Source: a virus. From it: a DNA stretch of 36,180 nt. This document shows, in pieces, positions 1 through 36,180 of this stretch (its first letter is position 1; every line of letters starts with the position of its first letter). Below the pieces are notes generated by a model that saw only the letters and a list, made by a program, of their open reading frames with translations, did no database searches and had not been told where the DNA came from. A program made the translations under genes and the position numbers. The DNA lies in IMG/VR virus record IMGVR_UViG_3300032092_000115, positions 1-36,180 of that record. One strand, written 5' to 3'.

Positions 1-16
1 TACGCCTGGGTGCAAT

Positions 17-82
17 TTGTCAATTTTCTCCCCGAAATATATTACGCCCCGGCGCACTGTCTCTCGGGAGAATAAATATACT
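17..82 (+). promoter_or_regulatory. Possible host sigma70-type promoters before the virion operon
   Basis: TTGTCA at 17-22 is followed 15 bases later by TATATT at 38-43, which is a slightly short spacing. A second good -10-like hexamer, TATACT, lies at 77-82 but has no clear -35 partner. This is the most AT-rich stretch in the region and is oriented towards the first genes, so promoter function is plausible but not shown. Confidence 0.3.
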
Positions 83-87
83 ACGTA

Positions 88-120
88 TAAGACGACGGTT
101 CTCAAACCGCCGTCGTCTTA
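88..120. terminator. 11-bp hairpin, possible terminator or RNA processing site
   Basis: TAAGACGACGG at 88-98 is exactly complementary to CCGTCGTCTTA at 110-120, with an 11-base loop whose GGTT and AACC edges can extend the stem around a bulge. No T-run follows on the plus strand. On the minus strand the following bases are AT-rich but not a clean T-tract. It could be a bidirectional terminator, a processing site or a protein-binding palindrome. Confidence 0.4.
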
Positions 121-312
121 GAGACGCCGGTCGACCCGTCGTAGTTCCGCTCGGGAGTACTGAGCCCTTCCGACGCCCAACGCCAGACGCCCGCCGTTCG
201 CAGCCAGTTCGCGCACAGCAGCGGTTCGACCAGGCCGGCGACCGATGACAGCGGACAGCCCCCATCCCCCCCGCAAATCGAATCCTGGCGCAAAAAACGC
301 AATCGAGTCCTT

Positions 313-561
313 ATGAACACAACCCGCACCCGATACCAACGCCGGCCACCGGCAGCCAACGCACGCTACAACCGCTACTACGTCATGCGCATCAGACGCC
401 TCGCCGGCAGGGAGTGGCGAGCGTTCGTGGCCAAGGGCTACGACGAGGCCATGCGAAAGGCCGAAAACGTGCAAGGCTGCCTTGAGGTCACCGAGATTCA
501 CGAGGTCTCCCGCGAGGAGTACCTCAACGCCATCGACAACATCAACAAAGGAGTAAAATGA
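313..561 (+). CDS. Small basic protein of unknown function
   Basis: This encodes 82 residues with an Arg/Asn/Tyr-rich, strongly basic N-terminus (about residues 1-25). The remaining half, VFAKGYDEAMRKAEN-like in character, looks like a small alpha/beta fold, with a helix around residues 45-60 and a terminal acidic helix. I do not recognise the family. The ATG has no Shine-Dalgarno sequence. Its stop overlaps the next start by four bases (ATGA), so it appears to be the first gene of the packaging operon and translationally coupled to its neighbour. The basic tail suggests nucleic-acid binding, but that is only an inference. Confidence 0.6.
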   Translation: MNTTRTRYQRRPPAANARYNRYYVMRIRRLAGREWRAFVAKGYDEAMRKAENVQGCLEVTEIHEVSREEYLNAIDNINKGVK

Positions 562-899
562 ACACGCCACTTGAATCCGGGTTCGACGACCCGACGCAAG
601 ACTCTGCCCCCGCCGCAATAAGCCATTGCACCGCCATCGGCCGGCATTATCCTTCCCAGATGTGGCGCAAGTCCATCTCGCACGAGCGGCTTCACTTCAT
701 TCGCGACAGCGAACCGCTCTGCGGGGTCTCATGGACAGGATCTCTCGCCCCCCTCGGATATGAAACCAAATGCCCCTGGTGCCAGAAACGCCTCGACGGC
801 AAAGCCGACGGCAGCGCCTTCCAAAACAGGCGGCCGCCCAAAACGCCCGGCTGGTCAATCTCTGGACGCATCACAGCCTCTCAGATCAGAGCGTCATGA
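558..899 (+). CDS. Putative small zinc-finger-like phage protein
   Basis: This encodes 113 residues with a good GGAG Shine-Dalgarno sequence at 551-554. Residues about 39-81 carry an HxxxH-like stretch (SHERLH), LCG and a CPWC pair, the usual form of small phage zinc-binding proteins whose Cys-Gly and Cys-x2-Cys halves together bind one metal. The last 30 or so residues are Pro/Ser/Arg-rich and overlap the start of the small terminase frame by 140 bases out of phase, so the C-terminal tail may be little constrained. Function is unknown. Position next to the packaging genes suggests an accessory role, without direct support. Confidence 0.6.
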   Translation: MNTPLESGFDDPTQDSAPAAISHCTAIGRHYPSQMWRKSISHERLHFIRDSEPLCGVSWTGSLAPLGYETKCPWCQKRLDGKADGSAFQNRRPPKTPGWSISGRITASQIRAS

Positions 900-1269
900 G
901 CGGTTCGCTCAGGCCGTGGCCAACGGCAGTACCGATTCAGACGCCTACCGGCTCGCCGGGTTCGCCGGCAAACACACGCACAAGCGGGCTGCGGAGGTCA
1001 GGGCAGTTCAGGGCATGGAGGCCCGGATTGCGGCCATCCGGGCAGCGGCCGCAGCCAAGTCCATGCTGACCAAGGAACGAGCGATGCAGCTCTGCGCGGA
1101 GCTGGCGGAGGGACGGCACGGGGCAGAACCTCATCACCGGATCAGCGCGATGGAGAAGGTCGGCAAGTGGTGCGGCTGGGAGTCCGGCACTCAGGCTGAA
1201 CAGGCCGCCGCGCAGGCGCTCGGAGGCGTGTCCGAGATGATGACCCGCATCCGCTCGCGCCGCGCATGA
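760..1269 (+). CDS. terS: Putative terminase small subunit
   Basis: This encodes 169 residues. The N-terminal 35 or so residues are Lys/Pro/Ala-rich with an AT-hook-like GGRPKRP. Residues about 45-95 (RFAQAVANGSTDSDAYRLAG, then a helix-rich segment) have the layout of phage TerS helix-turn-helix DNA-binding domains, followed by helices probably used for oligomerisation. In tailed phages TerS recognises the packaging site and recruits the large subunit. It sits two genes before the large terminase, which supports the call. The start at 760 lies 140 bases inside the preceding gene; no in-frame ATG exists further down before the HTH region, so the long overlap seems real. It ends in an ATGA overlap with the next gene. 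Confidence 0.75.
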   Translation: MKPNAPGARNASTAKPTAAPSKTGGRPKRPAGQSLDASQPLRSERHERFAQAVANGSTDSDAYRLAGFAGKHTHKRAAEVRAVQGMEARIAAIRAAAAAKSMLTKERAMQLCAELAEGRHGAEPHHRISAMEKVGKWCGWESGTQAEQAAAQALGGVSEMMTRIRSRRA

Positions 1270-1616
1270 ACCCGTCGCCGTCGTACACCTACGCCGCCGA
1301 GGTGCTGTCAGTCACCGATGGTGACACCCTGAAGCTCCGGGTCGATGTCGGATTCGAGGCCGACCGGCGGCTCGCGGTGCGGCTGGCCGGCGTCTTCGCC
1401 GCCGAGCGGCACGAGGAGCTGGGCAGCCTGCACACTGGCCACCTGCGCAGCCTGCTCCCGGTCGGCAGCAAGGTGGTCGTCGTGACCCAGCGCAACCGCG
1501 GGTCAGATGTCACGACGTTCGGCCGGTACGTCGCCGACGTATGGTGCGACGGCCAGCACGTTAACGAGGAGATGCGCCGGCTCATCGGGGAGCCGCAAGG
1601 CGCGGGCGCACCATGA
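1266..1616 (+). CDS. Staphylococcal nuclease-like (SNase/thermonuclease) protein
   Basis: This encodes 116 residues forming almost exactly one SNase OB-fold domain. VTDGDTL at residues 16-22 matches the calcium-loop start of micrococcal nuclease. Arg39 and Glu47 keep the Arg35/Glu43 spacing of that enzyme, and FGRYVADV with Arg87 matches its second catalytic arginine. The family usually has Asp in the VDTPE-type loop (Asp40), a calcium ligand, but here the aligned residue is Phe44, so metal binding may be altered. It lies between the two terminase subunits and overlaps both neighbours by four bases. HNH nucleases are common beside terminases; an SNase there is less usual. A role in DNA packaging or host DNA degradation is inferred. 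Confidence 0.8.
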   Translation: MNPSPSYTYAAEVLSVTDGDTLKLRVDVGFEADRRLAVRLAGVFAAERHEELGSLHTGHLRSLLPVGSKVVVVTQRNRGSDVTTFGRYVADVWCDGQHVNEEMRRLIGEPQGAGAP

Positions 1617-3211
1617 TCGACCCGAATGCCATGACGCCGGCCGAGCTGGCCGACTGGGATCGGCGCACCGCGCCGGGACTGGCCGACGGCATGGACGATC
1701 CGGTTTGGCGGCTCTCGAACCTCTACGTCTGCCTGAATGCAAACGGCGAGGTTGTGCCGTTCATCCCGACGCCGGAGCAGCGGCTGGTCATCTGGTGCAT
1801 CCATGCGCGCGGGTGGCGGCGGATCCTGATTCCGAAGGCCCGCCAGCTCGGCATGAGCCTGGTTCTCTGCCTGCTCGGCCTCGATTACGTTCTCTTTCGA
1901 GCCGGCGCGAAGGCCGCCTTGGTCGACAAAAGCGAGGACGACGCCAAGAAAAAGTTGCGCGAGAAGGTCAAGCTGGCGTGGGAAGGCATCGACCCGGCCA
2001 TCTCGGCCGTCCTGCCGGCGGTCGTCACGGCAAACGCCATCACGTTCGGCGAGGGTCTCGAGTCCTCGGCCTACGAGGCGGACGTGTCATTCCGAGGCGG
2101 GACCGTCCAGTTCCTGCATGTGTCGGAGTGGGGCGAGATCCAGATGCGCCAGCGCGAGCGGTCACGCGAGATCCGGGACGGATCCCTGCCGGCCGCCGAG
2201 CGCGCGGAGGACGGCGTGGTTGTCGTCGAAACGACGTGGCATGGCGGCCTGGACGGCGAGCTGGGACCATATGTGCGCGAGGCGCTGGACACTCCGGAGG
2301 CCAGCAAGGGGCCGAAGTCGTGGCGGATCCTGTTCTTCCCGTGGTGGGGAAGCTCGGCCTACCAGACCGATCACGGCTACCTCGATCAGGAATCGAAACG
2401 CTACTTCGAGAAGCTGCGGGCAGAGTACGGCATCGAGCTGACCGAGCGGCAGAGGCTCTGGTACGCCAGCGAACGACGCACCCGCGGGGCCCGGGCAATG
2501 CGGTCCCAGTTTCCGAGCGTGATGGCCGAGTGCTGGGAGACGATGCCGGAGGGGGCCGTCTATGGCTCCTTCATCGAGGTCGCCCGCTCCGAGCAGCGAA
2601 TCAAACCGTACACCGCCGACGGCCGGTGGCCGGTGCATACGTTCTGGGATCTAGGCCATCCCCTCAACACGGTCGCGTGGCTGGCCCAGATCACGCCGGA
2701 GGAGATCCGCGTTCTCGATGTGCTCATGGAGCTGGACGTGACGCTGGAGGCCCGGGCCGCCATGCTCGCCGCAAAGGGGTGGATCTACGGATACCACTTC
2801 CTTCCGCACGATGCCGGCGTCCGCCAGTCGTCCGGCCTGTGTCAGGCCGACGAATTCCGGCGGGTCTTCACCGCGGTCGGTGGTCACGTCCGGATCGTGC
2901 CGAGGGTCAGCGACGTGTGGCAGGGGATCAACTCGCTCCGAGGCATCTTCCCCCGCCTGGTCTTCCGGGATCCGGCGTGCCGGCCCGGCCTCGACCATCT
3001 GGCCAGATACCACTCGATCAGGGAAACCTCGACCGGCATCGCCCGGGACGAACCGGTTCATGACCGCTACTCGCACGCGGCCGACGCCCTACGGCAGCTT
3101 GCTCAGGCGCTCGACGGCAACATGATCGCGGGCGGCCACTCGATTGCTCATGTCCCCGGCAGGCCGGTCGGCCCAGCCGTCAACGTCATCCGCGCCCGCA
3201 CCCGACTGTGA
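1613..3211 (+). CDS. terL: Terminase large subunit (ATPase-nuclease packaging motor)
   Basis: This encodes 532 residues. TPEQ at 53-56 is an adenine-binding Q motif, KARQLGMS at 75-82 is the terminase-type Walker A, and FLHVSE at 167-172 is the Walker B with catalytic Glu172 (Ser replaces the usual Asp before it, as in many phage terminases). The nuclease half has the RNase H-like acidic residues Asp346 in FWDLGH, Asp400 in LPHDAG and Asp491 in SHAADAL. The enzyme cuts concatemeric DNA and pumps it into the prohead through the portal. It overlaps both neighbours by four bases, and the length is typical. Family membership is very secure; the packaging mode (cos, headful or terminal repeat) cannot be read from sequence alone. 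Confidence 0.97.
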   Translation: MIDPNAMTPAELADWDRRTAPGLADGMDDPVWRLSNLYVCLNANGEVVPFIPTPEQRLVIWCIHARGWRRILIPKARQLGMSLVLCLLGLDYVLFRAGAKAALVDKSEDDAKKKLREKVKLAWEGIDPAISAVLPAVVTANAITFGEGLESSAYEADVSFRGGTVQFLHVSEWGEIQMRQRERSREIRDGSLPAAERAEDGVVVVETTWHGGLDGELGPYVREALDTPEASKGPKSWRILFFPWWGSSAYQTDHGYLDQESKRYFEKLRAEYGIELTERQRLWYASERRTRGARAMRSQFPSVMAECWETMPEGAVYGSFIEVARSEQRIKPYTADGRWPVHTFWDLGHPLNTVAWLAQITPEEIRVLDVLMELDVTLEARAAMLAAKGWIYGYHFLPHDAGVRQSSGLCQADEFRRVFTAVGGHVRIVPRVSDVWQGINSLRGIFPRLVFRDPACRPGLDHLARYHSIRETSTGIARDEPVHDRYSHAADALRQLAQALDGNMIAGGHSIAHVPGRPVGPAVNVIRARTRL

Positions 3212-3603
3212 CTCCGTTCGATGAGGCCATGGCGGTTTACCTCCGCCACCCGACCCGCCGGGACTTCTCGGCCGACATCCTCGCGCACTTGCGGACGGGG
3301 TACGTCGTCGCGACGCCGTGGGGGTTTGTCGCGTTCCGGCCGGTCCTGCGCGACTCACCGGAGGATCTGATTCTCGACCCGCAGTACGAATTCCCCTACG
3401 CTGACACTTGGCACGTCTGGCTCGCGGCCGGCGACTGGAAGCGGCTCCTGCTGGAGCATCTGCCGTTCGGCCTGCCGTGGATCTCGTGGGAGCGGGATTT
3501 CAAGCTGCGGTTCTGGCGGCTGGAAAAACTGCTTGCAAAGGCGGAGGGAGTCTCGCTTGCGGGAGGTTATGGGCAAAGGAGGATCAAAGGCGGCCATCGC
3601 TGA
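3208..3603 (+). CDS. Conserved phage protein of unknown function between terminase and portal
   Basis: This encodes 131 residues beginning with GTG inside a GTGA overlap with the terminase stop. It is rich in aromatic residues (HVWLAAGDWKRLL, PFGLPWISWERDF), and the N-terminal DEAMAVYLRHP and LRTGYVVATPWGFVAFRPV look like a small alpha/beta protein. I recall proteins of this general type beside terminase genes in podoviruses, but I cannot name a function. Its 3' end is unusual: codons about 108-117 also form the first copy of the repeated bipartite motif, and the last 35 bases overlap the next gene, so this end serves regulatory as well as coding functions. Confidence 0.75.
   Translation: MTPFDEAMAVYLRHPTRRDFSADILAHLRTGYVVATPWGFVAFRPVLRDSPEDLILDPQYEFPYADTWHVWLAAGDWKRLLLEHLPFGLPWISWERDFKLRFWRLEKLLAKAEGVSLAGGYGQRRIKGGHR
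3531..3556 (+). promoter_or_regulatory. Copy A of the bipartite motif GCTTGCAAA-N10-GTCTCGC
   Basis: GCTTGCAAA (3531-3539) is followed after exactly ten bases by GTCTCGC (3550-3556). The same 16 fixed bases and spacing recur at 6818 and 26204. A second GCTTGC at 3555-3560 lies 24 bp after the first. The motif ends 12 bases before the ATG of the small gene preceding the portal, and a strong GGGAGG ribosome site follows directly. A phage-specific promoter or regulator site is the best guess. It is embedded in coding sequence. Confidence 0.65.
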
Positions 3604-3844
3604 GTCGAAGAAGGCTCGGCAGCAGACCAATGCGTTCAACCGGATGTCGCTGCGGTCGGCGCAGGACCAGTTCAAGAAGTCCATGAAGTTCCAAAAGGAG
3701 TCGCTGGCGGCAACGCTGGCGGCCTCGCGGGTCGCTCCGATGGGCTCCGACTCGACCCGCGACCAGTACGCGGCAGCCGATGAGATCGCTCGGGCCGCGG
3801 CCAAGCGCACCGGCATCAGCACGTTCCGATTCCGACAAGCATGA
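3569..3844 (+). CDS. Small Lys/Ala-rich helical protein before the portal
   Basis: This encodes 91 residues. The frame is open from further upstream, but ATG 3569 is chosen because GGGAGG at 3561-3566 is one of the best ribosome sites in the window and lies just ahead of it. The protein is basic and almost wholly helical (SAQDQFKKSMKFQKESLAATLAASR), with no Cys and a predicted soluble character. Small proteins of this type often precede podovirus portal genes, but their role is not known to me. It overlaps the previous gene by 35 bases and the portal by four. Motif copy A just upstream suggests its transcription or translation is specially controlled, perhaps together with the portal. Confidence 0.7.
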   Translation: MGKGGSKAAIAESKKARQQTNAFNRMSLRSAQDQFKKSMKFQKESLAATLAASRVAPMGSDSTRDQYAAADEIARAAAKRTGISTFRFRQA

Positions 3845-5511
3845 CAGCCGCCCCCTCCGCCATCGACCTGCTCAAGCAGCGGGACGGCCTCTCGACGCAT
3901 CACGCCTCGATGCGCAACCTCTGGGACGAAGCGAAGCGTCTTTCCTCTCCTGTCGGCCCGGAGTACTTGGTCAACGACGTGTCGGCCCCGCGGCTGGTGC
4001 GCCAGCTCTCGGCCGTCGCCGTGCAGGCGAACCGGAACTTGGCGGCCGGCCTCATGTCGTGGATCATGCCGCAGGCGTCCGACTGGTTCAAGTGGGAGCC
4101 GGCCCGCGCGGTCAAGGACAACAAGGGCGTCGCCCGGTGGCTGGCCGAGTGCTCGGAAATCGCGCACGACATCCTCCGCTCAAGCAACTTTTACGACGAG
4201 GCAACCATACTCATGCTCTCGCGGAACGAAGCCGGCACGGCCTCGATCTGGATGCGGGCAAAGGAGGAGGCCGACGACGTTACCGGCCAGTGGGGGGACG
4301 ATTCGAGTCCGCTCACCTTTGAAGTGTGTCAGGCGCACGAGGTGATGGTCGCCGAGGATTCCCGCGGGCGGGTCGACAAGTGGTTCCGGACGGTCCATTT
4401 CACTGCCTCGCAGGCGATGCAGGAATTCGGCGACCAGGCTCCCGCGCACGCGAAGGAGGCCGCCAAGAAGCCGGGCAATGAGTCGACTCAATCGGAATAC
4501 GTTCACGTCATCTACCGTCGCCGGCAGCCGGCCGGGCCCAGTGCTCAGGAACAAATGCCATGGGCATCGGTGTGGATCTGTCCGCGAGAGAAGCGGATTG
4601 TCAAGGCGGGCGGCTACCCGCGGCAGCCGATCTTCACCGTCCGGTGGGAGCGGTGGAGCCGGCGCAGTCCCTACGGCATCTCGCCGGCCATCATCGCTCT
4701 CGGCGAGGTGCGCGGGGTCAATTACTTCGAGATGCTACTCACGACGCTGGCGGAGGTGGCCGTCGAGCCGCGGATCCAGGTTCCGGTGGCGCATGACGGT
4801 GTCGTCGACCTCGCGCCCGGCGGCGTGACCAAAGTGCTCGACGCCGGCACCGCACCGAAGGAATGGGCTCCCGTTGGCGAGCTGAATTGGGGGCTGGAGA
4901 TGCTGGAGCGGAAGGAGAAGCGGATTCAGGAGGTCTTTCTGAATGATGTCTTCGCGCAATTCGCCATGCTGGAGCGCCAGATGACGGCCTTTGAAATCGC
5001 GCAGCGCCTGACCGAGAAGCTCGCCCGGGTGGCTCCGGCGACGAATCAGCTCAACTCCGATTTCTTCAGCCCGTTCCTCGAAACCCTGTTTCACTGGTGC
5101 TATTTCACCGGCCGGTTCCCGGAGCCGCCGGTCGACGCCTTCATGCCTGACGCTTTCGGCCGGCTCAAAATGCCGTGGCCGGAGGTGATTCAAACCAATC
5201 GGCTCGCGCGCGAGCAGTCGGCCGAGACCGAGCAAGCGATCATGCGTGTCGCCGGCACGCTCGCGCCGTTCCTCGAAGTCGCCGGCCCGTCGATCCTCGA
5301 CGCGATCAACCTCGACAAGCTGCCGGAGGTGCTGGCCATCGAGGCCGGCCTGAAGACCGAGCTGATCCGGAAGCCGGATGAGATTGCCAAGCTCCGCGAT
5401 GAGCGAGCCAAGGCGCAGCAGCAGCAGCAGGCGCTTGAGCTTGCGGCCAAGCAGCCTGAGCTTGTGGCCGGCGCTGCGCAGGCGATGGGGATCGGAGGCC
5501 CGCCCGCATGA
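3841..5511 (+). CDS. Portal (head-to-tail connector) protein
   Basis: This encodes 556 residues, a normal length for the podovirus head-tail connecting protein family of T7 gp8. The N-terminal LLKQRDGLSTHHASMRNLWDEAKRL helix, the NLAAGLMSWIMPQASDWFKWE segment near residues 63-83 and YGISPAIIALGEVRGVNYFEML near residues 279-300 are typical of this family. The C-terminal part is a long helical region with a Gln-rich stretch near residues 524-530, corresponding to the portal barrel. Twelve copies would form the ring through which DNA enters the head and to which the tail attaches. It overlaps the genes before and after it by four bases. Certainty is high from both sequence and position. Confidence 0.95.
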   Translation: MTAAPSAIDLLKQRDGLSTHHASMRNLWDEAKRLSSPVGPEYLVNDVSAPRLVRQLSAVAVQANRNLAAGLMSWIMPQASDWFKWEPARAVKDNKGVARWLAECSEIAHDILRSSNFYDEATILMLSRNEAGTASIWMRAKEEADDVTGQWGDDSSPLTFEVCQAHEVMVAEDSRGRVDKWFRTVHFTASQAMQEFGDQAPAHAKEAAKKPGNESTQSEYVHVIYRRRQPAGPSAQEQMPWASVWICPREKRIVKAGGYPRQPIFTVRWERWSRRSPYGISPAIIALGEVRGVNYFEMLLTTLAEVAVEPRIQVPVAHDGVVDLAPGGVTKVLDAGTAPKEWAPVGELNWGLEMLERKEKRIQEVFLNDVFAQFAMLERQMTAFEIAQRLTEKLARVAPATNQLNSDFFSPFLETLFHWCYFTGRFPEPPVDAFMPDAFGRLKMPWPEVIQTNRLAREQSAETEQAIMRVAGTLAPFLEVAGPSILDAINLDKLPEVLAIEAGLKTELIRKPDEIAKLRDERAKAQQQQQALELAAKQPELVAGAAQAMGIGGPPA

Positions 5512-5750
5512 AATCATTTGAACAAGTCCTAGGTCTCGAAGATTCGGCCACCCGCGAGAAGTTCGTGGCGGCCTGTCAGGACATCTTCCGGTCGCCATCC
5601 GGCCGGATCGTCATGGCTCACCTGTGCGCGGCCCGCCACCCGATGTCGTTCCCGCGAGGCGAGACAACGGACGATACCATGGTTGCCAACGGCCAGCGCG
5701 AGGTGGTGGCCACCCTGTTCCGCTGCTCGCAGACTCAGATCACCTTATGA
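5508..5750 (+). CDS. Bbp19-like small structural-module protein
   Basis: This encodes 80 residues. The core QDIFRSPSGRIVMAHLCAARHP followed by a loop and NGQREVVATLF matches the pattern of the small protein family named for Bordetella phage BPP-1 Bbp19: a helix ending in SPxGRxVxAHL, then xGQRxVV and a terminal helix. Members sit between portal and scaffold genes, as here. The molecular role is not established to my knowledge; a head-assembly function is inferred from position. It overlaps the portal and the next small gene by four bases each. The family call is moderate, since it rests on remembered motif shape rather than alignment. Confidence 0.7.
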   Translation: MKSFEQVLGLEDSATREKFVAACQDIFRSPSGRIVMAHLCAARHPMSFPRGETTDDTMVANGQREVVATLFRCSQTQITL

Positions 5751-5926
5751 AACGGAAGAAAGACTCACCCGCGGTCGAGACCGCGGTCGAAGCCGCTGTC
5801 GCTGACAGCGAAACGAAGCAAGAGGCCGCTCCGGTGCCGGCTCGGCACACTCCCGACGCCGGAGTGAAAGAGTACGGCATCAGCCTCGATGAGATCTCGC
5901 GGCGCAGCCGCGCGACTCGACGCTGA
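5747..5926 (+). CDS. 59-residue highly charged protein
   Basis: ATG 5747 overlaps the preceding stop in an ATGA and opens a 59-codon frame. The product begins MKRKKDS, has an Ala/Glu/Val repeat-like helix in the middle and ends with a conserved-looking GISLDEISRRSRATRR. It lacks hydrophobic segments and is probably disordered or helical. Its place between the Bbp19-like gene and the scaffold gene, with only five bases to the next start, points to a minor head or assembly role. I recognise no family. Confidence 0.55.
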   Translation: MKRKKDSPAVETAVEAAVADSETKQEAAPVPARHTPDAGVKEYGISLDEISRRSRATRR

Positions 5927-5931
5927 TTCCC

Positions 5932-6810
5932 ATGGATACCAACACCCAAACCCAAACCCAACAGGCCACCGGCACTCCCGAAGGCCAGCAATCGGCCCCG
6001 CCGGCAATCTTCACCGAGGGGCTCAACTTCGCGCAGGACTGGTTCCAGGTACTGCCGGAGGAGTTTCACGGCCTCGCCAAGGACGCCAAGTCCCTGCCGG
6101 ATGTCTTCGCGCGGCTCAAAGGCTCGCGCGATGAGCTGGCCGCCCGCGGCTCCGGCCTGCGCGTGCCCGGCGAGAAGGCCACCGATGAGGAGCGAGCCGC
6201 CTTCACCAAGGAGCTTTACAAGCATCTGGGGGTGCCGGATACGCCGGACGCTTACGAGCTGACTGCCCCCGAGGGGTACGAGGCCGACAAGGAGCTGATT
6301 GAGATGGTGGCCAAGCTCGGCCCCGAGATCGGCCTGAGCAAGACCGGCGCATCGAAGCTGGCGGAGGCGTATAATCAGCAGATGCTCGCGCGGATCGAGA
6401 AGATCCGGGCCGAGGAGACTGCGCGCCTCGATACCGAGCGCAAGGAGCTGGCGAGCGAGCTGGGCGACAAGGCGGACACAGCGGTCGCCATGGCCAAGGC
6501 TGCAGCCAAGCGGCACGGCTGGCCGGAGGAATCGATGGACCCGACGAATCCCGCGTTTGTCGGGGCGGAGGCGTTCAAGCTGGTGCATTCGCTCGCGTCC
6601 GAGCTGGCGGTGGCCCAGGGGGCCGACCGAACCGGACAGGTGCAAGGCACCGCCGGCAGCCGCGCGCGTGACATCGATTGGGCGGTGCGCGTCCAGCAGG
6701 GTCTGGAGCCCGAGAGCGAGTACATCAAGGACCGCGCGCACCCGAAACACGAGGAGACGTGGCGCGAGATTCGCGCGGCCTACGCGGCCAAGCATCCGGG
6801 GAAGCGGTAA
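5932..6810 (+). CDS. Capsid assembly scaffolding protein
   Basis: This encodes 292 residues, acidic and almost entirely helical, with a Gln/Thr/Pro-rich disordered N-terminus. WFQVLPEEFHGLAKDAKSLPDVFARLK at about residues 36-62 and FTKELYKHLGVPDTPDAYELTAPEG at about residues 87-111 are hallmarks of phage scaffolding proteins. The basic C-terminus (AAYAAKHPGKR) is the usual capsid-binding end. The protein should form an internal scaffold for the prohead and be released before or during packaging. It lies directly before the capsid gene, as in T7 and BPP-1. The TAA stop is followed within seven bases by motif copy B, so the capsid transcript is probably controlled separately. Confidence 0.9.
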   Translation: MDTNTQTQTQQATGTPEGQQSAPPAIFTEGLNFAQDWFQVLPEEFHGLAKDAKSLPDVFARLKGSRDELAARGSGLRVPGEKATDEERAAFTKELYKHLGVPDTPDAYELTAPEGYEADKELIEMVAKLGPEIGLSKTGASKLAEAYNQQMLARIEKIRAEETARLDTERKELASELGDKADTAVAMAKAAAKRHGWPEESMDPTNPAFVGAEAFKLVHSLASELAVAQGADRTGQVQGTAGSRARDIDWAVRVQQGLEPESEYIKDRAHPKHEETWREIRAAYAAKHPGKR

Positions 6811-6817
6811 AAAAACC

Positions 6818-6843
6818 GCTTGCAAATCGGTCTGGTGTCTCGC
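6818..6843 (+). promoter_or_regulatory. Copy B of the bipartite motif, upstream of the capsid gene
   Basis: GCTTGCAAA (6818-6826), ten bases, then GTCTCGC (6837-6843), identical at all 16 fixed positions to copies at 3531 and 26204. GCTTGC occurs again at 6842-6847, 24 bp after the first, as in copy A. It begins seven bases after the scaffold stop and 137 bases before the end of the leader, so this copy has room for a true transcript leader. The second half overlaps a strong hairpin. Confidence 0.7.
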
Positions 6844-6863
6844 TTGCGAGTGAGACATCAGAC
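6830..6863 (+). other. 12-bp stem-loop in the capsid gene leader
   Basis: GTCTGGTGTCTC (6830-6841) pairs with GAGACATCAGAC (6852-6863) over 12 positions with one G-U pair, around the loop GCTTGCGAGT. A competing inner pairing CTCGC/GCGAG is also possible. No T-run follows, so it is not a standard intrinsic terminator. It could stabilise the capsid mRNA 5' end, be an RNase III site or separate scaffold and capsid expression. Confidence 0.6.
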
Positions 6864-6970
6864 TCTGAGCCCCGATGTCGGCCCGCTCGCTGTAGAGTCA
6901 CATTCCACGACCGGCCCCGCCATGGGCTCCCGTGAGGGGGATGAGAGGATAACCAATCATCGCAATAACC

Positions 6971-6980
6971 TTACTTTACC
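6971..6980 (+). promoter_or_regulatory. SD-less leader element TTACTTTACC before the capsid start
   Basis: TTACTTTACC abuts the capsid ATG and recurs as TTATTTTACC before the cement-like gene. No Shine-Dalgarno sequence is near. This pyrimidine-rich leader may be how the most abundant virion proteins are translated in this host; that is inference. Confidence 0.45.
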
Positions 6981-7913
6981 ATGGCTGACGGAAGCATCGT
7001 GACTCAAATTCCGGACCACATCCGGGCTCAATTCTCCGACCAGTGGGGAATCCAAATCCAGCAACTTGACGCCAAACTGGCGGGCGTCATGACCGTCGAA
7101 CCCGGGTGGACCGCGAAGGACTACTATTTCGACGACGTGGAAAAAATCGACTGGGCGGAAGAAACCGGCCGGCACGAGGATACCAACCCGACCGAGGTCG
7201 ACCTCAGCAAGATCCGCGGGACCAAGCGTTACCTGAAGGTCGCCAAGATCTTCGGTCGCCGGGACGCCGAGTGGCTCGACCGCATCGGCCGCCCCGACTC
7301 CGAGGTGATGACGGCAATGAAGGCCGGCTTCATGCGTGCCCTCGATGACCGCTGCGTCGCCGCTGCGGCCGAACAGAAGTACGCCGGCCCGGAAAACGCG
7401 CAGACGCTCATCAGTTTCCCGGCCGGGAACGTGGTCGCTCAAGACTTCGTCCTCTCCGGTGCCGCGGCCAATTCCGGCCTGACGGTTCCGAAACTGTTCG
7501 AGGTCGAGCGCCTCGCCCGCGTCGCCGACGTGGACTTCGACTCCGAGGAATTTTACCTCGCCATCGGGCCGAAGCAGATCCAGGACATGGTGGCGCACGT
7601 CACCGCGGCCGGAAACGACATCTATGCCAAGATGCTCGCCGACTGGCTGAACAACCGCTCGTCGAAGCTGCTCGGCATCTTCAACGTGATTGTCTCGAAC
7701 AAGCTGGAGATTGTCTCCGGGTCGAACTCCTACCGCCGATGCCTGGCCTTCACCCGCCGCGCGTTCGCGAAGTCTCCCGAGACGCACACGACCGCCGTCG
7801 ACACTCTGCCGGGCAAGTCCCACAGCGTGCAGATTGCGGCCTACGGAGACACCGGCGTTGTCCGCCGGTACGACAACCTCGTGTACCACATGCTCTGCGA
7901 CGAGACCCTGTAA
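6981..7913 (+). CDS. Major capsid protein
   Basis: This encodes 310 residues. Features fitting the podovirus HK97-fold capsid family that includes BPP-1 Bbp17 are FSDQWGIQIQQLDAKLAGVMTVEP near the start, the E-loop-like charged stretch EETGRHEDTNPTEVDLSKIRGTKRYLKVAKIFGRRDAEWLDR (read as parts of residues about 55-97) and EFYLAIGPKQIQDMVAH near residue 190. It lies directly after the scaffold gene, in a separate transcript leader with the motif, the hairpin and a TTACTTTACC start context, consistent with high expression. The ATG at 6981 begins MADGS. No slippery sequence for a frameshifted minor capsid is visible at the 3' end. The capsid role is secure from context; the precise family is moderately so. 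Confidence 0.88.
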   Translation: MADGSIVTQIPDHIRAQFSDQWGIQIQQLDAKLAGVMTVEPGWTAKDYYFDDVEKIDWAEETGRHEDTNPTEVDLSKIRGTKRYLKVAKIFGRRDAEWLDRIGRPDSEVMTAMKAGFMRALDDRCVAAAAEQKYAGPENAQTLISFPAGNVVAQDFVLSGAAANSGLTVPKLFEVERLARVADVDFDSEEFYLAIGPKQIQDMVAHVTAAGNDIYAKMLADWLNNRSSKLLGIFNVIVSNKLEIVSGSNSYRRCLAFTRRAFAKSPETHTTAVDTLPGKSHSVQIAAYGDTGVVRRYDNLVYHMLCDETL

Positions 7914-7924
7914 CCCTGACAACT

Positions 7925-7945
7925 GCCGGCGACCTCCCCGCCGGC
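7925..7945 (+). terminator. Hairpin after the capsid gene, possible attenuator
   Basis: GCCGGCG (7925-7931) and CGCCGGC (7939-7945) form a perfect 7-bp GC-rich stem with the loop ACCTCCC. The bases after it are CTTCATTC rather than a T-run, so any termination would be weak. A partial terminator after the capsid gene would fit the need for excess capsid; it could also protect the capsid mRNA 3' end. Confidence 0.45.
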
Positions 7946-7966
7946 CTTCATTCACACTTCACACTG

Positions 7967-7976
7967 TTATTTTACC
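7967..7976 (+). promoter_or_regulatory. SD-less leader element TTATTTTACC before the cement-like gene
   Basis: TTATTTTACC directly precedes the ATG and, together with ATGGCTGA, matches the capsid start context at 17 of 18 bases. No Shine-Dalgarno sequence is present. Confidence 0.45.
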
Positions 7977-8441
7977 ATGGCTGAACTTCTCTCCGCATTC
8001 GCTCAGGCTCAAACCAACGCGAAAGGCGCAAAAACCAACGGATACCCCAACGCGGCTCGGATGCAGCGGACGATCAAGGTCGCCCGCGACACCTACACCA
8101 CGACCGGGGCGGAAGCGAACAACGACACGATCAAGCTGGGGGTCTTCCTCCCGGCCGGCTCTGTCGTCAACGTCGAGAACTGCAAACTCCGCTTCGGCGC
8201 GAGCGGCACCTTCTCGGCCTCGGTCACTCTGCAACGGGTGCGAGCCGGCGTGGCGACTTCACTGTCCGCCGCTCTGGCCACGACCTCGGCCGCTGTCGGC
8301 ACGTTCGCCGCGGCCGCGATCACGCCCCCGACCGAGAGCCAAGCCGGGGATTTCCTGCAGCTCCTCATTACGCCGTTCACCTCGGCGACCGCGGGCAAGG
8401 TCATTGCCGCCGAGATTCAATTCGACGCGCCCCTGACCTAA
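7977..8441 (+). CDS. Putative capsid cement/decoration protein
   Basis: This encodes 154 residues, rich in Ala, Thr and Ser, with alternating beta-like segments (TIKLGVFLPAGSVVNVENCKLRFG, then FSASVTLQRV and a final GKVIAAEIQFDAPL). This suggests an all-beta fold such as a jelly roll. In BPP-1 the gene following the capsid encodes a jelly-roll cement protein, and the same order Bbp19-like, scaffold, capsid, this gene is seen here, so a cement role is likely. The leader matches that of the capsid gene, which points to similarly high expression. No cysteine-based or catalytic motif is seen. Assignment rests mainly on synteny and predicted beta content. Confidence 0.65.
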   Translation: MAELLSAFAQAQTNAKGAKTNGYPNAARMQRTIKVARDTYTTTGAEANNDTIKLGVFLPAGSVVNVENCKLRFGASGTFSASVTLQRVRAGVATSLSAALATTSAAVGTFAAAAITPPTESQAGDFLQLLITPFTSATAGKVIAAEIQFDAPLT

Positions 8442-8447
8442 GACCCG

Positions 8448-9191
8448 ATGACACAGACCGGCATCGCGAATCTCGCCCTCTCGCACCTCGGCGCGTCCCA
8501 AATCACAGCGATTACGGATGCGACGGTGGAGGCGGAGGCAATTCGCGATTGCTGGGACGCGGTGCGCAACGGGCTGATCCGGGCGCACCGATGGAATTTT
8601 GCCAAGACGCGGGCGTATCTGACGCCTGTCGTATGGGGGGAGTCCTTCGCTCTCCCGACTGACTGCCTCCGGGTGGTCCGTGTGAACGGTGTCGACCAGT
8701 CCGGCACCGTCGACGAAGGAGCCGAGATCGAGGGGCGGACGCTGCGGCTCGCGGCCACTACCTGCGAGGTGGTGTACCTCCGGATCATCGAGAATCCGGA
8801 CGACTGGGACGCTCTGTTTACCATCGTTTTCGGGTACGAGCTGGCGGCTGCGGTCGGGCCGCGCCTCGCCAACGGTTCGCAGTCGCTGGCGTCTGAGATG
8901 CGCGACCGCGCGACCGATCAACTGCAGATCGCCATGGCGGCAAATGCCATCGAGACAAAGCCGACGATCCGTCGGGCAATCGAGGGGAGCCGCTACCTCG
9001 AACACGTCTGGGGCTCGCCCGTCGTCCGCTCCGCCCCCTCTGCTCCGGCCCCGCCGACGACGGCCCCGGCTGGCAGCTCCTCGACGCCGGTCATCACCAT
9101 TGTCCAAGGAACGGACGGCGCGTGGTACGAAAAAACGACGATGCCGGACGGGACGGAATTCTTCAAACCTGTCTTCACTGCTCTGCCATGA
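8448..9191 (+). CDS. Tail adaptor protein, T7 gp11-like (tail tubular protein A)
   Basis: This encodes 247 residues. The start MTQTGIANLALSHLGASQI, then CWDAVRNGLIRAHRWNFAKTRAYL, is the classic N-terminal helix pair of podovirus tail tubular protein A, which forms the ring under the portal. LPTDCLRVVRVNG and FGYELAAAVGPRL follow in the expected order. A Pro/Ala-rich linker near residues 190-210 leads to a C-terminal tail, AWYEKTTMPDGTEFFKPVF, which looks like an added small beta module. In T7 the partner nozzle gene follows immediately, whereas here it begins at 13121, after a three-gene block. It overlaps the fibre gene by four bases. Confidence 0.88.
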   Translation: MTQTGIANLALSHLGASQITAITDATVEAEAIRDCWDAVRNGLIRAHRWNFAKTRAYLTPVVWGESFALPTDCLRVVRVNGVDQSGTVDEGAEIEGRTLRLAATTCEVVYLRIIENPDDWDALFTIVFGYELAAAVGPRLANGSQSLASEMRDRATDQLQIAMAANAIETKPTIRRAIEGSRYLEHVWGSPVVRSAPSAPAPPTTAPAGSSSTPVITIVQGTDGAWYEKTTMPDGTEFFKPVFTALP

Positions 9192-12100
9192 TCCGCGCCT
9201 GCCTCGTTGTTCTCGCTCTCGTGACCTCGTCCGCCGCCGCCGACGAGGTCTTATTCAATTGGCGGCCAGACAACACTGGCCCGTGGGAGCCCAAGCGGCT
9301 GCTCGCCACGCCTGGCTACGTCCTGCAGGTCGATGAGAACGGCGAGCCGGCATTCGTCGCGCCTGTGTCGGGCGACGGCACCGGCAACGTCGTGGGCCCG
9401 GTCAGTTCTGTTTCCAGCAACGTCGCGGTCTTCAATGGCCCGACCGGCAAGATCATCATGGACGGCGGGTACAGCATCGCCCAGATGCTCTCCCGCTCGG
9501 CTCACACCGGCACCCAGGCGGCGGGCACCATCACTGGGCTCGCAGCCTCGGCGACCACTGACACAACCAACGCGAGCAACATCGGGTTCGGCACCCTGCC
9601 CGATGCGCGTCTCTCGTCCTCGGTCGCCCTTGAGACGACCGCCAACACCTTCACGGCAAACCAGACGCTGACGACCGGGACCACGCCGGCATGGGTGGTC
9701 AACCGCACGGGCGGCAAGAACGGAGCCTTTGGTGCCGGCACCGGCGGCGCGTTTCTCAGCTACGACGACAGCGGGTTCTTCGGGATCCTTCGGTCGACCA
9801 ATGCGAACAACCTCGCGAACCCGGGGCAATTCGGCAGTTGGTCGATGTACATCGAGTCGGACGGTGACATCGGGGTGGGCAACATCGCGCCGACCGCCAA
9901 GCTCGATGTCACCGGCACGGTCAAGGCGACTGCCTTTGTCGGCGATGGCTCGGGTCTGACCGGCGTGGCTGGAGGTGATGTCGACGGTCCGATTAGCGCC
10001 ACCGACTCACAGATTGCCGTGTTCGATGGACCGACCGGGAAGATCCTCAAGGACGGTGGCGTGACGCTGGCGACGCTGCGCAACGCCTCGACCGCGTTCA
10101 CCTCGGGCACCGTACCTGTCGGGACGCTCGGAAGCGGGACCGCCAACAGTTCGACCTACCTGCGCGGCGACGGGACGTGGTCGACTCCGTCGGGGTCCGG
10201 TAACGTGACAGGACCGGGATCCTCGACCGTCGACAACCTCGCGGCTTTCAACGCGACCAATGGGCAGTTGCTCAAGGACGGCGGCTTCGCTTTGTCGGAC
10301 GTGGCGCGCCGATCCCAGGTCAACACGTTCGCCGCTGGCCAAACGATCCAGCACTCGACCAACCCGTTCCTCGCGGTCTCCCGCACGAGCAACAAGGCTG
10401 CGGCACTGGGCGCTGGGACGGGTGCCGGCTTCATCTCCTACGACTCCTCGGGAGACTTCGCCATCGGGGCGGCGACCAATGCGAACGTCCTGGCCGCGCC
10501 GGGGACGACCGAGACTTGGCATATGTGGCTCAAGGGCGCTACCGGACGGCTCGGCATCGGGACGACCACGCCGGCCACCCTGCTCGACGTGAACGGCACA
10601 GTGACGGCCACCGGATTCAGCGGACCCGCCAGCGGGCTCACGGGGCTCCCTGCGGCGCAACTCTCGGGCACGGTGCCGACCGGCAACCTCGGCTCGGGCA
10701 CGGCGAACGGGACGACCTACCTGCGAGGCGACGGCACCTGGTCGACTCCGGCCGGCACGGGTGACGTTGTCGGCCCATCCGGCGGGGCGACCGATGGCGC
10801 GATTGCCACCTTCGACACAGCGACCGGCAAGCTCCTCAAGAACTCGACCAAGCTGTCTGCCCAGGTGCCGCAGCTCAACACGACCAATACGTTCGGGGAA
10901 AACGTGACCATCGCCAAGGCGGCTACCACTGGACTGGTCGTCTCTCACACCTCCGGCAAGGCGGGGGCACTCGTCGCCGGCACTGGTGCCGCCGTCTTCT
11001 CGTTCGACTCCTCGGGCGCGTTCGGCATCGGCTCGACCACCAACGCCAACGTGACCGGCGCGCCCGGTCAGTTTGAGACCTACCGTCTCTGGATCGAGGG
11101 ATCGACCGGCAATGTCGGAATCGGCACCGGCAGTTCGTCGCCGGCATCCAAGCTGGAGGTGAGCGGCACGGTCACCGCGACCACGTTCTCCGGGTCCGGC
11201 GCGAGCCTGACCGCACTCAACGCCAGCAACCTCACGACCGGCACCGTTCCCACGGCGCAGCTTGGATCCGGTACGGCGAACAATACGACCTACCTGCGTG
11301 GCGATGGGACGTGGCAGACGGTTTCCGGCGGCAGCGGGATGTCGACGACCGACCAGGACAACGTGTACTACGGCGACGGCAGCGACGGCGACGTGACGGT
11401 CAACACTGCCACGCAAAACGCGGGCGATTGGTTGAGTGCCGGCGTGATGACCCGGGACGTTTACCTGAACGATTTGACCATCAACTCGACCGGCCAAATC
11501 CAGACGAACGGGTGGCGCATCTTCGTCAACGGGGTGCTCGACATCACTGCCGCCGCTGCGAACTCCATCGTTGTCTCGACCACTTCGGCGAACGGTGCGA
11601 ACGGATCCGGTTCGACTGCTGGCTCGTCCGCCGCCTCGGCGGGTGCTCAAAATGCCTTAGGCGATGGTGTCGATGGGACCAACGGCATCGCCGGTGGGAC
11701 TGGCGCGACCTCTGCAGCGTCTAGTCCGAGCGGTCCCTACGTTATGGGTGGTCGAGGGGGGTCGACCGGCAAGGGCGGGAACGGCTCGAACGGCTCGGCA
11801 TCGACCACGACCTCCACTACGGCTCCCACGCCATACAAGATCCGCCGCTACCAGGACATCCTGGCGGTCGGCGTGAGCCTGATGCGCGGAGGTCAAGGCA
11901 CCCGCGGTGGTGGTGGCGGGACGGGGGACGGCACCAATGCCGGCGGCGGCGGCGGGGGTGGTGGATCGGGGGCTGGCATCATCTGGATCGCTGCGCGCAC
12001 GATCTCGCGGGGCGGTTCGACCGCTGCCGGAGCCATCCAAGCGAACGGCTCGAACGGCGGCAACGGCGGCAACGCGGCAGCAGGCAACTCTGGTGGTGGC

Positions 12101-12409
12101 GGCGGCGGGGGTGGTGGCGGCGGCGGCTTCGTCCTGATCTACCACGGCGGGCTGACCGGCACGACCGCGACGAACGCCATCCATGTGAGCGGCGGCAACG
12201 GCGGCGCGGGCGGCACCGGAGTCGGGACCGGCATCGGCGGCAGCGGCGGACAAGGCGGCTACGGCGGTCGGGTCATTCTCGCCAACCTCGCGACCGGAGT
12301 ATTCTCTGAAAGCGATGGAACGACGACCGGCGGCACTGGGCCGAATGCGTCTGGAACCACGGCAGGTGGCACCGCCGGCACCGGAACCTCTTATACCGTC
12401 TCCCTATGA
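9188..12409 (+). CDS. Repeat-rich tail fibre/adhesin with N-terminal signal peptide and polyglycine tip
   Basis: This encodes 1073 residues from ATG 9188 in an ATGA overlap; an upstream in-frame start would only add adaptor-gene shadow. Residues 1-19 (MIRACLVVLALVTSSAAAD) are a textbook Sec signal with an Ala-x-Ala-like end, unexpected for a virion fibre. Residues about 65-720 hold fibre repeats: VxGP...GKxLKDGG, LGSGTAN...YLRGDGTW and GIGTxxPAxKLDVxGTVxAT. About residues 725-850 resemble a beta shaft start (DNVYYGDGSDGDVTV). The last 240 residues are Gly/Ser/Ala/Asn-rich with runs of eight or more glycines, like the polyglycine-helix tips of phage adhesins. It may be a receptor-binding fibre or an exported envelope protein. 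Confidence 0.8.
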   Translation: MIRACLVVLALVTSSAAADEVLFNWRPDNTGPWEPKRLLATPGYVLQVDENGEPAFVAPVSGDGTGNVVGPVSSVSSNVAVFNGPTGKIIMDGGYSIAQMLSRSAHTGTQAAGTITGLAASATTDTTNASNIGFGTLPDARLSSSVALETTANTFTANQTLTTGTTPAWVVNRTGGKNGAFGAGTGGAFLSYDDSGFFGILRSTNANNLANPGQFGSWSMYIESDGDIGVGNIAPTAKLDVTGTVKATAFVGDGSGLTGVAGGDVDGPISATDSQIAVFDGPTGKILKDGGVTLATLRNASTAFTSGTVPVGTLGSGTANSSTYLRGDGTWSTPSGSGNVTGPGSSTVDNLAAFNATNGQLLKDGGFALSDVARRSQVNTFAAGQTIQHSTNPFLAVSRTSNKAAALGAGTGAGFISYDSSGDFAIGAATNANVLAAPGTTETWHMWLKGATGRLGIGTTTPATLLDVNGTVTATGFSGPASGLTGLPAAQLSGTVPTGNLGSGTANGTTYLRGDGTWSTPAGTGDVVGPSGGATDGAIATFDTATGKLLKNSTKLSAQVPQLNTTNTFGENVTIAKAATTGLVVSHTSGKAGALVAGTGAAVFSFDSSGAFGIGSTTNANVTGAPGQFETYRLWIEGSTGNVGIGTGSSSPASKLEVSGTVTATTFSGSGASLTALNASNLTTGTVPTAQLGSGTANNTTYLRGDGTWQTVSGGSGMSTTDQDNVYYGDGSDGDVTVNTATQNAGDWLSAGVMTRDVYLNDLTINSTGQIQTNGWRIFVNGVLDITAAAANSIVVSTTSANGANGSGSTAGSSAASAGAQNALGDGVDGTNGIAGGTGATSAASSPSGPYVMGGRGGSTGKGGNGSNGSASTTTSTTAPTPYKIRRYQDILAVGVSLMRGGQGTRGGGGGTGDGTNAGGGGGGGGSGAGIIWIAARTISRGGSTAAGAIQANGSNGGNGGNAAAGNSGGGGGGGGGGGGFVLIYHGGLTGTTATNAIHVSGGNGGAGGTGVGTGIGGSGGQGGYGGRVILANLATGVFSESDGTTTGGTGPNASGTTAGGTAGTGTSYTVSL
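9641..11225 (+). repeat. Three diverged fibre repeats inside the large fibre gene
   Basis: Three units begin near 9641, 10319 and 10883, each about 110 codons. They share an NTF start, a central GAGTG...SYDSSG...TNAN...APGQ segment and an end of the form GIGTTTPA.KLDV.GTVTAT.F.G.. followed by LTGL. Between units lie LGSGTAN..TYLRGDGTW and a GPT-GK-LKDGG linker. Spacing is 678 then 564 bases. Divergence at the DNA level shows that the duplication is old. Confidence 0.8.
11752..12390 (+). repeat. Glycine-codon-rich tract encoding the fibre tip
   Basis: GGN-rich sequence encodes repeated short glycine runs separated by hydrophobic beta-like spacers (GAGIIWIAARTI, GGFVLIYHGGL, GGRVILANL). The longest glycine runs lie around 11940-11965 and 12097-12127. 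The alternation fits a sandwich of polyglycine type II helices and would also make this DNA prone to slippage and length variation. Confidence 0.7.
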
Positions 12410-12771
12410 TCTTCGGACACAAGACCCAAGCTCGCACGATCTCGACCGACCAGGCCACGTTCGACCGCATGGTCTCAGACGGTGCCATTGTCGCCGCAGA
12501 CTGGATGGAGTGCCCTCCGGTCCCGGTCTATGACCCGGCGACCCAGGCGGCACCGTACTGGGCCAGCGGCGCGTGGCAGGTGCGGGCGCTGAACGCGGAG
12601 GAGATCGCGGTGCGGGCGGCAACGGCGCAGGAGGCGAACGATCTCGAAAGCGAGCGGGCGCAGATTGCCGCGGTCCTGAACGACTTGAAGAACGGGACCG
12701 GCACGACCGCCCAGCGGCTGACCCGCTGCGAGCGCGCCATCGTGTTCCTTTTCAAACGCCTCATCCAATGA
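12406..12771 (+). CDS. Putative fibre-associated protein of unknown function
   Basis: This encodes 121 residues between the exported fibre and the exported Fn3-like protein, overlapping both by four bases. The N-terminal half (TISTDQATFDRMVSDGAIVAADW, PVYDPATQAAPYW, WQVRALNAEEI) resembles small virion-associated proteins that end in a W-x-V-x-x-L-x-x-E-E-I pattern. The C-terminal half is a long helix or coiled coil (residues about 68-120). There is no signal peptide, unlike its two neighbours. A fibre chaperone or fibre-attachment role is plausible from position, but I see no recognised tail-fibre-assembly domain. Confidence 0.6.
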   Translation: MIFGHKTQARTISTDQATFDRMVSDGAIVAADWMECPPVPVYDPATQAAPYWASGAWQVRALNAEEIAVRAATAQEANDLESERAQIAAVLNDLKNGTGTTAQRLTRCERAIVFLFKRLIQ

Positions 12772-13121
12772 AATCTGCACTTCTCGCTCTACTCGTCGTC
12801 GTCACCCTGGCCGGCATCGCCGCCGCCCAGGTCGCACTTCCCAAGACCATCCTGACCTGTGACCCGCCGCCAGCGGGTGATGTCGTCCGGGGTTACATCT
12901 TGTACAAGCGTGCCGCGACCGGGACGGGGTGGGAGGTGGTGAAGGTCTTCAACTCACCCGACCGCCGCTTCGAGGTGCCGCAGCCGATCATCGGCGGCAC
13001 CGAGTTCTCTCTGACCTGCTTCAACGAGGCGGGCGAGTCTGACTACAGTGACTCGCTCATCATGCCGGGCCGCCCGGGCAAGCCGCTGAGTACCCGGGTA
13101 ATTATCGAGTTCGGCCAATAA
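12768..13121 (+). CDS. Secreted fibronectin type III-like protein
   Basis: This encodes 117 residues. Residues 1-21 (MKSALLALLVVVTLAGIAAAQ) form a clear Sec signal peptide with AAA-Q cleavage likely. The mature part reads as one Fn3-like beta sandwich: VVRGYILYKRAATGTGWEVV, then FNSPDRRFEVPQP, GTEFSLTCFNEAGESDYSD, the last of which is the usual YxVxAxNxxGxS strand. Fn3 domains bind carbohydrate or protein surfaces. The start overlaps the previous stop by four bases; the stop shares a base with the next ATG. Like the fibre two genes upstream it is apparently exported, although it lies in the virion operon. Alternative: a virion surface protein whose hydrophobic start is not cleaved. Confidence 0.7.
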   Translation: MKSALLALLVVVTLAGIAAAQVALPKTILTCDPPPAGDVVRGYILYKRAATGTGWEVVKVFNSPDRRFEVPQPIIGGTEFSLTCFNEAGESDYSDSLIMPGRPGKPLSTRVIIEFGQ

Positions 13122-15454
13122 TGCGCACGCTCCTCAACAGTTTCACGTCCGGCGTTCTCAGTCCCCTTACAGTCGGGCTCACCGATCTGGAGGGTACGCG
13201 CAAGGGGTGTCGGATCCTGAAAAACTTTCAGGTTCTGCCGTCTGGCGGCGTCGTGCGCCGGCCCGGGCTGGTGCATCAGGCGGTCGCCCATGCCGGCGAG
13301 CCGATCCTCGTGGGGTTCAACTACAGCGCGACCGATGCCTTCCAGATCGAGATTGGAGCCGGGTATTTTCGGATCCTGAACGAGGCCGGCGACCTTGTGG
13401 TGACGCCGTCGACTCCGCCGGTCGGGGCGCTCTCGGCCGCCGGCCAGCCTCTGCGGTACGCCGCGCCGTGGACCGAGGAGCAGCTTCCCCGGCTGCAGTG
13501 GCTGCAGGCGAACAACCTGCTTCTGTTCTTCCATCCGGAGGTGGCGACCCAGCAGATCGTGCGGGTAGCGAATGACGACTGGCGGCTGACGCCGGTCGAT
13601 TGGAAATTCCCTCCGCTCCGCGACCAGAACCTGACCGCGACGACGCTCACCTCGTCGGTGACGGCTGTCGGTGCCACCGGCACGCTCACGGCCAGCGCGG
13701 CGACGTTCAACGCCGGCCATGTCGGCGGCATCTGGGAAGTGAAGCATGTCCGGACGGCCCCGATTGAAAAACTCTCGTTTCCCCTGACCATCACGACCGG
13801 CGTCACGTCGACCGCGATGCGGGTTATCGGGAAGTGGGAGATCTTCACTGTCGGCGAGTGGAATGGGACGCTCGCGCTCGAACAAGAGATCACGCCCGGC
13901 GTCTGGGAGACCATCCGGACGTGGCAGTCCGAGCGGGACTACAACGTCCAGACCTCCGGGCAAGTCGAGGTCGAGACGGTTCTGCGGCTCAAGTTCATCG
14001 GCACCGGCTACTCTCCGGGCGGGTCGATCCCGGCCCCGCGCGCGCAGATCACGGCCATCGACCCAGCGGTGAAGGGGCTGGTCAAGATCACCGGGCACAC
14101 GTCGCCGACGGTGGTCTCGATCCAGGTCATCCGCGCGCTGCATGATACCTCGGCAACCAGCCGGTGGTCCGAGGGCGCGTTCTCGACGTATCGAGGCTTC
14201 CCGCGGACGGCGTGTTTTCACGACCAGCGGCTCGTCCTCGGCGGGGTGGCGTCGCTGCCTCTGACCGTATGGGGCAGCCTGACGGCTGACCTGTTCAACT
14301 TCGAGCGCACCGGTCTCGACGACGGCTCATGGACCTATGAGCTGGCCGCGACCGAATCGAGTCCGGTGGCGTGGATCTTCAGCCAATCGCGCGGCCTGAT
14401 CGTCGCGACCGAGGCCGAGGAATGGCTCATGCAGGGGAGCGAGGGGAAACCGATCACGCCATCGAGCATCGAGGCGATGCGCAAAACCTCCTACGGTTCC
14501 GACCCGCAACGGGTGGTGCTGGCCGGCGGCTCGGTCATTTACGTCCAGTCCGGCGCGTTCGCCCTTCGGGAGTATGTCTTTGACTTCGCGACTCAGAACT
14601 TCGTCTCGCCGGACATTCTTGAGCTTGCGGATCACCTGCCTATCGGGGGGATTCGGTGCGTAGCCTTCGCGAAGAAGCCGGTGCCGACGCTGTACGTCGT
14701 GACGTGGGCCGGCAAGCTGCTCTCCTGCACCTACCGCCGGGCCGAGGGCGGCACGCTGGTCGCGTGGTCCGAGCATGTGACGGACGGCGAATTCCTCTGG
14801 GTATCTGTCCTCTACAACGAGGACGAATCCGACGACGTGTGGCTCGTGGTCTCGCGCGACGGCGAGGGGAGGATCGAGCGATTCTCTCCGAATCACCTGC
14901 AGATGGTCAAGAGCGCGGTGGCTCCGGAGGAGCTTGTTCACCTCGACGCCGCGTGGGTCTATGCCGGCACCGCAACGACGGCCGTCACCGGCCTCGATCA
15001 CCTGACCGGCCGGCAGGTGCGGATCCTCGCGGACGGGGCCGAGCATCCGCCGCAGACCGTACCTGACAGCGGGGCGCTCACGCTTGAGGCCGCCGCCTCG
15101 AATATCATCATCGGGCTGCCTTACGAGTCCTGCCTTCAGCCGATGCCGTGGGAGGCCGGCATGGAGGACGGTGCGTCCAGCGGCCGGAAGACCAAGGCCG
15201 GGCCCCTCGGGGCTCTGTTCTACAAGTCTGGAGCCTGCCAGTACGCCGATAGCCCGGCCGGCCCGTGGCGCGATGTCGTCTTCCGGCAGAACCAGGACGC
15301 CATGGACTCGGCCGTCCCCCTGTTCAGCGGGTGGCAGAAGCTGTCTCTCGCGGCCTCGTTCCGGGACACAATCGACGTTGTCCTGCGCACCGATGGCCCT
15401 TTGCCCTTGAATTTGCTCGCGTTGTCTCCCACTCAACAGGTGTATGGCGCATGA
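13121..15454 (+). CDS. Tail nozzle protein, T7 gp12-like (tail tubular protein B)
   Basis: This encodes 777 residues, close to T7 gp12 (794). The start MRTLLNSFTSGVLSPLTVGLTDLEGTRKGCRILKNFQVLPSGGVVRRPG is diagnostic of this family: fibre/portal-type FTSGVLSP, then NFxVLPSGGVxRRPG. Further landmarks are FHDQRLVLGG near residue 367, LAATESSPVAWI near 407 and WSEHVTDGEFLWVSVL near 548, the propeller-like part. It forms the distal hexameric tube through which DNA leaves. It is separated from its adaptor partner by the 3.9-kb fibre block. The stop overlaps the next gene by 11 bases. Confidence 0.93.
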   Translation: MRTLLNSFTSGVLSPLTVGLTDLEGTRKGCRILKNFQVLPSGGVVRRPGLVHQAVAHAGEPILVGFNYSATDAFQIEIGAGYFRILNEAGDLVVTPSTPPVGALSAAGQPLRYAAPWTEEQLPRLQWLQANNLLLFFHPEVATQQIVRVANDDWRLTPVDWKFPPLRDQNLTATTLTSSVTAVGATGTLTASAATFNAGHVGGIWEVKHVRTAPIEKLSFPLTITTGVTSTAMRVIGKWEIFTVGEWNGTLALEQEITPGVWETIRTWQSERDYNVQTSGQVEVETVLRLKFIGTGYSPGGSIPAPRAQITAIDPAVKGLVKITGHTSPTVVSIQVIRALHDTSATSRWSEGAFSTYRGFPRTACFHDQRLVLGGVASLPLTVWGSLTADLFNFERTGLDDGSWTYELAATESSPVAWIFSQSRGLIVATEAEEWLMQGSEGKPITPSSIEAMRKTSYGSDPQRVVLAGGSVIYVQSGAFALREYVFDFATQNFVSPDILELADHLPIGGIRCVAFAKKPVPTLYVVTWAGKLLSCTYRRAEGGTLVAWSEHVTDGEFLWVSVLYNEDESDDVWLVVSRDGEGRIERFSPNHLQMVKSAVAPEELVHLDAAWVYAGTATTAVTGLDHLTGRQVRILADGAEHPPQTVPDSGALTLEAAASNIIIGLPYESCLQPMPWEAGMEDGASSGRKTKAGPLGALFYKSGACQYADSPAGPWRDVVFRQNQDAMDSAVPLFSGWQKLSLAASFRDTIDVVLRTDGPLPLNLLALSPTQQVYGA

Positions 15455-15854
15455 TGTCCACTGCCGCCAGTACGGCACCGAGGCCGGCGATTACCAGACC
15501 GTCGCGGCCTGGTACGCGGAGCACCGCAATGGGGAAGTCTTCCCTGAAATGGTGCTGCCTCCGCATGGGGTCATCGCGAGCGTGGACGGGCAGCCTGCGG
15601 CGGCGCTGTGGGTTTACCTCTCCTTCGGAATCGGCGTGGCACACGTACACTGGGCTGTCTCGCGGCCCGGCGCTGGAATAGGGGTGTTGGGACTGGCGTT
15701 CCGGGCGGCGATGGCGTGGGTTGAAGACGTGTGCCGCGCCCATGATTGTCATCTGATCTTCGCCAACACGCTCCCGAGGATCGCCGCATGGCTTCCCCGC
15801 CTGGGTTTCCAAGGCAAGTCGGAGCGTGTCCAGCTTTTCAAAGTTCTCACCTAA
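15444..15854 (+). CDS. Putative GNAT-fold acetyltransferase-like virion-module protein
   Basis: This encodes 136 residues. HGVIASVDGQPAAALWVYLS, then HVHWAVSRPGAGIGVLGLAFRAAMAWVEDVC fits a GNAT core: beta strands 2-4, then the acetyl-CoA loop (here GAGIGVLG) and helix 3. ANTLPRIAAWLPRLGFQGKSERVQLFKVL fits the terminal part, in which GF and the last strand are typical. Comparable acetyltransferase-like genes sit between nozzle and internal virion genes in several podophages, where T7 has gp13. Whether it is catalytic is uncertain; it may be structural. It overlaps the nozzle gene by 11 bases and shares one base with the next start. Confidence 0.65.
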   Translation: MAHDVHCRQYGTEAGDYQTVAAWYAEHRNGEVFPEMVLPPHGVIASVDGQPAAALWVYLSFGIGVAHVHWAVSRPGAGIGVLGLAFRAAMAWVEDVCRAHDCHLIFANTLPRIAAWLPRLGFQGKSERVQLFKVLT

Positions 15855-16573
15855 TGGGACTAGACCCTATCTCAGGCACTGCGTTCGCGATTGGTGCTGC
15901 CATCTCTGCCATCGGCACGGGGGTTTCGCTTATCTCCGCGAATCAGGCGGCGAGCGCGCAGTCTGCCATCGCCATCGAGAACGCGCGCGCTCAGGCCGAC
16001 GCGGCCCGGGCGTCGAGCCGCAATCAGCAGATGGCGCTCAAGTTCCAGCAACTGCAGGAACAGGGGAACGCGGCCGCGGCCGGCATTCAGGCTCAGGCAC
16101 TCCTTCAGCAGTCCGAGGCCGCGACCAATGCGGCGCAGGCGAACATTCGCCGGCAGCGGGAGCAGTTCGAGGCGCTGGTGGCCCGGCAGTTTGCGGCGCT
16201 TGGTCAGGCCGGCGTCTCGCCGGTCACCGGCTCGCCGATTGACGTGCTCATGGAAAACGCGGCCGCCGAACAGGAGACGGAGATGGTGATGAGAGATGAG
16301 GATGAGGACCGCCGCCGGCAGGCGGTGCGCGAGGCCGTCGCCCTTCAGGGGTCCGCCTTCTCGTCCGGTGTGAATGCGAATCTCTTGAGCCTTGAGGCCG
16401 CGGCCGCCGGCCAGCGCGGGCGGATGGGCGTGGCGCAGGCCCGCCTCGATGCCGCCTCTCAGGTGGCCAGCGCGCGCGGTGCGCGCACCGCCGCATGGGG
16501 TCAAGCGGTCAGCTCGTGGGGGCAGATCGGATTCGACTCGTACCAGTTCCGCAAATCCACCAAAACCGCCTGA
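15854..16573 (+). CDS. Internal virion protein, T7 gp14-like
   Basis: This encodes 239 residues from ATG 15854 (TAATG overlap). After GLDPISGTAFAIGAAISAIGTGVSLISA, a glycine-rich hydrophobic segment at residues 6-28 that could insert in a membrane, the protein is a long Ala/Gln/Arg-rich helix (about 30-180), then SAFSSGVNANLLSLEAAAAGQRGR and a short C-terminal domain. This is the layout of podovirus gp14-type ejection proteins, thought to form the outer-membrane part of the DNA-ejection channel. The next two genes encode larger internal proteins, as in T7 (gp15, gp16). Confidence is good for the class. Confidence 0.8.
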   Translation: MGLDPISGTAFAIGAAISAIGTGVSLISANQAASAQSAIAIENARAQADAARASSRNQQMALKFQQLQEQGNAAAAGIQAQALLQQSEAATNAAQANIRRQREQFEALVARQFAALGQAGVSPVTGSPIDVLMENAAAEQETEMVMRDEDEDRRRQAVREAVALQGSAFSSGVNANLLSLEAAAAGQRGRMGVAQARLDAASQVASARGARTAAWGQAVSSWGQIGFDSYQFRKSTKTA

Positions 16574-18588
16574 TGGCCGATCTACCAAAACTCGAACGCC
16601 CAAAGCGGCGCATCGCCCAGCCGGGCGAGCTGGACGGGATCTCGATGCTCGGCCGCTCGATGGGGCAGGCCGGGGCTCGCTACAACCCGGACGCCATGAC
16701 CGTGACCGCGCCGCTGATCGACGCGCGCGGGTTTGTCGATGAGGCGCGCGGGATGGCTCAGGTCGGTCAGGCGGCGCGCGAGATTGGCGGGGCGACGATG
16801 CGGCTGGCTGTCGAGCAGGCGCGGGCGGTGGCTGACCGGCAGGTGCGGGACGCCCGGCGCGCGCTCGGGACCGTCCAGACCGAGATGGGGGCGGCGCTCG
16901 CATCCGAGCCGGACGAGCAGAAGTACGGGGAGATTCTAGAGACTCAGCTCGAACGCGCTCGGGCGGTGGTGCGCGACACTCCGATGATGGCCGACGCGAA
17001 GCTCGCGGCCGACGACTACCTCGCCGAATGGGAGACCCAGCAGCGGCACAACGTCACGATGATGCAGGCCCGCCGGTCATTCGACCGCGCCCGCGAGTCG
17101 CGGATGGCCGACGTGACCGAGGCCGTGAACCGCAACGATTTTGCTGCCGCGCGCGCCGCGATCAGCGACGACCAGGCCGGCCTCTACCTCGGCAAGGACC
17201 GGGTGGCCGGCTTAATGGGCGACATTGATCGGGCCGAGAAAAACCATATGATCCGCGCCCGCCGGGAAGCTGTGGAGGCTGACGCCTCGGCGGCTCCTTA
17301 CCTGTGGATGGAGCGGCACCCGGAGCCCGGGGACATGGAGCCGGATGACTGGTTTGCCGGCCAGTCGGCCGCCCGCCGGGTGATTGCCGCGCAGACGGAC
17401 GCCGCCGCGAGCGATATCGGAGACGCCATGGTCACGGGCGACATCAAGACATCCGACGATGTCGAGCGGGTGGCGGCCGGCCGGCTGCGACCGGCGGCGC
17501 TGGCCGAGGCGCAGGCAAATTTGAAGAAGTGGCAGTCGGATGCGTGGCGCGGCGAGAATCTCAGCGAGGCCGGCGTGACCAAGAATTTCGGGCTCCTCCT
17601 CGATGAAGTCGACAAGTATGACAAGTCGAAGGATCCGGACGGCGCGCGGTATGCCGGTCTCGTGATGAAGGCCAAGGCGCTCATGCCGGAGGGGCTGCGC
17701 GACGACGTGCTGCGGCCGCTCACCCGCAAGTGGGATCCGGGTTCCGCTCCGGAAGCGCCGGAGCCCATGAGCGCGTTCGTCCGCGAGACTTTCCGCAACT
17801 GGTTCGACGATGGCAAGTTCGGCCGCACCCAGAAGGAGGTGCCGCTTCAGCCAACGGATGACGGCTGGTATCCCGGCACGACCCGGAAGAAGCTGATCGA
17901 CGACCCGCCCGCGCGGGACGCGGCCGCCGCCCGGCGGGCTCAGGCGCAGATCACCATGAGCGAATGGCTCAAGGCGAATCCCAACGCCTCCATCAAGGAG
18001 GTCAAGAACCAGCTCCTCCAATCGTCCTCGGCGTCCTTGCTGCCGAGCGACGTGAACACCCTCCTCCGCCGGCCGGGGCCGGCCGCTCCCGCGGCTGATC
18101 CGGCGGCCCGGATCAAGGAAATCGGGGACAAGTTCGGCGTATTGAAAGAGGGCGGATTCAAGGCGCGCGCCACCGGGTATTTCCCGGTCGATCCAGGCGA
18201 TCCGAATTATGAAATGCAGGGCGGGCGGTTTGGTGCCTCGGAGTGGCATGGCGAGCCGGTCACGCCTGAGCCGCTTTACACTCTCGACGACTATTACGAC
18301 GGCAATGCTCCATATGTGTCGGTCGCGATGGACAACTCGAAAAATAATCCACTGGGGTACGGCACCAAATTGGAAAGTCCGCAATTCCCTGGCGTCCCCT
18401 TTCGTGTGATGGATACAGGATCCGCATTCAACGGCAAGACCAAGAAGTACGGGCCGGCGAAAGGACTTGGGCGCATTGACATTGCTCGGCGTGATAGGAA
18501 AGGCGCGTGGAGTTCTGTGAATAATCGCGCCATTGAGTTCATTGTTGCCAACGACGCTGACTCCCAAAAACCCCCTTTTGACTCATGA
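16573..18588 (+). CDS. Internal virion protein (gp15-like) with C-terminal 3D-type murein hydrolase domain
   Basis: This encodes 671 residues; ATG 16573 is preferred over an upstream frame extension because it forms a TGATG junction. Residues about 1-470 are mostly helical and charged, as in T7 gp15-type ejection proteins. From about residue 533 the sequence changes: ATGYFPVDPG, SVAMDNSKNNPLGYGTKL, FRVMDTGSAF and GRIDIARR match a 3D (three-aspartate) double-psi barrel as in MltA-type lytic transglycosylases, with Asp587, Asp614 and Asp636. This domain would cut peptidoglycan during DNA entry. The DNA for this part (about 18270-18588) is visibly AT-richer than upstream, suggesting that the domain was acquired. 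In T7 the transglycosylase is in gp16 instead. Confidence 0.82.
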   Translation: MADLPKLERPKRRIAQPGELDGISMLGRSMGQAGARYNPDAMTVTAPLIDARGFVDEARGMAQVGQAAREIGGATMRLAVEQARAVADRQVRDARRALGTVQTEMGAALASEPDEQKYGEILETQLERARAVVRDTPMMADAKLAADDYLAEWETQQRHNVTMMQARRSFDRARESRMADVTEAVNRNDFAAARAAISDDQAGLYLGKDRVAGLMGDIDRAEKNHMIRARREAVEADASAAPYLWMERHPEPGDMEPDDWFAGQSAARRVIAAQTDAAASDIGDAMVTGDIKTSDDVERVAAGRLRPAALAEAQANLKKWQSDAWRGENLSEAGVTKNFGLLLDEVDKYDKSKDPDGARYAGLVMKAKALMPEGLRDDVLRPLTRKWDPGSAPEAPEPMSAFVRETFRNWFDDGKFGRTQKEVPLQPTDDGWYPGTTRKKLIDDPPARDAAAARRAQAQITMSEWLKANPNASIKEVKNQLLQSSSASLLPSDVNTLLRRPGPAAPAADPAARIKEIGDKFGVLKEGGFKARATGYFPVDPGDPNYEMQGGRFGASEWHGEPVTPEPLYTLDDYYDGNAPYVSVAMDNSKNNPLGYGTKLESPQFPGVPFRVMDTGSAFNGKTKKYGPAKGLGRIDIARRDRKGAWSSVNNRAIEFIVANDADSQKPPFDS

Positions 18589-21500
18589 GCGAATTTTTCC
18601 GCAACACTCCGCCCGGATTACTGACCGATGAAGACGCCAGCTTCCTGACTGAGAACTTCGCTGCCGTCCCGGAGGAGGAGCGGACGTTTTTCAGCGCCAA
18701 GCTGGGGGAGTGGCAGAATTTCCGTAACCACTACCCGCGGCCGCTCACGCCGAGCGAGCAGGCGGAGAAGCGCGCCGAGCGGCTGCGCCTCGGCGAGGTC
18801 TTCAGCGACTTCGACAAGGCGACCCAGGGGCAGAACCTCGGGGTTCTGCAGTTTGCCGACGCCGATACCGCGCCGGCCATCAAGCGCGATCTGGCGAATC
18901 GCGCGTTTGTCCAGCATCTGAGCGGCCTCGATGGCGACCGGCTCGAACGTGACTACGAGCTGGCGCGGGATGCGCTGGCCAAGAACCTGTTTGGCGGTGC
19001 CGGCGTCGCCGACGACGCGACCTTCCATGCGAAGGCGGCCGAGTGGATCCAGAACGAGAACGGCAAGGAGGAGGTGACCCGCTCGCTGAGCGAGGCCGGC
19101 CGGCGGGCTGCGGCGTGGGAAGGCTCGGGCCTCTCCGAGGAGGTGCGGCCGTCGCTCCTGTCTTGGCAGGAGGGGCAGGCCGGCAAGCCTGGTTACGACA
19201 TCTTCGCGGCCGGCGAGTACGAGAAAACTTTCAAGGCGGCCGCGTCCGAGGCCAAGGCCGATTTCGACCGGCTGCGCCCCTATGTCGACGACGTGTGGCT
19301 GACGCTGACCGGCGGCGGCCAGAAGGAGGTGGCGGAGCCCGGGACCGTCGATTTCGAGGGGCTGGCCGACCGGCTCATGGAGGTGCCGCAGGAGGACCGG
19401 CGGACGGTGCTGGCGATGGTCAAGGCGCGCGCCGAGCTGCTGCCGGAGGAGGAGCGCGCTGGGTTCTGGAAGAACGTCTCGAAGTCGTTCCGCCGACAGG
19501 GGGAAGCCATCGGGCAAGGACTGGTGAACGAGCTGCCCCGGATCACCGAGGGAGTCGGAGCGATGGGGGGCCCGGCGCGCGAGCGTCAAGCTCTGTACGA
19601 GGACATTCGCAATCTGCAACGCCTCGACCTCGACCCGATTGTGTCTCGGAACGGGTGGGAAAGCGCGGCGCAGGCGGTGGCCGGCTCCATTCCCGGGCTG
19701 GCCGCCATGTGGACTCTGTCTCCGTGGGTGATGATCGGCCAGTATTCGAGCGACGCCCGGCAGACGGTGCGCTCGACGCTGGAGGCCAAGGGCGTCGATC
19801 CGGCGATGTCCGGCGAGTTTGCGAACGGGCTGGCGCTCCCGGCGGCGGTCGCGATGTCGTACCTCGAAAAGGTGACGCTTGGCATGGCGAAGGGAATCCC
19901 CGGCGTGCAGCAGCTTCAGGCCAAGCTCTTGACCCGCCTGAGCGAGACCGGCGTCAAGCGGGCGCTGGCCATCGGGGGTGCGTTCGCTTTGGAGGCGGTC
20001 GAACAAAACGTGCAGGAGGCGCTTCAGGATACGACGCCGCTGCTCTTGACTGAGGTGGCCGAAACGCTGGGTGCTCCGATTCCGGAGGTCGAGGCGTGGG
20101 GGCCGGCCATGCAGACGATGACCGATCCGGCGAGTTGGGCGGTCTCGCTGGTCTTCGCCGGCATCGGGTTCGGCCGGATGCCTGACCTTGAGGCGGCGCA
20201 GATCCTCCGCGACCGGGGCGCGAGCAACGAGCAGATCCAGACGGTCCTCGCCGCGCCGGACGCCGACACTTGGCGGGTGGCCGTGACCGATGCGCTGATC
20301 TCGCCCGCCAACCCGCCGGGCGGCGTGAACGTCGAGGCGGAGACGGCCGGGCAGGCCATCGAGAATGCCGTGGCCGGCGTGACCGGCGTGAGCCGCGACC
20401 GTGACGGCTGGTGGGTCGAACACGCCGACGGCCGGCGGACTAAGACTGATTCAGCGGCGGCCTCTCAGATGCTGGTCGCCGACCTCGCGCAGGCGAATTC
20501 GCAGGCCGAGGCGGACGCCTGGGTCGAGCTGGCGGATGACTGGGTGTCTCGTGACTCTCGCGCGTCCCAGTCGTTCACCGGCCAGAAGCTGCTGGCCAAT
20601 CGCGAGGGGGTATGGGCGTCGCGGGCGGGGCAGGCTCCGCGGCTGGTGCCGATGACGGCCGAGACGGCCGCAGAGCTGGACGCCGAGCTGGAGCTGCTGG
20701 CGAAGGCCGAGGGCGGCGACGCCGCGGTGACCCGGGTGGTGGCCGGCAGCAATAGCCTCGAATTCCGCCGGAGCGTCGGGGAGACGGCGCGGGCGGTCGT
20801 CGAGCGGCTCAACGCCCGGCAGAATGTCGGCGGCGACGCGCTGACGATGGTGCATGAGCGGGTCGAGGCGAGCTGGCGGGCGCTCATGGAGTCCGGCCAG
20901 ATAAACATGGCGGAGACGTTCCGGGCGCTGCGCCGGCTGGAAACGGCGCTCGGCCGGCCTGTGCTCTCGGAGGATCCGAGCGAGGCCGAGGTGCGCGAGA
21001 CGGTTTCCGATATGGTCACGGCCGATGTCTTCGGCCAGCGGCGTGACGGCCAGCGGACGCCGGCCGGGGCTCTCTCGAAGGGGATGACCGCGGCCATCGA
21101 GGCGGCCGTCGACCCGGCGGAGAAGGCGGCGCTCGGGCATTTCCGCGCGTTCCTGCGGGCGGTGCGCGCGTTCTGGCGCAATGTCTTCAAGACGGTGGCG
21201 GCCATCAGCAAGGCGCGCCGCGAGGGCAAGCTGACGGCCGACGATGAGTGGGGGACGTTCGTCGACAAGCTCATGGGGGTCGACACTCAGAAGGCGCACG
21301 AGGCCGAGGTGGCCAAGGAGGCCGGCGCTGTGCTGGAAAGCTCCGAGACGTTCTCGGTACGGAAACGACCGCTGGACGATTCCGATTACCAGCAGTATTT
21401 TGATTTCAATGCCGTCCCAAAAGAAAAAGCCAAGAAAGGCAAAGTCGCGCTCAAAGCCGCGGGGGTCGGTGCTGTACCCTCTGAGTCCGGAGGGGCTGGA

Positions 21501-24500
21501 GCTGCCGCCGTCGCCGACGCGCGAGCCAAGGCTGAACGGGCCTGGCGAGGGCTAGTTCAAGGCACGGCCACCGCAGACGACCGCAAGGCGGCGCTGGCCG
21601 CCATCGAGCAGGGGCCGGTCTCCTCGATCCTTCACGAGTTCGTTCGGCGAGACATCCCAGTCTTTCAGATCCGCGGGGCGAAGGTCAACAATGCGGCCGA
21701 CTTCTGGCAGCTCGCGCTCGCCGTCCGCTCTCCGTTCTTCGAGTCGATCAAGGTGGCCGTCCTTGATGAGGACAACACCGTCCTCGGTTCTCAGATCGTG
21801 CTGGTGGGGGCGCTCGATGAGGCGCTCGCCCCGATGGGGCAGATCATCGCCGCGGTCGACGGCATCGCGCGCGCGAATCCGGGATCCAAGGCGAAGGGGT
21901 GGATCATCTCGCACAACCATCCGTCGGGCGACCCGCGGCCGTCGCAGGCCGACATCGATCTGACGGCCCGGCTCAAGCTGGCCACCGAGGTCGCCGGCCT
22001 CCCGGTCCTCGATCACGTCGTGACCAACGGTCAGGAGTACTTCAGCTTTGCCGAAAATGGCATGTTGGCTGTGCCGGCCGGCGTCGCCCTCGCTCCCTCG
22101 CCGGGAGCTGCGGGGCCGGCTGCGGGGTGGCAGGTGCGGTCGGGGAACCTTCCAACGGGGACCGGCTCCGGCGGCAAACTCGCTGACTGGGAAGTGGTCG
22201 AGCGCGGCAAGCTCACGCGGATCTCGTCGCCGTCGGACATCCACAGTCTGTCGAACATGATTAAGACGGCGGACCCGGATCATGCACACATCATTTATTT
22301 GGGGACGAAACACCAGGTGATGGCCGTCGAGCGCGTGGAGATGGGCAACGCCCTCTCTCAGCTCATGCGGGGAGCCGGCCGCGAGGGGTCGAAAAAGGCG
22401 GCCATCGTGCTGCCGACCGGCTCGAACACGAGCGAGCTGCGGCAGTGGATCACCAACGTCGCAAACGAGATCCGGAAGTATGGCATCCTTGTGGTGGACG
22501 TGGCGAGCTTCGACGCCGATTACCGGAAGTTTGTGTCGGCCAAGGAGCAGGGGCTATTCGAGGCGGACGCGGAGTTTACAACCTCGCCCGAGACGTTCAG
22601 CCTGTCCGCGGCCACCGGCCTCGAACGGCTGGCCCGCCAGATTGCCAATCGGGCCGGGACGCCGCGCGAGAAGGCGCGGGTCTGGAATCGGATGGCATCC
22701 GACCTCGCCGGCATGGCCCGGGCGGTCGAGCTGAACGAGGGCAACGCCGTGGCCGTCCGCCTCGGCACTGTCCGCGAGCAGGCCCGCCAGCTTCGCGCGA
22801 AGCTGACGGACCAGTATGAGGAGGAGGCGCTGGCCGGCGGGGCCGGCGAGGCGCTGTCCGCCTCGGAGATGGCCAGCTTCCATGGCAACCCGTTCCTCAA
22901 CTGGCTCACCCATGGGACGACCGGGCTGGCCATGCGCAGCCGACTCATGTCGCGGACGAAAGCGACCAAGATCGGCGCATACGATCCGAACCAAGGCCAC
23001 GGCGACTACGACGACATGCCGGCCATGCCGGCGGTCCTGCTGCGCGGCAATCAGACGCCGGACCAGGTGGCGCGAGACGCCCATCAGGACGGGCTAATCG
23101 AGGCCGATGATGTGCGCCTGCTGTGGCAGAAAATCAGCGATGAGCTGGCGAGCGTCGAGAAGTGGAAGCAGCGGGTCCGCTCGGCGGAGACCGCGCTCAT
23201 TCAGGCCCGGAAGCGTGCCGCGGTCGAGGCGAAGGAGTGGGAGATGGCCGAGATAGCCAAGGCGAAGGCCGACAACGCGGCGACCGCGGAGCGCGACTCG
23301 AAGCGGGCGCTGGTCATTCTTGACCAGATGCTGCTGGCGCTGCCGGCCGAGGTCCGGGCTCAGGTCGGCGGGTTCACCCGGGTTGCCGAGCTGACCAGCA
23401 ACTCCGCGCGCTTCAAGTACTTTGAACAGAAGGTGGTCGAAATTGACCGGATCCTTGAACGGCACCTGCGCGAGACGTATCTGGCCGACCTCCGTGACCT
23501 GTTCCAGCGGTCCCGCCCGCGGGCGGCTGCCGGCGAGAAGGACCGCGGGAAGCTCGGCGTCAACGCCCATGCGTGGATGACCGAGGCCGAGCGGATCATG
23601 GGGCTCTCTCCCGCGCAGCTCGAAGCCGAGGAGGATGCGGTGGAGAAGCGGCAGGCGTCGGCCACCCTGTCGGACGACGTAATCAACGAGTACCGCCGAC
23701 AATTCGACTGGGTGGTCGATGAGGCGTCCGCCCGCGAGGCGGTCGAGCAACACGCCGGCCTCCTCAATCTGTTCGGCGGGCTCATGCACCGGCAGACGGT
23801 GGGCACCGATGTCCGCGGCCGGGACATCTCCGGGCCGCCGATCCGGACGGCCGGCGAGATGTTTGCCGCACTGGAGGCCGCGCAGGAGATGGCGACGACC
23901 GGCCGGCTCGACTGGTTCCGGGAGATCATCCGCCGCCGCGAGAGCCGGGCCCGCCGCCGGGATGTCGCGGTGACCGAGGCCGGCGGCCTGGCCGACGCCG
24001 AGAACCGCAAGGAGCGGAACCGCCAGAACGAAAGCGGGCTGGTGCGCACCGCGCGCGACTACTCGAACAGTCATTACAGCTTCGAGGGGTTTGCCTCCTC
24101 GGCATTCGGTCAGGACAGCGCCACCCATCGGTGGGCCGACCAGACCAGCCTTGAGGCCGACATCGCGTATCGGGATGCCATGCGCGCGCGCGAGCAGGCG
24201 CTCGGCAACTTCCTCCGCTCGCTGTGGCCGCGGTCGAGCACCGTGCAACGCCAGCGGAACCTTGAGAAGCTGGCCACCTCGCGGCCGGTGCCGAACGCCC
24301 CAGCCGGCGCGCGCGAGCGCATGAGCGAGCTGGACGCGGTTCATTACCGGATGCTTTGGATGGACGAGGACACTGCGAGCCGCGAGTGGCTGGAGGCTCA
24401 CGGCTACGGCGAGAAAATGCAGGACGCCATGGAGGCGATGTTGTCCGACGAAGCGAAGGCCATCCGCTCGTGGCTGGTCGCCCAGTACGACGCCCAGTAC

Positions 24501-26201
24501 GACCAGATCAACGCGGTTTACCGGCGGATCTACGGGGTCAACATGCCGCGCGTCCGCAACTACGCGCCGCGCCTGGTCGACCATGGGGGGCAGGTGAGCG
24601 ATATGGCGCTCGACCCTCTGCAGGCCGGCCGGCAGCTCATGGCCGGCTTCACCAAGCGGCGGCGGCTCGATACCAAGTCCCCGCCGCGCCAGGTCGACGC
24701 GCTGACGGCCTACTGGCAGAACGCGCACGCGGTCGAGTATTGGACGAACTGGGCTGAGACCATCGGCGATTTCCGGGCGGTCTTCACTCACTGGTCGACG
24801 CAAGCCGCGGTGAAGGCGACGAACGGCGAGCAGGCCGGCAACGATCTCGCGGAGTGGGTGCAGATCCTTGAGCGGAACGGGATCCAGAACGCCAACGGGC
24901 AAGGCCAGCTCCGGAAGTGGGCATCGGCGATGGCGGATTATGCGCTGGTCGGGAAGCTCGGCGTCCTCGCAAAGCAGATGGTTGCCGGGTATGCGTCGGC
25001 CGCCCAGATCGGGATTCCGGAATACCTCGGGGCCGTCAACCGGATCACCCGGGGCGAAGCCTCGATCACCCTGGCGGAGGTCTATCGGATGGACGCCGTC
25101 CAGCGGCGGATGGCCACCATCTCTCCGGAGGTGCGCGTTGCCACCCGCGGCCGCGGGCTCACGCCGGTCGAGGCCGGGCTCGACGCCTTCCTCGAACGGG
25201 TCGGGACCGATATTCACGCGCTCGACAACGCGCACGTCTGGCTCCGCGACCGGATTGGATGGTTTGACGCCGTCTTCACGACGCTCTCCGCGGCGGCTGC
25301 CTACGACGTGGCCTTCCGTGAGGCGAAGGCCGCCGGCATGGAGGATGCGGACGCCCGCGAGCTGGCAACGGGCCGGATGGAAAAGGTCGTGGCCGACACA
25401 GCGCAGGCGGATTCGGTGCGCAACAAGAGTCTCTCCGAGCTGCGGATGGGCACCGTCGGCCGGCTTCTCATGCCGTTCCAGTCGGCGAACCGTCAGGCGC
25501 TGGCGATGACGATGCTCGCGACCAAACAAAAGCGGTGGGGCGACGCCGCCCGGATGGCCGTGATTCACTGGGCCGCGACCGGCATCATCGCCCAGACCGT
25601 CGGTAATATCGTCCGCACCCTCCTGAGCGGCGATGATGTCGACGAGGTCTGGGAATGGGAAGACTACGCGCGCGCCATCGTTATCGGGCCGCTGACCGGG
25701 GCTCGATACCTCGGGATGGCCATCGAGGCGCTCGCTCCGTTCTTTGGCGGGTTTGAGCGGCGGCAGGCGGCCGTCCCGATGTCGGAGGGGCTGCGGCTGA
25801 TCCGGCAGGCGGTGCAGGGGGACTTCGAGTACAAGGGGCTGGCCGACACTTGGGAGCGGCTGGCGGCCGGCGATGTCCTCGATACGAAGGGCGACATCGA
25901 TACCAAGTCGGTCCTCGGCGGCCTCGGCGGGGTCGGCCTGCTGGTCGGCGGCCGGGCGACGTGGGCCGCGATTGGTGCCAACCTCATTAAGCAGGCGTCC
26001 GGCTTCGCCGATACGGTCACCCGCACCGATGCCGAGCGCGAGGCCGAGCAGGCGAAGCGCGACCGCCAAACGATCAAGGACTTCAACAAAAAGAATCCCC
26101 GGCCGGAGATGCCTCCGGAAATGCAGGAGGCCGACAAGGCGGCCCGGCGCGCTCGCGAGGCGGCCTGGGCGGCTGAGATCCGCTCACTCGAAGGGGAATA
26201 A
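18585..26201 (+). CDS. Giant internal virion protein (gp16-like) with RadC/JAMM metalloprotease-like domain
   Basis: This encodes 2538 residues, nearly twice T7 gp16. N-terminal 600 residues: charged helices with hydrophobic stretches near 365-400, 420-445 and 470-490. Residues about 1010-1165 are RadC/JAB-like: WIISHNHPSGDPRPSQADI has His1110, His1112, Ser1120 and Asp1123 in the JAMM HxH-x7-SxxD pattern, followed by LDHVVTNGQEYFSF. Residues about 1230-1330 (HAHIIYLGTKHQVMAVERV, ending GILVVDVASF) may be a second, metal-ligand-less copy. The block is bordered by ETFSV (921-925) and ETFSL (1336-1340). Coiled coil near 1515-1580. The C-terminus has membrane-like segments near 2295-2400. Probably ejected with DNA; the peptidase target is unknown. 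Confidence 0.82.
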   Translation: MSEFFRNTPPGLLTDEDASFLTENFAAVPEEERTFFSAKLGEWQNFRNHYPRPLTPSEQAEKRAERLRLGEVFSDFDKATQGQNLGVLQFADADTAPAIKRDLANRAFVQHLSGLDGDRLERDYELARDALAKNLFGGAGVADDATFHAKAAEWIQNENGKEEVTRSLSEAGRRAAAWEGSGLSEEVRPSLLSWQEGQAGKPGYDIFAAGEYEKTFKAAASEAKADFDRLRPYVDDVWLTLTGGGQKEVAEPGTVDFEGLADRLMEVPQEDRRTVLAMVKARAELLPEEERAGFWKNVSKSFRRQGEAIGQGLVNELPRITEGVGAMGGPARERQALYEDIRNLQRLDLDPIVSRNGWESAAQAVAGSIPGLAAMWTLSPWVMIGQYSSDARQTVRSTLEAKGVDPAMSGEFANGLALPAAVAMSYLEKVTLGMAKGIPGVQQLQAKLLTRLSETGVKRALAIGGAFALEAVEQNVQEALQDTTPLLLTEVAETLGAPIPEVEAWGPAMQTMTDPASWAVSLVFAGIGFGRMPDLEAAQILRDRGASNEQIQTVLAAPDADTWRVAVTDALISPANPPGGVNVEAETAGQAIENAVAGVTGVSRDRDGWWVEHADGRRTKTDSAAASQMLVADLAQANSQAEADAWVELADDWVSRDSRASQSFTGQKLLANREGVWASRAGQAPRLVPMTAETAAELDAELELLAKAEGGDAAVTRVVAGSNSLEFRRSVGETARAVVERLNARQNVGGDALTMVHERVEASWRALMESGQINMAETFRALRRLETALGRPVLSEDPSEAEVRETVSDMVTADVFGQRRDGQRTPAGALSKGMTAAIEAAVDPAEKAALGHFRAFLRAVRAFWRNVFKTVAAISKARREGKLTADDEWGTFVDKLMGVDTQKAHEAEVAKEAGAVLESSETFSVRKRPLDDSDYQQYFDFNAVPKEKAKKGKVALKAAGVGAVPSESGGAGAAAVADARAKAERAWRGLVQGTATADDRKAALAAIEQGPVSSILHEFVRRDIPVFQIRGAKVNNAADFWQLALAVRSPFFESIKVAVLDEDNTVLGSQIVLVGALDEALAPMGQIIAAVDGIARANPGSKAKGWIISHNHPSGDPRPSQADIDLTARLKLATEVAGLPVLDHVVTNGQEYFSFAENGMLAVPAGVALAPSPGAAGPAAGWQVRSGNLPTGTGSGGKLADWEVVERGKLTRISSPSDIHSLSNMIKTADPDHAHIIYLGTKHQVMAVERVEMGNALSQLMRGAGREGSKKAAIVLPTGSNTSELRQWITNVANEIRKYGILVVDVASFDADYRKFVSAKEQGLFEADAEFTTSPETFSLSAATGLERLARQIANRAGTPREKARVWNRMASDLAGMARAVELNEGNAVAVRLGTVREQARQLRAKLTDQYEEEALAGGAGEALSASEMASFHGNPFLNWLTHGTTGLAMRSRLMSRTKATKIGAYDPNQGHGDYDDMPAMPAVLLRGNQTPDQVARDAHQDGLIEADDVRLLWQKISDELASVEKWKQRVRSAETALIQARKRAAVEAKEWEMAEIAKAKADNAATAERDSKRALVILDQMLLALPAEVRAQVGGFTRVAELTSNSARFKYFEQKVVEIDRILERHLRETYLADLRDLFQRSRPRAAAGEKDRGKLGVNAHAWMTEAERIMGLSPAQLEAEEDAVEKRQASATLSDDVINEYRRQFDWVVDEASAREAVEQHAGLLNLFGGLMHRQTVGTDVRGRDISGPPIRTAGEMFAALEAAQEMATTGRLDWFREIIRRRESRARRRDVAVTEAGGLADAENRKERNRQNESGLVRTARDYSNSHYSFEGFASSAFGQDSATHRWADQTSLEADIAYRDAMRAREQALGNFLRSLWPRSSTVQRQRNLEKLATSRPVPNAPAGARERMSELDAVHYRMLWMDEDTASREWLEAHGYGEKMQDAMEAMLSDEAKAIRSWLVAQYDAQYDQINAVYRRIYGVNMPRVRNYAPRLVDHGGQVSDMALDPLQAGRQLMAGFTKRRRLDTKSPPRQVDALTAYWQNAHAVEYWTNWAETIGDFRAVFTHWSTQAAVKATNGEQAGNDLAEWVQILERNGIQNANGQGQLRKWASAMADYALVGKLGVLAKQMVAGYASAAQIGIPEYLGAVNRITRGEASITLAEVYRMDAVQRRMATISPEVRVATRGRGLTPVEAGLDAFLERVGTDIHALDNAHVWLRDRIGWFDAVFTTLSAAAAYDVAFREAKAAGMEDADARELATGRMEKVVADTAQADSVRNKSLSELRMGTVGRLLMPFQSANRQALAMTMLATKQKRWGDAARMAVIHWAATGIIAQTVGNIVRTLLSGDDVDEVWEWEDYARAIVIGPLTGARYLGMAIEALAPFFGGFERRQAAVPMSEGLRLIRQAVQGDFEYKGLADTWERLAAGDVLDTKGDIDTKSVLGGLGGVGLLVGGRATWAAIGANLIKQASGFADTVTRTDAEREAEQAKRDRQTIKDFNKKNPRPEMPPEMQEADKAARRAREAAWAAEIRSLEGE

Positions 26202-26203
26202 CC

Positions 26204-26229
26204 GCTTGCAAAACCTCTACCCGTCTCGC
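26204..26229 (+). promoter_or_regulatory. Copy C of the bipartite motif, upstream of the tailspike
   Basis: GCTTGCAAA (26204-26212), ten bases, then GTCTCGC (26223-26229). It starts three bases after the giant gene's TAA stop and ends ten bases before the tailspike ATG. The 38-base gap is filled almost entirely by the motif, so there is no room for a usual ribosome site. The second GCTTGC box seen in copies A and B is degenerate here (GCACTC). Confidence 0.68.
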
Positions 26230-26239
26230 ACTCACTGAC

Positions 26240-28252
26240 ATGGCTGTCCCGTCCGAACAATCGATGGTGGTTTACCCCGGCAACAATTCGGCGGTGGTCG
26301 AATATCCGGTCCCCTTCTCGGCGCTCGAAGCGTCTCACATTAAGGTCGGGGTCCGGCCGGTGGGGGATCCGTTCGCCCAGCTCCCGACGTGGGAGTATGC
26401 GGTCATCCCGAAGGCGGGCGGCGGCTGGGCAGTGACGACGACCAGCGCGGTGCCGGCGGCGGATACTGTGGTGATCTGGCGCGAGCTGCCGCTGGTGCAG
26501 CCGGTGGAGCTGCCGCTGGCCGGCCGGCTGCCGTCGACCGCCATCGAGCAAGCTCTCGACCGGCATACGATGCAGATCCAGCAGCTCGCCGCCGATGTGA
26601 GCCGGTGCATTCGTCTCGACCGATCGGCCACTGACCAGGACTCTTTTGAAGTCACGCCGAACACTCTCATTGGGCTGGACGGTGCCGGCGACTGGACCGT
26701 CTTCGACGCGACCAAGGTGCGCGAGCTGGCGCTGCTGGCCGCCATCGACGCCGGCAATCCCATCGCCACCTGGGCAACCGAGGGCGACCGGCCGAGCACT
26801 CCGCCGGATTTCGTCGGGCAGATCGGTGCGCAGCGTGACGACAAGTCCCTGTGGGTTGGCAACTCGACGACGGGTGGCGACTGGACCCGGGCGAAGGCCG
26901 ACCTCGGGGACATCCAGATTGTGCGGACGCTCGCCCAGTTCGAGAACGCGCTGGCCGCGGGCGGCCGGATGCGGGTCGTCTCAAGCCTGTCGCTGCCGAC
27001 AGCCTACGACGTGACGGTCCCTGTGGACATCGAGGGCGCGCCCGGCGTGGTTCTCACCCTGACCGGGTCGGAGACTTACGGGTTCAGCGTTCAGGCGTCG
27101 ATGCGCGTGCGGGACATATCGATTACGAGCGGCAGCCGCACCGCTCACCGCGCCTTCGCCATCGGTGGCAGCCGCTATGTCGGGGACTTCGTCCTGCAGC
27201 GGGTCAAGATCTACAACGTCGGCAACGCACTGTGCGCGGACGGCGGCCCGACCTCGGCCATCATGCCGAATATCTACATCGATGACTGCGACTTCACTGC
27301 CATCGGGGCGGTCGGGTACTCGGCCGGCGGGGGGTCTGGCGGGGACAGCGCCGTCGCGATCACCTGGAACCTCGGGCACGTCACGATCACCAACAGTCGG
27401 TTCAAGGATACCTACGGCAACGGCATCTACATCGGGCAGAGCGGCCTCATGGCGGGCGGGCTGGACAATTCCGCGACCGTGCCGAACGCCGAGGCGTGCG
27501 GGCAGATCTTCGTCGCAAATAACTGGGTGCGCGACTTCGACCGCAACGGCATCGAGATCTTCGGAGCGGACTGGGCTGTCGTCGCGTTCAACCGGATCAT
27601 CGGCGGCACGGGGATCCGGGATTCGGCGGGCATCTCGCTCTCGTTCGCCGGCAATCATGGCGTCTGCCATGGTAATATCATTCGAGATTACTGGGGCTAC
27701 GGGCTGGAGGTGGTTCACACCTACAACATTGTCACCTGCAACTACATTGATACCTGCACCTTCGACCGGGACAACACCCTGTTTGGGATGTCCGTCGGGG
27801 GCCGCGATGTCACGAGCAAGTGCCTGATCGCGAACAACGTCTTTCGCAACATCGTAAACAAGGTTCATGCGCACGTCGCCATGAACTTCTCGCTCTCGAC
27901 TGACTGCACCGTGGTTGGGAACAAGTTTCACGAGGTGTCCATCGCGTGCCAGGTTCAAAGCTCCTCCTGCGAGCGGATCACGTTCATGGGGAACGAGCAT
28001 TACTTCAGCAACGGGGCGAGCGCGCTCGGCGACATCTTTAAATGGACCTTCGCCGCGAATTCGGGCGTTAAGCATGTCGTGCTCAACAACATCACCCGAA
28101 ACATTGGCGCGGTCGATCCGGGAATCTTCATCAAGTTTGGCAACGGGACCGGTGGCTATACCAATTACGCCACCGGCCAGCAGACACACAGCGGGGCGGG
28201 TTATCTGGAGCTGGGCGACTCCGTGAATTCCAATAACCTCGTCATCCCGTGA
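26240..28252 (+). CDS. Tailspike with T7 gp17-like anchor and beta-helix, possible depolymerase
   Basis: This encodes 670 residues. Residues about 1-130 (VVYPGNNSAVVEYPVPFSAL, VIWRELPLVQPVEL, IEQALDRHTMQIQQLA) match the N-terminal virion-binding domain of T7 gp17 tail fibres. Residues about 130-270 are a linker with a GxxxxxWT-type carbohydrate-like stretch. Residues about 280-630 are a right-handed parallel beta-helix: repeated turns such as NRFKDTYGNGIYIGQSG, NNWVRDFDRNGIEIFG, GNIIRDYWGYGLEVVHTYN and NNVFRNIVNKVHA, as in pectate-lyase-fold spikes. It probably binds and may cleave a capsule or O-antigen polysaccharide; catalytic residues cannot be assigned. ATG 26240 follows motif C with no Shine-Dalgarno sequence. 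Confidence 0.88.
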   Translation: MAVPSEQSMVVYPGNNSAVVEYPVPFSALEASHIKVGVRPVGDPFAQLPTWEYAVIPKAGGGWAVTTTSAVPAADTVVIWRELPLVQPVELPLAGRLPSTAIEQALDRHTMQIQQLAADVSRCIRLDRSATDQDSFEVTPNTLIGLDGAGDWTVFDATKVRELALLAAIDAGNPIATWATEGDRPSTPPDFVGQIGAQRDDKSLWVGNSTTGGDWTRAKADLGDIQIVRTLAQFENALAAGGRMRVVSSLSLPTAYDVTVPVDIEGAPGVVLTLTGSETYGFSVQASMRVRDISITSGSRTAHRAFAIGGSRYVGDFVLQRVKIYNVGNALCADGGPTSAIMPNIYIDDCDFTAIGAVGYSAGGGSGGDSAVAITWNLGHVTITNSRFKDTYGNGIYIGQSGLMAGGLDNSATVPNAEACGQIFVANNWVRDFDRNGIEIFGADWAVVAFNRIIGGTGIRDSAGISLSFAGNHGVCHGNIIRDYWGYGLEVVHTYNIVTCNYIDTCTFDRDNTLFGMSVGGRDVTSKCLIANNVFRNIVNKVHAHVAMNFSLSTDCTVVGNKFHEVSIACQVQSSSCERITFMGNEHYFSNGASALGDIFKWTFAANSGVKHVVLNNITRNIGAVDPGIFIKFGNGTGGYTNYATGQQTHSGAGYLELGDSVNSNNLVIP

Positions 28253-28662
28253 AACCCGCCGTCGTGTTTTCCCCCTTTATTGCCGGCCTCCTTGTCTCGT
28301 GCAACGTCAAGCCGACGATCACGACGCCGGGCGGGTACAAGCTCACGCTGGGCGCGTCGCTCCTCGAAAAGACCGCGGAGGAGTCTGCGCTGGTCGAACT
28401 GCCTGACGGCACCCGACTGGCCTACAGTACCAAGGGTAAGGACCAGACGATGATTGCCAAGGAGGGGATCCGCGCCTGGGCGACCGTGGCCGGGATCACC
28501 GCGACGGCCGACGGCCTGAACGAGGGCGAGGCGATCCGGGAGCAGGGGATGACGGCCCGCACGATCTCGGCCGACAGCGTGAAGAAAGCCGACATTGCCG
28601 GCGAGGTCAAAAAGACTACGACTCTCGTCCCTCCGGCGTTTAAGCCGGCGTCATCTTTCTAA
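28249..28662 (+). CDS. Predicted lipoprotein, possible outer spanin or exclusion protein
   Basis: This encodes 137 residues from GTG 28249 in a GTGA overlap with the tailspike. The start MKPAVVFSPFIAGLLVSCNV carries a lipobox, LVSC, with Cys18 as the lipidated residue. The mature chain begins VKPTITTPGGYKLTLGASLLEKTAEESALVELPDG, a beta-rich segment, then an Ala/Glu-rich helical part and a Pro-containing tail. It is larger than typical Rz1-type outer spanins but lies beside a TM/coiled-coil protein and two murein hydrolases, so a lysis role is plausible. A superinfection-exclusion lipoprotein is an alternative. I do not recognise the mature domain. Confidence 0.65.
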   Translation: MKPAVVFSPFIAGLLVSCNVKPTITTPGGYKLTLGASLLEKTAEESALVELPDGTRLAYSTKGKDQTMIAKEGIRAWATVAGITATADGLNEGEAIREQGMTARTISADSVKKADIAGEVKKTTTLVPPAFKPASSF

Positions 28663-28666
28663 ACTC

Positions 28667-28936
28667 ATGAATCAAAAGGAACTCGACCTCGTTGAAGCCG
28701 ACCTCGTCTCCAAGATCAAACGCCTTATCCCGCTCATCCGATGGGTGATAGCGGGAGCCATCGGCATTACGTCATGGGTCGTCACGATCCAGCTCACGAT
28801 CCTCCGGCACGAGCATCAGATGGACCGGCATGAGGTGGAGATCCGCGCGCTTGAGCGCAATGAGTCATCGATTCAGGCGAACCTTGAGGCCATCAAGGAC
28901 TCTTTAGACAAGATCGACAAGAAGCTCGACCGATGA
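28667..28936 (+). CDS. Single-TM coiled-coil protein, possible inner spanin or holin
   Basis: This encodes 89 residues from ATG 28667, four bases after the lipoprotein stop. Residues about 1-20 are charged, residues about 22-45 (IPLIRWVIAGAIGITSWVVTIQL) form one membrane helix, and residues about 48-89 are a heptad-like helix (HEHQMDRHEVEIRALERNESS...LDKIDKKLDR). This topology, a short cytoplasmic end, one TM and a periplasmic coiled coil, is that of Rz-type inner spanins and also of some single-TM holins. The adjacent lipoprotein would be its natural spanin partner, although the order is inverted relative to Rz/Rz1. It overlaps the next gene by four bases. Confidence 0.65.
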   Translation: MNQKELDLVEADLVSKIKRLIPLIRWVIAGAIGITSWVVTIQLTILRHEHQMDRHEVEIRALERNESSIQANLEAIKDSLDKIDKKLDR

Positions 28937-29397
28937 GAGAGGAGCCGTCCATTCTTCTGTTCCGGGGCCGCGGGTTCATCTCGCGGCTGATCCGCTGGCA
29001 GACCCGGTCGCAGTACAGTCACGCGGCCATCATGCTGCCGTGCGGGCGGGTGCTGGAGGCGTGGCAGGGTGAGGGGGTGCGCATCAAGTGGCTGCGCGAC
29101 TGGTGCGACGTGGAGCGGTTCCGGGTGACCGGCATGACGCCGGAGCAGTGGTCGACGGCCATCGCCTTCGCGCGAGCCCAGATCGGCAAGCGGTACGATT
29201 ATCGGGGCGTGATTCGATTCCTCTCCCGCCACAAGCATCCGCGGGATGATCGCTGGTTCTGCAGCGAGCTAGTCTTCGCGAGCCTCGCGGCGGCCGGCGT
29301 GAAACTGCTCATGTCCGTCGACATCGGCGAGGTGTCGCCCGGGATGCTGGCCTACTCTCACCGTCTCGAACCATATGACAAACGCCCAACGCCTTGA
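28933..29397 (+). CDS. Permuted NlpC/P60 (YiiX-like) papain-fold enzyme
   Basis: This encodes 154 residues. LLFRGRGFISRLIRWQTRSQYSHAAI brings His30 in YSHAA, and WFCSELVFASL brings Cys110 and Glu112, the permuted papain-like order (His before Cys) of the YiiX/C92-type NlpC/P60 superfamily. IGKRYDYRGVIRFL between them is the usual GxxYD-x-x-G segment. Such enzymes are amidases or peptidases acting on murein or acyl substrates. There is no signal peptide. Its place in the lysis block, overlapping the TM gene by four bases and the endolysin by 23, suggests murein peptidase activity, but lipid-directed activity in this superfamily means that the substrate is open. Confidence 0.78.
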   Translation: MREEPSILLFRGRGFISRLIRWQTRSQYSHAAIMLPCGRVLEAWQGEGVRIKWLRDWCDVERFRVTGMTPEQWSTAIAFARAQIGKRYDYRGVIRFLSRHKHPRDDRWFCSELVFASLAAAGVKLLMSVDIGEVSPGMLAYSHRLEPYDKRPTP

Positions 29398-29827
29398 AGA
29401 ATTCGTGGATCAAATGGGGCTGCGCTACTTCCGGGGGAAGGAGCTGACTTGGCTCTGGAGCCGGACACGGAAGGGGGTGTCGAACTCCTGTCCTCCGGAG
29501 GCGCTGTGGCCGAACTGCATCCAGCCGCTCGTGGTGCTCGATGAGATCCGGCACCGGCTCGGGGAGACGATCCGCATTACGTCGGCCTACCGCAGTCCGG
29601 CGTACAACGAGGCCGTCGGCGGCGAGCGGATGTCGTATCACAAGATCTTCATGGCACTCGACGCGACCTCGCCGGCCGGTGCGGCCAAGCTGCACGCGGT
29701 CGCCCGCGAGGTGCGGGGGACGCGCCTGCGGCTACCAGGCGGCGGCTCGTTCGTCTGGCGCGGTGGGATCGGCCGCTACCCGTCATTCATTCACGTTGAC
29801 ACGCGGGGCCGGGACGCAAATTGGTAG
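29375..29827 (+). CDS. Endolysin, M15-family (M15_3-like) murein peptidase
   Basis: This encodes 150 residues. IRITSAYRSPAYNEAVGG at residues 66-83, SYHKIFMALD with His89 and Asp96, and FIHVDTRG with His140 and Asp142 give the zinc-site order of M15 (VanY/endolysin-type) carboxypeptidases. Length and layout fit the phage M15_3 endolysins with no cell-wall-binding domain. It has no signal peptide, so it would need a holin for access to the murein. ATG 29375 lies 23 bases inside the preceding gene. The N-terminal 60 residues contain a CPPEALWPNC pair of cysteines that could form a structural link. The lysis enzyme call is firm. Confidence 0.9.
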   Translation: MTNAQRLEEFVDQMGLRYFRGKELTWLWSRTRKGVSNSCPPEALWPNCIQPLVVLDEIRHRLGETIRITSAYRSPAYNEAVGGERMSYHKIFMALDATSPAGAAKLHAVAREVRGTRLRLPGGGSFVWRGGIGRYPSFIHVDTRGRDANW

Positions 29828-29829
29828 GC

Positions 29830-30084
29830 ATGATCTACCAGCTCGCGAGGTTCGTCATCCGTCCGGATCACAAGCGCCGGGTTTACCCCCACCGTGACTT
29901 GAAGGAGAAGGTGGCCCACCACTTCCCTTGGCTGGAGGGGGAAGGGATCGAATATAACTACTTCATCTCGACCGTGATGCCGACATTCCGAGACCTCGGA
30001 TTCGCCGTCCAAGTGAAGGGTGCGGGGGTCGATGGCCGCCGGACGCTCGGCTTCCTCGCCAAGGCATACGGGCCGCACTTTTGA
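29830..30084 (+). CDS. Small basic protein of unknown function at the end of the lysis block
   Basis: This encodes 84 residues from ATG 29830, two bases after the endolysin stop; a TTG at 29821 is a weaker alternative. The sequence is MIYQLARFVIRPDHKRRVYPH, then KEKVAHHFPWLEGEGIEYNYFISTVMP and a GVDGRRTLGFLAKAYG end. It is soluble, rich in aromatic and basic residues, with no signal peptide, TM or metal motif that I can see. I do not recognise it. It is the last gene before the 108-base gap that separates late and DNA metabolism genes. Confidence 0.6.
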   Translation: MIYQLARFVIRPDHKRRVYPHRDLKEKVAHHFPWLEGEGIEYNYFISTVMPTFRDLGFAVQVKGAGVDGRRTLGFLAKAYGPHF

Positions 30085-30114
30085 GGAGGCGATTGAAAAT
30101 TTTCTGTTTTTTTC

Positions 30115-30144
30115 TGGACTGGTCAGGGGACGTGTGGCAATAAT
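30115..30144 (+). promoter_or_regulatory. Candidate sigma70-like promoter of the DNA metabolism operon
   Basis: The gap 30085-30192 is AT-rich and carries TGGACT (30115-30120) and AATAAT (30139-30144) with an 18-base spacing, four and five matches to the consensus hexamers. Upstream are a GAAAATTTTC palindrome (30095-30104) and a T-run, and downstream a small hairpin (CCGCC/GGCGG, 30151-30164), then an A/C-rich leader. It is the only obvious promoter-like gap before the DNA genes. Confidence 0.4.
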
Positions 30145-30192
30145 GCGGTGCCGCCATGAGGCGGAAACAAAAACCAAACCAAACTGAAATCC

Positions 30193-30609
30193 ATGAACAC
30201 ACTCAATAGCATTACCAGCCTTGCCCTCCTCAAGACGCACAGCAAGCAGCTTGAGGCCGACCTCGCCGAAGTCTTCGCCCGCTACGGGCTGAAACTTACC
30301 CGCAACGCGGCGACCATCTGGCCGGACTCCGGCGAGGTGAAGTTCCGGTGCGAGACTTCGTACCTCGACGCGGAGGACGCGGCGGCCCGCGACAAGCATC
30401 AGTGGGAACAGTATGCGTGCCTCTACGACGTGCCGGTCGATGCGTTCGGCAAGGTCATCACGGTGGCCGGCACTGAGTTCAAGATTGTCGGCCTCGACGG
30501 CAAGGCGCGGAAGTCGCCGATCAAGCTGGCCCGCGTGAAGGACAACAAGCCTTTTCAGTGCAGCGCGGATGCCATCCGGCGCGCGCTGGCCATCCTTCAG
30601 ACTTCATGA
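30193..30609 (+). CDS. Conserved small protein, first gene of the DNA metabolism operon
   Basis: This encodes 138 residues. The start HSKQLEADLAEVFARYGLKLTRNAATIWPDSGEVKFRCETSYLDAEDAA is helical, then beta. A central loop and GKVITVAGTEFKIVGLDGKARKSPIKLARVKDNKPFQCSADAIRRAL follow; the VxxGxxFxIVGLxxKxRKxPI element is a recognisable shape in small phage proteins found ahead of recombination genes. I cannot assign a biochemical function. ATG 30193 follows an A/C-rich leader without Shine-Dalgarno. It overlaps the next gene by four bases. As the first early-type gene after a candidate promoter it is likely expressed ahead of the virion genes. Confidence 0.75.
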   Translation: MNTLNSITSLALLKTHSKQLEADLAEVFARYGLKLTRNAATIWPDSGEVKFRCETSYLDAEDAAARDKHQWEQYACLYDVPVDAFGKVITVAGTEFKIVGLDGKARKSPIKLARVKDNKPFQCSADAIRRALAILQTS

Positions 30610-30800
30610 AAACCAAACCGCAAGAACGATTCCTCGGCACGTCCCTTCTACTGAGCGAGTATGAGCGATTTCGAAAAGCGGCCCGCGCAGGCGGGCGGTC
30701 GGTCAGAGGGCAACTCCGGGCGCTTGCGCTTGAGTGGCTTGCCAAACAGCCAACGGCAAAGCGTGGTCTGCGAGTGCGGGCGGCGGAAGGAGCGGACTGA
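30606..30800 (+). CDS. Small basic protein, possible ribbon-helix-helix type
   Basis: This encodes 64 residues; ATG 30606 overlaps the previous stop by four bases. FLGTSLLLSEYERFRKAARAGGRSVRGQLRALALEWLAKQ (about residues 10-50, given here only as a description) reads as a strand followed by two helices, which fits a ribbon-helix-helix DNA binder but is not specific. It is strongly Arg-rich. The last 140 bases are read in a second frame by the next gene, so the two proteins constrain each other. It could regulate the operon; that is inference. Confidence 0.55.
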   Translation: MKTKPQERFLGTSLLLSEYERFRKAARAGGRSVRGQLRALALEWLAKQPTAKRGLRVRAAEGAD

Positions 30801-30951
30801 CCGCGCCTGCCTCCGCTGCCAGCGGATCGAGGAAAACTTCTATAATCCGGCGCGCACCGTGCGCGTCGGGGTGAAGGTGCGGCGTGACGACTGGAGCGAC
30901 ATCGACGCCGCCTTCGACAACTACCTGAAATCCAAACCTACTGAACAATGA
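30661..30951 (+). CDS. Small zinc-ribbon-like protein overlapping its neighbour
   Basis: This encodes up to 96 residues from ATG 30661; the first 35 residues look like shadow of the overlapping frame. A start at GTG 30763 would give 62 residues. CECGRRKERTDRACLRCQRIEE near residues 37-58 is a CxC...CxxC treble-clef or ribbon-like zinc site, the best evidence that the frame is real. The C-terminal part, VGVKVRRDDWSDIDAAFDNYLKSKP, is alpha/beta. It overlaps the next gene by four bases. Function is unknown; small zinc proteins are often nucleic-acid-binding. Confidence 0.6.
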   Translation: MSDFEKRPAQAGGRSEGNSGRLRLSGLPNSQRQSVVCECGRRKERTDRACLRCQRIEENFYNPARTVRVGVKVRRDDWSDIDAAFDNYLKSKPTEQ

Positions 30952-31154
30952 TGATCGATCTGACTAAGTTACCGGCCGGCCGAGTGGCGGCCATGTGCAA
31001 GCGCGGTGCGCGCGAGCTTCGCGAGATGCGGCTGGCCCGCGCCCGGAGCAACTGGCAGGGCTATGATCCGACCGATGAGGGGCATGGCGGGTGCGCGTTC
31101 GTCGCGTGCCTTGTGCTGGCCGTCATCATGTACGCGGTCCTCCTGTTCCTCTAA
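30948..31154 (+). CDS. Small membrane protein with C-terminal TM helix
   Basis: This encodes 68 residues from ATG 30948 (a second ATG follows at 30951). Residues about 5-35 are basic and helical (AGRVAAMCKRGARELREMRLARARS), then WQGYDPTDEGHGGC, then residues about 50-68 form a membrane helix, CAFVACLVLAVIMYAVLLFL, ending at the C-terminus. This is a tail-anchored topology with a cytosolic basic domain. I do not recognise it. It could be an inner-membrane factor interacting with host proteins. It is followed by 126 bases that include the structured leader. Confidence 0.6.
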   Translation: MMIDLTKLPAGRVAAMCKRGARELREMRLARARSNWQGYDPTDEGHGGCAFVACLVLAVIMYAVLLFL

Positions 31155-31160
31155 GAATCT

Positions 31161-31234
31161 GGCCGGCACGGCATGGTGCGCAGCGAGAGGCTGCGACGGG
31201 TCTTCATCTGTCCCAGTGAAACACCGTGCCGGCC
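31161..31234 (+). ncRNA. Structured RNA element in the leader of the Sak4-like gene
   Basis: GGCCGGCACGG (31161-31171) is fully complementary to CCGTGCCGGCC (31224-31234), closing a 74-base domain with an 11-bp stem. Inside it CGCAGC (31179-31184) pairs with GCTGCG (31190-31195) around GAGAG, and a weak GGG/CCC pair (31198-31200, 31212-31214) gives a third arm. It is tRNA-sized but lacks a T-arm and CCA. It may be a regulatory leader or RNase-processing element. The minus-strand structure is the same stem, so the strand is inferred from context. Confidence 0.45.
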
Positions 31235-31280
31235 TCCCATTTCCCGCCGGCAGTCCGTCGGCACAACCCAAACAACACCC

Positions 31281-32270
31281 ATGAAATTGAACATAACAAG
31301 GGGGCGGGTCGCCCGCCCTCAAAAAATAGTCATCTACGCCCCCGAGGGTATCGGCAAAACGACGCTGGCGGCGGCCTGTCCGTCGCCCCTGATCCTCGAC
31401 TTCGAGGAGGGGAGCCATCATCTCGACGTGGCCCGCGTCGAGCCGGAGTCATACAAGGAGGCGCTGGCGGTGCTGGCCGAGCTGGCCAAGGGCTCCGAGT
31501 TCAAGACCGTCATCATCGACACGATGGACTGGCTGGAGAAGAAACTTCTCGAACAGATCTGCAAAGATCACGGGAAATCCTCCATTGAAGAATTCGGCTA
31601 CGGCAAGGGCTATGTGATCGCGGCCGAGGAGGCGTTGAAGCTGCTGACCCTCATCGACCGCGTTGCCGAGAAGTCGGACGTTATCCTGTTGGCTCATAGC
31701 GAGGCCAAGAAGTTCGAGGCACCGGATCAACCTCCATATGACAAGTACCAGCTCAAGCTGTCGAAGCAGATCGCTCCGCTTGTCATGGAGTGGGCCGACG
31801 CTCTGTTGTTCGGCAACTACAAGATGGCCGTCAAGGTGACCGGCAGGGGCGAGACGGAGAAGGCCAAGGCTGTCGGGGTCAAGGAGCGGCAGCTATACTG
31901 CAACAAAGCGCCGACGGCCGACGCCAAGAACCGGCACGGCCTGCGGGACATCGAGCCATGGGGCATGGAGACGCTCGGCAAGATCCTCGGCGCGAGCGCG
32001 CTGGTCCTGCCAGCCGCGCCGGGCGCACCGGGCGAGGCCGAGGCCGCGGATCACGTTCCAGGGCTGGAAGCGCCGGCCGAAACGTGGCGGGACGAATTCC
32101 TGCGCACCCTCGGTCCCTACGAGGATCAGGTCATTGGGTTCCTCGTGAACCGAAAGCAGATCGCCGAGGGCGGCAGCCTGCGTGACGTGACCGAGCAGTA
32201 CGCTCGGCGGGTGCTGGAAAATCCGCTCGCCTTCCTCAAGGCGGCCGGCGTGAAGGAGGTGCAATCATGA
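31281..32270 (+). CDS. Sak4-like RecA-fold ATPase (AAA_24 type), recombination or annealing factor
   Basis: This encodes 329 residues. APEGIGKT at residues 20-27 is a Walker A (with Ala replacing the first Gly), SPLILDFEEGSHHLD follows, and KTVIIDT near residue 80 is the Walker B. VILLAHSEAKKFEAPD gives a sensor-like LLAH. This is the layout of Sak4-type single-strand annealing/RecA-core ATPases of phages. It is followed by a Cas4-like exonuclease and a DUF669-like protein, a common recombination set. The C-terminal 70 residues form a Pro/Ala linker and a helical domain. The ATG at 31281 is preferred over the upstream frame start at 31173 because that part falls in the structured leader. Confidence 0.85.
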   Translation: MKLNITRGRVARPQKIVIYAPEGIGKTTLAAACPSPLILDFEEGSHHLDVARVEPESYKEALAVLAELAKGSEFKTVIIDTMDWLEKKLLEQICKDHGKSSIEEFGYGKGYVIAAEEALKLLTLIDRVAEKSDVILLAHSEAKKFEAPDQPPYDKYQLKLSKQIAPLVMEWADALLFGNYKMAVKVTGRGETEKAKAVGVKERQLYCNKAPTADAKNRHGLRDIEPWGMETLGKILGASALVLPAAPGAPGEAEAADHVPGLEAPAETWRDEFLRTLGPYEDQVIGFLVNRKQIAEGGSLRDVTEQYARRVLENPLAFLKAAGVKEVQS

Positions 32271-32508
32271 GCAAGCGAATTAGAGACGGGGGGCCGGCGT
32301 TTCCGACCCGCGTGGCTCAACCATTCGGAGATGGGTGTCTAGCCCAAGGAGGCATGAGCCTCCGCGACTGGTTCGCCGGGATGGCAACCGACAAGGACGT
32401 TGCTGCATATCAGCAGGATGAATACGGGCGCGTCATTGAGAGCCGCGTCGCAGCGCGCTATCAGTTCGCCAAGGAGATGCTCAAAGCGCGGGAGGTGCAA
32501 TCATGAGC
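32255..32508 (+). repeat. 18-bp direct repeats flanking a small inserted gene
   Basis: GGAGGTGCAATCATGAGC occurs at 32255-32272 and again at 32491-32508. Each copy includes a ribosome site, the end of the upstream gene (EVQS, stop) and the start of the next. Recombination between them would delete the gene at 32267 and rejoin the ATPase directly to the exonuclease. Confidence 0.75.
32267..32506 (+). CDS. Small conserved phage protein (DGGPAFP/GMSLRDWFA type)
   Basis: This encodes 79 residues with a good GGAGG site at 32255-32259. DGGPAFPTRV near the N-terminus, GGMSLRDWFAGMA in the middle and a final AKEMLKAREVQS helix are the pattern of a widespread family of phage proteins of unknown function. 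It sits between the Sak4-like ATPase and the exonuclease and overlaps both by four bases. The identical 18-bp junctions on each side suggest that it was inserted here. No function should be assigned. Confidence 0.75.
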   Translation: MSKRIRDGGPAFPTRVAQPFGDGCLAQGGMSLRDWFAGMATDKDVAAYQQDEYGRVIESRVAARYQFAKEMLKAREVQS

Positions 32509-33495
32509 CTCCGCCCCTCATCACTGCCGAAGCTGGACGCCTGCGCGAAGTACGAGGGATCGGCCGTGGCCGGACCCGCGGCCGACCGCGGCACCGAGCT
32601 GGACGCGCTTTACCGTGCGGTGCTGGCCGGCACCGGGACGCTTGACCTCGCGAATGACGACCATCGGTCTGTGGGCTGGGCGGTCGATACGACGCGTCTG
32701 ATTTCTCACGGCTCGCCGATCCTGTCGGCCGAGGATGACCTGCGGATCGAGGCGGCCGGCATGACCGGCACCGCGGACGCGGCCATCCCTGACGAAGATG
32801 TGAGCATCGACCTCAAGACCGGCGAGGAGCGCGACTATCATCAGCAGCAGGCGGCCTACGCGCTCGGGTTCATGGATCGGTTCTTTACCGATGCGTGGAC
32901 GATCTTCCTCCTCTACTGCGACCTGCGGAAGGCTGTGAAGCATACCTTCACGCGGGCGGAGGCGGAGCACACTGTGCGCAGCGTCATCGCCAAGGCGAAG
33001 GATCCTCTGGCGCGGCCGACGCCGTGCGAGTATTGCGACTGGTGCGCCAAGAAGTTCACCTGTCGCGAGCGCCTTGAGGGTGTCGCGTGGTGGGCCGGCA
33101 AGGATCCGGCCACTATCGACTGGGACGTGGAGCTGGCGGATCCGGCGAGGCTGGCCGCATTCCTCGACCTCTGCTCGATCATCGCCAAGGATGGCGGCCT
33201 TAACGAGATGGCCCGCAGCCGCGCGAAGGATATGCTCGTGGCCGGGACCAGCGTACCCGGCTACGCGCTGCGCAATCGCAAGGGGAGTGAGTTCGTCCTG
33301 CCAATCGATGTCGGCCGGTGGATCGGCCGCATCGGGTTCGGGGCCATCCTCGATGCCTACGGCACCCTGAGTGCTGAAAAGTTTCGTGCCGCGTGGCACG
33401 AGAAAATGCCTGCCGAGCCGTTCCCTGACAACATCGTTCAGATCGGGCCCGGCAGTCAGTTCATCGCAAAAAACAAAACCAAGAAAACGACATGA
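32503..33495 (+). CDS. Cas4/RecB-like PD-(D/E)XK exonuclease with Fe-S cysteines
   Basis: This encodes 330 residues. MTGTADAAI with Asp92, SIDLKTG with Asp103 and Lys105, and QQQAAYALG after it form the PD-(D/E)XK active site and QxxxY motif. Cys14 (LDACAKYEG) with Cys175, Cys178, Cys181 and Cys187 (the cluster PCEYCDWC-x5-C) resemble the 4Fe-4S ligands of Cas4 and AddB nucleases. The family corresponds to phage DUF2800-like proteins. It likely resects DNA ends to feed the Sak4-like ATPase and the DUF669-like protein. The stretch after 200 (GYALRNRKGSEFVLPIDVGRW) is a separate domain. It overlaps both neighbours by four bases, except that its stop overlap is to the DUF669-like gene. Confidence 0.85.
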   Translation: MSLRPSSLPKLDACAKYEGSAVAGPAADRGTELDALYRAVLAGTGTLDLANDDHRSVGWAVDTTRLISHGSPILSAEDDLRIEAAGMTGTADAAIPDEDVSIDLKTGEERDYHQQQAAYALGFMDRFFTDAWTIFLLYCDLRKAVKHTFTRAEAEHTVRSVIAKAKDPLARPTPCEYCDWCAKKFTCRERLEGVAWWAGKDPATIDWDVELADPARLAAFLDLCSIIAKDGGLNEMARSRAKDMLVAGTSVPGYALRNRKGSEFVLPIDVGRWIGRIGFGAILDAYGTLSAEKFRAAWHEKMPAEPFPDNIVQIGPGSQFIAKNKTKKTT

Positions 33496-33875
33496 AATAC
33501 AACGCAAGGAAACCCGAGGCACCGCAGTTCAAAACCCTGCCGCCCGGCGATTACCCGTTCCGGGTGCTGGACGCGCGGGAGACGACATCGAAGACAAACC
33601 GCCCCATGATGGAGGTCAAGCTCGTCGTCGGCGAGTCGGCTGAAGACGAGGTCACCGTCTTCGACTATCTCCTCCCCGGCGACCCGAAAACCGAGTGGAA
33701 GATTGACGCCTTCCTCGCGGCTTGCGGTATGCACCCGGGGGAAAAGGACGAGGTGGAGCTTGAAGCCAACGAGTTCATTGGCTGGACTGGGCGGGTTAAG
33801 CTCAAGCTTGAAAAATTCGAAGGCAAGGATCGCAACAAGGTCGATACCTACCTTTTCGGGACCGAGGAGTTCTAG
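33492..33875 (+). CDS. DUF669-like protein, probable ssDNA-binding recombination partner
   Basis: This encodes 127 residues. LPPGDYPFRVLDARETTSKTN followed by PMMEVKLVV, VFDYLLPGDPKTEWKIDAFLAACGM and a terminal NKVDTYLFG matches the DUF669 shape, an all-beta, OB-like small protein accompanying phage nucleases and annealases. Members are thought to serve as ssDNA-binding or SSB-like factors; that is family-level knowledge, not shown here. It follows the exonuclease with a four-base overlap and precedes a two-base gap to a 59-residue gene. Its A/C-rich leader lies within the end of the exonuclease gene. Confidence 0.8.
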   Translation: MKYNARKPEAPQFKTLPPGDYPFRVLDARETTSKTNRPMMEVKLVVGESAEDEVTVFDYLLPGDPKTEWKIDAFLAACGMHPGEKDEVELEANEFIGWTGRVKLKLEKFEGKDRNKVDTYLFGTEEF

Positions 33876-33877
33876 TC

Positions 33878-34057
33878 ATGACGATCATGAGGCTCATCGA
33901 GGAATTGCGGGCGGTGGCCACCGTACACGGGTACGGGGCCGAAGTCCGGATCCAGACGATGACCAGTGATGATGCCGAGCTGGTCGCGGTGCGAGCCGCG
34001 GCCGGCGGAGCCTTACTGGACATCGAAGTTATTGTCGACAACCCGGACGCACTATGA
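33878..34057 (+). CDS. 59-residue protein of unknown function
   Basis: ATG 33878, two bases after the preceding stop, opens 59 codons ending in an ATGA overlap with the helicase. The product reads MTIMRLIEELRAVATVHGYGAEVRIQ, then SDDAELVAVRAAAGGALLDIEVIV. It looks like a helix-strand-strand small fold and is acidic. It fills the 178-base space between the DUF669-like gene and the helicase, and its frame and coupling suggest a real gene. It is too short for family assignment. Confidence 0.65.
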   Translation: MTIMRLIEELRAVATVHGYGAEVRIQTMTSDDAELVAVRAAAGGALLDIEVIVDNPDAL

Positions 34058-35574
34058 AACTTCGCAGCTATCAGCAGGAGGCGCTCGACGCGATCAAGCA
34101 GGGGTTCCTCAATCATCGGCGGCTACTGGCCGTCCTCCCTACAGGGGCGGGGAAAACCATCCTGTTCGCCCATCTGGCAGCTTCAACTCCCGGCCGGACG
34201 CTTGTGCTGGCGCACCGCGAGGAGCTGCTGAATCAAGCTGCGGACAAGATCCAGCGCGCGACCGGCCTGATCGCGGAAATCGAGAAGGCCGAGAAGGTTG
34301 CCAGCATGAATGCGCCGGTCGTAGTGGCCAGCGTTCAGACGATGATCGGTCGAGCCTCCCGCTGGCCGGCCGATCATTTTAACCTCGTGGTTGTCGACGA
34401 AGCGCATCACGCGCTGGCCGACAGTTATCAGGGGGTGCTCTCCCGGTTCCATGACTCGGCCAAGGTGCTCGGCGTGACGGCAACGCCGGATCGCGGTGAC
34501 AAGCGCAACCTCGGCCGCTACTTCGACGAGATAGCCTACGAGGTCGGGCTGCCCCGCCTCATCAAGGAGGGGTACTTGTCCCGCATCCTCATCAAGCGAC
34601 TGCCGGTCGACATCGACCTCCGGCAAGTCCGCCGGACGGCCGGCGACTACAACGCGCAGGGTGTCGGCGAGGCGCTTGAGCCGCACCTCGGGGCGGTCGC
34701 GGACTCCATCCAGCGCGAGGCCGCCGGCCGCAAGACCATCGTCTTCCTCCCCCTGGTGCAGATCGCGCGCGATTTCAGCGACCTCCTCCGCGCTCGCGGC
34801 ATGGACTCGAAGGCGGTGGCCGGCGAGGACCGGCCGGCCGACCGAGCGGCCACCCTCGACTGGTTCGCAGAGCCGGGCCCGAAGGTTCTCTGCAATGCCA
34901 TGCTGCTCACCGAGGGCTTCGACCAGCCGGACGTGGACTGCATCGTCGTCCTTCGGCCGACTCAGGTCCGCGCGTTGTTCGTGCAGATGGTCGGCCGCGG
35001 CACGCGGGTCCATCCGGGCAAGGAGGATATGCTCTTGCTCGATTTCCTTTGGCAGACAGAGGACCATCAGATTATCTCGGCGGCCCGTCTGGTCAGCGGG
35101 CACGAGGAGGACGTGGCGGCGGTCGAGAAGCTGGTGGCGGCCGCGGTCTCCGAAGACGAAGCGGTCGACCTCCTCGACGCCGCCGAGGACGTGGAGGAGG
35201 AGCGGCTGGAGAAGGTGAAGCAGCTCCTCCGGGCCGCCCGCCACAAGACGCCGGGGACGTGGGACGCGCTGGAGCTGGCCTTCGCCCTCAACGAGGAGGA
35301 GCTGCTGGCCTACCGGCCGACGCTGGAATGGCACGAGAAGGAGGTCACGCCGGCTCAGGCGCAGGCGCTCATCCGGTCCGGCTTCGATCCGGAGTCGGTC
35401 ACCTGCCGCGGGCACGCGAGCAAGATCCTCGACACGCTGGCGCGGCGTCGCAGCAATCAGCTCGCCACCGTCAAACAAGTCCGGATCCTCCGCCGGTTCG
35501 GCCACCCGTCGCCGACGCTCGCCACCTTCGAGGAGGCATCGGCGTGGATCAGCCGCCAATTTCAACGCGCATGA
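34054..35574 (+). CDS. SF2 DEAD/DEAH-type helicase
   Basis: This encodes 506 residues. LRSYQQEALDAI near the start is the Q-like motif, PTGAGKT at 29-35 is motif I, DEAHH at 115-119 is motif II, GVTATPDR is motif III, and QMVGRGTR at 311-318 is motif VI; LLTEGFDQPDVDCIVVLRPT precedes it (motif V). The layout is that of phage UvsW/RecG-like or restriction-type SF2 helicases. Residues about 360-506 add a helical C-terminal region with an LDTLARRRSNQLATVKQVRILRRFG element, seen in phage helicases. It probably acts in replication or recombination-dependent fork handling. It overlaps the genes on both sides by four bases. Confidence 0.9.
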   Translation: MKLRSYQQEALDAIKQGFLNHRRLLAVLPTGAGKTILFAHLAASTPGRTLVLAHREELLNQAADKIQRATGLIAEIEKAEKVASMNAPVVVASVQTMIGRASRWPADHFNLVVVDEAHHALADSYQGVLSRFHDSAKVLGVTATPDRGDKRNLGRYFDEIAYEVGLPRLIKEGYLSRILIKRLPVDIDLRQVRRTAGDYNAQGVGEALEPHLGAVADSIQREAAGRKTIVFLPLVQIARDFSDLLRARGMDSKAVAGEDRPADRAATLDWFAEPGPKVLCNAMLLTEGFDQPDVDCIVVLRPTQVRALFVQMVGRGTRVHPGKEDMLLLDFLWQTEDHQIISAARLVSGHEEDVAAVEKLVAAAVSEDEAVDLLDAAEDVEEERLEKVKQLLRAARHKTPGTWDALELAFALNEEELLAYRPTLEWHEKEVTPAQAQALIRSGFDPESVTCRGHASKILDTLARRRSNQLATVKQVRILRRFGHPSPTLATFEEASAWISRQFQRA

Positions 35575-35945
35575 AATCAGTAACCATCACCATTCCCCAT
35601 CCACCGCTGCCGTGCCGCCCAAACTCAAGGGCGGGCTGGCAAAAGAAAGCTCGGGCCGTCAAAAGCTATCGGCTTCTGGCCGCCTCGGCCGCACAGTTCA
35701 AACTCTTGCTTTCGGGCTTCACGCCGCCGAAGTGGAAGCGGGCACGGGTCAGGATCGTCTGGCGCTGCCAGCGGAACATCCATCCGGATCCTGACAACAT
35801 CGTCGCTTCACTCAAAGCCGCGTTCGACGGGCTGGCTGACGCCGGCGTTGTCGAGAATGACAAGGGTCTTTGGCCCGAGCGGCCTGAAGTGGAAGTCGGC
35901 CATCAGTGGCCGGAAGTGGTTCTCACCGTGGAGGCCGAGGCGTGA
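35571..35945 (+). CDS. RusA-like Holliday junction resolvase
   Basis: This encodes 124 residues. PLPCRPNSRAGWQKKAR, HPDPDNIVASLKAAFDGLADAGVVENDKGL with Asp73, Asp75, Lys82 and Asp97 match the catalytic loop of RusA (acidic DxD, then a Lys followed by AxxDxL and a later Asp). There are three extra residues between DN and the Lys compared with E. coli RusA, a spacing I recall in other phage members. It resolves branched recombination intermediates and so completes the set of nuclease, annealase, helicase and resolvase. The start overlaps the helicase stop, and the stop overlaps the methyltransferase GTG. Confidence 0.87.
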   Translation: MKSVTITIPHPPLPCRPNSRAGWQKKARAVKSYRLLAASAAQFKLLLSGFTPPKWKRARVRIVWRCQRNIHPDPDNIVASLKAAFDGLADAGVVENDKGLWPERPEVEVGHQWPEVVLTVEAEA

Positions 35946-36180
35946 ACTATTACAACGAATTCGACCCGAAGGCTGCCGCGTGGCTGCGCCAGCTCATCGA
36001 CGCCGGGCTGATCCCGCACGGCGTTGTCGACACACGATCAATAACCGCAATTCATCCGAATGACCTCATCCCCTTCACTCAGTGCCATTTCTTCGCCGGC
36101 ATCGGCGGCTGGTCGCAGGCGCTCAAGCTCGCCAAAGTGGATCCAGCCCGACCTCTTTGGACCGGATCATGCCCCTGCCA
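35942..36180 (+). CDS. C5-cytosine DNA methyltransferase, N-terminal part (cut by window end)
   Basis: GTG 35942 in a GTGA overlap opens a frame that runs off the window after 79 codons. After a helical N-terminal extension (AAAWLRQLIDAGLIPHGVVD, ITAIHPNDL), CHFFAGIGGW at 48-57 is the S-adenosylmethionine-binding motif I, and WTGSCPC at 73-79 is the start of the motif IV loop with the catalytic Cys expected just at the cut. This extended N-terminus is typical of phage Dcm-type enzymes. It would methylate phage DNA to avoid host restriction. Target specificity cannot be read from this part. Confidence 0.88.
   Translation, partial: MNYYNEFDPKAAAWLRQLIDAGLIPHGVVDTRSITAIHPNDLIPFTQCHFFAGIGGWSQALKLAKVDPARPLWTGSCPC

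Follow-up and report, generated by a model that had tools for sequence, protein, structure and literature searches.

A predicted exported fibre module between the adaptor and nozzle genes of a phage, and export signals on docking-domain fibres of a sister clade

The window, i.e. the whole stretch of DNA analysed here, is an IMG/VR virus record of 36,180 bases. Between its tail adaptor and tail nozzle genes lies an insert of three genes and 3.9 kb, and a separate tailspike gene is located further downstream:

8448-9191, plus strand: tail adaptor gene, flanking the insert on the left (phrog_394, E 3e-34)
9188-12409, plus strand: gene for a 1073-aa fibre (open reading frame and start, signal score, repeats, similarity to annotated tail fibres)
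9188-9241, plus strand: fibre signal peptide, predicted as Sec/SPase I, residues 1-18, MIRACLVVLALVTSSAAA, with cleavage before DEV
12406-12771, plus strand: gene for a 121-aa protein without a signal (open reading frame)
12768-13121, plus strand: gene for a signal-bearing 117-aa Fn3/Ig-like protein with Cys 31 and Cys 84 (signal score, AlphaFold2, fold matches)
12768-12827, plus strand: signal peptide of the Fn3-like protein, predicted as Sec/SPase I, MKSALLALLVVVTLAGIAAA, with cleavage before QVA
13121-15454, plus strand: tail nozzle gene, flanking the insert on the right (phrog_376, E 5e-134)
26240-28252, plus strand: separate T7-type tailspike without a signal, outside the insert (phrog_1640, E 6e-14; docking-domain HMM, E 1e-36)

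All gene junctions from the adaptor to the nozzle overlap, three as ATGA, including that of the fibre ATG with the adaptor stop, and one as TAATG. Because every junction overlaps, both the start codons and a co-translated expression of the insert are supported. The third-position GC of the insert genes (0.81, 0.85 and 0.81) was compared with that of their neighbours (0.79 and 0.84), and a search of the window for a compositional anomaly of the insert found none. The first 15.3 kb of the window, module included, recur in contig L084 with 99.97% identity. L084 also reaches 612 bases beyond the upstream end of the window, so that the record is incomplete at that end.

Signals were called with a simple home-made scorer that recovers OmpA, LamB and MalE and misses PhoA. 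The starts of the fibre and the Fn3-like protein score 5.04 and 5.01, ranking first and second among the 777 candidate starts in the window (next score 4.01), and both N-termini comprise a positive n-region, a hydrophobic, uncharged h-region and an AxA site with small residues at -3 and -1. This confirms the 3.9-kb block that a first-pass annotation of the sequence had described, with a signal-bearing 1073-aa fibre and a signal-bearing Fn3-like protein between adaptor and nozzle; its content is to be amended in that there are three genes, of which the second lacks a signal, and in that the name Fn3 is based on a fold match of modest strength. The same annotation had considered that starts downstream of the signals might be used, but the next usable in-frame starts are codon 60 of the fibre and codon 45 of the Fn3-like protein, both inside the mature proteins. 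Neither protein has a lipobox Cys at its cleavage site, the fibre Cys being residue 5 and the Fn3-like protein having no Cys there. The block is thus not of the superinfection-exclusion-lipoprotein or Lom-like type, as it lacks a lipobox and its main protein is a 1073-aa repeat fibre, although it might reach a comparable effect in a different way. Given the strong signals, the lack of an alternative start and the conservation of the signal in 18 of 18 cases in a sister clade (see below), the sequences make it very probable that the fibre and the Fn3-like protein are exported.

Behind its signal the fibre has a short N-terminal region and then repeats, in which the motif LRGDGTW occurs at residues 325, 512 and 703; the C-terminus is rich in Gly (35% in residues 841-1073). 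Its sole cysteine is located inside the signal. A short part of the fibre resembles an annotated tail fibre, the long tail fibre of cyanophage S-SRM01 (tblastn, E 4e-16, with 50% identity across 17% of the query), and a PDB sequence search with the fibre gave no significant match. No docking domain of the fibre was matched in Pfam or PHROG, and a docking-domain search of the window ORFs matched the spike at 26240 only, although a diverged domain could escape such a search. The AlphaFold2 model of the Fn3-like protein has seven strands (pLDDT 80), and its fold matches, all modest, are a mixture of Fn3 and Ig (best Foldseek E 4e-3; best Z 5.7). Pfam gave no match. Cys 31 and Cys 84 lie on or at the ends of strands in this model and could form a B-F disulfide. 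The 121-aa protein has no Pfam or PHROG family match above threshold and, judged by its position only, is a possible fibre-assembly helper.

The first-pass annotation had measured the insert against T7, where adaptor and nozzle genes are adjacent. The nozzle of the window belongs to the epsilon15/BPP-1/BcepC6B family and is not strictly that of T7, but the adjacency itself holds: in 11 of 11 reference phages of this nozzle family (BcepC6B, HTVC024P, vir555, BPP-1, DC33, ctQRb9, PS25B.1, epsilon15, Carin1, BUCT708 and ctVRi840) the two genes lie side by side without a kilobase-scale insert. Of 77 IMG/VR nozzle relatives, 73 have a gap of at most 36 bases and the other four a gap of 164 to 728 bases, and the insert was found in none of the 77 relatives and 11 reference phages. 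Most simply, the 3.9-kb insert is a gain in the lineage of the window. Signal-bearing genes are rare around the nozzles of the relatives (1 of 702 genes of at least 100 aa), and since the insert is absent there the two signals arrived with it, against this background of one in 702 genes. A search for relatives of the fibre or the Fn3-like protein yielded one near-identical contig only (L002/L083/L084) and no diverged relative. Limnohabitans phage DC33 (L151, PQ492659.1) is filed under Inoviridae, yet has the gene order of a short-tailed double-stranded DNA phage.

Export signals on fibres recur in a sister clade, defined here as L007/G002, L120/G001 and their relatives. A nozzle scan gave 38 loci. 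The nozzle and adaptor of L007/G002 and L120/G001 belong to the window's own families. The clade fibre is encoded after a gp16-like internal virion protein, i.e. at the gp17 position, and the domain behind its signal matches the docking domain of T7 gp17 (hhalign, E 3e-4). A Pfam and PHROG search did not recognise this domain directly. Its structural model is of low confidence, and the top Foldseek matches, fibres of T7-like tail complexes, therefore only support the profile match. A signal is located directly upstream of 18 of 18 distinct docking domains, and a 19th signal-bearing docking-domain fibre is encoded in a Hyphomicrobiales genome (MAG). As a control, none of 22 docking-domain fibres in the relatives of the window carries a signal, which is also absent from Microcystis phage Mwe-JY08 and another genome match. 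While the docking domains are 47-80% identical, the signals are 42% identical on average and keep a cleavage-type Ala, mostly followed by Gln, and then a conserved PVPALPDTERR. In G002 we looked by eye for a fibre gene without a signal and saw none, so that its signal-bearing proteins are likely the receptor-binding proteins of the virion. The sequences of the sister clade are best read as export of real virion fibres.

The cysteine content agrees with this reading of the clade. Signal-bearing clade proteins contain 1.59 Cys per 100 aa as compared to 0.58 in other long genes (p 3e-10, calculated with related sequences that are not independent), and in the alignment of the 18 fibres a CxC pair has both cysteines in 13 sequences, neither in five and never a single one. 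Such richness, and a pair kept or lost as a unit, would fit folding in the oxidising periplasm. In L167-L200 the gp15/gp16-like internal virion proteins (1000-1600 aa) are cysteine-free and the adjoining fibres have 10-18 cysteines. The window displays the opposite pattern: its tailspike at 26240-28252 (670 aa, no signal) holds 11 cysteines, whereas its fibre has none outside the signal, and the cysteine argument is therefore inapplicable inside the window. Cys enrichment was also seen across a mixed collection of 72 fibres (1.23 versus 0.20 per 100 aa, p 0.002), but it fails inside the window and was dropped for it.

Two clade members also carry signal-bearing blocks just upstream of the adaptor, which is the neighbourhood of the window's insert. 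L167 encodes a small signal-bearing partner of 141 aa (5740-6165) and a signal-bearing tailspike of 961 aa with a beta-helix (6156-9041), and L182 a partner of 128 aa and a tailspike or fibre of 825 aa (6441-9301). As the likeness of the window module to these blocks is limited to layout and short repeats, we regard them as parallel gains and not as proven homologues.

A search with the first 171 residues of the window fibre and with peptide patterns outside the signal yielded 80 viral loci. Eight of 72 complete fibres carry a signal (scorer cut-off 3.9), and they belong to unrelated phages. Podovirus-like L017 encodes two signal-bearing proteins between capsid-region and tail genes, a fibre of 1076 aa and a lectin-like protein of 276 aa. 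A signal-bearing fibre with a small signal-bearing partner occurs beside the adaptor in L167, L182 and L017. A second signal-bearing gene downstream is commoner after signal-bearing fibres (3 of 6 versus 1 of 53, a small sample). In myovirus-like loci the signal is followed by a domain with eight invariant cysteines. The loci L008, L124, L005 and L003 have one to four consecutive signal-bearing fibre-like genes behind baseplate genes, and four of these share the eight invariant cysteines in the N-terminal domain (alignment A2); a search for a genome host of this cysteine-rich family found none. Bacterial genomes of Acidobacteria, Bdellovibrio and other types likewise encode, among ordinary chromosomal genes, proteins that combine a signal with the kind of repeat seen in the window fibre. 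In L143, a Bryobacterales genome contig (6308-7147), and in phage L017 (8499-9329) a fibre-like gene is followed by a similar signal-bearing gene, with Laminin_G_3 in L017, a likeness that suggests exchange of such blocks between phages and hosts.

Starting from what can be read in the sequences, namely the insert, its predicted signals and apparent coupling, its gain in one lineage and the conserved signal of the sister clade, we propose that the insert is a late-expressed module of exported adhesins whose fibre and partner are added to virions at lysis and serve as a further receptor-binding fibre, a reading to which we give nearly even chances. Coupled translation would yield the fibre and its Fn3-like partner along with the tail proteins; Sec would carry both across the inner membrane, signal peptidase I would remove their signals, and folding would take place in the periplasm. 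Virions finished in the cytoplasm would meet them once the inner membrane is breached at lysis, and the two proteins would then attach to the neck or tail. For the window fibre we infer translocation, cleavage and virion attachment; given export, attachment appears slightly more probable than its opposite. The ability of tail parts to join particles in vitro makes attachment at lysis plausible. Late joining of this kind was reportedly described for P22 by Israel and co-workers in 1967 (listed in PMC3741392). In T4, extract complementation likewise lets tail parts join in vitro (PMC9576892). The first-pass annotation had called exported fibres paradoxical, which is fair for textbook assembly although the case is not an isolated one; among the options it listed, addition to virions at release gains most, as the signal-bearing fibres of the clade carry a virion-docking domain.

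A less probable alternative, which nevertheless deserves serious consideration, is that the fibre and the Fn3-like protein are exported and never enter the virion. They would coat the envelope or be released and thereby block receptors against superinfection, keep progeny from binding debris or stick to neighbouring cells. The strong signals are compatible with this role, and several features speak against a virion fibre in the window, namely the lack of a recognised docking domain, of a mature cysteine and the presence of a second, T7-type tailspike. Moreover, the repeats of this fibre are also found in exported proteins encoded by bacterial chromosomes, and exported phage proteins from tail regions are known, such as Lom of lambda (PMC12309495). 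However, coupled translation within the adaptor-nozzle pair ties the insert to virion assembly, the signal-bearing fibres of the sister clade have a docking domain at the gp17 position, and no known membrane anchor or lipobox was recognised. Envelope coating, a superinfection block and a decoy function, all named in the first-pass annotation, are conceivable for the window's own fibre.

It is improbable that the hydrophobic N-terminus is an anchor or assembly element rather than a working export signal, the fibre staying in the cytoplasm fixed to the virion or the inner membrane. In favour of an anchor, virion assembly is cytoplasmic, Sec might fail to capture large fibres that fold fast, and cleavage of the signal is a prediction. 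Against this, cleavage-type residues persist in the 18 clade fibres although their signals otherwise diverge, a signal of this type is also present on the unrelated small partner, and the clade cysteine pattern fits an oxidising compartment, so that the virion anchor suggested in the first-pass annotation is disfavoured. That a recently captured host adhesin operon without selected use to the phage came to lie in the tail operon by chance is very unlikely, for although the insert is unique among the relatives and comparable exported bacterial proteins exist, its junctions have exact 4-base overlaps, its third-position GC resembles that of its neighbours, its frames are open in two contigs and comparable blocks lie beside the adaptor in other phages.

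According to common teaching, tailed phages assemble entirely in the cytoplasm. If a whole clade conserves a cleavable-looking export signal on its docking-domain fibre, either this rule is broken or a split route is needed. We suggest, tentatively and at somewhat less than even chances, that some tailed phages make receptor-binding fibres via Sec, mature them in the periplasm, often with disulfides, and mount them on finished virions only at lysis. Such a compartment-split route would have become fixed in a single podovirus clade, and the lineage of the window would have acquired it independently. If true, it would account for cysteine-rich fibres and make receptor binding dependent on host Sec, signal peptidase and disulfide machinery, and it predicts virions with cut N-termini, e.g. 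QAPPPVPALPDTER in the clade and DEVLFNW and QVALPK in the window's phage. Attachment fibres of some phages are probably made in a compartment other than that of virion assembly, and exported fibre genes close to tail genes are not necessarily host genes.

Like the gp17-type fibres of T7, the window fibre is repetitive and encoded with tail genes, and the sister clade shares in addition the docking domain and the gp17 position; T7 gp17, in contrast, has no signal peptide, while the fibre of the window is signal-bearing, is encoded between adaptor and nozzle and lacks a recognised docking domain. The sister clade resembles the window in nozzle and adaptor families, Sec signals on fibres, small signal-bearing partners and blocks beside the adaptor, but the window fibre shares only short repeats with it and the window's spike at the gp17 position is signal-less. 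Lom and other exported tail-region proteins are likewise encoded among tail genes (PMC12309495), Lom being, however, a small outer-membrane beta-barrel and not a 1073-aa fibre with an Fn3-like partner. The exported proteins of Acidobacteria and Bdellovibrio combine a signal with the same kind of repeat, several of them flanked by ordinary chromosomal genes instead of tail genes. Phages of Porphyromonas gingivalis have genes whose Q-rule signal peptides (PMC10367356) are similarly adapted to the host Sec/SPase I route, but these genes are of unknown function there and do not encode fibres. In the literature, of which few subscription papers were covered, we found no tail fibre with a signal peptide, the phage signal peptides mentioned being those of spanins, SAR endolysins, Lom and genes of unknown function. 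The requirement of Klebsiella phages for host DsbA is explained by receptors in the respective study (PMC13412088) and was not used as support.

Two further genes lie downstream in the window. Adjoining the tailspike, 28249-28662 encodes a 137-aa protein with a GTG start and a lipobox-like LVSC at residues 15-18, on which the home-made scorer made no call and which is likely a lipoprotein and thus a third candidate for export. The gene at 29375-29827 encodes a probable endolysin (Peptidase_M15_3, E 5e-15).
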